Of a stretch of DNA of 64,000 nt, positions 1-64,000 are shown piece by piece. The stretch is from Collimonas sp. PA-H2 (lineage in GTDB: Bacteria > Pseudomonadota > Gammaproteobacteria > Burkholderiales > Burkholderiaceae_D), in contig NZ_PDBX01000001.1 in NCBI RefSeq assembly GCF_002564105.1, forward strand, positions 62,001 through 126,000. Reading direction: 5' to 3'. Under the pieces are notes generated by a model. That model was given only the letters and a program-made list of their open reading frames with translations, was not told the DNA's origin and did not search any database. Position 1 is the first letter of the stretch. Each line of letters begins with the position of its first letter. The translations under genes and the position numbers were made by a program.

Positions 1-111
1 GGCGGGCAACGGCTGTGCGGTCGCCTTTTCTTTGCTTACTTTCTTTTGGCGAAGCAAAAGAAAGTAAGCGGCTGCCGGGCCGCTCCCGGCTTGTACCCAC
101 GGAGTAGCAAC
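1..111. repeat. Dispersed repeat with inverted core, copy 1
   Basis: Bases 1-111 are nearly identical to 29591-29700. Both contain a palindromic core (TTTCTTTGCTTACTTTC facing GAAAGTAAGC, near positions 28-69) followed by a GC-rich tail ending in GGAGTAGCAAC. This is an intergenic dispersed repeat, probably hairpin-forming. No coding sequence is associated with it, and the copy may extend beyond the window start. Confidence 0.8.
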
Positions 112-179
112 CGTGTAATCATCGCACAGGCTGTTCTTGGCACTTGCCAACCACCGGCCTGTTGGCCCGACTCAGCCCT

Positions 180-214
180 TCATCGCAGCAAAAGCGTTCT
201 GCAAATCCTTCTTC
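180..214 (-). pseudogene. Remnant of a second cystathionine gamma-lyase 3' end
   Basis: Read on the minus strand, this stretch encodes KKDLQNAFAAMK and then runs through a Gly codon into a stop. That matches the last residues of the intact lyase at 814-2025. The two copies differ at four of 35 bases and all four changes are synonymous (CAA/CAG, AAT/AAC, GCC/GCT twice), so the piece was once under protein-level selection. Nothing upstream of it continues the similarity. It is most likely the tail of a diverged or displaced copy left behind when the TPR gene was inserted or the 3' end was exchanged. Confidence 0.6.
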
Positions 215-280
215 GCTTGTTTGCGCAAGCGGACGGGGCGATTTATTTGCCGCAGATATCATGGAAATTTCAACCTCCCA

Positions 281-817
281 TCAAGACCAGCTCGACTCCA
301 GGGCAGTGCTCTTCAAAATTTCCGCAGCGTTTCCTGCCACCGAACGGTTATAGCGCGACAAATGCGGCGCCAGCGTCGTCAGCGCCAGGCAGGCCGCCTC
401 CACCGCCCGTCCCTGTACCAGGTAGGTGAGCGCCAGCGTGGCGCGGGTTTCATCGTACAAGGCATTGCCGTAGGCTGCGTCCTCATAGCGCTGCAGCTGG
501 GCACTGACCAGGCTTTCGCTTTCCTCCAGCTGCCCGAGCAAACGCAAAGTGCTGCCAAGCTGTATCGATGCCCGCGCCTGGCGGTAAGGATCCAGCCGCT
601 CGCTGGCCAGCGCCGCCCGGTACAGCGGCTCCGCTTCCGCTTCCAGGCCGGCAGTGTCGCGCGCGCAGGCGCGCTCGAACAGCGCCACGGGGTCATCCAC
701 AGGCCGCTCGGCGGCCAGCGCATCTGCCTGTGCCACCAGCTGTTCCGGCGTTATCGCATCAACCTGCCGCCACAGCGCTGCTACCCGCGCCTCCCAGTCT
801 TTGAAAACGTCGTTCAT
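281..817 (-). CDS. Tetratricopeptide-repeat protein, function unknown
   Basis: A 178-residue, Ala/Leu/Glu-rich helical protein with TPR-like periodicity: about four helix pairs in residues 45-165, including segments such as AEPLYRAAL and ASIQLGSTLRLLGQ. No signal peptide, membrane segment or catalytic motif is visible. Its ATG overlaps the stop of the upstream cystathionine gamma-lyase gene by 4 bp (ATGA), so it is the third, translationally coupled gene of the cbs-lyase operon. TPR proteins usually mediate protein-protein contacts. A role connected with transsulfuration is inferred only from position. Confidence 0.8.
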   Translation of the reverse strand: MNDVFKDWEARVAALWRQVDAITPEQLVAQADALAAERPVDDPVALFERACARDTAGLEAEAEPLYRAALASERLDPYRQARASIQLGSTLRLLGQLEESESLVSAQLQRYEDAAYGNALYDETRATLALTYLVQGRAVEAACLALTTLAPHLSRYNRSVAGNAAEILKSTALESSWS

Positions 818-2025
818 GCTTTCATCGCGGCAAAGGCATTTTGCAAATCCTTCTTCAGATCGGCAATATTTTCCACACCGACCGATAGCCGGACCAGCGA
901 ATCGGTAATTCCCAGCGTCGCCCGGTGCGCCGCCGGAATCGTCGCATGCGTCATGATGGCCGGATGCTCGATCAGGCTCTCGACGCCGCCCAGGCTTTCC
1001 GCCAGGGCGAAGATTTCACAGCGCTCCAGGAAGCGCCGGGCGCCGGCCAGGTCGGTTTTCAGATCGACCGAGATGATGCCGCCGTAGCCTTGCATCTGGC
1101 GCTGCGCCAGTTCGTGCTGGGGATGCGAGCGCAAACCCGGGTAATGGACGCGCGCCACTTCGGGCAGGCTTTCCAGCCAGCCGGCCAGCTCCAGCCCGTT
1201 CTGGCAATGGCGTTCAACCCGCAACGCCAGCGTCTTGATGCCGCGCAAGGCGAGGAAGCTGTCGAACGGGCCGGCGATGGCGCCCACCGCGTTCTGCAGG
1301 AATCCCAGCCGCTCCAGCCATTCCGCCTGGCGCGCTTCGCGGCCGACCACGGCGATGCCGCCGATGATGTCGGAGTGGCCGTTCAGGTATTTGGTGGTGG
1401 AATGCAGCACGACGTCGAAGCCCAGGGTCAGCGGCTGCTGCACCATCGGGCTGGCGAAGGTGTTATCCGCCACGGCGATGATGCCGCGCTCGCGGCAGAT
1501 CTTGGCGATCGCTTCCAGGTCGGCCAGCTTCAGCATCGGATTGGTCGGCGTTTCCACCCACACCATCTTGGTTTCAGGCCGGATTGCGTCCAGCAGGTTT
1601 TGCGGATCGACCAGGTTGACATAGCTGAACGAGAGGCCGGCGCTGCGCCGCCGCACCTTGTCGAACAGGCGGTAAGTGCCGCCGTACAAGTCGTCGCCGG
1701 CGATCACATGGGCGCCGGCGTCCAGCAGCTCCAGCACATTGGCGGCGGCGGCCATGCCGGAAGCGAAGGCGAACCCTTGCGCGCCCTGTTCCAGGTCGGC
1801 GACGCAGCGCTCCAGCGCCCAGCGCGTCGGATTGTGGGAGCGGCCGTAATCCAGGCCCTTGTTCACGCCCGGGCTTTGCTGCACGAAAGTCGAGGTAGCG
1901 TAGATCGGCGGCATGATGGCGCCGGTAGACGGATCGGGCGCCTGGCCGGCGTGGATCACGCGCGTGGCGAAATGCATGCCGGCCGTGTGGCCGCCCACTT
2001 TATGGTTGCTCGGGTCTGATTTCAT
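814..2025 (-). CDS. Cystathionine gamma-lyase/gamma-synthase family PLP enzyme
   Basis: A 403-residue Cys/Met-metabolism PLP enzyme, probably cystathionine gamma-lyase, which cleaves cystathionine to cysteine, 2-oxobutyrate and ammonia. Visible family features are YGRSHNPTR (phosphate-binding Tyr60/Arg62 of the neighbouring subunit), ASGMAA near 88, ADNTFASP near 186, and the PLP Lys212 in HSTTKYLNGHSD. It is directly downstream of cystathionine beta-synthase with a 4-bp ATGA overlap, which favours the reverse-transsulfuration lyase over MetB synthase. AGGAG lies 6 bases before the chosen ATG; Met17 would be an alternative start. Sequence alone does not firmly separate lyase from synthase activity. 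Confidence 0.88.
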   Translation of the reverse strand: MKSDPSNHKVGGHTAGMHFATRVIHAGQAPDPSTGAIMPPIYATSTFVQQSPGVNKGLDYGRSHNPTRWALERCVADLEQGAQGFAFASGMAAAANVLELLDAGAHVIAGDDLYGGTYRLFDKVRRRSAGLSFSYVNLVDPQNLLDAIRPETKMVWVETPTNPMLKLADLEAIAKICRERGIIAVADNTFASPMVQQPLTLGFDVVLHSTTKYLNGHSDIIGGIAVVGREARQAEWLERLGFLQNAVGAIAGPFDSFLALRGIKTLALRVERHCQNGLELAGWLESLPEVARVHYPGLRSHPQHELAQRQMQGYGGIISVDLKTDLAGARRFLERCEIFALAESLGGVESLIEHPAIMTHATIPAAHRATLGITDSLVRLSVGVENIADLKKDLQNAFAAMKA

Positions 2026-3404
2026 AAGAGGCTCCTGCGAAGATGGTTGAGTAGATCGAAACGGGTGATCAAGCCATGGAACTGCTGGTCGTCGGCGATG
2101 ATGGCGACCAGGCCGCGCGCCAGCGTGCTGCGCAAGGCCGGCAAGCCGGCATCCGGCGCCAGCTTTTCTATGGCGCTGGTCATGGTGCTGCTGACCGGGT
2201 CGCTGAAATGGGCCGGATCTGCCGCCACCTTGAGCAGCAAGTCGGATTCATCGATGATTCCCACCACCTGCCGGCCCTGCTGCGCCAGCACCGGCAGCTG
2301 CGAAACGTCGGCGCTGCGCATGCGGTTGAAGGCGGTCATCAGGGTGTCTTCGGCGGCAACGCTGACGACGCCGCCGTCGGTGTAGCGGCGGCCGATGATG
2401 TCGCGCAGGTCGCCCAGCATTTCGCGCTTGAGCAAGCCCTGGTCGCGCATCCAGTTGTCGTTGTATACCTTCGAGAGGTAGCGGGTGCCGGTATCGCAGA
2501 CGATGGTGACCACGCGCTTGGGCTCGGTCTGCTCGCGGCAATAGCGCAAGGCCGCCGCCAGCAAGGTGCCGGTGGAAGAGCCGCCAAGGATGCCTTCGGC
2601 CCGCACCAGTTCGCGCGCGCTGCGGAAACTTTCTTCGTCGCTGATGGTATAGGTATGTTTCACTGCCGACAGATCGGCAATCGACGGGATGAAGTCCTCG
2701 CCTATGCCTTCGACCGCCCAGGAACCCGGCGTCGATTTTATCTCGCCGGTATTCACGTATTCTGCCAGGATCGAACCTTGCGGATCGGCCAGCACAAACT
2801 CCAGTTGCGGCTGCACGCCGCGGAAGAAGCGCGTCAGGCCGGTCAGCGTGCCGGCGGAACCGACGCCGCAGACAATCGTGTCCAGCCGCTGTTCGCATTG
2901 CCGCCAGATCTCGGGGCCGGTGCTTTGCTCGTGCGCCAGCGGGTTGTGCGGATTGTTGAACTGGTCGGCAAAGAAAGCACCCGGCGTCTCGCGCGCCAAG
3001 CGCGCGGCGACGTCCTGGTAATACTCGGGATGGCCCTTGCCGACATCGGAACGGGTGATATGGACTTGCGCACCCAGCGCTTTCAGATGCTGGATTTTTT
3101 CCACCGACATCTTGTCCGGCACCACCAGGATCACGCGATAGCCTTTGGCGCAGGCCACCAGCGCCAGGCCCAGGCCGGTATTGCCGGCAGTCGCTTCGAT
3201 CACGGTGCCGCCGGCCTGCAGGCGGCCATCCTTCTCCGCCGCATCGATCATCGAGAGCCCGATGCGGTCCTTGATGGAGCCGCCGGGATTTTGCGATTCC
3301 AGCTTGAGAAACAGCTGGCAGCAGCCGGTATCGAGCCGCGTGACTTCTATCAACGGGGTATTGCCGATCAGGTCCAGCACCGCTGGACGGCTAGCTAAAT
3401 TCAT
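2022..3404 (-). CDS. cbs: Cystathionine beta-synthase
   Basis: A 460-residue PLP enzyme condensing homocysteine and serine to cystathionine. The N-terminal fold-type II domain carries the PLP lysine (Lys45) in PGGSIKDRIG, TAGNTG near 70 and the phosphate-binding GSSTGT near 275. The last ~120 residues form a pair of CBS domains, as in eukaryotic and some bacterial CBS enzymes, and cysteine synthases lack these. The N-terminal heme region of the human enzyme is absent. It is the first gene of the operon and feeds the lyase that overlaps its stop codon. Together they give the reverse route from methionine sulfur to cysteine. Confidence 0.92.
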   Translation of the reverse strand: MNLASRPAVLDLIGNTPLIEVTRLDTGCCQLFLKLESQNPGGSIKDRIGLSMIDAAEKDGRLQAGGTVIEATAGNTGLGLALVACAKGYRVILVVPDKMSVEKIQHLKALGAQVHITRSDVGKGHPEYYQDVAARLARETPGAFFADQFNNPHNPLAHEQSTGPEIWRQCEQRLDTIVCGVGSAGTLTGLTRFFRGVQPQLEFVLADPQGSILAEYVNTGEIKSTPGSWAVEGIGEDFIPSIADLSAVKHTYTISDEESFRSARELVRAEGILGGSSTGTLLAAALRYCREQTEPKRVVTIVCDTGTRYLSKVYNDNWMRDQGLLKREMLGDLRDIIGRRYTDGGVVSVAAEDTLMTAFNRMRSADVSQLPVLAQQGRQVVGIIDESDLLLKVAADPAHFSDPVSSTMTSAIEKLAPDAGLPALRSTLARGLVAIIADDQQFHGLITRFDLLNHLRRSLL

Positions 3405-3544
3405 GGGCGGATCTTCCTGTCAGAAAGGCGGCAGCCATCGCGCTGCCTGTTTCACATCAGACGATCGGCCTATCTTATCAGTTCTTTACTGAAACATTTT
3501 GGTGCATGAAATTCGCGGCATGAGTTTTACCGGTTTACAGCGGA

Positions 3545-3614
3545 CATAAAAAAAGCCGGACGCAAACTTCGCGCCCAGCCAGTTCAGCAACGCCAGCTCA
3601 AAAAGAAAGCTGGC
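3545..3614 (-). terminator. Probable terminator of the TonB receptor gene
   Basis: Just past the receptor stop (minus direction) lies a hairpin with arms 3608-3614 and 3592-3598 (AGCTGGC/GCCAGCT, loop 9). A second imperfect hairpin (GGACGC/GCGCCC) follows, then a run of T on the minus strand (A-run at 3548-3554). This fits intrinsic termination between the receptor and the cbs operon. Stem quality is moderate. Confidence 0.45.
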
Positions 3615-3626
3615 GGCTGCCTACGG

Positions 3627-6491
3627 TTAGAACTTGTAAGTACCTGTGATGTAGAACTGACGTCCCAGCGGATCGGTGTAACGTGCATCGTAACCGACCT
3701 GGTTGCCGCCGCCGGCAGTGACCAGCGAGAGAGGCGGAGTACGGGCAAACAGATTCTTGATGCCACCCGTGAATTCCAGACCTTTTTTCACCGTCAGCTT
3801 GGTCTGCCAGTCAAACGTGGTGTACGACGCCACGTTATGGTTAGGCATGGCCACGAACGCACCGTAGGAACCGTCAGGATTGACGATACGCACAGTGGCA
3901 TCGTCGGCGGTATAGGTCTGATCGTGATAACCGGAACGGTAGTTGGCTGCCAGCGTGTGGGTCCACATATCCGACTGCTTCCAGGAACCGGCCAGGCGGG
4001 AAATGACGCGGAACACCACGTTCTGGTCCGCACCATACTTGCCCAGGCTGCTTTGGGTGCCGCTGCCAGGGAAGTCCTGCTCGGCTTTCAGCATGTAGGT
4101 GCCGGTCCATTGCAGGCTCATGTCGCCGATCGGTGTTTTGGTCCGGAAACTATGATCCCAGTCGATGCCCTGATACTTGGCGCTGGCCAGGTTGACCGGT
4201 GTCTGCAGGAAGGCGATGGTTTGCGAACCCTGGATCGGATCGTTGAACAGCTTGAACAGGTTGGAATACAGTACCGGATTGGCGAAGGCCAGATTTTCCT
4301 GCAAGACGCTGATCTGGTCCTTGATGCGCACCGTCCACAGATCGAAGCCGATCGAGACATTGCGGATCGGCTCAAGACGGAAGCCGATAGTGCTTTGTTT
4401 CGAGGTTTCCGGCTTCAGGCCGCTCGAACCGCTGAGCTGGTTACCGCCTTGCAGCACGTCGTACTGGGTCGTACCCTGGCATCCAGCTGCGCGTGGATCA
4501 GGAGCCGAGACCGGGCATGGGTGCTGTTGCGCGGTATTTCCGACAAAAGTTACCGGTGAGGTGATCTGCGCCAATGTCGGCGCCTTGAAGCCGGTGCCGT
4601 AAGAACCGCGCAGCAGGAATGATTCGACCGGTTGCCAACGTGCAGAAATCTTATAGGTGGCTTTGCTGGCGGAGTTGCCTTGCGTCGCCGAGCCGATAGG
4701 ATTGCCCGCCAGGTCAAAGTTGGAATCATTTTTTGCGGCGTCGTAGCTGTCGTAGCGCAATGCGCCCGTGAGATCAAAGGTCTTGGTCACAGGCACCAGC
4801 AATTCAGCGAACGTACCGTAGTTCATCCGGCTTGCCGAGAACGGCAGCGAACCGGAGCCACCGCCAAGAATCGCGTCGGTATAGTTCGGCTGCAGCGCGT
4901 TGGTGCTTTGCAGAATCGCACTCGGACTATCCGAGTGCTGTTCCTTGGTCGCTTCCACGCCGAGGCCGATCTGGGACATGCCACCAGGAGCCTTGAACAG
5001 GTCGTGAGACACGTGCATGTTAAGGATATCGAGCTTAGAGATGGACTGGTCGAGCGTTTGATGCAGCACGGCCGGCGCCAATACAGCTACTGACGATCCT
5101 GCTGGCTGGAAGGGATCGAAACCACCTGAAGCAACAATATCTGAAAACGCATTGTTGCTGGCATAGCCGCCCAGGGCCTTGTCGTAGAAATGGTTCTGCG
5201 AATGGGTGTAGGACGCGTTGTAGTCCCAGCCCAAGAGGTTGCCGTCGATGCCAAAGGCCACGTGGATGGCGTCGGTCTGGTAATTATCGCGGCGGCCGCC
5301 TGTATCAAACAAGCGCAAACCCATCACCGCGCTGGAGACGTTGGCAGGATTTACACCCAGCTGTGCCAGATAAGGCGTCACGTACTTGGTATACAGAGGA
5401 CTGCTCAGCGACAACGACAGCGGTTGAGCCGGCGGCGCATATTGCGGCTTGATCTGGTAGCGCGATGCAACGGCTTCGCCGAACAGCGTGGTGTCGCTGT
5501 TGAGCTTCCAGTTGCCGGATACGACGAAGCTATCGCGGGTCGACTCCGGGATCAACTCCACGGTAGAGGCATAGTCGAACTTACAATAATTCCCTGACTG
5601 GAAAGTATTGGGGCCGCACTTGCCGTTCTTTAACAGGTCTGGTGAAAACTGCACTGTGGAACCGTCGTTGTTGCGCAAGGTAACGCCAGCCGGCGCCGTG
5701 TTGCTGCTCAGCTGGTACAGCGCATATCGTTTCCCATCGACAGTGAACGGCACCACGCCCGTATCGGCAAAACCGCGCTGGCCGGCAACCAGGTTTTTCT
5801 GCTCGTCGTGGCTGTATGCCAGCAGCACGTTGTAGCCGTCTTTATCCAGATCGCCAAAGCCTTTTGACAGTCCTACGTTAAAGCTCTTGCCGCCTGCTTT
5901 GGTTGGCGCATTGTAGGTGGCGGTGATCGTGGCTTCGGTGGAGTTTTTCTTGAGGATGAAGTTGACGACGCCGGCAATCGCATCCGATCCGTACAGCGCG
6001 GAAGCGCCGTCGGTGAGAATTTCGACCCGCTCAACCGCGGCCAGTGGAATACTTGCCAGGTTGACCGCATAATCGTTGTTGGCAATTGCCGATTTGGCGA
6101 TGCGCCGCCCATTCAGCAGCACCAGGGTATAGCCGGAACCGATGCCGTGAATCGACGCGGTTTCTACGCCGGCGCCGCCGCCGTTGACTGAGCTGGATGC
6201 GGGAATGAACCCTTGCATCGCAGGCAGCGCCTGGATCAGGTCGGCAACGCTGTTAGCGCCGCTCTTCGCAATATCATCCTGGGTCAGCGTCTGCACCGGC
6301 AGCGCACCTTCCTTGGTGATACGTTTGATGGATGAACCGGTGATTTCAACCCTTTGCATCTGCTGCGGTGAATCGTCCGTCTTTGTCTCCTGTGCCTGCA
6401 CGGAATGCGCCAGCAATCCCAGCCCTACCACCGCTACGCCGCCTGAAAACATCAGTCGCAGCGCGTGAGGCAACTTTCTTTCTTTTATCAT
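3627..6491 (-). CDS. TonB-dependent outer-membrane receptor
   Basis: A 954-residue receptor for energy-coupled uptake across the outer membrane. I chose the ATG at 6491 because GGGAG precedes it by 6-7 bases and it gives a clean signal peptide (MIKERKLPHALRLMF, hydrophobic stretch, then SVQAQE). The plug domain covers about residues 40-200, with VEITGSSIKR, a lipid-facing LVLLNGRRI and the conserved ERVEILTDGASALYGSDAIAGVVNFI block. The rest is a 22-strand barrel ending in the aromatic C-terminus YKF. No SecA-like STN signalling domain is present. The substrate cannot be told; relatives of this large class take up carbohydrates, peptides or iron chelates. No transporter partner lies next to it. 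Confidence 0.92.
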   Translation of the reverse strand: MIKERKLPHALRLMFSGGVAVVGLGLLAHSVQAQETKTDDSPQQMQRVEITGSSIKRITKEGALPVQTLTQDDIAKSGANSVADLIQALPAMQGFIPASSSVNGGGAGVETASIHGIGSGYTLVLLNGRRIAKSAIANNDYAVNLASIPLAAVERVEILTDGASALYGSDAIAGVVNFILKKNSTEATITATYNAPTKAGGKSFNVGLSKGFGDLDKDGYNVLLAYSHDEQKNLVAGQRGFADTGVVPFTVDGKRYALYQLSSNTAPAGVTLRNNDGSTVQFSPDLLKNGKCGPNTFQSGNYCKFDYASTVELIPESTRDSFVVSGNWKLNSDTTLFGEAVASRYQIKPQYAPPAQPLSLSLSSPLYTKYVTPYLAQLGVNPANVSSAVMGLRLFDTGGRRDNYQTDAIHVAFGIDGNLLGWDYNASYTHSQNHFYDKALGGYASNNAFSDIVASGGFDPFQPAGSSVAVLAPAVLHQTLDQSISKLDILNMHVSHDLFKAPGGMSQIGLGVEATKEQHSDSPSAILQSTNALQPNYTDAILGGGSGSLPFSASRMNYGTFAELLVPVTKTFDLTGALRYDSYDAAKNDSNFDLAGNPIGSATQGNSASKATYKISARWQPVESFLLRGSYGTGFKAPTLAQITSPVTFVGNTAQQHPCPVSAPDPRAAGCQGTTQYDVLQGGNQLSGSSGLKPETSKQSTIGFRLEPIRNVSIGFDLWTVRIKDQISVLQENLAFANPVLYSNLFKLFNDPIQGSQTIAFLQTPVNLASAKYQGIDWDHSFRTKTPIGDMSLQWTGTYMLKAEQDFPGSGTQSSLGKYGADQNVVFRVISRLAGSWKQSDMWTHTLAANYRSGYHDQTYTADDATVRIVNPDGSYGAFVAMPNHNVASYTTFDWQTKLTVKKGLEFTGGIKNLFARTPPLSLVTAGGGNQVGYDARYTDPLGRQFYITGTYKF

Positions 6492-7064
6492 TACAAACTC
6501 CCTTTGGGTAAGTTTCAGAGTAGAAATTTTAAGTTTTGTAAAAATCAAACAGATTTGTTAATCGCCTTGTGGGCGATGCAGCGGAAACCGCGCTCAGCTA
6601 CCTGAAAAGCGGGTTTCTTTTGCAGCAATGTCATTCCTTACGAAGGTCTTTTCTCGCGCTACATGTTGCGTATTACGACAAAATATTTCCGTACAAACAC
6701 AGGCAAAGCAACATACGTGCCACAAAACTTTCAACACTGAGACCATGCCTCTCCGTCCGGTTCACCAGCTGCAGTGCACCATGCGGATGAGCGATCGCTC
6801 GACATTTAAATTACCGTAAAGAAATTGGATTTGGAAACTGAAGTGGGCTCGCGTAATCTGCATACAACAACTAACCCCCTTTAAAAGTAACAAGAGTAAA
6901 AGTTGTACCAATCGGGAACCAATTAGTGCATATTATTGTCCCCGGTTTGCAATGCACGGTCCGAAATTATTGTTTATACAATAAACGACAGTTCGTGCCG
7001 CCAGCCCGGACCGGCAAGGGTTCGCGAAAGAATTTGCTGCGCCGCCGAAGCACTGAAGTGAGCC
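6492..7064. other. Intergenic region upstream of the receptor
   Basis: About 570 bases between the receptor start and the stop of the sensor kinase gene. It is AT-richer than its surroundings and holds no convincing gene. The only small structure I note is GTTTAT-aca-ATAAAC at 6972-6986, a 6-bp inverted repeat. It presumably contains the receptor promoter, but I cannot place the -35 and -10 with confidence. Confidence 0.6.
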
Positions 7065-8453
7065 TTAAGCGGGCAGTTTTGAAGGCGTGCCCAAAATTGG
7101 GAAGGGGAAATGCACCGAAAAGATCGTGCCGCTTGTAGCACCCGGCTCCACCGTGATCCTGGCGCCATGATCCTTGGCGATATCGCGCACGATGGCCAGG
7201 CCGAGGCCGTTGCCGGCGATACTGTCGTCAAGCCGGTGCGAACGCTTGAAAATCGATTCCTGTTCCGACGGGGCGATCCCCGGACCAGAATCTTCCACTG
7301 AAAAAATCCCGCCGTCCTTGCCTTGCAAGGTGCTGACAGTCACCGTGCCATTGTGCGGCGAGTAGCGGATGGCGTTGTCAATCAGGTTATCGATCAGGTC
7401 GCGCAGCAGGAAATGGTCGCCCATCACCCGCGTCGGCTGCAGGTTGAAGCCGAGATCGATATTCTTCTTGTGCGCCTCCTCGACAAAATGCTGGACCGAG
7501 CCCTCGACCAGCTTGTTCATTTCCACCACCCGCAGCCGCTCTTTTTCAAACTTGGCCGGCTCGGCGCGCGCCAGCGTCAGCAGCTGGTTGGTCTGGCGTA
7601 TCATGCGCTCGGTGGATGAGGTCATCAGCACGATCGAATGGGCGCTCTCGGGCTCATCCGCATATTTGTGCAGCAGCCATTCCAGCTGCGTGCGGAAGCC
7701 GGCCAGCGGCGTGCGCAACTGATGCGCCACATTCGCCAGGAAATTCTGCTGCGCCTTGGCGTCCATCTGCACCCGTTCCAGCAAGCCGTTGATGGCCTTG
7801 ACCACCGGGCTGAGCTCAGACGGCACCGGCTTCTCGTCCAGCGCCGACAAGTCGTCTCGGCTGCGCGCATTCAGCTCCGCCTTCATCTTCTTCAGCGGCA
7901 GCAAACCCTGGCTGATCGCCAGCCATATCACGGCAATCAGCACCAGCGCCAACACCCCTTCCAGCAACAACAGCGCGAAGAATATCACTGAGCGGATATG
8001 GGTGCGCTTGCGCAGGGTTTCGGCGACGCCGATATGCACCGGTTGCTTGCCTATCATGGTTTTCAAGGCCATGATGCGCACCGGCTCGCCGCGCATGAAG
8101 CCGTCGTAAGGAGTCGGTTCGTTCAGTTCTTCGCGTTCCGGCAGCAGCGGAAAATCGGCATCTCCCGCCAGCAGCTTGCCCTGCTGGTCGCGCACCACCA
8201 GGAAGATGGCGTCGAAGTGATCGACCCGCAGCACCTGCTCGGCCTGCTTCGACAAATCGATCTCGACTTGCTCGCCATTCTCGTGCAAGCGCGGAATCAT
8301 GGCCCAGCCCGCATCCGCCAGGCTCCGGTCGAACGCAATCTGGGCCGGGATCCAGGCCAGCCAGTAAGTCACGCCGGCGCCGATGATATTCACGGTCAGC
8401 AGCGGCACAACCAGCCACTTGAGCAGACTGACGCGGATGCTGGGCATCTTCAT
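7065..8453 (-). CDS. Sensor histidine kinase (QseC/TctE type)
   Basis: A 462-residue membrane kinase that phosphorylates the response regulator encoded just upstream. TM segments lie at about 10-30 and 156-181 with a ~125-residue periplasmic sensor between them, followed by a HAMP linker. The dimerisation/phosphotransfer box NVAHQLRTPLAG carries His244. ATPase motifs follow: N-box DNLIDNAIRYSP, G1 VEDSGPGIA and G2 GNGLGLAIV. The ATG overlaps the regulator stop by 4 bp. The architecture resembles tricarboxylate (TctE) and QseC sensors. No tctCBA-like target sits beside it, so the signal is unknown. Confidence 0.92.
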   Translation of the reverse strand: MKMPSIRVSLLKWLVVPLLTVNIIGAGVTYWLAWIPAQIAFDRSLADAGWAMIPRLHENGEQVEIDLSKQAEQVLRVDHFDAIFLVVRDQQGKLLAGDADFPLLPEREELNEPTPYDGFMRGEPVRIMALKTMIGKQPVHIGVAETLRKRTHIRSVIFFALLLLEGVLALVLIAVIWLAISQGLLPLKKMKAELNARSRDDLSALDEKPVPSELSPVVKAINGLLERVQMDAKAQQNFLANVAHQLRTPLAGFRTQLEWLLHKYADEPESAHSIVLMTSSTERMIRQTNQLLTLARAEPAKFEKERLRVVEMNKLVEGSVQHFVEEAHKKNIDLGFNLQPTRVMGDHFLLRDLIDNLIDNAIRYSPHNGTVTVSTLQGKDGGIFSVEDSGPGIAPSEQESIFKRSHRLDDSIAGNGLGLAIVRDIAKDHGARITVEPGATSGTIFSVHFPFPILGTPSKLPA

Positions 8454-9118
8454 GGATCGGTTTTTTCCAGCATGTAGCCAAAGCCGCGTATGGTGCGGAT
8501 TTCAATCCCTGCATCGGCAATCTTCAGGCGGACGCGCGAGATGTACACTTCGACGGCATTCAAGGTCAGCTCGGCGCCCCATGGCAGGATGGCGTCGATG
8601 ATCTGCTGCCGCGACACTACCCGCGAAGCCTGCTGCAGCAGGTACTCCAGCACCGCCCACTCGCGTACCGACAGATCGATCGTCTTGCCGTTGATCTTGG
8701 CCCGGCGCGATGAGGTGTTCAGCGACAACCCGCCCAAGTGCATCTCCAGCGGCTGCGGCGCGCTGCGGCGCAAGAGCGCGCGCACCCGCGCCACCAGCTC
8801 CTGGGTCGCGAACGGCTTGACCAGATAGTCGTCGGCGCCCAGTTCCAGCCCGTAGACCCGGTCCTGCACCGAATCGCGCGCCGTCAGCAACAGCACCGGC
8901 ACATGGCTGCCGCGCGCCCGCAGGCGCCGGACCACTTCAAAACCGTCGATCCCGGGCAAGCCGATATCCAGCACCACGACGGAGATTTCCGTACGCTGCA
9001 GCAGCGCATCGGCGTCGTTACCGTTCTGCACCACGTCGACCACCATGCCGTGGCCCTTGAAGATGCGCAGGATGCCGTCCGCCAGCACCGAATCGTCTTC
9101 TACCAAAAGAATATGCAT
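8450..9118 (-). CDS. OmpR/PhoB-family response regulator
   Basis: A 222-residue regulator with an N-terminal receiver domain (acidic pair in MHILLVEDD, phospho-acceptor Asp51 in VVVLDIGLPG, Thr in LLTARD, Lys in YLVKPF) and a C-terminal winged helix (LSVREWAVLEYLLQ ... VEVYISRVRLKI). I start at the ATG at 9118 because AAAGGAT precedes it by a short spacer and the protein then begins directly with the receiver strand. The in-frame ATG 21 bases upstream has no ribosome site. It is the first gene of an operon with the histidine kinase (4-bp overlap). Confidence 0.92.
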   Translation of the reverse strand: MHILLVEDDSVLADGILRIFKGHGMVVDVVQNGNDADALLQRTEISVVVLDIGLPGIDGFEVVRRLRARGSHVPVLLLTARDSVQDRVYGLELGADDYLVKPFATQELVARVRALLRRSAPQPLEMHLGGLSLNTSSRRAKINGKTIDLSVREWAVLEYLLQQASRVVSRQQIIDAILPWGAELTLNAVEVYISRVRLKIADAGIEIRTIRGFGYMLEKTDP

Positions 9119-9281
9119 TGAATCCTTTACCGCTTCCATACTCGCGCCTGGCCAGAACCAGGCGGCCGATCATTATTATTATTAATGCAAGCCTTGATAA
9201 TCCGGTGTCAATTTTAATCGGTCGGCATGCATTTGCGTTGATCCGCCCTCCACAGGCGGCAAGCTGCTGCGATAATAGTGC

Positions 9282-9312
9282 TTGACTTAGAGCGCACTCT
9301 AACTTCTACACT
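9282..9312 (+). promoter_or_regulatory. MerR-type promoter and operator (19-bp spacer)
   Basis: The -35 is TTGACT (9282-9287) and the -10 is TACACT (9307-9312), separated by 19 bases. The spacer region holds a perfect dyad TTAGAG-CGCA-CTCTAA (9287-9302). Over-long spacers with a central dyad are the hallmark of MerR-controlled promoters, so the downstream MerR gene probably controls itself and the following gene. The expected transcription start (about 9319-9320) coincides with the A of the ATG, which suggests a leaderless message. Confidence 0.8.
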
Positions 9313-9319
9313 TTATCCC

Positions 9320-9715
9320 ATGGCCACTTCCATCACGATCCAACAGGCAGCAGCAGCAACCGGACTCAGCGTCCACACTTTGCGCTATTACGAAAAGATA
9401 GGCTTGATAGACCCTATCCCAAGGCAAAGCAATCAGCATCGCTTGTACCGCCAGGAAGACCTGCGCTGGATTGAATTCCTGCTCAGGCTGCGCGCTACCG
9501 GGATGTCGATACAGCAGATGCTGCGTTATGCGGAGCTGCGCAGGCTGGGGGAGCGCCTTGGAAGTGTGTCAGAACGCAAGGCATTGCTGGAACAGCATGC
9601 CGCAGCGCTGGAAGCCGATCTTTTGGTGTTGCAAGACACCCTGGCCATGTTGCGCGGAAAAATCGCGATATACGCCAGCCAGGAAGAACAGCTGAAAGCC
9701 CACGTCGACGCATAA
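9320..9715 (+). CDS. MerR-family transcriptional regulator
   Basis: A 131-residue one-component regulator. The winged HTH is in residues 4-70 (TIQQAAAATGLSVHTLRYYEKIGLI, then the wing RLYRQEDLRWIEFL). A coiled-coil dimerisation helix with Glu/Ala/Leu repeats follows. There is no cysteine-rich C-terminus, so it is not a metal or [2Fe-2S] sensor; it resembles the AdhR/YyaN-like subgroup. I start at the ATG at 9320, which sits at the predicted transcription start of a 19-bp-spacer promoter. An upstream start at 9278 would lie inside the promoter. It shares an operon with the next gene. Confidence 0.88.
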   Translation: MATSITIQQAAAATGLSVHTLRYYEKIGLIDPIPRQSNQHRLYRQEDLRWIEFLLRLRATGMSIQQMLRYAELRRLGERLGSVSERKALLEQHAAALEADLLVLQDTLAMLRGKIAIYASQEEQLKAHVDA

Positions 9716-9732
9716 ACCATAGGGAGCATCAC

Positions 9733-10137
9733 ATGCAACAAAGCACATACGAAAAAGGTCTGCAACGCTTGAAGGAAGTGGACGATATCGCCGGCGAAAA
9801 GGTCATCGACAGCCTGGCCGACATTTCCCCGGACCTGGGACGCTATGTCATCGAATTCGGTTTCGGCGAGATTTATTCGCGTCCAGGACTGACCCTGCAA
9901 CAGCGTGAACTGGCAACGGTAGCGGCGTTGACGGCGATGGGAACGGCGCAGCCGCAGCTTAAGGTGCATCTGGCAGCCGCGCTGAATGTCGGCCTGTCGC
10001 GCCTGGAAATCACTGAAACCATCATACAGATGGCCTTGTACGCCGGCTTTCCGGCGGCATTGAACGGCATGTTTGCAGCCAAGGAGGTATTTGCCGAGCA
10101 TGACCGCGTCGCACAGTCCGAGACCAGCCGGCACTAA
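9733..10137 (+). CDS. Carboxymuconolactone decarboxylase-family protein
   Basis: A 134-residue all-helical protein of the CMD/AhpD-like family. The CMD core covers residues 40-120 (LTLQQRELATVAALTAMG, QLKVHLAAALNVGLSRLEITETIIQMALYAGFPAALNG). The CxxC pair of AhpD peroxidase partners is absent, so it is closer to the decarboxylase-like members, whose substrate is often unknown. GGGAG precedes the ATG. It lies 17 bases behind the MerR gene and is probably transcribed from the same MerR-type promoter. That suggests induction by a small electrophile or aromatic, which is inference. Confidence 0.85.
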   Translation: MQQSTYEKGLQRLKEVDDIAGEKVIDSLADISPDLGRYVIEFGFGEIYSRPGLTLQQRELATVAALTAMGTAQPQLKVHLAAALNVGLSRLEITETIIQMALYAGFPAALNGMFAAKEVFAEHDRVAQSETSRH

Positions 10138-10450
10138 TCGGCAACCGGCTCGCTCCGCTTGATCAGGGCGGAGCCGCAGCACAGATTCCCGGGATGCCAG
10201 CAAACGGTACGGCGCATGCGGTTTTCAAAGCATTCTCGGAAGGATGATCCGGGAAAAATCTGCCTTATGGATACTCGGTAAAGCATCCGGCTGGCAGACC
10301 ATGCGGCCATGGTGGCGGCCCTCGCAGCACGCGTTTGACTCTGCTGTGACTGAAGTCTAAGGGAGCATGGCCGCGGACAGGAAATACCGATTCTGGATAT
10401 GGGTATAAGGAAAAACGATAGCCAGTTTCCTACCAGCAAAACCCTACGTT
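10138..10450. other. Intergenic region with one hairpin
   Basis: About 310 bases between convergent genes. GCTCCGC/GCGGAGC (10152-10158 and 10168-10174, loop 9) can form a hairpin soon after the CMD gene stop. No T-run follows, so it is only a weak terminator candidate. I see no gene in the remainder. Confidence 0.4.
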
Positions 10451-11389
10451 TCAGGGCCGCGTCAGGATCCTTGCATGCAGCCATTCGCCGCTGCGGCACA
10501 ATTCATCGGTCACCTCCAGCACCAGCCGCTCGACTGCCGCCGCCGCGGTGGTCAGCGGAATATTCCTGGAAGCGCACAGCGCCAGCGTGCGCGACATTTT
10601 TTCGCCGCTGATCGAGTAGGCAGTCATTTCGCCACGCTTGATCTCGGGCAGCAAGGGCGCCACCGGCAGGATGGTGGCGCCGATATCGGCCAGGATGGCT
10701 GATTTCATGATCGTCACCGAACTGATCTCGATCACGTTTTCCAGCACTATCCCCGCCGCCCGGGCGACGCTTTCGATGCGCGGACGGACGCCGTGCTGCA
10801 TGCCCGGCAGGATCAGCTTGGCCTTGGCCGCGCGGGCAAAGGTCACCGAGCGGCGCGCCGTCGCATATTGCGAACCGCTGCGCGTGATGAACATCATTTC
10901 CTCTTCCGCCAGCGGCGTGACGGCAAACGAGCCCAGTTGGCCGTCGTCGAACAGCACCGCCAGGTTGATGCGGCCGGTCTTCAGCTGCTCGATCAGGTTG
11001 CCGGTCAGTTCTTCCGTCAGCTGCAGCGAAATGTCCGGATACCTGGCGCGCATCGCCGTCAGCAAAGGCAAGGCCAGGATGCCGGAAACGCTTTGCGGTA
11101 TGCCTAGCGCAACCGTGCCCGTCGGCTTGTCGGTGGACTGCGCAACGGCTGACCTGGCATCGATCACCTGCTTGAGGATGGCCTGCGCGTGCTCATAGAA
11201 AATCTTGCCGGCGTCGGTGGCGAGCACGCCCTGCGCGGAGCGATGCAAGAGTTGCGCGGACAGCTCGTCTTCCAGCTGCTTGATCTGCTGGGTCAGCGCC
11301 GGCTGGGCGATGTGCAAGACACGGGCGGCGCGCGACAGCGATCCGTGATCGACGATGGCGACAAAATAGCGCAGTTGACGCAGCTCCAT
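10451..11389 (-). CDS. LysR-family regulator (Nac-like)
   Basis: A 312-residue LysR regulator. The HTH is in residues 1-60 (MELRQLRYFVAIVDHGSLSRAARVLHIAQPALTQQIKQLE), followed by a periplasmic-binding-protein-like effector domain. The start at 11389 has GAGGT at a proper distance and gives the canonical MELRQLRYF opening; the upstream in-frame start adds 15 non-conserved residues. It diverges from the MFS transporter gene starting at 11595, so it probably controls that transporter. It resembles the nitrogen-assimilation (Nac/CynR) subgroup. The effector is unknown. Confidence 0.9.
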   Translation of the reverse strand: MELRQLRYFVAIVDHGSLSRAARVLHIAQPALTQQIKQLEDELSAQLLHRSAQGVLATDAGKIFYEHAQAILKQVIDARSAVAQSTDKPTGTVALGIPQSVSGILALPLLTAMRARYPDISLQLTEELTGNLIEQLKTGRINLAVLFDDGQLGSFAVTPLAEEEMMFITRSGSQYATARRSVTFARAAKAKLILPGMQHGVRPRIESVARAAGIVLENVIEISSVTIMKSAILADIGATILPVAPLLPEIKRGEMTAYSISGEKMSRTLALCASRNIPLTTAAAAVERLVLEVTDELCRSGEWLHARILTRP

Positions 11390-11594
11390 AAAACGCGGAC
11401 CTCGGTGATGTATGTTGGTAGGCTGACCAGCCACGAACAGTGTAAACGAGTTCGCTCGCCGCGCCCTGAAATCGCCGCATAGCCTTTACACTAGTGTCGT
11501 GTCATGCCTCCGGCTACAATGCATCTCACAAAACCATCGCCAAGCTGAAATTGCGCAGTCGCTTCTTATAACTAAATCAATAAGGCAGAGAGAC

Positions 11595-12902
11595 ATGTCA
11601 GAACCTTCAAGCCCAGCAAACGCTGCCGCCGGCAGCGCCTTCGAAGCCGCCACCTACGCCAAGGTCACCTGGCGCCTGCTGCCGATGCTGTTCCTCTGTT
11701 ACGTCGCCTCCTATCTCGATCGGGTCAACGTCGGCTTCGCCAAGCTGCAGATGCTCAACGACCTGAAGTTCAGCGAAACCGTTTACGGCCTCGGCGCCGG
11801 GATTTTCTTCCTCGGCTACTTCATCTTTGAAATCCCCAGCAACATGATGCTGCACCGGGTCGGCGCCCGGCTCTGGATCGCCCGCATCATGATCACCTGG
11901 GGCATCATCTCCGGCGCCATGATCTTCGTCGACAGCCCGACCAGCTTCTACGCCATGCGCTTCCTGCTGGGCGTGGCCGAAGCCGGCTTCTTCCCCGGCG
12001 TCATCCTCTACCTGACCTACTGGTATCCGGCGCACCGGCGCGGCAAGATGACGGCGCTGTTCATGACCGGGGTGCCGGTCTCCGGTGTCATCGGCGGCCC
12101 GCTGCCGGGCTGGATCATGAAGGCCTTGCCCGGCGTGCATGGGCTGGCGGGCTGGCAATGGATGTTCATCCTGGAGGCGATTCCATCCCTGCTGCTGGGC
12201 GTAGTGGTGATCTTTTACCTGCAAGACCGAATCCGCGGCGCCGCCTGGCTGAGCGAGCAGGAAAAGCAGTTGCTGGAGTCGCAGATCCAGGCTGAAACCA
12301 GCCAGAAGCAAGAAGTGTCGCTAGGCCGGATGTTCGCCAATCCGCGCGTCTGGCTGATGGCGCTGATCTATTTCTGCTTCGTCATGGGCTTGTACGGCGT
12401 CAGCTTCTGGCTGCCGACCATCATCAAGACCACCGGTGTCACCGACACCTTCAACATCGGCTTGCTGACCGCGATTCCCTACGCCACGGCGGCGATCGCC
12501 ATGATCCTGATCGGCCATAGCGCCGACAAGCGGCGTGAACGGCGCTGGCATGTGGCGATCCCGGCAGTGCTGGGCTGCATCGGCCTGATCTTCAGTACCG
12601 TGTACGACCACAATACCTTGCTAGCGATGTCGGCGCTGACGCTGGCCACGGTCGGCATCATTAGCGTGCTGCCGCTGTTCTGGAGCTTGCCGACGGCGTT
12701 TCTCGGCGGTGCCGCGGCCGCAGCCGGGATTGCCTTGATCAACTCGCTCGGCAACCTGGCCGGCTTCGTCAGCCCCTACCTGGTCGGCTGGCTGAAAGAC
12801 CAGACCCACAGCACCAACAGCGGCATGTACGTGCTGGCGGCGTCGCTGCTGCTGGGCGCGGCGCTGACGCTGTCGGTACCGAAACATCTGGTGAACAAAT
12901 AG
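11595..12902 (+). CDS. MFS transporter, anion:cation symporter type
   Basis: A 435-residue inner-membrane permease with 12 predicted TM helices. It has the ACS-family opening (YLDRVNVGFAKLQM, then FFLGYFIFEIPSNMMLHRVGARLWIARIMITWG) and a central cytoplasmic loop around 215-245. Members import organic anions such as tartrate, phthalate, glucarate or hydroxyphenylacetate. The start at 11595 is preceded by AAGGCAGAGAG; an upstream in-frame ATG would add 32 unlikely residues. It is divergent from a LysR gene and followed after 12 bases by a GNAT gene. The substrate cannot be assigned. Confidence 0.9.
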   Translation: MSEPSSPANAAAGSAFEAATYAKVTWRLLPMLFLCYVASYLDRVNVGFAKLQMLNDLKFSETVYGLGAGIFFLGYFIFEIPSNMMLHRVGARLWIARIMITWGIISGAMIFVDSPTSFYAMRFLLGVAEAGFFPGVILYLTYWYPAHRRGKMTALFMTGVPVSGVIGGPLPGWIMKALPGVHGLAGWQWMFILEAIPSLLLGVVVIFYLQDRIRGAAWLSEQEKQLLESQIQAETSQKQEVSLGRMFANPRVWLMALIYFCFVMGLYGVSFWLPTIIKTTGVTDTFNIGLLTAIPYATAAIAMILIGHSADKRRERRWHVAIPAVLGCIGLIFSTVYDHNTLLAMSALTLATVGIISVLPLFWSLPTAFLGGAAAAAGIALINSLGNLAGFVSPYLVGWLKDQTHSTNSGMYVLAASLLLGAALTLSVPKHLVNK

Positions 12903-12914
12903 AAAAGGAAAAGC

Positions 12915-13361
12915 ATGGCAGCAGAAACACAGCTTGAATTCAGGCCGGCAACCAGCGCGGACCTGCCGTTCCTGACAGCGCTGCGCCATGCCACCATGAG
13001 CGAGCACCTGGCGCGGGTGAATGCAGCGCGCGACGACGCCGCGCAACTGGCGCGCATCCTGTTCCAGTTTGAACACGCCCAGATCGTTTCCATCGCAGGC
13101 AAGCAGATCGGATTGCTGAAAGCCTATCGCGAGCCCGGACAATGGTATATCGCCCAGATCCAGATCGCCCCGGAATTCCAGGGACGGGGACTGGGCCGCA
13201 GCATCCTCGATAAGGTGCTGACGCAGGCCAGCAACGACAATTTGCCTACGGTTTTGAGAGTTTTTGACGGCAATCCAGCCAAAAAACTGTATGAAGCTAA
13301 GGGCTTCAAGGAAATCGGCCAGGACGGCGTGGAATGCCTGATGTCCTGCCCGCCTGCCTGA
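12915..13361 (+). CDS. GNAT-family N-acetyltransferase
   Basis: A 148-residue GNAT enzyme transferring acetyl groups from acetyl-CoA. The acetyl-CoA pyrophosphate-binding motif is IQIAPEFQGRGLGRSIL (about residues 80-97), followed by the C-terminal NPAKKLYEAKGFKEIG strand-helix. AAAAGGAAAAG precedes the ATG, and the gene trails the MFS gene by 12 bases, so the two are probably cotranscribed. The acceptor substrate is unknown. Confidence 0.88.
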   Translation: MAAETQLEFRPATSADLPFLTALRHATMSEHLARVNAARDDAAQLARILFQFEHAQIVSIAGKQIGLLKAYREPGQWYIAQIQIAPEFQGRGLGRSILDKVLTQASNDNLPTVLRVFDGNPAKKLYEAKGFKEIGQDGVECLMSCPPA

Positions 13362-13400
13362 ACGCCCGCTCCGCCTCGACGGCCCCAGCTGCGCGCCCCG

Positions 13401-13470
13401 ATCATTCCCGCGAACGCGGGAATCCTTGTTACGGCCGCCAACATGGGTCCCCGCGTTCGCGGGGACGACG
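13401..13470. repeat. REP-like double hairpin, copy 1
   Basis: Two GC-rich palindromes in inverted orientation: TCATTCCCGCGAACGCGGGA at the left and CCCCGCGTTCGCGGGG at the right, joined by a ~20-base linker. A second copy with the same layout lies at 34053-34120. This is a bacterial interspersed mosaic-type repeat in the intergenic space behind the GNAT gene. Confidence 0.75.
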
Positions 13471-13535
13471 CACAACTTGGTCTTTCGCTAAAAAAATCGC
13501 AAAGTACTTGCATTCGAAGCCGCCTTGGATAATAA

Positions 13536-13562
13536 TTTAAATGAGAATCATTACTATTTAAA
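13536..13562 (+). promoter_or_regulatory. Fur box upstream of small unknown gene
   Basis: AATGAGAATCATTA (13540-13553) matches 13 of 14 bases of the classical Fur core AATGATAATCATTA and is framed by TTTAAAT and ATTTAAA arms. It lies just downstream of a plausible promoter (TTGCAT at 13508, TAATAA at 13530) and 23 bases before the ATG at 13586. Fur-iron repression of the downstream gene is therefore likely. Confidence 0.75.
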
Positions 13563-13585
13563 GTCAAGCGACCAAGGAGTATTTG

Positions 13586-13909
13586 ATGATTAGTACGCGC
13601 GATGCAACAGACGGCCCGGCCGACAACTACCGTACCCCGCCAGAGCTCCTGATCTCAGCGGTTTTGCACTTGATATCGCAATACAATATGCATAATCTGG
13701 CGACCGACGCCTGCGTGCAGTCGGCGCGCACCATTGAACGGCATCTGCGTACCCTGTCCGACTGGCCGGAACTGGCGCCGGTGCTGCGCGCCACTTGCCA
13801 GCAGCTGTCGGAGCAATGGACCTCGATGATTGAACGAGCGTTGCCTAAACAGAAAAACGAGCGCTCGGCCTTTATCACGCGCCTGATTTCAGGCACCCGA
13901 GCGCTGTAA
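13586..13909 (+). CDS. Small iron-regulated protein of unknown function
   Basis: I do not recognise this 107-residue protein. It is soluble, helical and has no signal peptide. The core (LLISAVLHLISQYNMHNLATDACVQSARTIERHL) is followed by a helix with WPELAPVLRATCQQLSEQW and a basic tail. AAGGAGT lies 5 bases before the ATG, a strong ribosome site, and a Fur box overlaps the promoter region. It should be expressed under iron limitation. No siderophore, receptor or heme gene lies adjacent. Its single-gene setting suggests a stand-alone iron-stress protein, which is inference. Confidence 0.75.
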   Translation: MISTRDATDGPADNYRTPPELLISAVLHLISQYNMHNLATDACVQSARTIERHLRTLSDWPELAPVLRATCQQLSEQWTSMIERALPKQKNERSAFITRLISGTRAL

Positions 13910-13961
13910 ATGACGAAAGAGCCGAGAAAAGAGCCGGCCCGCCGGCCCTGTCTGATCCGCG

Positions 13962-13984
13962 CGCCGCGGCAGTATGCCGCGGCG
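13962..13984. terminator. Strong hairpin downstream of the Fur-boxed gene
   Basis: CGCCGCGGCA (13962-13971) and TGCCGCGGCG (13975-13984) form a perfect 10-bp stem with a 3-base loop about 50 bases after the stop codon. No T-run follows, so it may stabilise the 3' end rather than act as a true intrinsic terminator. Confidence 0.45.
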
Positions 13985-14038
13985 ACTAAGTATTCCCCGG
14001 GAAGGGAGTAAATCCGTCTCCTGCCCGTTCTGAAATGG

Positions 14039-14201
14039 TAAGGACCCGTTAGGGGATAAGTTGGGCATTTGGGTGGTCATAGCTGGATGCGATGCAAGGT
14101 GCCCGACGCGCTGCAGTGCGAGCACTGCAAGCGGTGGGCAACGCAGCAGCGCGCCAGCTATGGCCGCCCAAATGTTCAAGTTATTCCCTGACGGGTCCTT
14201 A
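14039..14201. mobile_element. 163-bp inverted-repeat element (MITE-like)
   Basis: Two 48-base arms (14039-14086 and 14154-14201) are inverted copies of each other with 7 mismatches, starting TAAGGACCCG and ending CATAGCTGG before the centre. The centre (about 67 bases) itself has smaller complementary parts, so the whole unit could fold into one long hairpin. It contains no credible gene. Such a structure fits a non-autonomous miniature element or a large REP-type unit. I see no target duplication and no second copy in this window. Confidence 0.6.
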
Positions 14202-14454
14202 GCGCCGACGACCTGCCCGTTGCTGACGCTGACCGCTAAGTTTCAGTTCTTGCATCTGACGGAGTGTGTGTCCTTATCGGCATTAGCCAACGCTGTGACG
14301 GTTTCTCCTCCCGCAACAGCGATTAGCCAAGCCGTTTTTTTTGCCGTCTTCCGTGCCTTCCTACACCGCATGGCGCCCTTGTCCTACATTGGAAAGACTG
14401 CCAGCGTCGTATCATCGAGTTGGATGCAATTTCGCCACCCGAAAAGGAATGCAT

Positions 14455-14595
14455 ATGTTTACCACCCTGCACCTGACCCCTATCGTTTCACTGATCGCGG
14501 GCGTACTGATCCTGGCCATTCCACGACTGCTGAACTACATCATTGCGCTGTACCTGATCGTCATCGGCCTGATCGGCCTGTTTGGAACGCGCTGA
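14455..14595 (+). CDS. DUF3096-type small membrane protein
   Basis: A 46-residue hydrophobic micro-protein with two TM helices joined by RLLNY: MFTTLHLTPIVSLIAGVLIL ... IIALYLIVIGLIGLFG. This is the pattern of the DUF3096 family of short inner-membrane proteins, whose function is unknown. AAAAGGAA lies six bases before the ATG. A longer in-frame start exists upstream but lacks a ribosome site and would add non-hydrophobic residues. It stands alone between the inverted-repeat element and the leuA leader. Confidence 0.8.
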   Translation: MFTTLHLTPIVSLIAGVLILAIPRLLNYIIALYLIVIGLIGLFGTR

Positions 14596-14678
14596 GCAGT
14601 ACTCCGCAAAGCATCTATTACCGAAATACAATATTCGTGCGGGAAACAGGCTATTTTGGGCCTGGCGCCAACTCGTGC

Positions 14679-14708
14679 TTGACAAGCCCCGACTTCATCT
14701 CATACATT
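14679..14708 (+). promoter_or_regulatory. Promoter of leuA leader region
   Basis: A perfect -35 TTGACA (14679-14684) and -10 TACATT (14703-14708) with an 18-base spacer. Transcription is expected to begin near 14715, the A of the first leader ATG, so the leader peptide may be translated from a leaderless or near-leaderless message. Confidence 0.65.
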
Positions 14709-14714
14709 AAGGCC

Positions 14715-14822
14715 ATGGCTTCCCCACGCATCCAATCCCGTTCCCTACTACAGCATCCTGGCTTACTGCCGGCAATGCTGCTAGTGCCGCTACTAGCGCT
14801 ATCGCTACTACGCGCACTATGA
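14715..14822 (+). CDS. Putative leucine leader peptide 1 (CTA-rich)
   Basis: A 35-codon ORF in which 12 codons specify leucine and nine of them are the rare CTA, concentrated in its last half (MLLVPLLALSLLRAL). A shorter version could start at 14775. A leucine-codon cluster ahead of leuA is the hallmark of transcription attenuation, where scarce charged tRNA-Leu stalls the ribosome; E. coli LeuL uses the same CUA codon. A tetraloop hairpin (CCCCGT/ACGGGG) follows the stop, then an intrinsic-terminator-like stem at 14893-14920. The peptide product itself is presumably without function. Confidence 0.65.
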   Translation: MASPRIQSRSLLQHPGLLPAMLLVPLLALSLLRAL

Positions 14823-14828
14823 TCTCGA

Positions 14829-14920
14829 CCCCGTTCTGACGGGGGCACCCTGGCAGCAGCACCGCCAAACCAAGAAATCACAGTAGTAAAACTGAAATGC
14901 CGACCAGGCGTTTCAATTTT
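14829..14920 (+). promoter_or_regulatory. Attenuator-like hairpins after leader 1
   Basis: The first stem is CCCCGT-tctg-ACGGGG (14829-14844). The second is TGAAATGCC-gacca-GGCGTTTCA (14893-14915), a 9-bp stem with one G-U pair, followed at once by ATTTT. The second has the form of an intrinsic terminator. CCTGG at 14849-14853 could pair with CCAGG in its loop and arm (14904-14908) and so act as an antiterminator. Pairing was read by eye, not computed. Confidence 0.5.
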
Positions 14921-14935
14921 AAAGAGCCCGATTCC

Positions 14936-15061
14936 ATGTACCGCACTCAGCGCCACCCTTCGCTCTCCCGCAGCACCCTCGCCGCCACCGCCGCGGCACG
15001 CATCTGCTCGCTATCGCTATTCCTGCTAAAGCTAGCGATCGGTTGCCTGGCCTCGCGTTGA
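14936..15061 (+). CDS. Putative leucine leader peptide 2
   Basis: A 41-codon ORF with a second leucine cluster (CTA TCG CTA TTC CTG CTA AAG CTA, codons 26-33) and a stop just before a TTTTTT run. The ribosome site (AAAGAG, 9 bases away) is weak. The CTA codons lie in an ATCGCTA/TAGCGAT stem (15013-15019 and 15033-15039), and the next 12 bases pair with 15077-15088, giving mutually exclusive hairpins. It lies 121 bases before leuA. I read it as a second leucine-sensing leader, perhaps gating leuA translation, less surely than leader 1. Confidence 0.5.
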
Positions 15062-15088
15062 TTTTTTCGAGTGGCAGCCAGGCAACCG
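15040..15088 (+). promoter_or_regulatory. Long-range stem in second leuA leader
   Basis: Bases 15040-15051 (CGGTTGCCTGGC) are perfectly complementary to 15077-15088 (GCCAGGCAACCG). The 25-base loop between them contains the leader 2 stop codon and a TTTTTT run. The left arm directly adjoins the smaller stem over the CTA codons, so ribosome position on leader 2 would decide which structure forms. Confidence 0.5.
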
Positions 15089-15182
15089 CGCCGCCACCGA
15101 CCTGTCCGCTTTCCTGTTTCATCGGCACACGTATCTAGCAAACGTATCCAGCACACTTAACCAGCTCCCAGAGAGGCTTCTC

Positions 15183-16889
15183 ATGATGTTGCAAAACCCC
15201 GCTGTCAAATATCGCCCTTTTCCACCCGTCCCGCTGAGCGATCGCACCTGGCCCAATCAAATCATCAGCGCGCCGCCAATCTGGATGAGCACCGATCTGC
15301 GCGACGGCAACCAGGCATTGATCGAACCGATGGACGCCGCGCGCAAGCTGCGTTTCTTCAAATTGCTGGTGAAAATCGGCCTCAAGGAAATCGAAGTCGG
15401 CTTCCCTTCCGGTTCGCAGACCGACTTCGATTTCGTGCGCCAGCTGATCGAAGAAAAGCATATTCCCGACGACGTCACCATCATCGTTTTGACGCAGTCG
15501 CGCGAAGACTTGATACGCCGCACGGTCGATTCGCTCAAGGACGCCAAGCAAGCCATCGTCCACCTGTACAACCCTATCGCACCGGCCTGGCGCCGCATCG
15601 TGTTCGACAAGAGCCGCGATGAAGTCAAGGAAATCGCCGTCTCCGGCACGCGCCTGATCAAGGAGTTGACCGACGCCCGCCCGGAAACCCAGTGGCGCTA
15701 TGAATATTCGCCGGAAACCTTCAGCATGGCAGAACTGGATTTTTCCAAGGAAGTCTGCGACGCCGTGGTCGACGCCTGGCAAGCCACGCCGGCACGCAAA
15801 GTCATCCTCAACCTGCCGACCACGGTCGAGTGCAGTACGCCGAATGTGTTCGCCGACCAGATCGAATGGATGCACCGCAACCTGGCGCGCCGCGACGCCG
15901 CCATCATCAGCGTCCATCCGCATAATGACCGCGGCACCGGCGTCGCCGCCGCCGAGCTGGCCGTGATGGCCGGCGCCGACCGCGTCGAAGGCTGCCTGTT
16001 CGGCAACGGCGAACGCACCGGCAATGTCGACCTGGTGACGCTGGCCTTGAACTTGTATACCCAGGGCGTCAATCCCGGCCTGGACTTCTCCGATATCGAC
16101 GAAGTGCGCCAGTGCGTCGAAGACTGCAACCAGATTCCGGTCCATCCACGCCATCCGTATGTCGGCGACCTGGTGTTTACCGCCTTCTCCGGCTCGCACC
16201 AGGATGCGATCAAGAAGGGTTTCGCCGCACAGAAGGCCGACGCCATCTGGGAAATCCCCTATTTGCCGATCGACCCGGCCGATCTCGGCCGCAGCTATGA
16301 CGCCGTGATCCGCGTCAACAGCCAGTCCGGCAAAGGCGGCATGGCCTATCTGCTGGAACAGGAATACGGCCTGGAGATGCCGCGCCGCCTGCAGATCGAA
16401 TTCAGCCGGGCGATCCAGAAAGCCGCGGATGCGACCGGCAAGGAAATCGCCGCCAGCGACATCTACAACATCTTCAAGCAGGAGTACCTGGACAAGCAGA
16501 CCCCCTACGTCTACCGCGGCCACCGCATGAGCGATGATTTGAGCCCGGCGCAAGCGGTCAAGATTGAAATCGACATCGTCCGCGACGGCCAGGCGCACAC
16601 CAGCAGCGGCCAGGGCAACGGTCCGATCGACGCCTTCGTCAACGCGTTGGGACTGGACATCAAGCTGATGGATTTCCATGAACACGCGATCAGCGCCGGC
16701 GCCGACGCCCAGGCCGCCAGCTATATCGAGCTGCGCCTGAACGACGCTCCTACCGGCTTTGGCGTCGGCATCGACGCCAATACCTTGACCGCCTCGTTCA
16801 AGGCGATCCTGAGCGCGGTCAACCGGCAGATTGAAATCGCCGGCCAGGCTGCCAACCAGGAGATCGGCAGCAGCGCAGCGGCGGCGTAA
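15183..16889 (+). CDS. leuA: 2-isopropylmalate synthase (long type)
   Basis: A 568-residue enzyme condensing acetyl-CoA with 2-oxoisovalerate, the first committed step of leucine synthesis. The HMGL-like TIM barrel opens with [17 protein letters not shown] (metal and substrate residues), contains the metal site HPHNDRGTG near 240 and GNGERTGN near 275, and is followed by the regulatory LeuA dimer domain (about 440-568) that mediates leucine feedback. The length fits the ~560-residue actinobacterial/proteobacterial subfamily. Tandem ATGs at 15183 and 15186 follow AGAGAGG. Control by leucine at the leader RNA is suggested by two CTA-rich ORFs upstream. Confidence 0.95.
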
Positions 16890-17059
16890 ACAGCTGTCTT
16901 TTTAAATCCGCCCGCCGCGGCGATCACGCGACAGGCAGGCATCATGCAGGCTGGGTATTACCGTACTACATGCTTTCATCAGCGCGGCCGGACGTCAGTT
17001 ACCAATGACGGCCCGCCGCGCTATTACTTCTTTTATACGAATAAAAAACCGCAGACGTA

Positions 17060-17088
17060 AAAAAACCGCTACGGATAGCGGTTTTTTC
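17060..17088. terminator. Bidirectional terminator between leuA and azoR
   Basis: AAACCGCTA-cgga-TAGCGGTTT forms a 9-bp stem with A-run and T-run on either side, so it works as an intrinsic terminator in both directions. It lies between the convergent leuA and azoreductase genes. Confidence 0.85.
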
Positions 17089-17104
17089 ATTTCGGCCCGG
17101 TCGA

Positions 17105-17722
17105 TCAGGCCATTGCCACTGCGCTGGTCAGATCACTGATACGCGCGCGAGCTGCCGCAAAGCCGGCTTCTTTCGCTTCAGGACTGTAGGCCAGGCCGTC
17201 GGCGCGAACCACTTCGATATCGGTAATCCCGAGGAAGCCGAACACCAGTTTCAAATAGTCTTCATGCCCCACGCCAGTAGGGCCGCCTGCATGCTTGCCG
17301 CCGGATGTCGACACGATCACGACGCGCTTGCCTTTGGCCAGGCCTTCCGGGCCCTTTTCGGTATAGCGGAAAGTAACGCCGGCGACACTAATCTGGTCGA
17401 TCCATGCCTTGAGCTGGGTCGGCACGCTGAAGTTGTACATCGGCGCGCCGACCACGATCACATCGGCTGCCATGAATTCGTTGAGGATGGCTTCGTTCAG
17501 TTCCACTTCCAGCTTTTGCGCCAGGTTACGCTTTTCAGCAGGCGTGCCCTTGGCGGCAAAGGTGGCGCCGGACAAATGGGCGGTCACATCTTTACTGAGG
17601 TCGCGATAGCTCAGGTCGATATCGCTGTCGGCGGCCATCAGGGTGGCTACTACTTCGCGTGTGAGTTGGCGCGAAGCCGAAGCGTCGCCGAGAATGCTGG
17701 AGTCGATTTGCAAGAGTTTCAT
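17105..17722 (-). CDS. azoR: FMN-dependent NADH-azoreductase
   Basis: A 205-residue flavodoxin-fold quinone/azo reductase, cytosolic and homodimeric, using NADH for two-electron reduction of quinones and azo dyes. Visible motifs: the N-terminal strand with phosphate loop MKLLQIDSSILGDASASRQL, the FMN-contact GAPMYNFSVPTQLKAWID (residues ~93-110) and VSTSGGKHAGG near 138. GGAAC precedes the ATG. It is divergent from a LysR gene with a perfect operator-like palindrome between them, so quinone- or thiol-stress induction through that regulator is likely. Confidence 0.92.
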   Translation of the reverse strand: MKLLQIDSSILGDASASRQLTREVVATLMAADSDIDLSYRDLSKDVTAHLSGATFAAKGTPAEKRNLAQKLEVELNEAILNEFMAADVIVVGAPMYNFSVPTQLKAWIDQISVAGVTFRYTEKGPEGLAKGKRVVIVSTSGGKHAGGPTGVGHEDYLKLVFGFLGITDIEVVRADGLAYSPEAKEAGFAAARARISDLTSAVAMA

Positions 17723-17881
17723 GATGTGTTCCGTTCTATCAAATTAAGAGTGGATCAAAATCCATAGCAATCCGGAGAACCCATTTCTCGATGCCAAAGA
17801 GTTTGACTGACTGGTTGTTGAACCATTGGGCACATCCTACCTTCGCTTCGAAAATAGAACTAGTCATCAAAAATAAGATAT

Positions 17882-17903
17882 ATTGTTCCATATACAGAAC
17901 AAT
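17882..17903. promoter_or_regulatory. LysR operator-like palindrome
   Basis: ATTGTTC (17882-17888) and GAACAAT (17897-17903) are perfect 7-bp inverted arms with an 8-base spacer, ending at the LysR start codon and upstream of azoR. The position between divergent azoR and lysR genes and the T-Nn-A character fit autoregulation by the LysR protein. Confidence 0.65.
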
Positions 17904-17905
17904 GG

Positions 17906-18838
17906 ATGACGATCATGCAAGACTTGAATGACCTCTATTTCTTTGCCAACGTGGTGCAGGAAGGCGGCTTCACGGCCGCTGGCCGCAGCCTCGGTATCCC
18001 GAAGTCGCGCTTGTCGCGCCGCATTTCAGAGCTGGAAACCAGGCTGGGCGCACGCTTGCTACAGCGCAATACCCGAGGCATCGCCCTCACCGATCTCGGC
18101 AACCGCTACTATCAGCATTGCCAGGTGGTGATTGCCGCCGCCGACGCTGCCGAGCTGGCAGTCACCAGTTCGCTGGCGGAACCGAGCGGCACGGTGCGGG
18201 TCAGCTGCGTGGTGGCGATTGCACAGACAGAAGTGGCGTTTGCGCTGCCAGCCTTTCTGGAGCGCTATCCGAAGGTGAATATCGACTTGCTGTTCACCAA
18301 CCGCCGCATCAATCTGCTGGAGGAAGGGGTGGATGTCGCGGTGCGGGTGCGGGCTACCGACGATGAAGATCCCAACCTGGCGACACGGCGTTTGCGCTCC
18401 GCCTCTGGCGTGCTGGTGGCAACGCCGGAGCTGCTGGCCAGATATGGCGCCCTTAGCCACCCGCGCGAACTGGCAAAACTGCCCTTCCTCGGCGCGGTTG
18501 AGCGTGATCGCCGCATCCACCAGCTGCTCGACGGCCCCGGCGATGAACGTTACGAACTGGTGACGGAAGCACGCCTGGCGGTAGAGGATTTTCCTTTGCG
18601 CAAGCGGGCGGCGCTGCGGCACCTCGGCCTGACCATGCTCCCTACTGAGTATTGCAGCGAAGAGCTGGCGCAAGGCCGGCTGATCCATGTTCTGCCCGGC
18701 TGGACCACGCCGGCCGGACATGTACAAGTGGTGTACCCGACCCAGAGAGGCTTGCTGCCGGCAGTGAGGGTGTTCGTCGATTTCCTGATCGAACATCTCA
18801 GCAAGATGCAATTCCCGCTCAACAGCTGCCCGAAATGA
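17906..18838 (+). CDS. LysR-family regulator, probable azoR regulator
   Basis: A 310-residue LysR protein. The HTH is in residues 1-62 (DLYFFANVVQEGGFTAAGRSLGIPKSRLSRRISELE), followed by an effector domain opening with SGTVRVSCVVAIAQTEVAFALPAFLERYPKVNIDLLFTN. This is the large CrgA/DmlR-like subgroup. Start choice: 17906 or the ATG at 17915, where TGGA lies at a better distance. It diverges from the azoreductase gene, with a palindrome overlapping its own start region. The ligand is unknown. Confidence 0.9.
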   Translation: MTIMQDLNDLYFFANVVQEGGFTAAGRSLGIPKSRLSRRISELETRLGARLLQRNTRGIALTDLGNRYYQHCQVVIAAADAAELAVTSSLAEPSGTVRVSCVVAIAQTEVAFALPAFLERYPKVNIDLLFTNRRINLLEEGVDVAVRVRATDDEDPNLATRRLRSASGVLVATPELLARYGALSHPRELAKLPFLGAVERDRRIHQLLDGPGDERYELVTEARLAVEDFPLRKRAALRHLGLTMLPTEYCSEELAQGRLIHVLPGWTTPAGHVQVVYPTQRGLLPAVRVFVDFLIEHLSKMQFPLNSCPK

Positions 18839-18863
18839 CGCAAAAGATGACGCAAAAAATGAT

Positions 18864-20111
18864 TCAGGAACGCGCCAGCCGGATGCCGCTGAACTGCCAG
18901 CGCGCGGTGGCGGGGAAGAAATTGCGGTAGCTCAGGCGCGCGTGGCCATCCGGCGTCGCCGCCGAAGAACCGCGCAATACGTACTGGTTAACCATGAACT
19001 TGCCGTTGTACTCGCCGACGGCGCCGGGCAAGGCGACGTAGCCGGGATAAGGCGCATAGCTGCTGGTAGTCCACTGCCAGGCGACGCCGAAATAATCCTC
19101 GCCTTGCGCCGCGGCCGCGGCTTCCCATTCCGCTTCTGTCGGCAAACGGGCGCCGGCCCAGCGGGCGTAGGCTTCCGCTTCAAAAAAGGACAGATGAGTG
19201 GCCGCCTCGTGCATGGCCAGCGGCTGCAAGCCATGCAGGGTGAATTCACGCCAGGCTGAATCGAATTGCGCCTGCGCCTGGTGCCAGTACAGCGGCCGCG
19301 TGATTTTCTGCTGCACCACCCAGTCCCAGCCGGCCGCCAGCCACAGCAAGGGATTGCTGTAGCCGCCATCCTCAACGAACGCCAGGTATTCGCCATTGCT
19401 GACCAGCCTCGACGCCATGCAAAACGGCTCGACAAACTGGCGGTGCCGCGGCGTTTCATTATCGAAGAAAAATCCCTGTCCATCGTGGCCGACTTCAACG
19501 ATGCCGGCTGCGAACGCTTGCCACTGCAGCGCACTCGCCTGCTCCCGCCCCGCATCTGCCATCACATCAGACCCGCGGTAAGGCGGCAGCAAGGGATTCA
19601 TCGACAGCAAATGCTTGATATCGGTGAGCAGCAGTTCCTGATGCTGCTGCTCGTGCTGCAAGCCCAGTTCCACCAGCATCGCCAGTTCGCCGGCGCTGTC
19701 AGCGAGCTGTACTTGCGCCAACAGCGCCAGCAGGCGCTGGTCGACATTCTGCCGGTAGGCCAGCACTTCCGCCAATGCCGGCCGCGTCATCAGGCCGCGC
19801 TGGGCGCGCGGATGCTGTTCGCCGACGCCTTCGTAATAGGAATTGAACAGCACCCGGAAGGCCGGATGGAACGGCTGGAAACAGGCTTCGAACCGTTCCA
19901 GGATGAAGGTCTCGAAAAACCAGGTAGTGTGCGCCAGATGCCATTTGGCGGGGCTGGCGTCTGCCATCGATTGCACGCAGCAATCCTCTGCCGACAGCGG
20001 TTGCACCAGCTGGCAGCTCTGCGCGCGCACGCGCGCGAATGTTTCAGCCAAGCGATGCATCGCCTGCCCGGCAGGCGCGGGAGCCAGCCTGTGTCTAGTC
20101 GCCGTATCCAT
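18864..20111 (-). CDS. egtB: Ergothioneine synthase EgtB (sulfoxide-forming non-heme iron enzyme)
   Basis: A 415-residue enzyme joining hercynine to a thiol with O2 to make the sulfoxide intermediate of ergothioneine. The DinB-like N-terminal domain carries the iron ligands in KWHLAHTTWFFE (near 55) and LQHEQQHQELLL (HxxxH, near 155). The C-terminal formylglycine-generating-enzyme-like domain (about 200-415) includes MVNQYVLRGSSAAT and SYRNFFPATARW. It follows egtD in the same orientation with a 36-base gap. No egtA or egtC lies nearby, so the thiol donor (cysteine or gamma-glutamylcysteine) is open. It is convergent with the LysR gene. Confidence 0.93.
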   Translation of the reverse strand: MDTATRHRLAPAPAGQAMHRLAETFARVRAQSCQLVQPLSAEDCCVQSMADASPAKWHLAHTTWFFETFILERFEACFQPFHPAFRVLFNSYYEGVGEQHPRAQRGLMTRPALAEVLAYRQNVDQRLLALLAQVQLADSAGELAMLVELGLQHEQQHQELLLTDIKHLLSMNPLLPPYRGSDVMADAGREQASALQWQAFAAGIVEVGHDGQGFFFDNETPRHRQFVEPFCMASRLVSNGEYLAFVEDGGYSNPLLWLAAGWDWVVQQKITRPLYWHQAQAQFDSAWREFTLHGLQPLAMHEAATHLSFFEAEAYARWAGARLPTEAEWEAAAAAQGEDYFGVAWQWTTSSYAPYPGYVALPGAVGEYNGKFMVNQYVLRGSSAATPDGHARLSYRNFFPATARWQFSGIRLARS

Positions 20112-20147
20112 CGTAGTCCCGTTCAGTGGTTCGTTTTCTTATGACGC

Positions 20148-21116
20148 TCACGCGATGCGGGCATGGCAAACCATGAACCAGTTGCGCTCATCGCTCCAGG
20201 TCTGGACCTTGCCGAAACCGGCTTGCTGCAGCAGGTCGATGAATCCCTGCTCTGTATATTTGTAGCTGCTCTCGGTATGGATGCTATCGCCCTGGGCGAA
20301 GCGCCGCACGCCGCCGTCCTGCCAATGGACGATCAGGTCCTGGCGCGCTTCCAGATGCATTTCTATACGGTGCTGCGCCTCATTGTAGAAGGCGCGGTGG
20401 CGCCATTGCTGGGGCTGGAAATCAGCCTCCAGCAAACGGTTTACATGGTTCAGCAGGTTCAGGTTGAAGGCCGCGGTGACGCCCAGCGCATCGTCGTAGG
20501 CGGCATCCAGTATCGGCTTGTCCTTGACCAGGTCGACACCGATCAACAGGCCGCCGTCGCTGCCGTTGATCGCCTTGCGGATGTGGTGCAAGAACTTCAG
20601 GGACTCCAGCGGCGCAAAATTGCCGATCGAAGAGCCTGGGTAAAAAAACTGACGGCGCTGCGTACCCAGCGTTAGAGGCAGCTCAAGCTCGGAAGAAAAA
20701 TCCATGCCCAGGCAAGTCATCTTGATCTTCGGGAATTGCTGCCGCAATGCCGCTACCGCTTCCCGCAGGAATTTTTCGGAGATGTCGATCGCTACGTACT
20801 GCTTTGGCCGCAGGCTGGGAAACAGGCGCGCCGCCTTGCTGCAATTGCCGGCGCCGAGGTCGATCAGGGTCGCATCGGCGCCAAGCGCGGTTGCGATCGC
20901 GCCAGCATTCTGTTCGAAGATCGCGGCTTCGGTACGGGTCGGATAGTATTCAGGCAGTTCGCAGATCGCTGCAAACAGGCGCGAGCCGAGTACATCGTAT
21001 AGATATTTGGGAGAGACGTGGGCATGGGGCGCCAGCAAGCCGGCTACCAGTTGATCTTGAACCTCGTCTTGCGCTACGCAGTTTTCCGGATGCGCCGGTT
21101 GCTGCTGTTGAGCCAA
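20148..21116 (-). CDS. egtD: L-histidine N-alpha-methyltransferase EgtD
   Basis: A 322-residue SAM-dependent enzyme that trimethylates histidine to hercynine, the first step of ergothioneine synthesis. The SAM site is LIDLGAGNCSKAARL (near 85); the histidine-binding Tyr and Asn regions follow (LPEYYPTRTEAAIFEQNA near 55 and FFYPGSSIGNF near 160). The length matches the ~320-residue family. The start is a TTG at 21116 with AGGAG six bases ahead; no better ATG exists before the conserved region. It is the first gene of the egtD-egtB pair. Confidence 0.93.
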   Translation of the reverse strand: MAQQQQPAHPENCVAQDEVQDQLVAGLLAPHAHVSPKYLYDVLGSRLFAAICELPEYYPTRTEAAIFEQNAGAIATALGADATLIDLGAGNCSKAARLFPSLRPKQYVAIDISEKFLREAVAALRQQFPKIKMTCLGMDFSSELELPLTLGTQRRQFFYPGSSIGNFAPLESLKFLHHIRKAINGSDGGLLIGVDLVKDKPILDAAYDDALGVTAAFNLNLLNHVNRLLEADFQPQQWRHRAFYNEAQHRIEMHLEARQDLIVHWQDGGVRRFAQGDSIHTESSYKYTEQGFIDLLQQAGFGKVQTWSDERNWFMVCHARIA

Positions 21117-21437
21117 AGGATTCTCCTGAGGTAGCTATCAGTGGAACGACACATTTAGTTGCTTGTTCAGCCACAAAAATTCATCTTCTCCGTAGCCAGA
21201 TCCTGCGCTATCGCGCAACATCCACTACACTAGCAAACTGCTAAGCCATGAAGCAAGTATATCGATAATCGACAATTGGTTGAAGTTCCCTTTGAATAGC
21301 TGGCAAAGCGCGTTCGCTGTCTTAACGGATGGCAATATGAATCCACTCATTCAATCCACAGATGTGCTCTGCCATTGCAGCTTGAGGCAGCGCAAACCGC
21401 GGGGCCAGGTTCAAAGGCGGCCCACACAGAATCCAAC
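21117..21437. other. Divergent intergenic region egtD / ABC gene
   Basis: About 320 bases between egtD (minus) and the ABC exporter (plus). It must hold both promoters. I see no clear repeat, hairpin or operator in it and cannot place -35 and -10 boxes with confidence. Confidence 0.5.
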
Positions 21438-24399
<2,962 letters not shown>

Positions 24400-24434
24400 G
24401 GCAGGAACTGTGTGAAAAACGGTGCGGCGGATGA

Positions 24435-25394
24435 TTACGGGATCTGCTGCATCGGCTGCTTGGCCGGCGCCTTGCCGAGCCCGGCCGCCACTTCGGCGAT
24501 CAGGCGCCGCAGCCAGACCACGTCCGGCGCCACATGCGAACGCGCATGCCACAGCATGTAGAAACGCATCTTCGGCATGTCGAACGGCAAGGTGAACATG
24601 CCGATCGGCCAGTCTTCGATGATGTGCTCGGCGAACTGGCGGCCGGTGGTGAAGATCAGGTCGGATTTCGACAGCACATGCGGCACCAGCGCGAAATACG
24701 GAATCGTCACCTGCACGTTGCGCTTCAAGCCTTGCTCGGCCAGCGCGGCGTCGATGCCGCTGCGGTGTCCTTCTATATACGGGGTCGGCGCCAGGTGCGG
24801 CATCTCCAGATAATACTTCAGGGTCAAGCCCTTCTTCGCCACCGGATGGTCGCGGTGCATCATGCACACCACGTCGTCGTCGAACAGTTGCGCCAGGTGC
24901 AAATGCTCAGGCGGGTCCGGCCAATTGCCGATCACCATGTCGAAGCGGCCGGTTTCCAGCGCGCTGGCGTAATCCAGGTTGGCGTCCAGCGCGTGCACCA
25001 TCAGGCTGGCGCCCGGCGCGCGTTTGCGCAGCTGCTCGATGATCGACGGGATCAGCAGCATGTTCAGGTAATCCGGCGTGCCGATGTGGAACACGCGCGA
25101 GGTGCTGTCCGCTTCAAAAGCCGCCACCGGCGCCGCGATTTTTTCTATCACTTCCAGGCCCTGCTTGGCCAGCGCCAGCAGTTCCTGCCCGCGTTCGGTC
25201 GGCACCATGCCGGTCTTGCCGCGCACCAGGATGGCGTCGCCGGTCAGCTCGCGCAAACGCTTGAGCGTATTGCTGATGGTCGGCTGCGACTGCCCCAGCT
25301 TGATGGCGGTGCGCGAGACACTTTTTTCCACCAGCAAGGTGTGCAGCACACGCAGCAGGTAGGTATCAAGATGGTGGTTGGTACGGGATGTCAT
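24435..25394 (-). CDS. LysR-family regulator (NodD/LeuO-like)
   Basis: A 319-residue LysR regulator. The HTH is in residues 8-65 (LDTYLLRVLHTLLVEKSVSRTAIKLGQSQPTISNTLKRLRE), with an effector domain starting at VFHIGTPDYLNMLLIPSIIEQL. The opening and the PTISNTLKRLRELTGDAILVRGKTGMVPTERG block are typical of the NodD/SyrM/LeuO group, which often responds to aromatics. It is convergent with the OYE gene (gap 35 bases) and divergent from the nemR-like operon, so it could act on either. The ligand is unknown. Confidence 0.9.
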   Translation of the reverse strand: MTSRTNHHLDTYLLRVLHTLLVEKSVSRTAIKLGQSQPTISNTLKRLRELTGDAILVRGKTGMVPTERGQELLALAKQGLEVIEKIAAPVAAFEADSTSRVFHIGTPDYLNMLLIPSIIEQLRKRAPGASLMVHALDANLDYASALETGRFDMVIGNWPDPPEHLHLAQLFDDDVVCMMHRDHPVAKKGLTLKYYLEMPHLAPTPYIEGHRSGIDAALAEQGLKRNVQVTIPYFALVPHVLSKSDLIFTTGRQFAEHIIEDWPIGMFTLPFDMPKMRFYMLWHARSHVAPDVVWLRRLIAEVAAGLGKAPAKQPMQQIP

Positions 25395-25584
25395 GGGCGC
25401 CGCTAAAAAAGGTGGGAAACTGTCAACTTTCGGATAGATATGAAAATTGCATAATCAACCCCACCAGCATAACGGATATGTGTAAACATGAATAGTCGCC
25501 GGTAAAGCATGACTGGATAACGCAAAAGTATCGAATCAAGCTAATTCTACCAATATTTGGTTAAAAATTGTCAGTTTTGCCCGC

Positions 25585-25603
25585 ATTAGACGACCGGTCT
25601 AAT
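25585..25603. promoter_or_regulatory. NemR-like operator
   Basis: ATTAGAC-gaccg-GTCTAAT is a perfect 7-bp inverted repeat 24 bases before the TetR start codon. The TAGAC...GTCTA core resembles the site bound by E. coli NemR. It should mediate autorepression of the nemR-yqhD-curA-pfpI operon. Confidence 0.75.
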
Positions 25604-25626
25604 TTTGATGTAGAATCAATCGCATC

Positions 25627-26232
25627 ATGCGAACCACTTACGACACCACCAAACGCCACATCCTCGACGCAGGACAGAAAATCATCGCAGTCAAAGGCTT
25701 CTCCGGAGTCGGGCTGAGCGAAATCCTGAGCGCGGCGGCGATACCCAAGGGCTCCTTCTACCACTACTTCGGGTCTAAAGAACAATACGGCCGGGCGCTG
25801 ATGGAACAATACGTGGAAGACTACCTGCAGGCGCTCGGCCAGGTCTTGCAGATCGGCGCTCGCCAGCCTGCCGCCGAACCGGCGCGCGAACGCCTGCTGC
25901 GCTACTGGGACAACTGGCGCGAAACCCAGGCCGGCAGCGAGGCAATGGACAAATGCCTGGTGGTCAAGCTCAGCGCGGAAGTGGCCGATCTGTCGGACGA
26001 CATGCGCCTGGTATTGTGCGCGGGCACCCAGCAGGTGATGGCGCGGCTAGCCGACTGCATCGCCGAAGGCATCGCCGATGGTTCATTACAGGTCGACCTG
26101 GAGCCGCAGAAAACCGCGCAAATGCTTTATCAATTATGGCTGGGGGCCAGTCTGCTGGCCAAACTCCAGCGCGATCGCAGTCCGCTGGAAAGCGCCATGG
26201 AAATCACCCTGAGCGTCCTGGCATCGCCCTAA
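25627..26232 (+). CDS. nemR: NemR-type TetR repressor, electrophile/HOCl sensor
   Basis: A 201-residue TetR repressor. The HTH is in residues 10-55 (ILDAGQKIIAVKGFSGVGLSEILSAAAIPKGSFYHYFGSKEQYG). The ligand domain contains MDKCLVVKLSAEVADLSDDMR, in which Cys110 corresponds to the redox-reactive Cys106 of E. coli NemR, a sensor of bleach, quinones and aldehydes. A perfect palindrome sits just upstream. The genes behind it (YqhD, CurA and DJ-1 types) are enzymes for toxic aldehydes and enals, which supports the assignment. Confidence 0.85.
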   Translation: MRTTYDTTKRHILDAGQKIIAVKGFSGVGLSEILSAAAIPKGSFYHYFGSKEQYGRALMEQYVEDYLQALGQVLQIGARQPAAEPARERLLRYWDNWRETQAGSEAMDKCLVVKLSAEVADLSDDMRLVLCAGTQQVMARLADCIAEGIADGSLQVDLEPQKTAQMLYQLWLGASLLAKLQRDRSPLESAMEITLSVLASP

Positions 26233-26286
26233 GCAAACCTCATATCACTACACGCGTACGCATTTTGCAAGCGCATCCATTTTTTT

Positions 26287-26309
26287 GCCGCTCGCATTTT
26301 TTGAGCGGC
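26287..26309 (+). terminator. Hairpin between nemR and the aldehyde reductase gene
   Basis: GCCGCTC (26287-26293) and GAGCGGC (26303-26309) form a perfect 7-bp stem with a 9-base loop, followed by TTATTT. It lies 21 bases before the next ATG and may attenuate transcription or set relative expression between the regulator and the enzymes. Confidence 0.45.
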
Positions 26310-26330
26310 TTATTTGCCAAAGGAAGCCCC

Positions 26331-27488
26331 ATGCTGAATTTTGAATTCTACAATCCCACCAAAATCGTCTTCGGCCGCGACACCATCGCCAAGCTGTCCC
26401 AGCTGGTGCCGGCCAAGGCCCGCGTGCTGATCCTGTACGGCGGTTCCAGCGCCCAGAAAACCGGTACCCTGGCCGAAGTCAAGGCAGCGCTGGGCGAGCG
26501 TGAAGTCCATGAGTTCGCCGGCATCGAACCGAATCCGAGTTATGAAACGCTGATGCAGGCAGTTGAGCAGGTACGCGCGCAAAAGATCGACTTCCTGCTG
26601 GCGGTAGGCGGCGGCTCAGTCATCGACGGCACCAAGTTTGTCGCCGCCGCTGCGCATTTCGAAGGCGAAGCCTGGGATATCGCCGTCAAGCGCGGCGCCA
26701 ACATCACCAGCGCCCTGCCCTTCGGCAGCGTGCTGACCTTGCCGGCCACCGGGTCGGAAATGAACAATGGCGGCGTCGTCACCCGCAAATCGATACAGGC
26801 CAAGCTGGCCTTCCACAGCCCGCTGGTGTTTCCGCAATTTTCGATTCTCGACCCGAGCAAGACCTTCACCCTGCCGCCGCGCCAGATCGCCAACGGCGTG
26901 GTCGACGCTTTCGTGCACACCGTCGAGCAGTACCTGACTTATCCTGTGCACGGCCAGGTGCAGGACCGCTTCGCCGAAGGCTTGCTGCTGAGCCTGATTG
27001 AAACCGGGCCCAAGGTGCTAGCCGAGCCGAACGACTACGATGCCCGCGCCAACCTGATGTGGGTGGCGACACTGGCGCTCAACGGCCTGATCGGCGCCGG
27101 CGTGCCGCAAGACTGGGCTACCCACATGCTCGGCCATGAACTGACCGCGCAATACGATATCGACCATGCGCGCACCCTGGCCATTGTCCTGCCATCCTTG
27201 CTGACGGTACGCCGTCACAGCAAACATGCCAAACTGCTGCAATACGCCGAACGCGTCTGGCAGATTACCGAAGGCAGCGAAGATGCCCGCATTGATCTCG
27301 CCATCGAACGCACCCGCGATTTCTTTGAAAGCATGGGCATCAAGACCCGCTTGTCTGATTATGAACTGGGCCAGCCAGCGGTCGAAACAGTGCTGCTGCA
27401 ACTCGAACAGCACGGCATGACCAGGCTCGGCGAACACCAGGACCATACCCTCGCAGTCAGCCGCAAGATCCTCGAAGCGGCGCTGTGA
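26331..27488 (+). CDS. yqhD: YqhD-type NADPH-dependent aldehyde reductase / iron alcohol dehydrogenase
   Basis: A 385-residue group III alcohol dehydrogenase, almost the length of E. coli YqhD (387). The nucleotide motif GGGSVIDGTK lies at 93-102. The metal ligands align exactly with a 2-residue offset: Asp192 and His196 in VVDAFVHTVEQY, His265 in WATHMLGHE and His279 in DIDHART. YqhD reduces methylglyoxal, glyoxal, acrolein and other short aldehydes with NADPH. The ATG at 26331 is preceded by AAAGGAAG; the frame is open further upstream into nemR but that part is out-of-frame shadow. It is the second gene of the nemR operon. Confidence 0.93.
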   Translation: MLNFEFYNPTKIVFGRDTIAKLSQLVPAKARVLILYGGSSAQKTGTLAEVKAALGEREVHEFAGIEPNPSYETLMQAVEQVRAQKIDFLLAVGGGSVIDGTKFVAAAAHFEGEAWDIAVKRGANITSALPFGSVLTLPATGSEMNNGGVVTRKSIQAKLAFHSPLVFPQFSILDPSKTFTLPPRQIANGVVDAFVHTVEQYLTYPVHGQVQDRFAEGLLLSLIETGPKVLAEPNDYDARANLMWVATLALNGLIGAGVPQDWATHMLGHELTAQYDIDHARTLAIVLPSLLTVRRHSKHAKLLQYAERVWQITEGSEDARIDLAIERTRDFFESMGIKTRLSDYELGQPAVETVLLQLEQHGMTRLGEHQDHTLAVSRKILEAAL

Positions 27489-27562
27489 GATTGACGCTTA
27501 ACTGATTCTGCACGCGCCGGCAAAACAGCGCCGGCATTCATTCCACTCAAGGAGTAGCGAAC

Positions 27563-28597
27563 ATGTCACAAAGCAAAACCACCAACCGCCGCATCCTGCT
27601 GGCCTCGCGCCCGCATGGCGCGCCGACCGCCGCGAATTTCAAGCTCGATCAAAGCCCGCTGCCGGTGCCCGCCGCGGGCCAGGTATTGCTGCGCACCGTC
27701 TATCTCTCGCTCGATCCGTATATGCGCGGCCGCATGAGCGATGCGCCTTCCTATGCGGCGCCGGTGGAAGTCGGCGAAGTCATGGTGGGCGGCACGGTAG
27801 CGCGGGTTGAGGCGTCGGAAAATCCTGCCTACAAGACCGGCGACCTGGTGCTGAGCTACAGCGGCTGGCAAGACTATGCGCTGTCCGACGGCAATGGCCT
27901 GACCAAGCTGGATACGAAACTGGGCAAGCCATCCTATGCGCTGGGCCTGCTCGGCATGCCCGGCTTCACCGCCTACATGGGCTTGCTCGACATCGGCCAG
28001 CCGCAAAGCGGCGAAACCGTGGTGGTGGCAGCCGCCACCGGCGCGGTCGGCTCGGTGGTCGGCCAGATTGCCAAGCTCAAGGGCTGCCGCGTGGTCGGCA
28101 TCGCCGGCGGCGCCGACAAGTGCAAGTATGCCGTAGAAGAATTGGGCTTCGATGCCTGCATAGATCACCGCGCCGCCGACTTCCCACAGCAGCTGGCGGC
28201 CGCATGCGACAAGGGTATCGACGTCTATTTTGAAAATGTCGGCGGCGCCGTATTCGAGGCCGTGCTGCCATTGCTGAACGCCAAGGCCCGGGTGCCGCTG
28301 TGCGGCATGATCGCCAGCTACAACGCCACCGGCAAGCCGGAAGGCCCGGATCATCTGCCGTCGCTGATGCGCCGCCTGCTGACCCGCCGCATCAAGATGC
28401 AAGGCTTCATCATCTTTGACGACTATGGCCATCGCTATCCGGAATTCTTCAAAGAGATGAGCGGCTGGATCGCCGCCGGCAAGATGAAATACCGCGAAGA
28501 CATCGTCGACGGCCTGGAAAATGCGCCGCAAGCTTTCATCGGTCTGCTGGAAGGCAAGAACTTCGGCAAGCTGGTGATACGCACCGGCGACGAATGA
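27563..28597 (+). CDS. CurA-type NADP-dependent oxidoreductase (MDR superfamily)
   Basis: A 344-residue zinc-independent medium-chain reductase resembling E. coli CurA (curcumin reductase) and leukotriene B4 dehydrogenases. The N-terminal GroES-like part contains SLDPYMRGRM. The Rossmann part has AAATGAVGSVVGQIAKLKGCRVVGIAGG (150-177), with a later YFENVGG motif. These enzymes reduce alkenals and enones. AAGGAGT precedes the ATG, 74 bases after the aldehyde reductase gene. It adds the C=C reduction arm to the operon. Confidence 0.92.
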   Translation: MSQSKTTNRRILLASRPHGAPTAANFKLDQSPLPVPAAGQVLLRTVYLSLDPYMRGRMSDAPSYAAPVEVGEVMVGGTVARVEASENPAYKTGDLVLSYSGWQDYALSDGNGLTKLDTKLGKPSYALGLLGMPGFTAYMGLLDIGQPQSGETVVVAAATGAVGSVVGQIAKLKGCRVVGIAGGADKCKYAVEELGFDACIDHRAADFPQQLAAACDKGIDVYFENVGGAVFEAVLPLLNAKARVPLCGMIASYNATGKPEGPDHLPSLMRRLLTRRIKMQGFIIFDDYGHRYPEFFKEMSGWIAAGKMKYREDIVDGLENAPQAFIGLLEGKNFGKLVIRTGDE

Positions 28598-28632
28598 GCC
28601 GTCCGACTATCGCCACACCAAAAGGAATTTAT

Positions 28633-29310
28633 ATGAACATATTAATGGTACTGACCTCGCACGACAAACTCGGCGACACAGGCAAGAAGACCGGCTTCTG
28701 GCTGGAGGAATTCGCCGCTCCCTACTACGTTTTCCTGGACGCCGGCGCCAAGCTGACCCTGGCCTCGCCGCACGGCGGCCAGCCGCCGCTGGATCCGAAA
28801 AGCGACGAACCGGACGCCCAGACCGAGGCCACCGAACGCTTCCGCAAAGACAGCGCCGCACAGGCCGCACTGGCCTCGACCATCAAGCTGTCGACAGCGC
28901 AAGCGAAGGACTATGACGCGGTGTTTTACCCAGGCGGCCACGGTCCTTTGTGGGACCTGGCGGAAGACAAGGACTCGATCGCACTGATCGCTTCCATGTA
29001 CGCCGCCGGCAAGCCAGTCTCCGCGGTCTGCCATGCACCCGGCGTTCTGCGTCACGTACGCGCGGCTGACGGCACGCCGCTGGTCAAGGGTAAAAAAGTT
29101 ACCGGTTTTTCTGATAGTGAAGAAGCTGCCGTGCAGTTGACCGATATCGTGCCCTTCCTGGTGGAAGCCGAACTGAAACGCCTTGGCGGCAATTACAGCA
29201 AAGGTGCGGACTGGAGCAGTTATACGCTAGTCGACGGCAACCTGGTCACCGGCCAGAATCCGGCTTCTTCGGTTGCGGTGGCGGAGCTGGTGTTGAAAAT
29301 GCTGGCTTAA
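28633..29310 (+). CDS. DJ-1/PfpI-family protein, Hsp31/glyoxalase III-like
   Basis: A 225-residue class I glutamine-amidotransferase-like protein. The nucleophile Cys133 lies in the elbow AVCHAPGVL, with the acidic helper in WLEEFAAPY (Glu25/26) and GGHGPLWDL near 101. This Hsp31-like subgroup includes glutathione-independent methylglyoxal glyoxalases and protein deglycases. The ATG at 28633 follows AAAGGAATTTAT; an upstream in-frame start overlapping curA is less likely. It is the last gene of the nemR operon, consistent with methylglyoxal removal. Confidence 0.9.
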   Translation: MNILMVLTSHDKLGDTGKKTGFWLEEFAAPYYVFLDAGAKLTLASPHGGQPPLDPKSDEPDAQTEATERFRKDSAAQAALASTIKLSTAQAKDYDAVFYPGGHGPLWDLAEDKDSIALIASMYAAGKPVSAVCHAPGVLRHVRAADGTPLVKGKKVTGFSDSEEAAVQLTDIVPFLVEAELKRLGGNYSKGADWSSYTLVDGNLVTGQNPASSVAVAELVLKMLA

Positions 29311-29358
29311 GGCTATAGCAGGAAAAGATCGACCGCTATCGGATGGACTCCGTAGTCC

Positions 29359-29420
29359 GTCAAATAGGGTCAGAGTAATTTTCGCAAAGAACGCGAAAAA
29401 AAACTCTGACCCTATTTGAC
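29359..29420. repeat. REP-type inverted repeat, variant A
   Basis: Arms GTCAAATAGGGTCAGAGT (29359-29376) and their exact complement (29403-29420) flank an inner TTTTCGC/GCGAAAA stem. It is nearly identical to 29757-29818. The GTCAAATRGGGTCAGAGT end is the type found in many proteobacterial REP units mobilised by RAYT transposases. It may also end transcription of the nemR operon. Confidence 0.8.
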
Positions 29421-29429
29421 TGCTCGGGG

Positions 29430-29453
29430 GTTGCTGTTGCTGTTGCTGTTGCT
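29430..29453 (+). repeat. Short tandem repeat (GTTGCT)4
   Basis: Four perfect tandem GTTGCT hexamers between two inverted repeats. It is non-coding here and could vary in copy number by replication slippage. Confidence 0.8.
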
Positions 29454-29480
29454 TTTGACGTGCCCCGCATTGAGACGTTG

Positions 29481-29575
29481 CCAAATCCGGCGCGTGTCAG
29501 CCGGGAATTGTGGGGGACATGTTTGAGCCGAAGGCGAGTTTTGTCCCCCACCCGGCTGACACGCGCCGGATTTGG
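29481..29575. repeat. Large GC-rich inverted repeat
   Basis: The left arm (29481-29519) and right arm (29542-29575) are complementary over CCAAATCCGGCGCG, TGTCAGCCGGG and GTGGGGGACA, interrupted only by AATT in the left arm. The loop is about 22 bases. It forms a very stable intergenic hairpin with no coding content. Confidence 0.8.
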
Positions 29576-29590
29576 GGACCCGACCGAAGG

Positions 29591-29700
29591 GAGGGCAACG
29601 GCTTTGCGGTCGCCTTTTCTTTGCTTACTTTCTTTTGGCGAAGCAAAAGAAAGTGAGCGGCTGCCGGGCCGCCCCCGGCTTGCATCCACGGAGTAGCAAC
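29591..29700. repeat. Dispersed repeat with inverted core, copy 2
   Basis: Near-identical to bases 1-111, including the TTGCTTACTTTC/GAAAGTGAGC palindromic core and the ending GGAGTAGCAAC. Two copies within 30 kb show that it is a genome-wide interspersed repeat. Confidence 0.85.
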
Positions 29701-29756
29701 AGTTTTAGCAACGCACTAACCTTTCATAGCATGCCACTAACCGTTCTCCGTAGAAC

Positions 29757-29818
29757 GTCAAATGGGGTCAGAGTAATTTTCGCAAACCCCGCGAAAAAAA
29801 ACTCTGACCCCATTTGAC
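29757..29818. repeat. REP-type inverted repeat, variant B
   Basis: Arms GTCAAATGGGGTCAGAGT (29757-29774) and its exact complement (29801-29818). Compared with variant A, one base is changed in each arm in a compensatory way (AATAGG versus AATGGG), so the hairpin is preserved. It lies just beyond the upp stop codon and may terminate upp. Confidence 0.8.
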
Positions 29819-29845
29819 TGCTGCTGAGCTGCGTTTAAGTAGGGC

Positions 29846-30496
29846 TTATTTGGTGCCGAATATGCGGTCGCCGGCATCACCCAGGCCCGGCACGATGTAA
29901 GCATGCGCATCCAGATGCGAATCCAGGCTCGCCACATACAGCTTGACGCCAGGATGCGCGTCCTGAAACACCTGCACCCCCTCAGGCGCGGCCACCAGCG
30001 CCAGGAAGATGATCTGTTCATCGCTGACGCCACGCTTCTTCAGCACATCCACCGCATGCACCGCCGAATTACCGGTCGCCACCATCGGATCGCAAACAAT
30101 GAAGATGCGCTCCGCCAGATCCGGCAAACGCACCAGATACTCCACCGGCTGATGCGTATCCGGATCGCGGTACACCCCGATATGCCCCACCCGCGCCGAC
30201 GGCACCAGGTCCAGCAAACCGTCGCTCATGCCTATCCCCGCCCGCAGCACCGGCACCACCGCCAGCTTGCGCCCGGCAATCACCGGCGCCTCCATGCTCT
30301 GCATCGGCGTCTCGATCAGCTGCGTGGTCAGCGGCAGGTCGCGCGTGATTTCATAACCCATCAACAAGGTAATTTCCCGCAGCAGCTGGCGGAAAGTGCG
30401 GGTCGAGGTTTCCTTGCTCCGCATATGCGTCAGCTTGTGCTGGATCAGCGGATGGTTAAGGATGAAGAGGTTTGGAAAACGTGGGTCGCTGAGCAT
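29846..30496 (-). CDS. upp: Uracil phosphoribosyltransferase
   Basis: A 216-residue pyrimidine-salvage enzyme making UMP from uracil and PRPP. Conserved segments are [13 protein letters not shown] at the N-terminus, [28 protein letters not shown], the PRPP loop [14 protein letters not shown] and the uracil-binding [17 protein letters not shown] at the C-terminus. I chose the ATG at 30496 for family length; no clear Shine-Dalgarno precedes it and an upstream start would add 28 unconserved hydrophobic residues. It is a single gene between the REP cluster and the pheST-ihfA operon end. Confidence 0.93.
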
Positions 30497-30543
30497 GATA
30501 AATAAGATAAACGAATATGAGAAAAATAAGGCCCGGCCGTATA

Positions 30544-30567
30544 CAAAAAAAGGAGAGATTTCTCTCC
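30544..30567 (-). terminator. Intrinsic terminator of the infC-pheST-ihfA-merR cluster
   Basis: On the minus strand GGAGAGA/TCTCTCC (arms 30561-30567 and 30552-30558) is followed directly by a run of seven T. It lies 17 bases after the merR stop. Confidence 0.85.
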
Positions 30568-30583
30568 CCTCTGTATTCAATAT

Positions 30584-30991
30584 TTATTCAACGGCCGGCT
30601 CGGTTTTGGGTATCAGCAGATCAAGTATCTGTTCCAGCTCGTGGCGCACCTCGATCAGATTCACCTCGTTCTGCTTGGCTTCAGCGGCCTGCTCGGCTTC
30701 CGCCGCAGCACCAAGGCGGCCGTCAAGCTTGTTGCGGGCGCCGCTGATGGTAAAGCCATGTTCGTACAGCAGTTCGCGGATGCGGCGGATCAGCAGCACT
30801 TCGTGATGCTGGTAATAACGGCGGTTGCCGCGCCGCTTGACCGGCTTCAGCTGGGTGAATTCCTGCTCCCAATAGCGCAGCACATGCGGCTTGACGCCGC
30901 ACAGGTCGCTCACTTCGCCTATGGTGAAATAACGCTTGGCCGGAATCGGCGGCAATACGACAAGCTCGGTTTTACTAATGCGATCGTTCAT
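30584..30991 (-). CDS. MerR-family regulator of the ihfA locus
   Basis: A 135-residue protein with the MerR-type HTH at residues 18-85 ([53 protein letters not shown]) and a helical Glu-rich tail. No metal or cluster cysteines are present. This is the conserved, functionally uncharacterised MerR protein that follows ihfA in many proteobacteria. Its ATG overlaps the ihfA stop by 4 bp and a strong terminator follows, so it is the last gene of the operon. Confidence 0.9.
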
Positions 30992-31431
30992 GAATTAGCT
31001 GGAAGAGCGGCGGCAAACTGTTGGATAGGCTGGATGGGTTGCAGGCTTGCGGCTTCAACCATGCCCTTGAGTTTCTGACTGGCGTGGAAAGTCACCACGC
31101 GGCGCGCAGTGATAGGAATCTCTTCCCCGGTTTTCGGATTGCGGCCCGGACGCTGCGGTTTGTCGCGCAGCTGGAAATTGCCGAAGCCGGACAACTTCAC
31201 CGACTCGCCACGCTCCAGGGCATCGCGGATTTCATCGAAAAACGTTTCCACCATGTCTTTGGCTTCACGCTTGTTGAGACCAACCTGTTCAAACAAAAGT
31301 TCAGCCAGTTCCGCCTTGGTCAGTGTCGGCAAATTCTTTTCTGCCTGCGAGCGGGCTTGCGCTTCACGCATCGCCCGGTTCAGATCGGCGTCCAGAACGG
31401 ATTCAAATTCTACTGTCTGCATATTGTTCAT
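30988..31431 (-). CDS. ihfA: Integration host factor alpha subunit
   Basis: A 147-residue DNA-bending protein. The HU/IHF core spans about 36-132 ([32 protein letters not shown] ... [35 protein letters not shown]), with the beta-arm Pro in [12 protein letters not shown] that intercalates into DNA. It has about 36 extra N-terminal residues and a short C-terminal extension compared with the ~99-residue E. coli protein. It acts with IhfB in recombination, replication and transcription. It lies downstream of pheT, as in most proteobacteria. Confidence 0.94.
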
Positions 31432-31554
31432 TCTGTCGTTACGCCCCTGTCTTCTGGATTGCTGCCGCCGGCGCCGCGCGTGCTTCTACAAACGCGTGCA
31501 TCCGGCTTTTTTTGCTGCAGGTTTTGTCATTAGATTACGCTGTCTGAGGGCAAA

Positions 31555-33981
31555 TCAGGCGCGTAATCTTGCTGTTGGCACCTTGCTGACAGCAGCGATC
31601 AAAGCAGCCATGGCGGCTTCTACGGTGTCATCTTGGAGGGTGTTTTCAGTATCTTGCAAGGTAAAACGGAAAGCAAGACTTTTTTCGTCATTTTCCAGTC
31701 CTTTGCCATGATATTCATCAAATAAAACAATGGCTTGCAGAATCCGGCATACTGGATTTCCTTGCTGCTCAGCAGCAAAAACGTCCAGTAAATCCTGTGC
31801 ATAAACGGCTTGTTTGACCACTACCGCAAGATCGCGCACCACCGCCGGGAATTTCGAAATTTCGACGTAGGCCGGCACTTGCCGTTGCTGCAACGCCAAG
31901 CCGTCGACTTCAAACACAACCGGCGCCAAAGGCAGCTCATATTTCTGTTGCAGGCGCGGATGCAGCTCGCCGATGAAACCGACGACTTTATCGCCCAGCA
32001 GCACTTGCGCCGAACGGCCGGGATGCAGCGCCGGATGTTCGAGTTTAGCGAAACGCAAAACCACAGGCGCAAACAGGGCTTCCAGATCAGCCTTGACGTC
32101 GAAGAAATCGACAGTGCGGCTAGCCTGGCCCCATTGCTCGTCGGCTTGCGGACCGTAAGCCAGGCCTGCGACCCGCTTCGGCTGCGCGTAGCCGGCTACC
32201 GCCAGCGGGCCGTTCTCGACTTGCTGGTCACGCATGTAGACCGCGCCGGTTTCAAAAATCCGCACCCGGTTCAGCTTGCGGTTCAGATTGTATTTGACGT
32301 TGGCGATCAGGCTGCCGATCAGGGTCGAGCGCATCACGCCCATCTGGCTGGCGATCGGGTTGAGCACCTTGATCGGCGCCAGGTTGCCGGCGAAATCGGC
32401 TTCCCAGGCTGCTTCGACGAAGCTGAAGTTGATCACTTCCTGGTAATCCAGGTCGGCCAGCTGCCGTCGCGTGGTGAACAGCGAGCGCTGGTTTTCCGGC
32501 GCGATGTACATGGCGTTCGGCGCTACCGGCGGCAGGGCAGGGATATTTTCAAAGCCGTAGACGCGGGCGATTTCCTCGATCAGGTCTTCCTCGATCTCGA
32601 TATCGAAACGGTAGGACGGCGGCGTCACCGAGAACACGCCGTTCTCTTGCGTGAACGCCAGGCCCAGGCGGGTGAAGATGTCGGCGATCTGGCTATCCGA
32701 CAAAGGCACGCCGATGACGCGGATCGCGCGCGCGGTGCGCACTTTGACAGGATCGCGCTTCGGCAGGTTGACGCTCTGGTCGTCGATCGGGCCGATCTGG
32801 GTCGCAGGCGTACCGCAGATTTCGACCAGCAAGGCGGTAATCCGCTCGATATGCTCCACCGTAGTGGCAAAATCGACACCACGCTCGAAGCGATGACCGG
32901 CATCGGTCGAGAAATTGAAGCGGCGGGCGCGGCCCTGGATCGCTTGCGGCCACCAGAAAGCGGCTTCCAGATAGATGTTTTGCGTTTCCAGCGAAACTGC
33001 GGTGGCGTCGCCGCCCATGATGCCGGCCAGCGATTCGATTTGCCGGTCGTCGGCGATCACGCCGATCCAGTCGTCAACGCTGACCGTATTGCCATTCAAC
33101 AGCTTGAGCGATTCGCCGGCCTTGCCCCAGCGGACATCGAGGCCGCCGTGGATCTTGTCGAGGTCGAACACGTGGGTCGGACGGCCCAGCTCCAGCATCA
33201 CGTAATTGGAGATATCCACCAGCGCCGAGATCGGACGCTGGCCGCTGCGCTCCAGGCGCTGCTTCATCCATTGCGGCGTCGGCGCCTTGGCATTGAGGCC
33301 GCGGATCACGCGGCCGGAGAAACGACCACACAGATCGGGTGCCGAAATCTTGACAGGCAACGTTTCAGTAATGTTGGCGCTGACGACCTTGAACACCGGC
33401 TGCTTCAGTGGCGTGCCGGTCAAGGCCGACACTTCGCGCGCCACGCCCAGCACCGACAGGCAATCCGCCTTGTTCGGCGTCAGCTTGATGGTGAACTTGA
33501 GGTCGTTCAGTTCGAAGTAATCGCGGAAATTCTGGCCGACCGGCGCATCGTCCGGCAGTTCCAGCAAGCCACCGTGGTCTTCCGACAGCTTCAGCTCGCG
33601 CGCCGAACACAGCATGCCTTGCGACTCGACGCCGCGCAGCTGGCCGAGCTTGATCTCGAACGGCTTGCCGTCCGCGCCCGGCGGCAGGATGGCGCCAACC
33701 ATGGCGCAAGGCACTTTGAGGCCAGGGCGCACATTCGGCGCGCCGCAGACGATATTGAGCATGGTGCCGGCGCCGACATCGACCTGGCAGACATTCAGGC
33801 GATCGGCATTCGGATGCTTGGCGGTCTCGACCACCAAGCCCACCACGATATTGGTAAAGGGCGGCGCGACCGGCTCGACCTCTTCCACTTCGAGACCGGA
33901 CATGGTCAGCAGATGGGACAATTCGTCCGAAGTCATCTTCGGATCGACCATGGAACGCAGCCAGCTTTCAGAGAATTGCAT
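31555..33981 (-). CDS. pheT: Phenylalanyl-tRNA synthetase beta subunit
   Basis: An 808-residue subunit of the alpha2-beta2 enzyme charging tRNA-Phe. Domain order is B1 and the tRNA-binding EMAP-like domain ([29 protein letters not shown], about 40-150), the B3/B4 editing domain (about 210-390), B5, the catalytic-like core, and the C-terminal ferredoxin-fold anticodon-binding domain ([13 protein letters not shown] near 715). The start at 33981 ([14 protein letters not shown]) matches the family. pheS lies upstream, separated by a REP-like element. Confidence 0.96.
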
Positions 33982-34052
33982 AGGTAAAACCTTCAAAAAC
34001 CTGTATCAGGATTTTAGGTGACTATTCGGCGCCTGCAGAAAATCACCCCTGG

Positions 34053-34120
34053 CGTCATTCCCGCGAACGCGGGAATCCATTTTGCTCGTAACCTGGATCC
34101 CCGCGTTCGCGAGGATGACG
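34053..34120. repeat. REP-like double hairpin, copy 2 (inside pheS-pheT)
   Basis: CGTCATTCCCGCGAACGCGG and, inverted after a linker, CCCCGCGTTCGCGAGGATGA. Same layout as 13401-13470. It lies in the 175-base gap between pheS and pheT, so the operon transcript should carry the hairpins, which may affect mRNA stability or pheT expression. Confidence 0.75.
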
Positions 34121-34155
34121 GTGTAGTGTTCATGCCAGCACTGAAACTAGCCAGT

Positions 34156-35172
34156 TTAATTAAATTGTTTCAGGAAACGCAGATCGCCTTCGTAGAACAG
34201 GCGCAGATCGTTGATGCCATAACGCAGCATCGTCAGGCGTTCGATGCCGGAGCCGAACGCGAAACCGATGAACTGTTCTGGATCCAGGCCCATGTTGCGC
34301 ACCACGTTAGGATGCACCTGGCCGGCGCCCGAGACTTCCAGCCAGCGCCCTTTCAGCGGACCGCTGCCGAAGGCAATGTCGATCTCGGCCGAAGGTTCGG
34401 TGAACGGGAAATAGGATGGGCGGAAACGTACCTGCAGGTCGTCGGTTTCAAAGAAGGCCTTGACGAAATTCAGGTAGACGCCCTTAAGGTCGGCGAAGCT
34501 GATGTCTTCGGCAATCCACAAGCCTTCTACCTGGTGGAACATCGGCGAATGGGTGGCGTCGCTGTCGACGCGATAGGTGCGGCCCGGGGCGATGACCTTG
34601 ATCGGCGGCTTGTTCATGCGCGCGTAACGCACCTGCATCGGGCTGGTGTGGGTGCGCAGCAGCAGCGGCTTGCCTTCGGTGTCGTTGCCTTCGATGTAGA
34701 AGGTATCCTGCATCGAACGCGCCGGATGGTTTTCCGGGCTGTTCAAGGCGGTAAAGTTGGTCCAGTCGGTTTCGATTTCCGGGCCGTCAGCCACGTCGAA
34801 ACCGATAGAACGGAAAATTTCTTCGATGCGCTGCCACGATCGCATGACAGGATGGATGCCGCCGACGCCGCGGCCGCGGCCCGGCAAGGTGACATCGATC
34901 GCTTCCGCGTTCAGGCGCTCTTGCATCTGCGCATTGGCCAAGCCATCGCGGCGCGCGGTCAGCGCGGCTTCGATCTGCTCTTTGGCGTTATTGATGACTG
35001 CGCCCTGGACTTTGCGCTCGTCCGGCGCCAGCTTGCCCAGCCCCTTCATCTGCTCGGTGATCTGGCCGGTCTTGCCGAGATATTTGGCTTTCGCATTTTC
35101 CAGCGCGGCGGCGTCGACGGCGGCGATGAAATCAGCCTGGGCTTGCGTTACTAGTTGTTCTAGGGAGTTCAT
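34156..35172 (-). CDS. pheS: Phenylalanyl-tRNA synthetase alpha subunit
   Basis: A 338-residue catalytic subunit. The N-terminal coiled coil (residues 1-85) binds tRNA. The class II core contains motif 1 ([28 protein letters not shown]), motif 2 ([24 protein letters not shown]) and motif 3 ([22 protein letters not shown]). The phenylalanine pocket Ala of substrate-relaxed variants lies in the GFAFGSG loop. The start at 35172 is preceded by AGGAAAAC and matches the family opening; an upstream in-frame start adds 36 unconserved residues. Confidence 0.96.
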
Positions 35173-35287
35173 GCAGTTTTCCTGCTCCATTGAAGCCGAA
35201 ATACACCCATCTATCCAGTCAGGGACAGAGCAATGCGCCACGGGACAGGCCAGGCGACTCTTGAACTCTTCCGCAAACACGAAAAGT

Positions 35288-35334
35288 GGCGGTTAAAAAC
35301 ACAAACGGGGCATAAGGTGTTGACCTCTGCCCCG
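35288..35334 (-). terminator. Terminator/attenuator after rplT
   Basis: On the minus strand CGGGGCA (35334-35328) pairs with TGCCCCG (35312-35306), with an inner AGGT/ACCT extension, followed by TTTGTGTTTTT. It lies 56 bases after rplT and 134 before pheS. It may end the infC operon or attenuate read-through into pheS. I find no phenylalanine-rich leader peptide near it. Confidence 0.7.
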
Positions 35335-35389
35335 CTCGGGATTGCCACGCCGCAGAACCGCGCGGCATTGGCAAAACTACATAAGAAAC

Positions 35390-35749
35390 TTACGCAGCGA
35401 TGTTGGCCTTGACTTGATTGACAATCGCAGCAAACGCTGGCTTGTCCATCACTGCCATATCAGCCAGAACCTTACGGTCCAGTTCGATCGAAGCACGCTT
35501 CAGACCGTTCATGAATACGCTGTATGTCATGCCATGCTCACGGGAAGCGGCGTTGATACGGGCGATCCACAAAGCACGGAATACGCGCTTCTTGTTGCGG
35601 CGGTCACGGTATGCGTATTGACCAGCGCGCATGACTGCTTGCTTGGCTACACGGTAGACTTTACTGCGGCGACCGCGATAACCTTTGGCAAGGTTTAGAA
35701 CTTTTTTATGACGGGCACGAGCTGTAACCCCACGTTTTACTCTAGGCAT
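35390..35749 (-). CDS. rplT: 50S ribosomal protein L20
   Basis: A 119-residue, strongly basic L20: [20 protein letters not shown], then [40 protein letters not shown]. It is an early assembly protein of the large subunit and, in E. coli, represses rpmI-rplT translation by binding the leader. AGGAG precedes the ATG. It is 20 bases behind rpmI. Confidence 0.97.
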
Positions 35750-35769
35750 AATAACTCCTTAGTATGAGG

Positions 35770-35967
35770 TTAAGCGTTCGGCAACATGCGCGAAACGGAT
35801 ACCATGTTGTGGTCATTGACCCCAACGGAACCGCGCAATTGACGTTTGTTTTTGGTAGTTTTCTTGGTCAAGATGTGACGTTTGAACGCTTGGCCGCGTT
35901 TAACAGTACCACCCGGACGGACGCGGAAGCGCTTTTTGGCGCTGCTCTTCGTTTTCATTTTAGGCAT
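35770..35967 (-). CDS. rpmI: 50S ribosomal protein L35
   Basis: A 65-residue basic protein ([25 protein letters not shown] ... [24 protein letters not shown]), the standard L35 length. It lies between infC and rplT. A 284-base gap separates it from infC, and a small CTGTCC/GGACAG hairpin lies 8 bases before its start. That is consistent with leader-mediated control by L20. Confidence 0.97.
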
Positions 35968-36251
35968 GACACTATCTGTCCTCTAGGGACAGCTCCTTTT
36001 TTAACATGATTGCAGGTGGCAACAATATCGTTACGCTTGGATGCCTGCTCTCACTTGTTTAAACCCAACTGCCCGACAGCCACAGCTGGATTTCGCAACG
36101 GATCTGGTCCGCTGCTTTCTCGGCAACCGGAACGATTACTCGTCCCGACACCAAAATCTTAATCAGTTGAGGACAGAGCTGCACGAGAAGTGTAATTCGC
36201 CGCGCTTCGGCGGCTCTTAAACCCTACTCGGGCAGTTCTTTCCCCAATTTG
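35968..36251 (-). promoter_or_regulatory. Long rpmI leader, probable L20 autoregulatory region
   Basis: A 284-base untranslated stretch between infC and rpmI without any ORF of note. It contains CTGTCC-tctag-GGACAG (35976-35992) beside the rpmI ribosome site and T/A-rich stretches. In E. coli L20 binds two structured sites in this interval, one a long-range pseudoknot. Similarity of structure is inferred from position only; I have not folded it. Confidence 0.5.
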
Positions 36252-36776
36252 TTATTTCTTCTTCTTAGGGCCAATGATCATGATCATCTGGCGCCCTTCC
36301 ATCTTCGGCCACTGCTCGACCTGTCCGTACGGCTCCAGGTCTGCTTTCAGACGTTCCAGCATGCGCATACCGATATCCTGGTGAGCCATTTCACGGCCGC
36401 GGAAACGCAGCGTGATCTTGACCTTGTCGCCGTCTTCGTCCAGGAAGCGGGTCAGGTTGCGCAGTTTGATGTTGTAATCACCATCATCGGTACCCGGGCG
36501 GAATTTGACTTCCTTCACCAGGATGACCTTCTGCTTCAACTTGGCCTCGTGCGCCTTCTTCTGTTCCTGGTACTTGAACTTGCCGTAGTCCATCAAACGG
36601 GCTACCGGCGGCTGCGCTGTCGGTGCGATTTCCACCAAGTCAACGTTCGCCTCTTCCGCTAAGCGGAAGGCCTCAGCCAGACTGACGATACCGAGTGCTT
36701 CGTTCTCGACACCGGATAAGCGCAATTCTGGCGCCGTAATTTCGCCGTTGATGCGATGTGACTTGTCCGTAGCTAT
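36252..36776 (-). CDS. infC: Translation initiation factor IF-3 (AUA start codon)
   Basis: A 174-residue IF-3: N-domain [45 protein letters not shown], linker with [16 protein letters not shown], then the C-domain ending [13 protein letters not shown]. It blocks premature subunit joining and checks the start codon. No ATG, GTG or CTG precedes the conserved N-terminus. The family start aligns with ATA at 36776-36774 (then GCT ACG GAC), with AAAGGAA 7 bases before it. infC is known for AUU-type starts through which IF-3 represses itself. The TTG 17 codons downstream would delete conserved residues. Confidence 0.93.
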
Positions 36777-36835
36777 TGCAGTTTCCTTTAAAAATCAAAT
36801 AATTAAGCCGTGCTCTTGCGCTCGGGTCACCCCGT

Positions 36836-38743
36836 TCAGGCTTTGGTCTCGACCTCGTTCTTGAGGCGCTCCACCAGTACGTCGATAGGCATCACACCCA
36901 GGTCGACATTGCCCCGCGCTCGCACGGCCACTGTGTTTGCATCCCGCTCTTTATCACCGACAACCAGTATATAAGGCGGCTTCTGCAAAGAATGCTGCCG
37001 TATTTTATAGGTAATCTTCTCATTACGCAAATCAGTCTCTACCCTAAACCCTTGTTTTTTCAGCGTTTGCGCAACATTCTGCACATATTCGGACTGGGCG
37101 TCGGAGATATTCAAAACAACAACTTGCACTGGGGCAAGCCACAAGGGCATGGCGCCGGCGTGATTTTCGATCAGCATGCCGATAAAACGCTCCAGCGAGC
37201 CGACAATAGCACGATGCAGCATGACCGGTACTTTGCGGCCGTTGTCTTCAGTGACATATTCCGAACCAAGGCGGCCCGGCATCGAAAAGTCGACCTGCAT
37301 GGTGCCGCACTGCCAGGAACGGCCGATCGAATCCTTCAGGTGGTACTCGATCTTCGGACCGTAGAAAGCGCCCTCGCCCGGCAACTCCTCCCACTCGGCG
37401 CCGGAAGCGCGGATGGCTTCGCGCAAGGCATTTTCCGCCCTATCCCAGACTTCTTCCTCGCCGACCCGCTTTTCAGGACGCAGAGCCAGCTTGACCGCCA
37501 CTTCGGTAAAGCCGAAATCGAGATAGACCTTGCGCACCAGCTTGTCGAACACCGCAACCTCATCCTGTATTTGTTCTTCTGTACAGAAAATATGGCCGTC
37601 ATCCTGGGTAAAGCCGCGTACCCGCATCATGCCGTGCAAGGCGCCGGACGGCTCGTTGCGATGGCACTGGCCAAACTCACCGAAGCGCAGAGGCAGGTCG
37701 CGATAGCTGTGCAGGCTGGAATTGAAAATCTGGATATGGCCAGGGCAGTTCATCGGCTTCAGCGCATAGCTGCGGTTTTCCGATTCGGTAGTGAACATGC
37801 TTTCGCGATAATTTTCCCAGTGGCCAGTCTTTTCCCACAGGGACCGGTCGAGGATCTGCGGCGCCTTGACTTCCTGATAACCATTGTCGTTATAGACACC
37901 GCGCATGTACTGCTCGACCTGCTGCCAGATCGACCAGCCCTTGGCATGCCAGAAAATCAGGCCCGGCGCTTCGTCCTGGAAGTGGAACAGGTCGAGCGCG
38001 CGGCCCAGCTTGCGGTGGTCGCGCTTTTCCGCCTCTTCCAGCATGTGCAGATAGGCTTCCTGCTCATCCTTCTTGGCCCAGGCAGTGCCGTACACCCGCT
38101 GCAGCATTTCATTCTTGGCGTCGCCGCGCCAGTAAGCGCCGGCCAGTTTCATCAGCTTGAATACTTTCAGCTTGCCGGTCGACGGCACATGCGGACCGCG
38201 GCACAGGTCGGTGAACGTGCCTTCCGTGTAGAGCGAGACTTCCTGGTCTTGCGGAATCGAGCCGATCAGCTCTGCCTTGTAAGCCTCGCCGATCGATTCA
38301 AAATAGGCAATCGCCTCATCGCGCGCCACCACCTTGCGTGTGACAGGCTCGTCCTTCTTAGCCAGCTCAGCCATCTTCTTTTCGATTTCCAGCAAGTCTT
38401 CCGGAGTGAACGGACGCTTGTAGGCGAAATCGTAGTAAAAACCGTTTTCGATCACCGGCCCGATAGTCACCTGCGCGTCAGGAAACAGTTCCTTGACCGC
38501 GTAGGCCAGCAAATGCGCTGTCGAATGGCGGATCACTTCCAGGCCGTCGGCATCCTTGTCGGTCACGATCGCCAGCTCGACATCGCGCTCGATCAGGAAA
38601 GAAGTATCGACCAGCTTGCCGTCGACCTTGCCGGCCAAAGCCGCCTTGGCCAGGCCGGCGCCAATGCTGGCGGCGACCTGCGCCACAGTCAGCGGCGCGT
38701 CGAATTGACGCTGTGAACCATCGGGAAGTTTGACTGCTATCAT
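36836..38743 (-). CDS. thrS: Threonyl-tRNA synthetase
   Basis: A 635-residue class II synthetase. TGS domain ([20 protein letters not shown], 1-60); editing domain with [17 protein letters not shown] (HxxxH) near 75-90; catalytic core with [36 protein letters not shown] and [17 protein letters not shown]; and a C-terminal anticodon domain. The ATG at 38743 has GAGG at a good distance; a GTG 24 bases upstream has no ribosome site. It heads the thrS-infC-rpmI-rplT-pheST-ihfA group, with 59 bases to infC. Confidence 0.96.
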
Positions 38744-38825
38744 TTTGGGCCTCATATCGGCGTTCACTTGGGACGACGCCGGATTGAATTAAGTTGAACG
38801 TATACTTTACAAAAACGCGGACGAA

Positions 38826-38852
38826 AAAAAACGCGGACCAGCCGCGCTTTTT
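38826..38852 (-). terminator. Terminator downstream of the RND efflux operon
   Basis: CGCGG-accag-CCGCG (38832-38846) is flanked by A-run and T-run on both sides, so it can end minus-strand transcription leaving the efflux operon before thrS. The rest of the ~360-base gap (38744-39101) shows no gene. Confidence 0.65.
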
Positions 38853-39101
38853 TCATCATGCAGGTAGAAAAAGGCCTCGACTAGTGTCGCTCACAGATTG
38901 TGGTGGTAGTTCGCGGTGTCATAACCGGGATGCCTTTCTCGCTCTTACAGATGTTGAATTCGTTGCAGCTGCACCGCCGGGAATGACGACAACAGGATGC
39001 TTCCGATCATACCAGAAAATTTATGCGGCATGGCAAGCGCGCAACATGCGCTGTTGCTAATCTGCCTAAAACGCCGCCCAATTTCCGGCTAAGCGGCGCA
39101 T

Positions 39102-40592
39102 TTACCGCGCTGTTGCAGCCGCCAACGGCTCGCCGCGATTCCACCAGCCCCCGCCCAGCGCCTGGAACAGCGCCGCCGTATCGGCAAAGCGCGCCGCCTG
39201 CGCCTGCGCCAGGCCGATTACCGCCTGCTGATAAGTTTGCTGCGCCGTCAACAAGGTCTGCGGCGTGGCGGCGCCCAGCTGCACCGATTTGCGGGAGATC
39301 TCCAGGCTGCGCGCGGCGGCGCGCTCGGCCAGATACTGCGCCTGCAACGCGTCGGCATCGTATTGCAAGGCGCGCAGGCTGTCGGCGACGTTCTGGAAGG
39401 CGTGTATCACGGTACTTTGATACTGTGCCGCGGCCTGCTCCAGCAAGGCTTCCGAAGCGCGCTTCTTGTGCAGCAGCGCGCCGCCGGCAAACAGCGGTTG
39501 CGTCAGGCCGCCGACCAGGCTCCACAGGCCGGTGCCCGCGGTGAACAAATCCCCCATCTGCGCGGCGGCGCTGCCGATATTGGCGCTCAGGGTAATCTGC
39601 GGCAGCATATTGGCGGTAGCCACGCCGACGGCGGCGCTGGCGGCATGCAGCTGCGCTCCCGCCGAACGGATGTCGGGGCGCTGCTGCACCAGGCTTGAAG
39701 GCAGGCTGAGCGGCAGCTGCTGCGGCAAGCTGAGGCTGGCCAGATCGAATTTCTGCTCCAGCTCTTCGCTCGGGAAACGCCCTGCCAAGACCGTCAGCAG
39801 GTCACGCTGCAGCGCCAGCGATTTTAGCAAGGGCGGCAGGCTGGCCTGGGTCTGCGCCAGGGCCGCCTGCTGCGCCAGCACGTCGGCCTGGGCCACATCG
39901 CCCAGCTGGTACTGACGCTGCAGCAGCGTCAGCAATTCGCCCTGCACCTTGAGCACTTCCTGCGTCGCCGCAATCTGCGCACGCAATGCGGCTTCCTGCA
40001 CGGCAGCCGCGACCACGTTCGAGGTCAGCGTCAGATAAGCCGCTTCCAGCAGGAATTTCTGCTGCTCGGCCTGGGCTTGCAAACCTTCCACCTGGCGGCG
40101 GTTGCCGCCGAACGCATCCAGCGTATAGGAAACGCTGACCTGGGCGGTGTGCAGGTTGAACGGCGACGTGCCCTGCCCCGCCGACACAGGCTGCTTCTGC
40201 CGGGTCGGCGCCAGGCTGGCGTTGACGCTCGGCAGGAACGCACCCTGCTGCGCCGACACCTGCTCTTGGGCGGCACGCAGCGCCGCCTGCGCTGATTGCA
40301 GATCCGGATTGGCCTTGAGCGCCTGTCCGATGACGGCATTCAATGCCGGAGAATTGAACAGGGTCCACCATTGGGCGGGAATATCCATGCCTTCGACGAA
40401 CTGCTGGGCTGCGCCGCCGGTGGTCTCTGCGGACGAGGTTTTTGCCTGTAGCGGCTCTTTAGTGTAAGCCTTGACTTCCGGCGCGTCCGGCTGCTTGAAA
40501 TCCGGTCCGGCGGCGCAACCGGCCAGCGCCAGCGCTACTGCCATCACGCAGATTCTCAGCGGCCAATTGAAATGCAATTTCGTTGTATTCAT
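39102..40592 (-). CDS. RND efflux outer-membrane lipoprotein (OprM/NodT family)
   Basis: A 496-residue outer-membrane channel. The lipoprotein signal ALALAGCAAGPDFKQP places the lipidated Cys near residue 25. Two repeats of the outer-membrane efflux (TolC-like) domain follow: PALNAVIGQALKANPDLQSAQAALRAA near 80 and QQRPDIRSAGAQLHAASAAVGVATANMLPQITLSA near 300. It works with the membrane-fusion and RND pump proteins encoded just upstream. The ATG at 40592 (AGGT ahead) gives a proper signal sequence; the earlier in-frame start at 40637 adds charged residues and overlaps the pump gene. Confidence 0.92.
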   Translation of the reverse strand: MNTTKLHFNWPLRICVMAVALALAGCAAGPDFKQPDAPEVKAYTKEPLQAKTSSAETTGGAAQQFVEGMDIPAQWWTLFNSPALNAVIGQALKANPDLQSAQAALRAAQEQVSAQQGAFLPSVNASLAPTRQKQPVSAGQGTSPFNLHTAQVSVSYTLDAFGGNRRQVEGLQAQAEQQKFLLEAAYLTLTSNVVAAAVQEAALRAQIAATQEVLKVQGELLTLLQRQYQLGDVAQADVLAQQAALAQTQASLPPLLKSLALQRDLLTVLAGRFPSEELEQKFDLASLSLPQQLPLSLPSSLVQQRPDIRSAGAQLHAASAAVGVATANMLPQITLSANIGSAAAQMGDLFTAGTGLWSLVGGLTQPLFAGGALLHKKRASEALLEQAAAQYQSTVIHAFQNVADSLRALQYDADALQAQYLAERAAARSLEISRKSVQLGAATPQTLLTAQQTYQQAVIGLAQAQAARFADTAALFQALGGGWWNRGEPLAAATAR

Positions 40593-40623
40593 ATTTTTAC
40601 CTGCTCGTTTTTTATCCGGCGCC

Positions 40624-43600
40624 TTAGCGTCCGTCACGCTCTTTACTGATGCCGCGGCGGCGTTCGATCCAGTTTTCCAGCGAATAATAGAAAGCGGGCA
40701 GGATGAACAGAGTCAGCATGGTGGCGACCACCAGCCCGCCCACCACCACCGTCGCCAGGCCACGCTGGACGTCAGTACCGACGCCGGTAGCCAGCGCCGC
40801 CGGCAGCATGCCGACCGAAGCCACCGTGGCCGTCATCAGCACCGGCCGGAAGCGCTCGAACGCCCCTGCCAGCACCGCATCCCGCAAGGCCATGCCTTGG
40901 CGCCGCACGCGATTGATGTTGGACACCATGATGATGCCGTTCTGCACCGCCACCCCGAACAAGGCGATGAAGCCGACCCCGGTGGCGACGTTGATGGTGC
41001 CGTTGGTGACGCGCAGCGCAATCAGGCCGCCCAGCGCCGCCAGCGGCACCACGCCCAGTATCAGCAGCGCTTGCCGCAACTTGCCGAAGCCGGCGTACAG
41101 GATAACCGCCATCAGGCCCAGCACCAGGCCGAACACCAGGATCAGGCGCGACTGCGCGCGCTCCTGGTTCTCGAACTGGCCGGCCCATTCGAGACGATAG
41201 CTGGCTTTGTCGAAATGCACTTTCTGCGTTACCTGGGCCTGCGCCTCCTGGTAGTAGGACAGCAGGTCGCGATCGGCATAGTCCAGGCGCACGGTCAGCT
41301 GGCGGTGCGTGTTTTCATGGGCGATCGTACTTTCGCCGGTGGTAGTGCGGATATGGGTCACCTGCGACAGCGGAATGCGCGCGCCGCTGGCAGTGGTCAG
41401 CAACAGATTGCCGAGCGCCTCCGGACTATTGCGGCTGTCCTTGGCGAAGCGCACTGTGACGTTATGCACCCGGTCCGCCACATACAGTTGCGTGACCGGC
41501 GCGCCGCCAATGCCGGTCTGGATCAGGGCGGCGATATCGGCGACATTGATCCCCAGCCGCGCCGCAGCGGCGCGATCGATATCGATCGCCACCTGCGGCA
41601 CCGGCGGTTCCTGGAAGATGGCGACGTCGGCCGTGCCCCTGACCTGCTTGAGCACCGTGACGACCTGCTCGCCGATGCGGCGCAATTCCTTGAAATTGTC
41701 GCCGTACACGCGGATCACCAGCGGACTGTGGGCGCCGCCGACCGCGTCGTTGACACCGTCGCTGATCGGCTGGCTGATGCCGATCGAGAAGCCAGGCAGC
41801 TGCGCCAGGCGCTGGTTCAGCTTGTGCACGAACTGCTCCTTGGTCTCGCCGTTAGCCCAACTACTGTAAGGCTTCAGCCCTACCGGCACTTCCATGTGCG
41901 AAGGGGTCCAGGGATCGGTGCCGTCGTCGCTGCGGCCGAGCTGGGTCACCGCATACGACACCTCCGGGAATTCCAGCAAGGTGCGGCGCAGCTCGCTGGC
42001 CATCTCGCTGCCCTTTTCCAGTGACAGTCCGGACGGCATCTGCACTTGCAGCCACAGGGTGCCCTCATCCATGTTCGGCATGAACTCCCGGCCGGTAGCC
42101 GCGCCGAGGGCGATCACGCCGGCCAGCGCCAGCGCGCCGAGGACATACGACACCGCTGGATTGGCCAGCAGCCGTCCCAGGGTGTTGCGGTAGCCGGCGC
42201 TGAGCCACTCCAGCGGCTTGTTATGGAAAATCCGGCGCGGCTTGTGCAAGGCCATGTAAGCCAGGCCGGGCACCAGCACGATGCTGCATACCAGCGCACC
42301 GATCAGCGCATAGCTGACGGTAAACGCCATCGGCGACAGCAGCTTGCCTTCAGCACGCTCGAAAGCGAACAGCGGCAGATAGGCGACGATGATGATCAGG
42401 GTAGCGAAGAAAATCGGCCGTATCACCTCGGTGGTGGCGTCGCGCACATCGGTTTCGCTCAGCTCCGCCTCTGGCTTGGCTTCGCGCCGCCGCAGGATTG
42501 CTTCGGTGACCACGATGGCGCCGTCGACAATAATGCCGAAGTCGATCGCGCCCAGCGAAAACAGGTTGGCCGGCATCTTGGTCAGGTACATCATGATGAA
42601 CACCGTCACCAGCGCCAGCGGGATCGTGACTGCCGCCACCAAGGCGCTGCGCGGGCTACCGAGGAACAGGATGAGAACGATGCAGACCAGGCCGATGCCT
42701 TCCAGCACGGTATGGCCGACCTTGTGGATGGTCAGCTGGATCAGGTCGTCGCGGTCGATGTAGAGTACGATCTTGATGCCCATAGGCGCCAGCTGCTTTT
42801 GCAGCTGCTCGACCTTGGCGTGCACATCCTTGATCACTTCCGAGGCGTTCTGATATTTCAGCAGCTTGACGATGCCCTCGATGGTGTCGGGATTGCGGTC
42901 CTTGCCCAGGATGCCCTGCCGCTCCTGGTGACTGTACTGCAGCTTGCCGAGGTCGCGCACCAGCACCGGCACGCCGCCGGACTGCTTGACCACCACGTTG
43001 CCGAGATCGGTCAGGCTGCGCATCAGGCCGATGCCACGCACCACATAGCCCTGCTCGCCGCGGGTGATGCGGCTGCCGCCGGCGTTGGCGTTATTGTTGT
43101 TGATGGCGCTGGTGACGTCGGACAGCGAAACGCCGAAGCGCTGCAGTTGCTGCTGGTCGACTTCCAGCTGGTATTCCATGGTCAAGCCGCCAAAATTGCC
43201 GACTTCGGCGATGCCGGGCACCTGCTGCAATTCCGGGATCACGATCCAGCGCTGGATCTCGGACAGTTCCAGCAGGTTCTTGCTGTCGGATTCCAAGGTA
43301 TAGCGGTAAATTTCGCCGGCGGCGCTGGTCACCGAATCCAGGCTGGGCGTGATGCCCGCAGGCAGCGCGGCCTGGGTCATGCGCTCGGTGACGCGTTGGC
43401 GCTCCCAATAATCCTCGGCGCCATCCTTGAAGGTCAGGGTAATCAGCGAGAGGCCGAAAGTGCTGGACGAGCGCATGTGCACCAGGCCGGGCGTGCCGCT
43501 CAGCTGACGCTCCAGCGGGATGGTGATCTGCTGCTCCACTTCCTCAGCCGCCAGGCCGGGCGCCTGGGTCGTGACCTGGGCGGTAACGTCGGACAGTTCA

Positions 43601-43719
43601 GGATAGGCTTCCACCGCCATCCGCGTCCACGAGTAATAGCCGAACAGGGTCACCATCAGCACCACTAAGATCACCGCATAACGCTTTTGCAGGCAATAAC
43701 GAACGATCTTGTTAATCAT
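40624..43719 (-). CDS. HME-type RND efflux pump (CzcA family)
   Basis: A 1031-residue inner-membrane proton-driven pump with 12 TM helices and two large periplasmic loops. DFGIIVDGAIVVTEAILRR in TM4 is the heavy-metal-efflux signature (DFGxxxDGAxxxxE) rather than the drug-efflux one. Other landmarks are RMAVEAYPELSDVTAQVTTQAPGLAAEEVEQQIT at the N-terminus and GIIMVSNINRVRRQG near 935. Heavy-metal export is the family expectation, but many CzcA-like pumps have no proven substrate. It overlaps the membrane-fusion gene by 8 bp and shares its operon. Confidence 0.92.
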   Translation of the reverse strand: MINKIVRYCLQKRYAVILVVLMVTLFGYYSWTRMAVEAYPELSDVTAQVTTQAPGLAAEEVEQQITIPLERQLSGTPGLVHMRSSSTFGLSLITLTFKDGAEDYWERQRVTERMTQAALPAGITPSLDSVTSAAGEIYRYTLESDSKNLLELSEIQRWIVIPELQQVPGIAEVGNFGGLTMEYQLEVDQQQLQRFGVSLSDVTSAINNNNANAGGSRITRGEQGYVVRGIGLMRSLTDLGNVVVKQSGGVPVLVRDLGKLQYSHQERQGILGKDRNPDTIEGIVKLLKYQNASEVIKDVHAKVEQLQKQLAPMGIKIVLYIDRDDLIQLTIHKVGHTVLEGIGLVCIVLILFLGSPRSALVAAVTIPLALVTVFIMMYLTKMPANLFSLGAIDFGIIVDGAIVVTEAILRRREAKPEAELSETDVRDATTEVIRPIFFATLIIIVAYLPLFAFERAEGKLLSPMAFTVSYALIGALVCSIVLVPGLAYMALHKPRRIFHNKPLEWLSAGYRNTLGRLLANPAVSYVLGALALAGVIALGAATGREFMPNMDEGTLWLQVQMPSGLSLEKGSEMASELRRTLLEFPEVSYAVTQLGRSDDGTDPWTPSHMEVPVGLKPYSSWANGETKEQFVHKLNQRLAQLPGFSIGISQPISDGVNDAVGGAHSPLVIRVYGDNFKELRRIGEQVVTVLKQVRGTADVAIFQEPPVPQVAIDIDRAAAARLGINVADIAALIQTGIGGAPVTQLYVADRVHNVTVRFAKDSRNSPEALGNLLLTTASGARIPLSQVTHIRTTTGESTIAHENTHRQLTVRLDYADRDLLSYYQEAQAQVTQKVHFDKASYRLEWAGQFENQERAQSRLILVFGLVLGLMAVILYAGFGKLRQALLILGVVPLAALGGLIALRVTNGTINVATGVGFIALFGVAVQNGIIMVSNINRVRRQGMALRDAVLAGAFERFRPVLMTATVASVGMLPAALATGVGTDVQRGLATVVVGGLVVATMLTLFILPAFYYSLENWIERRRGISKERDGR

Positions 43720-44875
43720 TGAGCAGCACTCCGCCCTTGATCACTACGCGATCACCGACCAGCAAACCCTTCTGGATCCTCACGCTGCCGTCTTCCTGAT
43801 TACCGGTTTCGATGGTGCGCCGTTCGAAGGTCCATGGCGCCACCTCGACGAACACTGTGGTGTTTTCATTATTCATCAGCAAGGCGGATGGCGGCACCAC
43901 CGGCGCCGCGGACTGGGCCACCGCAAACGAGGCGTTGGCGAACATGTTCGGCTTGAATTTGCCGTCGCCGTTCGGCACGCTGATGCGCACCAGGGCCCGC
44001 CGCGTATCCGGCTGCAGGACATCGCTGACAAACGCCACATTGCCGCGGAATTTTTCGCCCGGATAGGCTGGCAGGCTGATGTTCACCGCCTGCCCCTTCT
44101 TGACCGAGGCCAGCATGTTTTCCGGCACGCTGGCGGTGATCCAGACATTGTCCAGATTGGCGATGGTCATCAGAACCGCATTCGGATCGTTGGCCGACTG
44201 CCCGGCGCCTATCGATAGCGCGGTGATGCTGCCGGAATTCGGCGCCACCAGGTTGAGCCGCTGGCCGCCGCTGTCGGCGGCGCTGACGCCGCTGGCGTTG
44301 AGCGATTTGAGACGGGTATCGGCACGGGCGAATTCAGCCTGCGCCTGGACATAGGTGCTTTCCGATTGTTCCAGATCCTTGGCCGCGCCGGCGCCGGCCT
44401 GCTGCACGCCGCGCTGGCGATCCAGCACGCGTTTGGTGAGCTGCAGCGTATCGCGCGCCTTTTGCAGGTCGGAAGTGGCCTGGGCAAAATCGCCGGAGGT
44501 CATCACCAGCAGCAACTGCCCTTTGCGCACATGATCGCCAAGGCCGACCTTCAGTTCCAGCACCTTGCCGGCCACCGGCGGCAGGATATTGATGGTGCGG
44601 CCGGGATCGGCTTCCACCTGCGCCGGCAATTCCAGCGCATGGCTTGCATCCAGCGATGCGACGGTTTGCACGGCGACGCGCGAGCGCAGCGGCGAGTGTT
44701 CCGGAATCGTGATGCGCGCACCCTGCCTGATGAAATTGAGGCTGGAGCTGGCGCCGGCTTCGGCGGCAGCGGCCTTGCCCTGATGGCCGAAGGCGACGAA
44801 AGCGATGGCGACGGCAATCAGCGTGGCGACGGCAACGACCGCGAGGGGCTGGCGCTGCAAGAGATTATTTTTCAT
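43712..44875 (-). CDS. RND efflux membrane-fusion protein
   Basis: A 387-residue periplasmic adaptor (HlyD/CzcB-like). The N-terminal membrane anchor covers residues 8-30. The split lipoyl domain (NILPPVAGKVLELKVGLGDHVRKGQLLLVM) flanks an alpha-helical hairpin (about 125-195), followed by the beta-barrel (ITASVPENMLASVKKGQAVNISLPAYPG) and a membrane-proximal domain. The His-rich N-terminal metal-binding segment of CzcB is absent. It is the first gene of the efflux operon; no regulator lies directly beside it. Confidence 0.92.
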   Translation of the reverse strand: MKNNLLQRQPLAVVAVATLIAVAIAFVAFGHQGKAAAAEAGASSSLNFIRQGARITIPEHSPLRSRVAVQTVASLDASHALELPAQVEADPGRTINILPPVAGKVLELKVGLGDHVRKGQLLLVMTSGDFAQATSDLQKARDTLQLTKRVLDRQRGVQQAGAGAAKDLEQSESTYVQAQAEFARADTRLKSLNASGVSAADSGGQRLNLVAPNSGSITALSIGAGQSANDPNAVLMTIANLDNVWITASVPENMLASVKKGQAVNISLPAYPGEKFRGNVAFVSDVLQPDTRRALVRISVPNGDGKFKPNMFANASFAVAQSAAPVVPPSALLMNNENTTVFVEVAPWTFERRTIETGNQEDGSVRIQKGLLVGDRVVIKGGVLLND

Positions 44876-45499
44876 GATGATGCTCGTATTGGAAGATCGG
44901 TTTTCACGTCATCCCGCAAGCTGCGCTTTTGCAAAGGCGGGATACTATTTATTTGCAACGGATGCGGCCAGTGCTGGCGGATCCGGCTTGATCTGGCGCG
45001 GCTGGCAAACCGCGCAGGGAACATGTACAGCGCGCAATGGCAGCCTGCTGGATCGGGGATATCAGGGACTGGGGTCTGCGGGAGTCTTGACCAAAGAGAA
45101 TTTCAGCACTTCAGCGCAGCCGCTCTTTTCAAGCAGATGCGTCACAAATTGCCCGGCCAGCGGCGTCGACAGCATTGAAAGCACAAGGGCCTGGCGCCTT
45201 AGCAATAGAGAATTTTTAAACATCGAAGCAGCGCCAGTGAATACCCATTGATCTCAATCAGCCGCCAACCAGCAGTCCGCGGAAAACCTGACATATGCGG
45301 GCGCCTTTTACCGCGCTCCGCACATGGCCCCTAACTGGGACTGCTACAGACTACAGAGCTATCCTGTCAAAAACCTGAATGGAAGCTGACAAAATCCTGA
45401 CAGGCCAGGAATACCCTCAGACTGACATTTGAAGCGAGACTTTGCCGTCGCAATAAATTATTATCATTGCAACAAAACAAGAAATATACACGGGGAAAA
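44876..45499. other. Intergenic region upstream of efflux operon
   Basis: About 620 bases between the efflux operon start and the VOC gene stop. It must contain the efflux promoter. I see only an AT-rich patch at 45451-45480 with GCAAT/ATTGC half-sites and a TATCATT that weakly recalls a Fur half site. No gene or strong hairpin is visible. Confidence 0.5.
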
Positions 45500-46168
45500 T
45501 TACACAGGGATGACAGTTGCGGAAGGGCCTAACCGGCGCACCCCGGCCGGTGTCTGGATATACGCCGCCAGGCTGGGCGCCATGCCGGCGCCGATAAGGT
45601 TCACGGAAAACGCTCCCTGGAAATCGTTCAGCGCCAGCATGTTGTTGAGCTGCTCCGCATCGGCAGGCGCCATGTTGGCCTCCAGACCCAGCAAGGAACA
45701 ACCCAGGTCAGGCAGCCTGCTGGCCGGATGCGGCTGGACTCGCCATTCGATCAGCGTCGGGGCGACGCCGTGCAGCGGCAGGCTGCCGTCGTCAGGAATT
45801 GTGATCAGCCAATGCAGCTGGCCGCGCGTCATCGGCACAATCGGCCCCAGCGCGATGGGAGATGCAGCGACTGCAGCAGCAATGTCGCTGGTGCGCGCGA
45901 CCCAGGTCGCCAGGCGCGGCCGGATATCTGGCGTGATCCGGTCAAGCTGGAACCAGCGCGGCCGCTCCGGTGGCGGCGCCTCCGGGTTCACGGCAATCAC
46001 TTCCAGGAACAGTCCTTCGCCCAGCCGCAGCAGAGCATTATGGGTACCCATGCGCGGATGTTCGCCGCCGGCTGCAAGCGCGACGCCGAGCGCCTGCTGT
46101 ACGTATGCAGTTCCTTCCGCCAATGAAGGCGCGGTGATCACAAGGTGGTCAATGCAGGTATGCAGCAT
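45500..46168 (-). CDS. VOC/glyoxalase-like domain protein
   Basis: A 222-residue protein of the Glyoxalase_3-like VOC family: [57 protein letters not shown], with one His-Glu metal pair visible (His9 and the Glu of FLEVI). These are single-domain lyases or isomerases of unknown substrate, common in Burkholderiales. The ATG at 46168 opens the conserved strand; the upstream in-frame start adds 38 unrelated residues. It is the last gene of the TetR-led operon, 46 bases behind the small membrane protein. Confidence 0.82.
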
Positions 46169-46214
46169 GGTGGTCTTTCGTGTAAGCGCAGTGGCGCAAA
46201 CGATGCTCGCACGG

Positions 46215-46637
46215 CTACCAGAGTGAAATAAATCCGGCGCAAACCAGCAGCGCTGCGGCAAGCAGAGAGCTGCCGGCGCCAACCATGTTACCCAGATAGA
46301 CCAGGCGCGCCAAGCCTTTCGCGCCCGACGCCAGTCCGCGATCGCTGGTAATTACCGCCAGCGGCGTAGCCAGGCAGAAGGCATAGGAAGACAGCAACAG
46401 CGCGCCGACGATGCTCCATTTGAACCCGGCGCTCACCGTGAACGATGGCAGCACGGCGGCGATGGCGAACATCAAGGTCGCCCCAAGCGGGATGCTGAGG
46501 TGGGCAACCCGCCAGGAATTGACGATTTGGGCAGCGGCGCCGCGCTTGATGGCTTTGGCGTAAGGCGCGCCGTAAAGCAAGCCGATCAGCAAGACGACGG
46601 CAGCGTGAAATACGAGATGGCGGGAGGACAGATCCAT
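46215..46637 (-). CDS. Four-helix small membrane protein, unknown function
   Basis: A 140-residue protein with four predicted TM helices (about 8-26, 48-66, 72-92 and 115-138). The pattern [16 protein letters not shown] ... [25 protein letters not shown], with a helix-1 His and an RxAH before helix 2, distantly recalls the hydroxylaminobenzene mutase / styrene-oxide isomerase membrane family. That similarity is weak and by eye only. It is the third gene of the operon behind the TetR regulator and thioesterase. Confidence 0.75.
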
Positions 46638-46659
46638 GGAGCGGCTCGGCGTCTAATGG

Positions 46660-47142
46660 TTATTGACCGGGCGACGCCACGCCGCCATTGGCAGCAAGCA
46701 CGGCAGCGGCGACTGTATCAGGCGGGATCACCCCTTGCTTGCCCTTGACCACGCCTTTGGAAGTGCCTTCGGCAATGATCTTGCCGTCCACGGAAAAAAC
46801 GTGCTGCATAAAGAAATACTTCTCGTCCCAATGGGTGACCTCCAGCTTTGCCTGGAATTTCTTGAAGGCGCCCAGCGATTTGCGGTAGACCATGGTGTGC
46901 TCGGCAACGATCGGCATCCAGCCTTCGCGGATCATGACCCGGGCCAGCCCGGTACGGATGAAAAGATCCACCCGGTTCAGGTCGCATAGCGTCAGGTAGC
47001 GGCCGTTATTGACGTGCAGGTTGATATCGAGGTCGTTGGGAAAGGTCATCAGAGCAATGTCGCTGACGGCCTTGGCGATTGCAAGGCGCGGGCGAAAGAA
47101 GGAGGCAAGAAGCACATAGAAAAGCCGAAAGAATAAATTCAT
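46660..47142 (-). CDS. Hotdog-fold acyl-CoA thioesterase
   Basis: A 160-residue thioesterase of the 4-hydroxybenzoyl-CoA type. After a hydrophobic/basic start (MNLFFRLFYVLLASFFRPRLAI), the hotdog core reads FPNDLDINLHVNNGRYLTLCDLNRVDLFIRTGL, where the Asp-His-Asn region forms the active site, then WDEKYFFMQHVFSVDGKIIAEGTSKGVV. It resembles THEM6-like bacterial proteins of unknown substrate. It follows the TetR gene by 37 bases and precedes the membrane protein gene by 22. Confidence 0.88.
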   Translation of the reverse strand: MNLFFRLFYVLLASFFRPRLAIAKAVSDIALMTFPNDLDINLHVNNGRYLTLCDLNRVDLFIRTGLARVMIREGWMPIVAEHTMVYRKSLGAFKKFQAKLEVTHWDEKYFFMQHVFSVDGKIIAEGTSKGVVKGKQGVIPPDTVAAAVLAANGGVASPGQ

Positions 47143-47179
47143 GGGGATAGCCTGCTCCGGAGGGTAAGGTTTAATGATA

Positions 47180-47746
47180 TTAGTGCTTGAATTGCTGGAT
47201 TTCTCGTTGCAACAACAGCGCTGCCTGCACAACGGGTTCGCTGGAACCTGCCAGGCGAGCGTGCAGCAACGCCCCTTGAAAAGTATTGATAATGTTGCCG
47301 CTCAGTCCCTCCGCCTGGCTGGCCGGCACACCGTAAGCCTGCAGCCTGGCTTGCAACGCCAGGCACCAGTCGGCGTAAATGACTTTGCATTGTCGATTCA
47401 AGGGATTGCTCTTTTCGGTTGACATCGAAATCGCCGCCACCGGACAGCCCAACTCGTAGTGCGACGCACTCAGCGCCGTCGCCAGCGCCTTGCCCATGTC
47501 GGCGATATAGCCCTTCAGCGTTGGCGCCCGCGAGCTGGAAATGATGGAAGTGCCTAGGCCGTATTCCTTGGTCGCCTCCAGCACCGCTGTCATCAGCTCA
47601 TCTTTCCCTCCCGGGAAATAGTGATACAGCGAGCCGCGCGGCGCCTTGCATGCGCGGGCGACATGCATCAGCGTGATGCCGGCGTAGCCATGGGTAGGCA
47701 GCAGCTGGACGGCCTTGTAAATCATTTTTCCGCGAAAGTCCTGCAT
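47180..47746 (-). CDS. TetR-family repressor (YxaF/LmrA type)
   Basis: A 188-residue regulator. The HTH is in residues 8-50 (KMIYKAVQLLPTHGYAGITLMHVARACKAPRGSLYHYFPGGKDEL), with the YHYFPGGK signature of the YxaF/LmrA subgroup, whose members respond to flavonoids or drugs. The start is the ATG at 47746, with AGGG eight bases ahead inside a 44-bp palindrome; a TTG six bases upstream is unlikely. It leads the operon with the thioesterase, membrane and VOC genes. The perfect palindrome suggests tight autorepression. Confidence 0.9.
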   Translation of the reverse strand: MQDFRGKMIYKAVQLLPTHGYAGITLMHVARACKAPRGSLYHYFPGGKDELMTAVLEATKEYGLGTSIISSSRAPTLKGYIADMGKALATALSASHYELGCPVAAISMSTEKSNPLNRQCKVIYADWCLALQARLQAYGVPASQAEGLSGNIINTFQGALLHARLAGSSEPVVQAALLLQREIQQFKH

Positions 47747-47750
47747 GTGC

Positions 47751-47794
47751 AAGCCCTATAATTATGTATGCGTACATACATAATTATAGGGCTT
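47751..47794. promoter_or_regulatory. 44-bp perfect palindrome, TetR operator
   Basis: A 20-base arm AAGCCCTATAATTATGTATG (47751-47770), a 4-base centre CGTA, then the exact complement (47775-47794). Each arm contains TATAAT, so -10-like boxes face both ways. The inner GTATG...CATAC part is a likely TetR dimer site and the outer part covers the tetR ribosome site. Confidence 0.8.
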
Positions 47795-47921
47795 TTTCAG
47801 CACTCGGCGCCAGATATCAACTTGCATGTACAGCAACAGCGCTGAATGTAATTAAATGCATCATTACTTGGCGCTTAAACAATTACCGGTATAGTTACCC
47901 CGAAATGAACAACACGAGAAA

Positions 47922-48311
47922 ATGATTATGAAACGTATGCTCTGCGCACTCGCGCTGGCCGCGGTTGGCGCGGCCGCTCTGCTGCCTACCCAGGCAATGG
48001 CGCAAATTGGCGTCAACATCATTATCGGCACGCCGCCGCCACCGCCAAGATATGAACGCATGCCGCCGCCGCGCGTCGGCTACCTGTGGGCGCCAGGCTA
48101 TTGGAACTGGGATGGCCGGCGCCATGTCTGGGCTGGCGGACACTGGGAAAGGGCGCGCAATGGCTATCGCTACGACCGGCCGCAATGGCAGCACGGCCGC
48201 AACGGTTGGGAACTGCATCGCGGCGGCTGGCAGCATGGTGGCGGTCATCATGGCGGACGCCATGACCAGCGGCGCGATCATCAGCGCGGCAACGATCACC
48301 GCCATCGCTGA
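47922..48311 (+). CDS. Exported YXWGXW-repeat protein
   Basis: A 129-residue secreted protein. The signal peptide (MIMKRMLCALALAAVGAAALLPTQAMAQ) is followed by a Pro-rich stretch (GTPPPPPRYERMPPPR), the YLWAPGYWNWDGRRHVWAGGHWER double repeat of the YXWGXW family, and a His/Arg/Gly-rich tail. The function is unknown; the His-rich end could bind metal. Codon 3 (47928) is an alternative start. It stands next to another small exported protein in the same orientation. Confidence 0.85.
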   Translation: MIMKRMLCALALAAVGAAALLPTQAMAQIGVNIIIGTPPPPPRYERMPPPRVGYLWAPGYWNWDGRRHVWAGGHWERARNGYRYDRPQWQHGRNGWELHRGGWQHGGGHHGGRHDQRRDHQRGNDHRHR

Positions 48312-48390
48312 TTTTTCCGGCAACCGGCAAGGCTGAAGCGCCAGGCCGGCTGCCCTTCAACGTCAATATATACAGGACTCAAGGACAGAC

Positions 48391-48681
48391 ATGACTATCA
48401 AAAAATCCATCGCCATCGCCATGCTGCTGGCTTCAGCCGGCCTTTCCAGCGCCCAGGCCCAGGATAACGGCGCGCGCGCCTCGCTGGATAATGCGAAACC
48501 CGGCGCCAGCGAAGAATGCCGGCGCTTGCAAGAGCGCGTGCAGGAACTCGACCGCATGGACGATGAACGGATAGCGCGCAAAGGCCATACCGGCTTGCAG
48601 CAAAGCCCGGTGCAGACCAAGGAATGGATAGACAAGGAACGCAAGGATGCAAAGACCAAGATGTTCTTTGCCAAATGCTGA
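48391..48681 (+). CDS. Small exported protein of unknown function
   Basis: A 96-residue protein with a clear signal peptide (MTIKKSIAIAMLLASAGLSSAQAQ). The charged helical mature part (ECRRLQERVQELDRMDDERIARK) contains one Cys there and a second Cys as the last residue, so an intramolecular or intermolecular disulfide is possible. AAGGACAG precedes the ATG. It lies 79 bases after the YXWGXW gene and is convergent with the cupin gene. I do not recognise a family. Confidence 0.8.
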   Translation: MTIKKSIAIAMLLASAGLSSAQAQDNGARASLDNAKPGASEECRRLQERVQELDRMDDERIARKGHTGLQQSPVQTKEWIDKERKDAKTKMFFAKC

Positions 48682-48685
48682 CGTT

Positions 48686-49210
48686 CTAAGCTGTTTCGTC
48701 GGGCCGCCCCTGCTGCCCGACATCGACACCTTCCCAGTACTCAATCACGGCCGACTTGCGATAGCCCTCTCCCATCAGCTTCACATCCACCCGCCCGGTC
48801 TCGGGAAAGATCGCCACATCGCCCGCATGAGAGTTGCCGAACACCAGGTAGCGGCATGGCGCCTGGCTGCGATTGATCATGGCATGGCCGACTTTCTGGC
48901 CGGCGGGGAAACAAACGTAGTGCCCGGTAGAGAGTTCATAAACCTGCGCGCCCAGTTCTAGCGTCAAACTACCCTCCAGGATGAAGACATGCTCCTCTTC
49001 CAGCAAATGGTAGTGCGACTGGTTGGCTTGCCTGCCCGGCTCCAGCACTTCCATCGAAACGCCGATCTGCGAGGCGCCGCCAAACGAGCTGAGGTGCCGG
49101 TAACGCAGGCCGAAGCGCTCGCCGCGTGAGAATTCCACCCAGGGCACGCGGCTGACGTGGAAGGGTTCGAATACGCCCTCGGCATTTTTTGACGTCGGTT
49201 TTTCACTCAA
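48686..49210 (-). CDS. Cupin-domain protein (TTG start)
   Basis: A 174-residue single cupin: SHYHLLEEEHVFILEGSLTLEL (the HxHxxxxE-type motif 1) followed by GHYVCFPAGQKVGHAMINRSQAPCRYLVFG (motif 2 with His). It is likely a metal-binding sugar isomerase or dioxygenase-type protein, substrate unknown. I start at the TTG at 49210 because GAGAGGAG lies seven bases before it and no ATG precedes the conserved part except one far upstream inside the next gene. It is 58 bases behind the GNAT gene. Confidence 0.85.
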   Translation of the reverse strand: MSEKPTSKNAEGVFEPFHVSRVPWVEFSRGERFGLRYRHLSSFGGASQIGVSMEVLEPGRQANQSHYHLLEEEHVFILEGSLTLELGAQVYELSTGHYVCFPAGQKVGHAMINRSQAPCRYLVFGNSHAGDVAIFPETGRVDVKLMGEGYRKSAVIEYWEGVDVGQQGRPDETA

Positions 49211-49268
49211 TTCAGCACTCCTCTCGGTTTGGTTCTGCAATGAGCATGATGCAAGGACCAGACGCCGT

Positions 49269-49727
49269 TCACAATCGCAGCGCCATGGCGCGGAATCCAG
49301 GCGGCAGCGTTCTGCTGCTTTCCGCCGGCTGGAATCCCAGGGCAGCATAGAAGGCCACTGCATTGGGAGCCGCGTTGAGGCGGATCGCCGGCCGCTCGCT
49401 CAAGGCGCGGCATTGCTGGACCGCCGCCAACGTCAATGCCCGGCCTATGCCCTGGCGGTGTAGCTCGGGCGTGACGAACAAGCTGCACAGATTCCAGAAA
49501 TTCTTGACCAGCACCACAGCGACTATGCGGCCGTCGCGGGTATATTTGAGATGGCAGCAATGCTCACGGTTTTCCAGCCACCAGTCGAGATTCTGATGAA
49601 CGTTACGGATCAGCTCCGTTTGCAGCACGGGATCGTCGGCGACCTTCTCGGCGACGATGATGCGTTCCGTGAACTGGCGCAGCTGCTCAAGGTCATGGGA
49701 TTCAACTGATTGTATGGCGTCGATCAT
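49269..49727 (-). CDS. GNAT-family N-acetyltransferase
   Basis: A 152-residue GNAT enzyme: LCSLFVTPELHRQGIGRALTLAAVQQCRAL (acetyl-CoA loop) and NAVAFYAALGFQPAE at the C-terminus. A start at 49727 (MIDAIQSVESHD) is preferred over a GTG 24 bases upstream. It probably shares a transcript with the cupin gene. The acceptor is unknown. Confidence 0.85.
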   Translation of the reverse strand: MIDAIQSVESHDLEQLRQFTERIIVAEKVADDPVLQTELIRNVHQNLDWWLENREHCCHLKYTRDGRIVAVVLVKNFWNLCSLFVTPELHRQGIGRALTLAAVQQCRALSERPAIRLNAAPNAVAFYAALGFQPAESSRTLPPGFRAMALRL

Positions 49728-49804
49728 TGCGGCGGATCCAAAGCTGGGCACGGCAGCCGGTTAAAGAATTCAGGTCGAATTTACCATGAATCCGCCGCCG
49801 TAAA

Positions 49805-50836
49805 TCAACTCAGATGCCGCACCCGTCGTGCCGCGGCAGCCGAATACAGGAGCGACGGCGCCCGTAGGTTTTCACAGTAGCAGGTGTACACGGTCTTGAT
49901 GTCATGGTCGTCATCGGATGACAGCGCCAGCCTGAACAGTTGCGGCCAGGGATCGGCGCCGTCCGCCAGGGCATGGCCCTTGTCCTCTGCAAGCGGCGGC
50001 GCCCCGATCGATACGTAGGCCGCGCAGAAGGCCTGCCACAAGTCTGGCAGCAGACTCTCTGCGGCCTGTTCCGGCAAATGGCTGAAAACACGGCGCACCG
50101 CGTGCAGGCCGGTCACCATATGCATGGCGGTGAAATTATTTGTTTGCCAATACAACTGGATCGCCGCGCGCGCCATGTCGTCCAGCAGCACAGTGTTGAG
50201 CGGCGTCAGCCTGGGCGGCGCCGGCAGCGCCGAGCGGAACAACGGATGCAGCGCCACCGCGCGCAGACGGGTGGTAATCATGTCGCCTTTGAATACGGCG
50301 CCCTGCAAGGCTGCCGACAGGCTGGCCAGGCCGGCGCCGACGGAGGCTGCCACGTGATGCTCGTCGACGGCGATCTCGATCGGCAGATTGCCGCTGACCA
50401 GCGCGGCCAGGCCGGCAGCAATTTCACCGTCGTGCATCGCTTCCAATCCATAGGCAAGCCGGATTACCGCGTGAAATGCGCCGCTGGCCGGGGCAAACGG
50501 CAGCCGCCTGAAAACCTGCCCGATCACCGCATCCGGACCTTCTTCCATCATCCATTCCTGGAAACACAGGCGCAAGGCGGCAAACGCGTCAGCCTGGCTG
50601 ATATACGCCGTCCACGATTCGCGCGCGATGGGCAAGCCAAGCGGCGCCTCCGGCAGCGCAAAACGGCGCTCCCACTGCTCGAAGAATTCATGCAGGCGCG
50701 CCGGCGGCGCCCCCATGGCGGCAAGCGCGCATAGCGCCATCGGGCAATGATTGGTGGTGCCTTTGCCGTTCAGCGCAAAACGACCGTTGGCGTCGAGCAG
50801 CTGCTGGAGTGTAAGGTCTTGGATCAGTTCGCTCAT
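49805..50836 (-). CDS. Questin oxidase-like (DUF4243) protein
   Basis: A 343-residue helical protein resembling the questin oxidase family (fungal enzymes that open an anthraquinone ring; bacterial members uncharacterised): TTNHCPMALCALAAMGAPPARLHEFFEQWERRF near the N-terminus, HAVIRLAYGLEAMHDGEIAAGLAAL, and HMVTGLHAVRRVFSHL with conserved His. The ATG at 50836 follows GAGG. It is divergent from a SoxR-like gene. Its promoter has the 19-base spacer with a central dyad typical of MerR/SoxR activation, so a redox-cycling quinone may be the inducer and substrate, which is inference. Confidence 0.82.
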   Translation of the reverse strand: MSELIQDLTLQQLLDANGRFALNGKGTTNHCPMALCALAAMGAPPARLHEFFEQWERRFALPEAPLGLPIARESWTAYISQADAFAALRLCFQEWMMEEGPDAVIGQVFRRLPFAPASGAFHAVIRLAYGLEAMHDGEIAAGLAALVSGNLPIEIAVDEHHVAASVGAGLASLSAALQGAVFKGDMITTRLRAVALHPLFRSALPAPPRLTPLNTVLLDDMARAAIQLYWQTNNFTAMHMVTGLHAVRRVFSHLPEQAAESLLPDLWQAFCAAYVSIGAPPLAEDKGHALADGADPWPQLFRLALSSDDDHDIKTVYTCYCENLRAPSLLYSAAAARRVRHLS

Positions 50837-50867
50837 TGCATAGCCTCGAAATTGATATGACGCCCTG

Positions 50868-50898
50868 ATTATCAAAGTTCAAGTAAACTTGAAGTCAA
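50868..50898 (-). promoter_or_regulatory. SoxR/MerR-type promoter of the questin oxidase-like gene
   Basis: Read on the minus strand: -35 TTGACT (50898-50893), a 19-base spacer, then -10 GATAAT (50873-50868). The spacer region contains the perfect dyad TTCAAGT-AA-ACTTGAA (50878-50893), very like the SoxR box CCTCAAGTTAACTTGAGG. The same site lies just upstream of the divergent SoxR-like gene and should control both. Confidence 0.82.
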
Positions 50899-50918
50899 CA
50901 TGAATTTCGAGGGACATC

Positions 50919-51404
50919 ATGAGCGATCAATTAATCACCATCGGCGAGCTGGCCAAGCGCTCCGGCGTCGCCGCCAGCGCGCTGCGTTTCTATGAAGAGC
51001 AGGGCCTGATCGGCAGCAAGCGCGAAGCAGGCAGGCAACGGCAGTTCGCGCGCGACGTGCTGCGCCGGGTCGCCTTTATCCGCGTCGCGCAAACGGTAGG
51101 GCTAAGCCTGGACGAGATCAAGCTGGCCTTGTCTACCCTGCCCCTGCAACGCACCCCGACCAAACAGGACTGGGAACGCCTTTCACGCTCGTGGCAACCG
51201 TTGCTGCAGCAGCGCATCGACACACTGACAGCGTTGCGCGACCAGCTCACCTCGTGCATAGGCAGTGGCTGCCTGTCGCTCAAGAAGTGCGCACTCTACA
51301 ACCCTGAGGATACGGCGCAACGGCGCGGCAGCGGCCCGCGCTACCTGCTGGGCGACCGTTCCGAGGCGCGCCTCGCCGAATCAGGCGTGGTCAAACCGGC
51401 CTAA
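50919..51404 (+). CDS. SoxR-like MerR regulator with only three cluster cysteines
   Basis: A 161-residue MerR protein closest to SoxR. The HTH is in 5-70 (LITIGELAKRSGVAASALRFYEEQGLIGSKREAGRQRQFARDVLRR), a dimer helix follows, then CIGSGCLSLKKCALYNPED. SoxR normally carries CxxCxCx5C ligating a [2Fe-2S] cluster. Here the residues at those positions are Cys113, Ser116, Cys118 and Cys124, so the second ligand is serine. It either holds an altered, Ser-ligated cluster or senses by thiol chemistry. A SoxR-box dyad lies 26 bases upstream, shared with the questin oxidase-like gene. Confidence 0.88.
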   Translation: MSDQLITIGELAKRSGVAASALRFYEEQGLIGSKREAGRQRQFARDVLRRVAFIRVAQTVGLSLDEIKLALSTLPLQRTPTKQDWERLSRSWQPLLQQRIDTLTALRDQLTSCIGSGCLSLKKCALYNPEDTAQRRGSGPRYLLGDRSEARLAESGVVKPA

Positions 51405-51418
51405 CGCAGGTTACGGCT

Positions 51419-51952
51419 TTAGCCGCCGGTGCGCGCGTATATCCAGAAATCCCGAGGTTGGCCACGCACCATCCTGAAGTTGCGCAGCAAGCCCTCGCGC
51501 TGGAAGCCGCATTTTTCCAGGACTCTCACCGTGCGAATATTGGAGTCAAGCGCGGTGGCCTGGATCCGCACTGCGTCAAGATGGTTGAAAGCCCAATCCA
51601 CCATCGCCGCGCAGGCAGACGGCGCAATCCCCCTGCCCCAGACGCCGGGCGCCAGATCATAGGCGATCTCCGCAGTCTTGTTGAGCAGCGACAGGCTATG
51701 AAAACCGATGGTGCCCACCAATTCGCCGGAGCTGCGCAGCACGATGGCAAAACGCAGTTCCGAAGCCGGATCCGAAGACTCCAGGGCGTCGAATTTCTGC
51801 AGCAAGTCGTCAATGGAACGCAGCTGCCAGCTGGTGTGTTCGAGCACATGCGGCATGGTCAGATAGGCATGCCAGGCGGGCGCGTCGGCTCGGTTTAGCG
51901 GGCGTAGATAAACAAGATTGTTCTGCAGTTCTGGCGGATTGATGTGTTGCAT
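51419..51952 (-). CDS. RimJ/RimL-type GNAT acetyltransferase
   Basis: A 177-residue acetyltransferase of the ribosomal-protein-serine/alanine type: NLVYLRPLNRADAPAWHAYLTMPHVLEHTSW at the N-terminus, AEIAYDLAPGVWGRGIAPSACAAMVDWAF as the acetyl-CoA site, NIRTVRVLEKCGFQREGLLRNF at the end. The start at 51952 (MQHINPPEL) fits the family; an earlier in-frame ATG adds 14 residues. It is convergent with the SoxR-like gene (gap 14 bases). The substrate is unknown. Confidence 0.87.
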   Translation of the reverse strand: MQHINPPELQNNLVYLRPLNRADAPAWHAYLTMPHVLEHTSWQLRSIDDLLQKFDALESSDPASELRFAIVLRSSGELVGTIGFHSLSLLNKTAEIAYDLAPGVWGRGIAPSACAAMVDWAFNHLDAVRIQATALDSNIRTVRVLEKCGFQREGLLRNFRMVRGQPRDFWIYARTGG

Positions 51953-52046
51953 GGGTGCATATGGGGATTTATCGGGACAGCCGCGCTTGATCATAGCGCA
52001 AAAAATCTGCGGCGCTAAGCAAACGGCTCAAGCTTCACACCTCTGG

Positions 52047-52802
52047 CTAAGCCAAGGTAATCGCTATCCCCATCTTGCGATAAGGTGCGACCAAGGTTTC
52101 CTCCACCCCGGCATTGACCACAATGTCGCTGACCTGGCTCAGCGGTGCAATCTGGAATGGCGAGGCCGTATCCAACTTCTCCGGCGAGGCCAGCACCACC
52201 GTCCTGGCCGCCGCATCGCTGAGGGCGCGCTTGACGCCGGCTTCTTCAAAATCGCCAGTGCTGATGCCAGCCTCGGGATGCAAGCTGCACACTCCCATGA
52301 AATACAGATCGGCGCGAATCCGGGCTATCGCTTCCAGCGCAGCCGCCCCTACCCCCACGATCGAATGCTTGAACAGGCGGCCGCCTATCATGATCACTTC
52401 GATATGCGGATGCGACACCAGTTCGATGGCGATGGACGGACTATGCGTCACCACCGTCGCCCGCAGGGTCGGCGCCAGCTGCCGCACCAGTTGCAGCGCG
52501 GTCGTGCCGCCGTCGACGAACACCACCTGGCCGGGCTGGATCATGGCCGCGGCGGCGCGGCCGATGGCCGGCTTGGCGTCGGTCGAGATCTGCTGGCGTT
52601 CGGCGAAAGCAGCCAGCGCCGGCGACGCCGGCAAAGCGCCGCCGTGTACGCGTTGCAGCAAGCCTTCTTGCGCCAGCTGGCGCAGGTCGCGCCGGATGGT
52701 GTCTTCCGACAGGCCGAGCTGTTCGCTCAATGTTTTGGCGACGATCTGGCCGTCGCGCTCCAGGATTTCCAGCAGATGCTGTTTGCGTTGCAGGGTTAGC
52801 AT
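52047..52802 (-). CDS. DeoR-family transcriptional regulator
   Basis: A 251-residue regulator. The HTH is in residues 3-58 (TLQRKQHLLEILERDGQIVAKTLSEQLGLSEDTIRRDLRQLAQEG), followed by the sugar-phosphate-sensing DeoR C-domain with VVFVDGGTTALQLVRQL and the characteristic DLYFMGVCSLHPEAGISTGDFEEAGVKRAL. It is divergent from nudK across a 106-base AT-rich gap, so it may control that gene. The ligand is probably a phosphorylated sugar. Confidence 0.9.
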   Translation of the reverse strand: MLTLQRKQHLLEILERDGQIVAKTLSEQLGLSEDTIRRDLRQLAQEGLLQRVHGGALPASPALAAFAERQQISTDAKPAIGRAAAAMIQPGQVVFVDGGTTALQLVRQLAPTLRATVVTHSPSIAIELVSHPHIEVIMIGGRLFKHSIVGVGAAALEAIARIRADLYFMGVCSLHPEAGISTGDFEEAGVKRALSDAAARTVVLASPEKLDTASPFQIAPLSQVSDIVVNAGVEETLVAPYRKMGIAITLA

Positions 52803-52908
52803 AAATTTATTTGCACGTTTTTTCTTGATATTTCACGATATTGCATGATAAATTTAATTAACGCAAGTCCACGACGTAAGTCCATCCAAACACCACCAGG
52901 AGCACTGC

Positions 52909-53505
52909 ATGCACGATGACAGAGTCAAGATTCGCAAGGTTGAAGTATTGTCGGACGACTGGTATCTGCTGAAAAAAACCACCTTCGACTATCGCCGCGG
53001 CGACGGCAGCTGGCAAACCCTGACGCGCGAAACCTACGACCGCGGCAACGGCGCCACCATCCTGCTTTACAACCGTGAGCGCCGCAGCGTCATCCTGATC
53101 CGCCAGTTCCGCTTTCCCACTTTCGGCAACGGCCATGACGGCTTCCTGATCGAGACCGCCGCCGGCTTGCTCGACCACGCCAGCCCGGAGCAGCGCATCC
53201 GGGCGGAAGTAGAAGAAGAAACCGGCTACAGCGTACGCGAAGTACGCAAAGTGTTCGAAGCCTTCATGAGCCCGGGATCGGTGACGGAAAAACTGTATTT
53301 CTTCGTCGCTGAATATGCGCCGGATGCGCGCATCAGCGACGGCGGCGGCCTGCAGGACGAGGGCGAGGATATCCAGGTGCTGGAACTGACGCTGGAACGC
53401 GCCATGCAGATGGTGGCTAGCGGTGAAATCGCCGACGGCAAAACCATCATGCTGCTGCAGTACGCGCAGCTGCATTTGCTGCCGGCTGCCAGCGGCGTGA
53501 ATTAA
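52909..53505 (+). CDS. nudK: NUDIX hydrolase, GDP-mannose pyrophosphatase type
   Basis: A 198-residue NUDIX enzyme. The box reads GLLDHASPEQRIRAEVEEETGYSV (about 85-108), with REx2EE given as AEVEEETG; flanking features are RQFRFPTFGNGHDGFLIETAAG and a C-terminal GEDIQVLELTLERAMQMV. Length and motifs match NudK, which cleaves GDP-mannose to GMP and mannose-1-phosphate. CAGGAGC precedes the ATG. It is divergent from a DeoR regulator of the sugar-phosphate-sensing type, which suits a nucleotide-sugar enzyme. Confidence 0.87.
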   Translation: MHDDRVKIRKVEVLSDDWYLLKKTTFDYRRGDGSWQTLTRETYDRGNGATILLYNRERRSVILIRQFRFPTFGNGHDGFLIETAAGLLDHASPEQRIRAEVEEETGYSVREVRKVFEAFMSPGSVTEKLYFFVAEYAPDARISDGGGLQDEGEDIQVLELTLERAMQMVASGEIADGKTIMLLQYAQLHLLPAASGVN

Positions 53506-53593
53506 TCCGGGCGAAAAAAAGCGCCTTTCTGCCTGCAGCCGTGCGCGAATAAAAAGTAGAATCTGCCATACTAAAAACTCGCCGGGAAACCCG

Positions 53594-54742
53594 ATGACTG
53601 CTGGCCGCAACTTCAGAATAGATTTACTCAGAGGGATTTCGATCTGCCTGGTTTTGCTGCTGCATTACCAGCTGTCCTATTCGCTGACCGACAGTCCGCT
53701 GCGCTATCTGCTCTCCAAGGAAGCCATCCGCGCGCTGACGCTCAACGGCAACTACGGCGTCACCATGTTCTTCGCGATTTCCGGTTACCTGATCACCGCC
53801 ACCACCATCAAGCGCTATGGCAGTCTGGCCCAAGTCGACATCAAGCGCTTCTATGTCTTCCGCATGGCGCGCATCTTCCCCTGCCTGCTGGCGGCGCTGG
53901 CCATCATCGTCATACTCGGCATGCTCGGCCAGCCTGCCTTCATGAACGTCGCCGAGCCGGGCTGGCCGGCCGTCGGCATGCCGCTGGCAGTGCTGTCGGT
54001 GCTGACCTTCTGGCACAACGTCTTGATGCAGCATGCCTGGTATTTCAATTACGCGATGAATATCTACTGGTCGCTGTCGGTGGAAGAAGTTTTCTACCTG
54101 CTGTTTCCCCTGCTCTGCTTCGGCCTGAAACGCGAGTGGCCCGTCGCTGCCATATGGATGGCGGCAATTGTCATCGGGCCGATTTACCGCAGCTTCCATA
54201 CCACTGACGAAATCTATTTCATGTACGGCTACGCCGCCTGTTTCGATGCGGTCGCCTTTGGCTGCCTTGCCGCGCTGTTGGCCAGAAAGGTACGCCTGCA
54301 GGGGTGGCTCTGGCGCCTGGCCCAGGTCGCCGCCGCATGCCTGGTGGTGAGCATTTACCTGCGCGGCATCGATGGCCATGAGATCTTCGGCTTCAGCCTG
54401 ATCGCCGCCGGCACTGCGGTGCTGCTGCTGGGCGCGCGTAATGAAAACGTCCCGGCCTGGCTGCAAGGAAACCGCCTGCTGGCCGCAATCCGCTGGCTGG
54501 GGCGGCACAGCTATGAGCTGTACTTGTTCCATATCGTCGTCCTCGGACTGATGCGCAGCGTGGTGCCGAAAGGCGCCATGCCTTATGCCTGGAAGCTACC
54601 GGTGCTGGCCTTGTTCCTGCTGCTGTCCGCCCTGGTGGCCGGTCTGAGCGCACGCTTCTATTCGGATCCGCTGAACGCCTGGCTCAGGCAGACTTTATTG
54701 CGTCCGCGGCCAGCGGCGGCATCGCTAGGCCAGCGTGGCTGA
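53594..54742 (+). CDS. Membrane acyltransferase (acyltransferase-3 / OafA family)
   Basis: A 382-residue integral membrane O-acyltransferase with about 10 TM helices. The opening NFRIDLLRGISICLVLLLHY carries the family His, followed by YGVTMFFAISGYLITATTI, RMARIFPCLLAALAI and NYAMNIYWSLSVEEVFYLLFPLL, all typical of OafA/NodX/Abg-like enzymes that acylate cell-surface sugars. The C-terminal SGNH domain of OafA is absent. Its last 59 bases overlap the convergent GNAT gene. The substrate is unknown. Confidence 0.9.
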   Translation: MTAGRNFRIDLLRGISICLVLLLHYQLSYSLTDSPLRYLLSKEAIRALTLNGNYGVTMFFAISGYLITATTIKRYGSLAQVDIKRFYVFRMARIFPCLLAALAIIVILGMLGQPAFMNVAEPGWPAVGMPLAVLSVLTFWHNVLMQHAWYFNYAMNIYWSLSVEEVFYLLFPLLCFGLKREWPVAAIWMAAIVIGPIYRSFHTTDEIYFMYGYAACFDAVAFGCLAALLARKVRLQGWLWRLAQVAAACLVVSIYLRGIDGHEIFGFSLIAAGTAVLLLGARNENVPAWLQGNRLLAAIRWLGRHSYELYLFHIVVLGLMRSVVPKGAMPYAWKLPVLALFLLLSALVAGLSARFYSDPLNAWLRQTLLRPRPAAASLGQRG

Positions 54743-55199
54743 TCTGCGCCTGCATCCATAGCACCTCGGGAGTCGATTCCGCCGCGACCTCGACAAACCC
54801 GAGCCCGGCGTAAATCGCGTGCGCCGCCGGATTGTCGCGATATACGCGCAAGGTCGCGGCGCTGACGCCATAGGCACGAACCGCTTCTTCCAGCAGCAAG
54901 CTGCACAAGATCTTGCCCAACCCCCTGCCGCGCGCTTGCGGCGCAATGGCGATGCGGCACAGATGCGCAACGCCAGGCTGGCGCAGCCGGTACTGGCCAA
55001 AACCGAGAATATCGGCATCTCCTTCGCAAAGCGTGTAGCTGGCGCCGGACTGCACATGCAGCAGTTGCGGCAGCTGTACCGGCTCGAAGGGATAGGCCAG
55101 CTGCGGACCGGCCCAGCGGGCACAGGCTGCCGCATCGGCAATCCACCCTGCGATAACGGCGTAATCCGCAGCCACCGGCAACCTTAATGAAACCGTCAT
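54684..55199 (-). CDS. GNAT-family N-acetyltransferase
   Basis: A 171-residue GNAT enzyme (RimI-like): VAHLCRIAIAPQARGRGLGKILCSLLLEEAV as the acetyl-CoA loop, then LRVYRDNPAAHAIYAGLGFVEV. The ATG at 55199 follows GAGAGAG; the in-frame start 72 bases upstream has no ribosome site. It overlaps the end of the acyltransferase gene tail-to-tail by 59 bases. The substrate is unknown. Confidence 0.87.
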   Translation of the reverse strand: MTVSLRLPVAADYAVIAGWIADAAACARWAGPQLAYPFEPVQLPQLLHVQSGASYTLCEGDADILGFGQYRLRQPGVAHLCRIAIAPQARGRGLGKILCSLLLEEAVRAYGVSAATLRVYRDNPAAHAIYAGLGFVEVAAESTPEVLWMQAQISHAGLAMPPLAADAIKSA

Positions 55200-55388
55200 A
55201 CACTCTCTCTCGTAGATAAGTTTAAGCAGCCGGAAAGCGGCCATGGCATGTTGCCACGGACGAATTGGCAAAGCAATATCGGCTCAAGCGATGCGCGGAA
55301 ACGGAACCGATCGTCCGTAAGGAAATCTCTCCTCTGCCGACTAAGTACCAGCGCTGCCTTACTTATCACAACCAAGAGGATGACCATC

Positions 55389-56135
55389 ATGGACAAGTTA
55401 GCAACAAAGACAAAATCAGTGAGCACTGGCTTGCCCTGGACCGGGGGCGTGCTGGCCGCCTGCGCGCTCGGCGCGGCATTGCTGTTCAGCCAGAATCTCG
55501 CCTTTTCCTCGGAAGCCGCAAAGATGGTTCCCGCCCCGGTCAGCGACGAAACGGCCGTCGCGACTGAACATTCGGAGACCGCGGTGTTTGCCGGCGGCTG
55601 CTTCTGGGGCGTGCAAGGCGTATTCCAGCACGTGCGCGGCGTCAGCAATGTGGTCTCAGGCTACGCCGGCGGCAGCCGCGACACCGCCCAGTACAACCGG
55701 GTCAGCGAAGGCGATACCGGCCATGCGGAATCGGTGCAGATCACCTATGACCCGACCCAGGTCACCTACGGCAAGCTGCTGCAGATATTTTTCTCGGTGG
55801 CGCACGATCCCACCGAGCTGAACCGCCAGGGACCGGATACCGGCAGCCAATACCGCTCCGCTGTGTTCCCGGCCAACGACATGCAGCGCAAGGTGGCGCA
55901 GGCTTATGTGACGCAGATCGACCACGCCAAAGTGTTCAGCAATGCGCTCGCCACCAAGGTGGAAGCGCTGCGCGGCTTCTATCCCGCCGAGTCTTACCAC
56001 CAAAACTTCCTGACGCGCAATCCGAGCTATCCCTACATTGTCGTCAACGATTTACCCAAGATCGACGATCTCAAGCGCCTGTTCCCTGACATGTACCGGA
56101 CCCAGCCGGTGCTGGCCAAGGCCGACAGCCGCTGA
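55389..56135 (+). CDS. msrA: Exported peptide-methionine (S)-S-oxide reductase MsrA
   Basis: A 248-residue MsrA with an N-terminal extension. Residues 15-45 form a membrane anchor or signal (LPWTGGVLAACALGAALLFSQNLAFSSEA) followed by a linker. The catalytic domain begins at AVFAGGCFWGVQGVFQHVRGV with the nucleophile Cys71, then SGYAGG and YHQNFL. It repairs methionine sulfoxide, here probably in the periplasm or at the membrane, since cytosolic MsrA lacks such a leader. GAGG lies 9 bases before the ATG at 55389; the ATG at 55380 is too close to it. No MsrB lies adjacent. Confidence 0.9.
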   Translation: MDKLATKTKSVSTGLPWTGGVLAACALGAALLFSQNLAFSSEAAKMVPAPVSDETAVATEHSETAVFAGGCFWGVQGVFQHVRGVSNVVSGYAGGSRDTAQYNRVSEGDTGHAESVQITYDPTQVTYGKLLQIFFSVAHDPTELNRQGPDTGSQYRSAVFPANDMQRKVAQAYVTQIDHAKVFSNALATKVEALRGFYPAESYHQNFLTRNPSYPYIVVNDLPKIDDLKRLFPDMYRTQPVLAKADSR

Positions 56136-56302
56136 CGCCTCGCGGCGCCTGCCGGGCGGTTCCCGGCTTTTAACGCACTCTCTGTCATCCGCACTGTCCG
56201 ATGACAGAGAGCGACAGTTACCGGCGCGCATCCTCTATGTGATAAATTCGGGGCTGAGATTTTCCCTCCCCTCTTATCACTATAAGCTCCCGGATAAAAG
56301 CA

Positions 56303-56920
56303 ATGACCAAACCAAAGCCGTTTTCAATGATTCGCGAGTTCCATCTCGCTGACTGGTTCACCCTCAGCAACGCATTTTGCGGCGTCGGCTCCCTGTTTTC
56401 CGTAATGACCTATCTGCAGACGCGCGAAGTACTGCATCTGCTCATCGCCTGCGCCCTGATTCCGGCGGCGCTGGTGTTCGATATTCTCGATGGCAGCATC
56501 GCCCGCTGGCGCGCGCAAAGCTCTGCCATGGGGCGCGAGCTGGATTCGCTGGCCGACGTGATTTCATTTGGCGTGGCGCCGGCGATCATCGCCTACGGCT
56601 GCGGCATGCAGGGGCTGGTGGACCGCATCATCCTGGTATTTTTCGTCGCCTGCGGGGTATCGCGCCTGGCGCGCTATAACGTCACTTCGGAAAAGCTGTC
56701 CGACGGCGACGGCAAGGTGAAATATTTCGAAGGCACGCCGATCCCCACTTCCATGCTGCTGGTGCTGGTGCTGGCCGCTGCCGCCTGGAATGGCGCTCTC
56801 GGCGAACAGCTGTGGCTGGGCGTGGTCTACGTCGGCGGCTTCCAGTTTCATCCCATGGTGATGATGTTTGCGGTGTCGGGCGCCTTGATGGTGAGCCGCA
56901 TCCGCATCCCCAAACTGTAG
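56303..56920 (+). CDS. pssA: CDP-diacylglycerol-serine O-phosphatidyltransferase family
   Basis: A 205-residue membrane enzyme with about six TM helices and the CDP-alcohol phosphatidyltransferase signature D63-G-x2-A67-R-x8-G77-x3-D81-x3-D85 (DGSIARWRAQSSAMGRELDSLAD). N-terminal FHLADWFTLSNAFCGVGSLFSVM and the FFVACGVSRLARYNV segment match type II PssA, which makes phosphatidylserine for phosphatidylethanolamine. Confusion with other CDP-alcohol transferases is possible. It stands alone, 167 bases behind msrA. Confidence 0.88.
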   Translation: MTKPKPFSMIREFHLADWFTLSNAFCGVGSLFSVMTYLQTREVLHLLIACALIPAALVFDILDGSIARWRAQSSAMGRELDSLADVISFGVAPAIIAYGCGMQGLVDRIILVFFVACGVSRLARYNVTSEKLSDGDGKVKYFEGTPIPTSMLLVLVLAAAAWNGALGEQLWLGVVYVGGFQFHPMVMMFAVSGALMVSRIRIPKL

Positions 56921-57044
56921 GGCGCCAGCCGGGCAGCGGATAAAAAATGCGAAAAAAACCGGCATAAAATTCTCCCGGGCCGCCACTAGCGGCCACAATA
57001 GGTCTACACTCAAAGCTCAAGCAGTGCAGATCGGGAGAGGCATC

Positions 57045-57362
57045 ATGACCGAGATTGATCCGAAGAGCAGTTTTCGCGGGCTGCCGTTGACGCCAGAGCA
57101 AGATGCGGAAATCCGCCATTACATCAACGTCAAGAAGCGCCACGGCGAGCCGTGGGATACGCCGGAACTGAGCGCCATGCTGAAGGACATGCTGGAACCG
57201 CCCGGCGAAGATGATGGAGAGTCAGGCCTCAACCTGGATTCGGCAAAGAGCGCAGCCGAACGCGCCGCCACCTTTGTCGATGACGCGATGGAGCCGATCG
57301 AAGCCAGCGAAGAGCGCAATGCCGCCATGGAATTCGAGGCAATGAAAGCGCAGGGTTTCTGA
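57045..57362 (+). CDS. Small acidic protein of unknown function
   Basis: A 105-residue acidic soluble protein (MTEIDPKSSFRGLPLTPEQDAEIRHYINVKKRHGEPWDTPELSAML ... AAMEFEAMKAQGF) without cysteines, signal or membrane segment. GGGAGAGG stands at the right distance before the ATG at 57045, so it is expressed. The WDTPELSAMLKDMLEPP motif is likely conserved in Oxalobacteraceae, but I do not recognise a family. It lies 124 bases behind pssA and ahead of the trehalose operon. Confidence 0.75.
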   Translation: MTEIDPKSSFRGLPLTPEQDAEIRHYINVKKRHGEPWDTPELSAMLKDMLEPPGEDDGESGLNLDSAKSAAERAATFVDDAMEPIEASEERNAAMEFEAMKAQGF

Positions 57363-57474
57363 CACTCAGGCTTGCGGCTCACGTTGCCGTAAGCCGGCAT
57401 CCGCTTTGATGTCAAACTGGCATGCGTCATATTCGTCACGGGAACTAATCCTTGCTTAATCCGCCATACATAGC

Positions 57475-58200
57475 ATGCCCCTACCAAACCATGCTTACGA
57501 CTTTAGCGTCGATGCGCTGTTTCTGGACTTCGACAATACCCTGGTCGATCTTGCTCCCCGCCCGGAGAGCGTATTGGTGCCGCCAGGCCTGATAACAAGC
57601 TTGCAACGGCTGCAACGGGCGGCTGGCGGCGCGCTCGCCATCGTCAGCGGCCGTCCGCTGGAACAGATCGATCACTTCCTCGCCCCCTTGCGTTTACCCG
57701 CGGCGGGCGTCCACGGCGTCGAGCGGCGCAGCGCCGATGGCTGCATGACGCAGCTGCCGGTGCCCTCGATCGAACGCCTGCTGGCGCATCTCAATCCCTT
57801 GGTGGCGCAACACGCCGGCCTGCTGCTGGAAGTAAAACGCGGCGCCTTGGCGCTGCACTACCGCCGCGCGCCGGAACTTGAACAGGCCTGCGTGCAGGCG
57901 ATGACGGCGGCGCTGCGGCACGAAGCCGGATTTGCTCTGCTGCGCGGCAAAATGGTGGTGGAAGCCAAGGCCGCGGATGCCGACAAAGGCAGCGCGATTG
58001 CCGCCTTCATGCAGGAGCCGCCGTTCATCGGCCGGCGCCCGGTTTTCATAGGCGACGACAGCACCGATGAGGCCGGCTTCGCCTGGGTGCAGTCGGGCGG
58101 CGGCCTCGGCATCAAGGTCGGCCCCGGCGACAGCCTGGCGCACGCCCGCATCGCCAGCGCCGCCGCGGTACGCACCATGCTGGCCCAGGTTCTGCAATAA
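57475..58200 (+). CDS. otsB: Trehalose-6-phosphate phosphatase
   Basis: A 241-residue HAD-superfamily phosphatase producing trehalose. Motif I FLDFDNTLVDLAPRP carries the nucleophile Asp, motif II is AIVSGRPLEQID, motif III includes KGSAIAAFM with its Lys, and motif IV is FIGDDSTDEAGF. The length fits OtsB. It starts the operon otsB-GH15-otsA with only 20 bases to the next gene. No clear Shine-Dalgarno is visible before the ATG at 57475. Confidence 0.92.
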   Translation: MPLPNHAYDFSVDALFLDFDNTLVDLAPRPESVLVPPGLITSLQRLQRAAGGALAIVSGRPLEQIDHFLAPLRLPAAGVHGVERRSADGCMTQLPVPSIERLLAHLNPLVAQHAGLLLEVKRGALALHYRRAPELEQACVQAMTAALRHEAGFALLRGKMVVEAKAADADKGSAIAAFMQEPPFIGRRPVFIGDDSTDEAGFAWVQSGGGLGIKVGPGDSLAHARIASAAAVRTMLAQVLQ

Positions 58201-58220
58201 CCAAAGTGAAGGAAGAAACC

Positions 58221-60065
58221 ATGACCACGCTCCCCACGGAAACGTCGGCCGCTGCTTCGGTTGTCGCCGATGTCGCAATTCCCTCCACCTCGTCGCTCGA
58301 TCTTGGCGTTATCGGCAATTGTTCCTTCAACGCCCTGATCGACAAACTGGGGCGCATCGTGTGGTGCTGCCTGCCTCGCTTCGATGGCGATCCGGTGTTC
58401 AACGCCCTGCTCGACACCACCGACAACGGCAGCCTGTGGAGTTTCCAGCTAGAGAATTTTTCGCATAGCGAGCAGTGGTATGAAGCCAATACCGCCGTGC
58501 TGCACACCCGTTTGTACGATACCTTGGGCCAGGGCGTGGAGATCACCGATTTCGCGCCGCGCTTTCCCAGCCGCGGGCGCTTCTTCCGGCCGCTGACGAT
58601 CGTCCGCCGCGTCCAGCCGCTGAGCGGCGCGCCACGCCTGCGCATCATGCTGCGCCCGCGTTTCGACTGGGGCCGCGAGGCGCCGGCGATCAGCCGCGGC
58701 AGCAACCACATCCGCTATATCGGCGCAGCGCAAACCTTGCGCCTGAGTACCGACGCTCCGCTCAGCTATCTGCTGGCCGAGACTTCGTTCGTCGTCAGCC
58801 GCCCCTTGAATTTCATCCTAGGGCCGGACGAGACCATGAGCGAAGGCATCGGCGATACCGCGCGTCACCTGGAGCAGGAAACGCTTGCCTATTGGCGCGG
58901 CTGGAGCCGGGCCCTGGCGACGCCGCTGGAATGGCAGGCGGCGGTGATCCGCGCCGCCATCACGCTCAAGCTGTCGCTGTATGAAGATACCGGCGCGATA
59001 ATCGCCGCCATGACCACCAGCGTGCCGGAAGCGCCCGGCAGCGCGCGCAACTGGGACTATCGCTATTGCTGGCTGCGCGACGCCTTTTTCGTGGTGCGCG
59101 CGCTCAACAGCCTGTCGGAACTGGGCACCATGGAAGACTATCTGCGCTGGCTCGGCAATGTCGTGGTGCGCAGCGCCGGCGGCCACGTGCAACCCTTGTA
59201 CGGCATCGGTCTGGAAGAAGCCTTGCCGGAACTGACGCTCGACCACTTGCCCGGCTACCGCCATCATGCGCCGGTCCGGGTCGGCAACCAGGCTTACGAG
59301 CATTTCCAGCACGATGTCTACGGCAATATCATCCTCGGCGCGGCGCAATCGTTTCACGACGAGCGGCTGCTGCATCGTTCCGGCGTCGAGCAGTTCCGGC
59401 ATCTGGAAGCGGTGGGCGAACGCGCGTTCGCACTGTATGACCAGCCGGATGCCGGCATGTGGGAGCTGCGCACCCGTTCGCGCATCCATACTTCGTCGGC
59501 GCTGATGAGCTGGGCCGCCTGCGACCGCCTGGCCAAGATCGCCGGCAAGCTGGAACTGGGCGAACGCGCCGGCTACTGGCATGAACGCGCGGCGACCATC
59601 GGCCAGCGCATCCTGAACGACTCGTGGAATGAAGAACGGCAAGCCTATGCCGAGAGTTTCGGCGGCCGCGATCTCGACGCCAGCGTCTTGCTGATGGTGG
59701 AGGTAGGCCTGGTGGCGCCTACCGACGAGCGCTTTATCGCTACCGTCGACACGCTCGAAAAATACCTGTGCGACGGCCCCTACATGCGGCGCTACGAAGC
59801 GCCCGACGATTTCGGCCGGCCGGAAACCGCTTTCAATATCTGCACCTTCTGGCGCATCGACGCGCTGGCGCGCATCGGCCGCAAACAACAGGCGCGCGAG
59901 ATTTTCGAAGCCATGCTGGCGGCCCGCAACCATGTCGGCCTGCTGTCGGAAGACACCCATCCGGTCACAGGCGAAATGTGGGGCAACTTCCCGCAGACCT
60001 ATTCCATGGTTGGCATCATCAACTGTGCGATGCGCTTGTCGGCCGCCTGGGAGAGCGCCATCTGA
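58221..60065 (+). CDS. Glycoside hydrolase family 15 (trehalase/glucoamylase-like)
   Basis: A 614-residue GH15 protein. The N-terminal beta-sandwich (DLGVIGNCSFNALIDKLGRIVWCCLPRFDGDPVF) is followed by an (alpha/alpha)6 barrel with SARNWDYRYCWLRDAFFVVRALN and the acid region RYEAPDDFGRPETAFNICTFWRIDALA. Such proteins sit between otsB and otsA in many proteobacteria; some actinobacterial relatives are trehalases. The ATG at 58221 follows GGAAGAAA. Trehalose turnover or maltooligosaccharide hydrolysis is the likely role, but this is not proven from sequence. Confidence 0.9.
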   Translation: MTTLPTETSAAASVVADVAIPSTSSLDLGVIGNCSFNALIDKLGRIVWCCLPRFDGDPVFNALLDTTDNGSLWSFQLENFSHSEQWYEANTAVLHTRLYDTLGQGVEITDFAPRFPSRGRFFRPLTIVRRVQPLSGAPRLRIMLRPRFDWGREAPAISRGSNHIRYIGAAQTLRLSTDAPLSYLLAETSFVVSRPLNFILGPDETMSEGIGDTARHLEQETLAYWRGWSRALATPLEWQAAVIRAAITLKLSLYEDTGAIIAAMTTSVPEAPGSARNWDYRYCWLRDAFFVVRALNSLSELGTMEDYLRWLGNVVVRSAGGHVQPLYGIGLEEALPELTLDHLPGYRHHAPVRVGNQAYEHFQHDVYGNIILGAAQSFHDERLLHRSGVEQFRHLEAVGERAFALYDQPDAGMWELRTRSRIHTSSALMSWAACDRLAKIAGKLELGERAGYWHERAATIGQRILNDSWNEERQAYAESFGGRDLDASVLLMVEVGLVAPTDERFIATVDTLEKYLCDGPYMRRYEAPDDFGRPETAFNICTFWRIDALARIGRKQQAREIFEAMLAARNHVGLLSEDTHPVTGEMWGNFPQTYSMVGIINCAMRLSAAWESAI

Positions 60066-60123
60066 ATCCTGACAGCAGTCCCCTTCCCATCCTATGTTTT
60101 TAAAATCAAGAAAGGAAGCGCCT

Positions 60124-61500
60124 ATGTCACGTCTGGTAGTAGTATCCAACCGACTTGCCGATCCGCGCAAACCGGCGGCGGGAGGTCTGGCGGTGGCGCT
60201 CGGCGAAACCCTGAAAAGCACTGGCGGCCTGTGGTTCGGCTGGAGCGGCGACGTAATCAAGGACGGCACTCCCGGCGAGGGCGAGCTGCGCCTGCATCAG
60301 GCGGGGCCGGTGACGCTGGCCGAAATCGATTTGTGCCAGGAAGACCACGACGCCTATTACCGCGGCTATGCCAACGGCGTGCTGTGGCCGGTATTCCATT
60401 ACCGGCTCGACCTCGCCAACCTGGAATCCGGTTACCTGAGCGGCTATCGGCGCGTCAACCATCTGTTCGCGCGCAAGCTGATGCCGCTGCTCAAGCCGGA
60501 CGACATGATCTGGGTCCACGATTACCACCTGATTCCGCTGGCTGCTGAATTGCGCGCCATGGGCTGCGGCAACCGCATCGGCTTCTTCCTCCACATCCCG
60601 CTGCCGCCGCAGCAGATACTAGCGGCGATTCCCTCGCACGAATGGCTGATGCGGGCCCTCTTCGCTTACGACCTGGTGGGCTTCCAGAGCGAAGCCGACC
60701 TGCTGAATTTCTCGCATTACGTGAAAGCCGAAGCCACCGCCGAAACCATAGGCGCCGGCCAGTTCCGTGCCTTCAACAGCACCGTGCAGGCCGGCGCCTT
60801 CCCGATCGGCATAGACGTAGACGAATTCCAACGGCTGGGACGCGCGCGCGAGGCCGTCGATACCTACGAGAGCACGCGCACTGAATATTCACGGCGGCGC
60901 TTGCTGGTCGGCGTCGACCGCCTGGATTATTCGAAAGGCTTGCCGCAGCGCATACGCGCCTTTAACGAACTGTTGCGCGAATACCCAGAGAACCAGCACA
61001 GCGCCACCCTGCTGCAGGTAGCCTCGCCCAGCCGCGAAGACGTCGACGCCTATGCCGACATCCAGCACGAACTGGAAAGCCTGTGCGGCGCCATCAACGG
61101 CAATTACGGCGATTTCGACTGGATGCCGATCCGCTACATCCATCGCACGGTGGCGCGCAAACGGCTGCCCGGCCTGTACCGGGCTTGCGACGTCGCCCTG
61201 GTGACGCCGCTGCGCGACGGCATGAACCTGGTCGCCAAGGAATTTATTGCAGCGCAAGATGAAGCCGATCCGGGTGTGCTGGTGCTGTCTCGTTTCGCCG
61301 GCGCCGCCGAACAGCTGAAACAAGCGCTGCTGGTCAATCCCTATGACATTCCAGGCACCGCGCAGGCAATCCAGCGCGCCTTGCAAATGCCGCTGGCCGA
61401 GCGCCAGGCGCGCCACGCGGCGCTGCTGGCGAATGTCCGCAAATACAATGTGCACTGGTGGTGCAGGCAGTTTCTGCAGACGCTGGCGGCGGTCCGCTAA
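60124..61500 (+). CDS. otsA: Trehalose-6-phosphate synthase
   Basis: A 458-residue GT20 retaining glycosyltransferase transferring glucose from UDP-glucose to glucose-6-phosphate. Hallmarks: [67 protein letters not shown] (Arg and Lys for UDP and phosphate) and [18 protein letters not shown]. The ATG at 60124 gives the canonical opening; GGAAG lies ahead of it. It is the last gene of the trehalose operon, 58 bases after GH15. The product protects against osmotic, desiccation and cold stress. Confidence 0.95.
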
Positions 61501-61725
61501 CAGTGAACAAGATGACAAAATAGAGGATTGGCACGAAAACAACACCGCCCATGCATATTCGCTATTGACGAACCGTCTTAAGTTGGTTAGCGTACAGAAG
61601 CGACCTCTTGGCACCATTAGTCTGAGTGCGTGGCCACACTTCAAAGTTTGATCGTGTGTAAATTAGTTAGTGAAAAGCCAAGCGCTTTAGCACTAATACG
61701 ATGTGTAATTAATTGAGAGATTATC
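61501..61725 (+). promoter_or_regulatory. Upstream region and long leader of cold-shock gene
   Basis: 225 bases between otsA and the csp gene. TTAGCGTACAGA (61587-61598) resembles the E. coli cold box TGACGTACAGA found at the 5' end of cspA-type messages. It lies about 130 bases before the ATG, fitting a long cold-responsive 5' leader. The promoter itself is not clear to me; TTGACG at 61564 is a possible -35. Confidence 0.45.
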
Positions 61726-61929
61726 ATGGCAACAGGTACTGTTAAGTGGTTCAATGATTCCAAGGGTTTCGGCTTCATTACACCGGACGATGGCGGCGAA
61801 GATTTGTTTGCGCACTTTTCCGCAATCACCATGGATGGCTTCAAGACGCTCAAGGAAGGTCAAAAAGTGCAATTTGATGTCACTCAAGGCCCTAAGGGTA
61901 AGCAAGCATCCAATATCAAAGCTCCTTGA
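61726..61929 (+). CDS. Cold-shock domain protein (CspA family)
   Basis: A 67-residue single cold-shock domain: [31 protein letters not shown] contains RNP1 (KGFGFI) and RNP2 (DLFAHF), the aromatic nucleic-acid-binding surface. It acts as an RNA chaperone. The length matches CspA/CspD-like proteins of betaproteobacteria. GAGAG precedes the ATG, a long leader lies upstream and a strong terminator follows about 150 bases downstream, so it is monocistronic. Confidence 0.96.
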
Positions 61930-62073
61930 TGTGAAATAGCGAACGGAGAAACTGGAAATTCTTCGTGCGTTAGGCAGGAAAACCAGCTTATTCGAAGACT
62001 CGCCAGGACCTTGAGTCTGTGCGATTGCCTGTCCCGTCCGGAGGGCATTGTCGCAAGCGATCTGAGAATCAAA

Positions 62074-62106
62074 AAAATGGGAGCAGCTATGTGCTCCCAT
62101 TTTCTT
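62074..62106 (+). terminator. Intrinsic terminator of the cold-shock gene
   Basis: AATGGGAGCA (62076-62085), loop GCTATG, TGCTCCCATT (62092-62101), followed by TTCTTTT. A 10-bp or longer stem, with an A-run on the left side as well. Confidence 0.88.
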
Positions 62107-62273
62107 TTCAGCGGGCCGCGGCAAGGCCGCCGTTCTTGCAATCCCCTTGCCTTGAATCCCCCTTTCTCAAGCAAATTCGTGCTCTCTGGAAATCTCCCCG
62201 TTGCTTTCAATGATAAACTTTGAAACCGGCGCAGCTGGATCGGACGCGCAAGTTGAATAGTGGAGACAAACTC

Positions 62274-62885
62274 ATGACACTGGGATTTTTGCTGACCACC
62301 TTGATCATCGTCGCCTCGCCCGGCACCGGCGTCATCTATACGCTTTCCGCCGGCTTGTCGCGCGGCGCCAAAGCCAGCGTGCTGGCGGCCTTCAGCTGTA
62401 CTCTCGGGATCCTGCCGCATCTTGCCGCCGCCATGCTGGGGCTGGCAGCGGTACTGCATTCCAGCGCCATGGCCTTCAACGCCATCAAATATGCCGGCAT
62501 CGCTTACCTGCTGTTCATGGCCTGGAACTCGCTGCGCGAAAAAGGCGCATTACGCGTGGAGGGCGCCGTGGACCAGCGCTCCGACCTGCGCGTGATCATC
62601 GACGGCATCCTCATCAACATCCTTAACCCCAAGCTGTCCATCTTCTTTGTCGCCTTCCTGCCGCAATTCGTCAGCCCGCAAGAAAGCCATCCGCTATTCC
62701 GCATGCTCGAGCTGTCCGGCACCTTCATGCTGGCCACTTTCGTGATTTTTTCCCTCTACGGCATCTTTGCCGCCGTCATGCGCGACCATGTAATAACCCG
62801 GCCAAGCGTGATGACATGGATGCGCCGCAGCTTTGCAACCGCGTTCGGCGCGCTGGCGGTCAAGCTGGCGCTGACCGAAAGATAA
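62274..62885 (+). CDS. LysE/RhtB-family exporter
   Basis: A 203-residue membrane protein with about six TM helices. The family opening MTLGFLLTTLIIVASPGTGVIYTLSAGLSRGAKASVLAAFSCTLGILPH and GILINILNPKLSIFFVAFLPQFV are diagnostic. LysE/RhtB proteins export amino acids such as lysine, homoserine, threonine or leucine. The ATG at 62274 is preceded by GGAG; an upstream in-frame start would add 18 charged residues. The substrate is unknown. Confidence 0.92.
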   Translation: MTLGFLLTTLIIVASPGTGVIYTLSAGLSRGAKASVLAAFSCTLGILPHLAAAMLGLAAVLHSSAMAFNAIKYAGIAYLLFMAWNSLREKGALRVEGAVDQRSDLRVIIDGILINILNPKLSIFFVAFLPQFVSPQESHPLFRMLELSGTFMLATFVIFSLYGIFAAVMRDHVITRPSVMTWMRRSFATAFGALAVKLALTER

Positions 62886-62920
62886 GATCGGGAATGGCGG
62901 TCCGCAAGCGCTGCGCGGCC

Positions 62921-63112
62921 CTATTTTTTTGATTTTACGTACTGCAGTTCGCAGGTTTGCACGCTCTGTTCCTGGCGGAAAAGTTCATTGCCGCTGTCGC
63001 ATGATGCCAGCCATCGGCGCTTGTCGTAGGCAAGGCCAAGCAAAATCGCCAGCGCGATAATGACGCATATGACGGCTACGGCAATCAGCACTTTCTTCGG
63101 AACTGGACGCAT
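62921..63112 (-). CDS. Small single-pass membrane protein
   Basis: A 63-residue protein with basic MRPVPKKV, one TM helix (LIAVAVICVIIALAILLGLAY), then a 30-residue probably periplasmic tail with two cysteines (LASCDSGNELF ... VQTCELQY) that could form a disulfide. The ribosome site is weak, but the composition is that of a real membrane micro-protein. It is divergent from the last GNAT gene and convergent with the LysE gene. The function is unknown. Confidence 0.6.
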   Translation of the reverse strand: MRPVPKKVLIAVAVICVIIALAILLGLAYDKRRWLASCDSGNELFRQEQSVQTCELQYVKSKK

Positions 63113-63245
63113 CGGTTGATAGCAGTGGTTGATGGCGAACCAATGTTAGCGCAGTATCAGCCTGGTCTGCGCAAGAATATCCAGCCGGGTATGAACCGCG
63201 GGCTTTGCCCTGGCAAGAATGTGGCCATTTTGTATTTATCCGACC

Positions 63246-64000
63246 ATGAAAAAACAAGAAGAAAATAGCCCGCATTGGGGCATCCTGACCGAACTGATGT
63301 TCAATCGCGTCCAGGGAGAAGTCATTCGCCATGGCGAATACACGGTGGTACGGACGCCCGCAACTCCTGACTACTATTTCGGCAACCTGCTGGTGCTGGA
63401 ACACGCGCCCCGCAATCAAGATCGCCCGCGGCTGGAAAACGATTTCCGTCAGCTTGTAGGAGCGCCGCCGCTGATCAAGCATCACACTTTTTTGTGGCCG
63501 GTACGCGGCGATGCGACGATGACACCGGATGCATTTATCGAAGCCGGTTATGAGTTCAGTGAAAACACCGTTCTGATCGCCCATCCACAGGATCTGGCCG
63601 CAGCTGCGCAATATTCCCCGGAAATCACACTGCGCCGCTATCGCAATGCGGCCGACTGGTCAGACTGGCAGGCGCTGAAGATTGCCGAAAACGCCGGTCA
63701 CTTTCCGGAACAGGAATTCTTGCGCTATCTGGCCGGATTACAAGCGATGTACCAGCAAATGATCGGCAATAATCACGGTGACTGGTGGGGAGCATTTATT
63801 GGAGACAGGCAGGTTGCCAATCTCGGTATATTTTTCGCCGGGGATACCGGCCGCTTCCAGGCCGTCTTCACGGCACCCTCTTATCGCAACCGGGGCATTT
63901 GCCGCGCCCTGGTGCATCATGTTGCGGAACACGGTTTCGGGCGCGCCGCCCGCCTGGTAATGGTGGCCGACCAGAACCACCATGCCGCCCGGCTCTATGA
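63246..64000 (+). CDS. GNAT-family acetyltransferase, cut by window end
   Basis: The frame opens with MKKQEENSPHWGILTELMFN at 63246 and is still open at base 64000 (at least 251 residues). It appears to be a two-part GNAT protein. An N-terminal half with PDYYFGNLLVLEHAP and EAGYEFSENTVLIA lacks a clear acetyl-CoA loop. The C-terminal half carries the acetyl-CoA site (VFTAPSYRNRGICRALVHHVAEHGF), then LVMVADQNHHAARLYE just before the edge. The 3' end lies outside the window. The substrate is unknown. Confidence 0.85.
   Translation, partial: MKKQEENSPHWGILTELMFNRVQGEVIRHGEYTVVRTPATPDYYFGNLLVLEHAPRNQDRPRLENDFRQLVGAPPLIKHHTFLWPVRGDATMTPDAFIEAGYEFSENTVLIAHPQDLAAAAQYSPEITLRRYRNAADWSDWQALKIAENAGHFPEQEFLRYLAGLQAMYQQMIGNNHGDWWGAFIGDRQVANLGIFFAGDTGRFQAVFTAPSYRNRGICRALVHHVAEHGFGRAARLVMVADQNHHAARLY

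Follow-up and report, generated by a model that had tools for sequence, protein, structure and literature searches.

Leucine synthesis in enterobacteria is controlled by a CUA-rich leader peptide of the leu operon, an arrangement of one leader and an intrinsic terminator that involves no pseudoknot. The family of these attenuators is named as Rfam RF00512 in the excerpted text of PMC3766115. Before actinobacterial leuA lies the LEU element (Seliverstov et al. 2005, PMC1262725), which the sections of that paper used here describe as a leucine leader, a pseudoknot and a base stem, the last formed between the run of leucine codons and the leuA Shine–Dalgarno sequence. Those sections leave the mechanism open, suspect a protein and doubt that the leader is translated; they also report that mutations in the Streptomyces leuA leader had some effect, unlike the expectation under classical attenuation (PMC1262725). 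Streptomyces lividans leuL1 is a leaderless leucine leader (MRFGLLLLSCRGEGL) before leuA, without a typical Rho-independent terminator according to an excerpt of PMC8079986, and a leu leader of C. diphtheriae is listed in the excerpted part of PMC5784534. Among the open-licence PMC papers searched, the LEU element was named only in PMC1262725. No description of tandem leucine leaders for a leucine gene was found among open-licence PMC papers. The tandem leaders of mgtCBR and ermB respond to signals other than leucine, and their genes are not amino acid biosynthetic. Both carry tandem leader ORFs in one 5′ region, as described in extracts on Salmonella mgtCBR (PMC3641672) and on the two leader peptides of ermB (PMC8274638).

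The leuA leader analysed here comes from Collimonas sp. PA-H2 and resembles the LEU element, as far as the excerpts of PMC1262725 describe it, in lying upstream of leuA and in having a leader ORF with a leucine run directly before an H-type pseudoknot. It differs in belonging to the Betaproteobacteria, in using CTA rather than CTT or CTC codons and in having an extra leader, ORF1, upstream; leuL1 of S. lividans, as excerpted from PMC8079986, is by comparison a single leader before leuA in the Actinobacteria. Compared with a leu-type attenuator, the leader rich in cognate codons is present, but an intrinsic terminator alternating with an antiterminator was not found, and the sequence gave no gathering-level match to the covariance model of RF00512 (Leu_leader). 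The new part is the tandem with ORF1; the kind of pseudoknot has already been described before actinobacterial leuA.

Two leucine leaders before leuA

The window, the whole stretch of 64,000 nucleotides that was analysed, belongs to a genome of 5.9 Mb; all features given below are on its forward strand. The gene leuA (15183–16889) encodes a 2-isopropylmalate synthase of the long type (TIGR00970, 788.6 bits against a cut-off of 697.4). Its leader consists, from 5′ to 3′, of a promoter, ORF1, a spacer hairpin, ORF2, a pseudoknot, a C-rich stretch and the Shine–Dalgarno-like AGAGAGG at 15170–15176, the last recognized by eye in the sequence. A small hydrophobic ORF (MFTTLHLTPIVSLIAGVL...) occupies 14455–14595, immediately 5′ of the promoter.

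ORF1 (14715–14822) would encode a peptide of 35 amino acids with nine CTA among its 12 leucine codons, and ORF2 (14936–15061, with an alternative in-frame start at 14897) one of 41 amino acids with four CTA within eight codons (15011–15034, at 15011, 15017, 15026 and 15032). These counts agree with the earlier note, which had proposed two tandem leucine leaders before leuA; both prove to be conserved in relatives. In the 23 non-overlapping, mechanically called ORFs of at least 300 amino acids in the window, CTA accounts for 19 of 1,257 leucine codons (1.5%). When all 36-codon in-frame segments of the 64 kb were ranked by CTA density, ORF1 came top with nine; the next best had four, and the CTA run of ORF2 is one of these runners-up.

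A conserved pseudoknot at the end of ORF2

The last CTA of ORF2 (15032–15034) lies 6 nt 5′ of an H-type pseudoknot that spans 15041–15097. The 5′ arm of its first stem, S1 (15041–15051), is inside ORF2 and pairs with 15077–15087 in the alignment; loop L1 (15052–15070) holds the ORF2 stop codon (15059–15061); and the second stem, S2, joins GTGGC (15071–15075) to GCCAC (15093–15097). Because S2 interleaves with S1, the structure is a pseudoknot. The earlier note had seen a hairpin here, with arms at 15040–15051 and 15077–15088 that are indeed complementary; the stem is real but is only the S1 half of the structure, S2 having been missed. The fold of 15035–15100 has an energy of −33.8 kcal/mol (z −4.1).

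Alignment A2, which comprises 62 distinct sequences with an S1 of 11 bp and an S2 of 5 bp, has 99.3% of cells paired in S1, with double changes at four pairs, and 97.1% paired in S2. Across both stems five pairs show changes on both sides, so that relatives do have the covarying stems for which the earlier note proposed a test, and sliding the stems by one to three columns leaves at most 52% of cells paired. More distant relatives carry double changes in S2: CTGGC/GCCAG in L103, GCGGC/GCCGC in L098 and L099, and GCGAC/GTCGC in L108. A strict test with fixed loops recovered a partner for the 5′ arm of S2 in 81 of 98 distinct elements, where shuffles gave an expectation of 3.8; this test replaced a wide-range version that found 94 of the 98 but with 41 expected by chance. 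Among the 17 misses of the strict test, L098, L099, L108 and L111 have compensatory S2 changes and longer loops, whereas L058, L059, L105 and L106 have no S2 under the wide rule either. Element parsing covered 119 of 120 sequences, L213 being left out. A conserved H-type pseudoknot stands before leuA, and both of its stems carry compensatory changes.

The start of L1 (15052–15056 in the window, and its counterpart in relatives) is partly conserved as CNNGYG, a pattern that pairing does not explain and that may contact S2. Rfam gave no gathering-level match in the window or in any of the 16 loci searched out of the 80 other leuA loci; below that level there were five chance-level matches in the leader.

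Leucine codons and stop of ORF2

A frame with a possible start that stays open through the conserved leucine codon is present, by mechanical call, in all 72 loci that carry the element. In alignment A2 the C and T of the last leucine codon are invariant and its A occurs in at least 90%. This codon is 6 nt ahead of S1 in nearly all loci and 5 nt ahead in one Herbaspirillum clade. The eight codons up to S1 include at least two CTA in 53 of the 72 loci, one in 18 and none in one.

The end of the peptide varies. In 13 of 72 loci, all of one Herbaspirillum clade, the ORF2 stop begins 5 nt before S1 and yet the RNA stem is kept, which argues that the RNA is conserved rather than the peptide end; elsewhere the stop falls 12 nt into the element (32 loci), 18 nt into it (19 loci) or farther downstream (8 loci). 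These 13 loci also rule out, as a main reading, that the peptide end PIGC..A is a nascent-chain arrest motif. In L032, L035 and L036, from Massilia and Herminiimonas-like genomes, the ORF2 frame stays open up to the pseudoknot and through most of it, and ribosomes would therefore need to unfold the structure. Pseudoknots at −1 frameshift sites have a placement comparable to the roughly 6 nt that follow the ORF2 CTA codon; programmed frameshifting was considered, and no slippery heptamer was seen by eye.

Distribution of the element

Among 81 leuA loci (80 others and that of the window), 72 have the pseudoknot element upstream. Of the nine without it, L075–L082 comprise one cyanobacterium, three Aquabacterium and four other betaproteobacterial MAGs; the ninth is L019, labelled Herbaspirillum, in which the MAG contig leaves just 139 nt upstream of leuA. 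Matches to R1 occurred in 24 of 300 genomes of the same order (E ≤ 0.01) and in 87 of 145 of the same family (E ≤ 0.05, 80 of them at E < 1e-7), with stricter filters in searches over 40 genomes, under which weak matches were lost. The gene downstream was leuA for 22 of the 25 matches in the order, the other three being at E 0.001 to 0.008, and for 29 of 29 among the best-scoring new family loci, which were those examined. In the Collimonas genome itself only weak matches (E 0.44 or worse) were found besides the one at leuA.

A survey of other leuA places, covering 89 of 101, found the element in 20: 16 by a loose pseudoknot descriptor and L119, L137, L157 and L161 by CM. The descriptor recovered 70 of the 72 known elements but also matched 10 of 67 leuA-internal controls, for which reason its matches were counted only with the GG..CC and leucine-codon pattern or as CM hits. 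Two of the eight own-family leuA genomes in this survey, L118 (with ORF1) and L188, lack the element.

ORF1 and the ORF2 module occur together in Oxalobacteraceae and in L101, L102, L104, L106, L108 and L111, which are members of other families. In Cupriavidus and Alcaligenaceae the ORF2 module is present and no ORF1 was seen; to judge from the sequence, ORF2 of Alcaligenaceae may itself be leaderless.

ORF1 and its predicted leaderless start

CTA-rich counterparts of ORF1 were found at 43 Oxalobacteraceae loci, counting that of the window, so that the CTA clusters are conserved; these 43 are what remained of 53 rows after ten ORF2s of Cupriavidus and Alcaligenaceae were dropped. A looser rule recognized ORF1 in 25 of 29 further own-family loci, the best-scoring of the family R1 search.

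The predicted, sigma-70-like promoter (14679–14708) consists of TTGACA at 14679–14684, an 18-nt spacer and TACATT at 14703–14708, a 10-of-12 match. By pattern alone it is not significant (one found against 0.6 expected in shuffles); its support comes from conservation across Oxalobacteraceae. TTGACA, an 18-nt spacer, TANNNT and a gap of exactly 6 nt from the −10 box to the ATG recur in 40 of 43 ORF1 leaders of the family, many of which come from close relatives, the −10 box being taken as the best match 3–12 nt 5′ of the ATG. From this 6-nt gap, transcription is predicted to begin at the ATG itself, and ORF1 is thus predicted to be leaderless, a suggestion of the earlier note that the promoter spacing supports at the level of prediction.

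Outside the family, leucine-rich leaders without a pseudoknot precede leuA in other betaproteobacteria and often end in ..GLLLRxAR*; Burkholderia arboris (L210) has such a leucine-rich leader, likewise without a pseudoknot, by eye. ORF1 thus seems to be the older type of leuA leader in betaproteobacteria. At L118, a leuA leader of the same family, a CTA-containing ORF1 is kept with no detectable pseudoknot, perhaps through natural loss.

Resemblance to the LEU element

The spacing of the parts can be compared directly. In Nocardia and Tsukamurella the last leucine codon is followed by 5 nt, an S1 of 10–11 bp, an L1 of 12, an L2 of 0, an S2 of 5 bp and an L3 of 4–5; in the window it is followed by 6 nt, an S1 of 11–12 bp, an L1 of 19, an L2 of 1, an S2 of 5 bp and an L3 of 4–5. 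In other betaproteobacteria L1 is mostly 9–10. An R1 search of four actinobacterial leuA loci (L206–L209) gave no match, and a scan for the LEU geometry matched L206 and L209 but not L207 and L208. When the Nocardia and Tsukamurella leaders were shuffled 100 times, the scan matched 0 and 2 of the shuffled versions. The leuA leaders of Nonomuraea and Microbacterium did not pass the strict scan, a result that says little because a true element, the Cupriavidus positive control L211, did not pass it either; under looser rules Microbacterium (L208) did give a match, to a version with longer loops.

The ORF2 module has the architecture of a LEU element, and its mode of action is probably similar. 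We do not claim full membership, because the base stem was not found in Collimonas and common descent is no more than a possibility.

Spacer hairpin and intrinsic terminators

Between the two ORFs, and ending just 5′ of the AAAGAG of ORF2, lies a hairpin (14887–14921; −14.8 kcal/mol, z −4.9). The earlier note had described its arms (14893–14915) as having a T-rich end and had placed a transcription terminator after ORF1. The fold itself is real, but its T tract has four T only, and the alignment makes it recognizable mainly within Collimonas, with mismatches at some positions and compensatory changes at others; in a mixed group of ten sequences from outside the genus, no conserved structure was found between ORF1 and ORF2.

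Intrinsic terminators are nearly absent from these leaders, so that the proposed terminator finds no support. A scan of 14550–15250 in the window found no site. Among the relatives' leaders, the interval from ORF1 to S1 had a terminator-like site in 2 of 43, and that from S1 to leuA in 1 of 72. For comparison, such a site was found in 13 of 70 leuA leaders then taken as pseudoknot-free, one of which (L161) turned out to carry the pseudoknot; the scan is not fully sensitive, having overlooked a site in L177 that is visible by eye. There is no conserved T run 3′ of S1 or S2.

A classical-looking leuA attenuator is present in four pseudoknot-free betaproteobacterial leaders, L163, L169, L177 and L149, in which a short leucine-rich peptide is followed by a hairpin of the GGCCCG/CGGGCC type and a T run (by eye in L177). 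The peptides contain three to four CTA in L163, L169 and L177 and one in L149.

Pairing of the leucine run with the Shine–Dalgarno sequence

For the pairing of the leucine run with the leuA Shine–Dalgarno sequence, only 9 of 20,000 lineage-swapped permutations reached the observed mean of 16 lineages (34 of 20,000 with wider windows). Most of this signal is due to Achromobacter (−23.3 kcal/mol, z −3.5, three loci), Cupriavidus (−18.1 kcal/mol, z −1.7, 18 loci) and single loci such as L073. It is weaker in Bordetella (z −0.9) and at chance in Collimonas (z 0.1), HerbA, Undibacterium, Massilia and others. Set against the excerpted description of the LEU element, Achromobacter and Cupriavidus have a clear base stem and Bordetella a weaker one, and none is seen in Collimonas. 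One example of the complementarity is TTCCTCGCTA in the ORF2 leucine run with TAGCGAGGAA at the leuA Shine–Dalgarno sequence, from the Achromobacter and Cupriavidus loci L062–L064, L042, L047 and L211 (L211 by eye); in Achromobacter the complementarity extends to the leuA start codon.

In simple folds that ignore pseudoknots, masking by a simulated ribosome raised the accessibility of the Shine–Dalgarno sequence from 0.02 to 0.25 in Achromobacter and from 0.26 to 0.50 in Bordetella, but Collimonas (0.46 before masking, 0.47 after) and Cupriavidus (0.45 before, 0.42 after) showed no gain. The chance-level lineages and these masking folds rule out the pairing as a universal rule.

Proposed mechanism and alternatives

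We consider it rather likely, from the sequence evidence, that the leuA leader is a LEU-type sensor, probably a ribosome-gated pseudoknot, placed behind a second leucine leader. Its first module would be the CTA-rich and probably leaderless leader peptide ORF1, and its second the CTA-rich ORF2, the last part of which extends into an H-type pseudoknot of the LEU type. In the mechanism that we infer, both ORFs would be translated. When charged tRNA-Leu is short, ribosomes that translate ORF2 would stall at its CTA codons, immediately 5′ of S1, leaving the pseudoknot folded and the run of leucine codons covered; when leucine is plentiful, ribosomes would enter or pass S1 and then leave. The state with the stalled ribosome is taken to be the one in which leuA is on. 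Where the leucine run can pair with the leuA Shine–Dalgarno sequence, as in Achromobacter and Cupriavidus, translation of leuA would be freed directly by the stalled ribosome. In Collimonas, where this freeing step is not visible, the output may be translation, Rho or another.

The conservation of the leader makes it reasonable to suppose that leucine is sensed twice. We offer more tentatively, as a doubtful elaboration, a two-stage sensor: a ribosome on the leaderless ORF1 would take a reading as transcription begins, and another, on ORF2, would meet the knot as a mechanical gate whose opening depends on the supply of tRNA-Leu. Compared with a single attenuator, the two readings would make the response sharper or broaden its range. 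We count against the gate the 18 loci with only one CTA up to S1 and the one locus with none, the lack of the element in L118 and L188, the chance-level pairing of the leucine run in Collimonas, the absence of a gain from ribosome masking in Collimonas and Cupriavidus, and the Streptomyces leader mutations and doubts about leader translation in PMC1262725.

The near absence of intrinsic terminators bears on two alternatives in opposite ways. It favours Rho-dependent attenuation, which we think unlikely: Rho would load on the C-rich RNA downstream of ORF1 and of the pseudoknot once ribosomes finish and leave, and a stalled ribosome and folded pseudoknot would block Rho, so that leuA would be transcribed only when leucine is short. 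C exceeds G from S2 to leuA in 69 of 72 loci (C/G 1.92, against 1.13 inside leuA) and after ORF1 in 41 of 43 (C/G 1.53). However, leuA interiors are likewise richer in C than in G in 63 of 72 loci, which makes the C excess weak support, and a ribosome stalled upstream does not in itself cover the RNA downstream. A pair of classical attenuators, each ending transcription at an intrinsic terminator as the earlier note proposed for ORF1, is, by the same near absence, very improbable, given also that no T run is conserved after either stem, even though L149, L163 and L169 do pair a leucine-rich leader with a GGCCCG/CGGGCC hairpin and T run before leuA and Collimonas has its hairpin at 14887–14921 with a short T tract.

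Hardly probable at all is a pseudoknot that binds a protein or small ligand, with the leucine codons incidental. The tight conservation of the RNA, part of L1 included, would suit such a site, and a protein was argued for in the excerpted discussion of the LEU element (PMC1262725). A binding site would nevertheless leave unexplained the nearly fixed distance of the leucine codon and the enrichment of CTA in a genome that hardly uses it, and the leader matches no Rfam family at gathering level, with chance-level matches only below it.

Gating of the pseudoknot by a ribosome is the reading that the excerpts of PMC1262725 doubted for the LEU element, and the covariation of the stems together with the nearly fixed spacing of the leucine codon revives it. 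Now that the LEU architecture has been found in Betaproteobacteria too, where the leuA that follows is of the same long type, its mechanism becomes testable in non-pathogenic strains.
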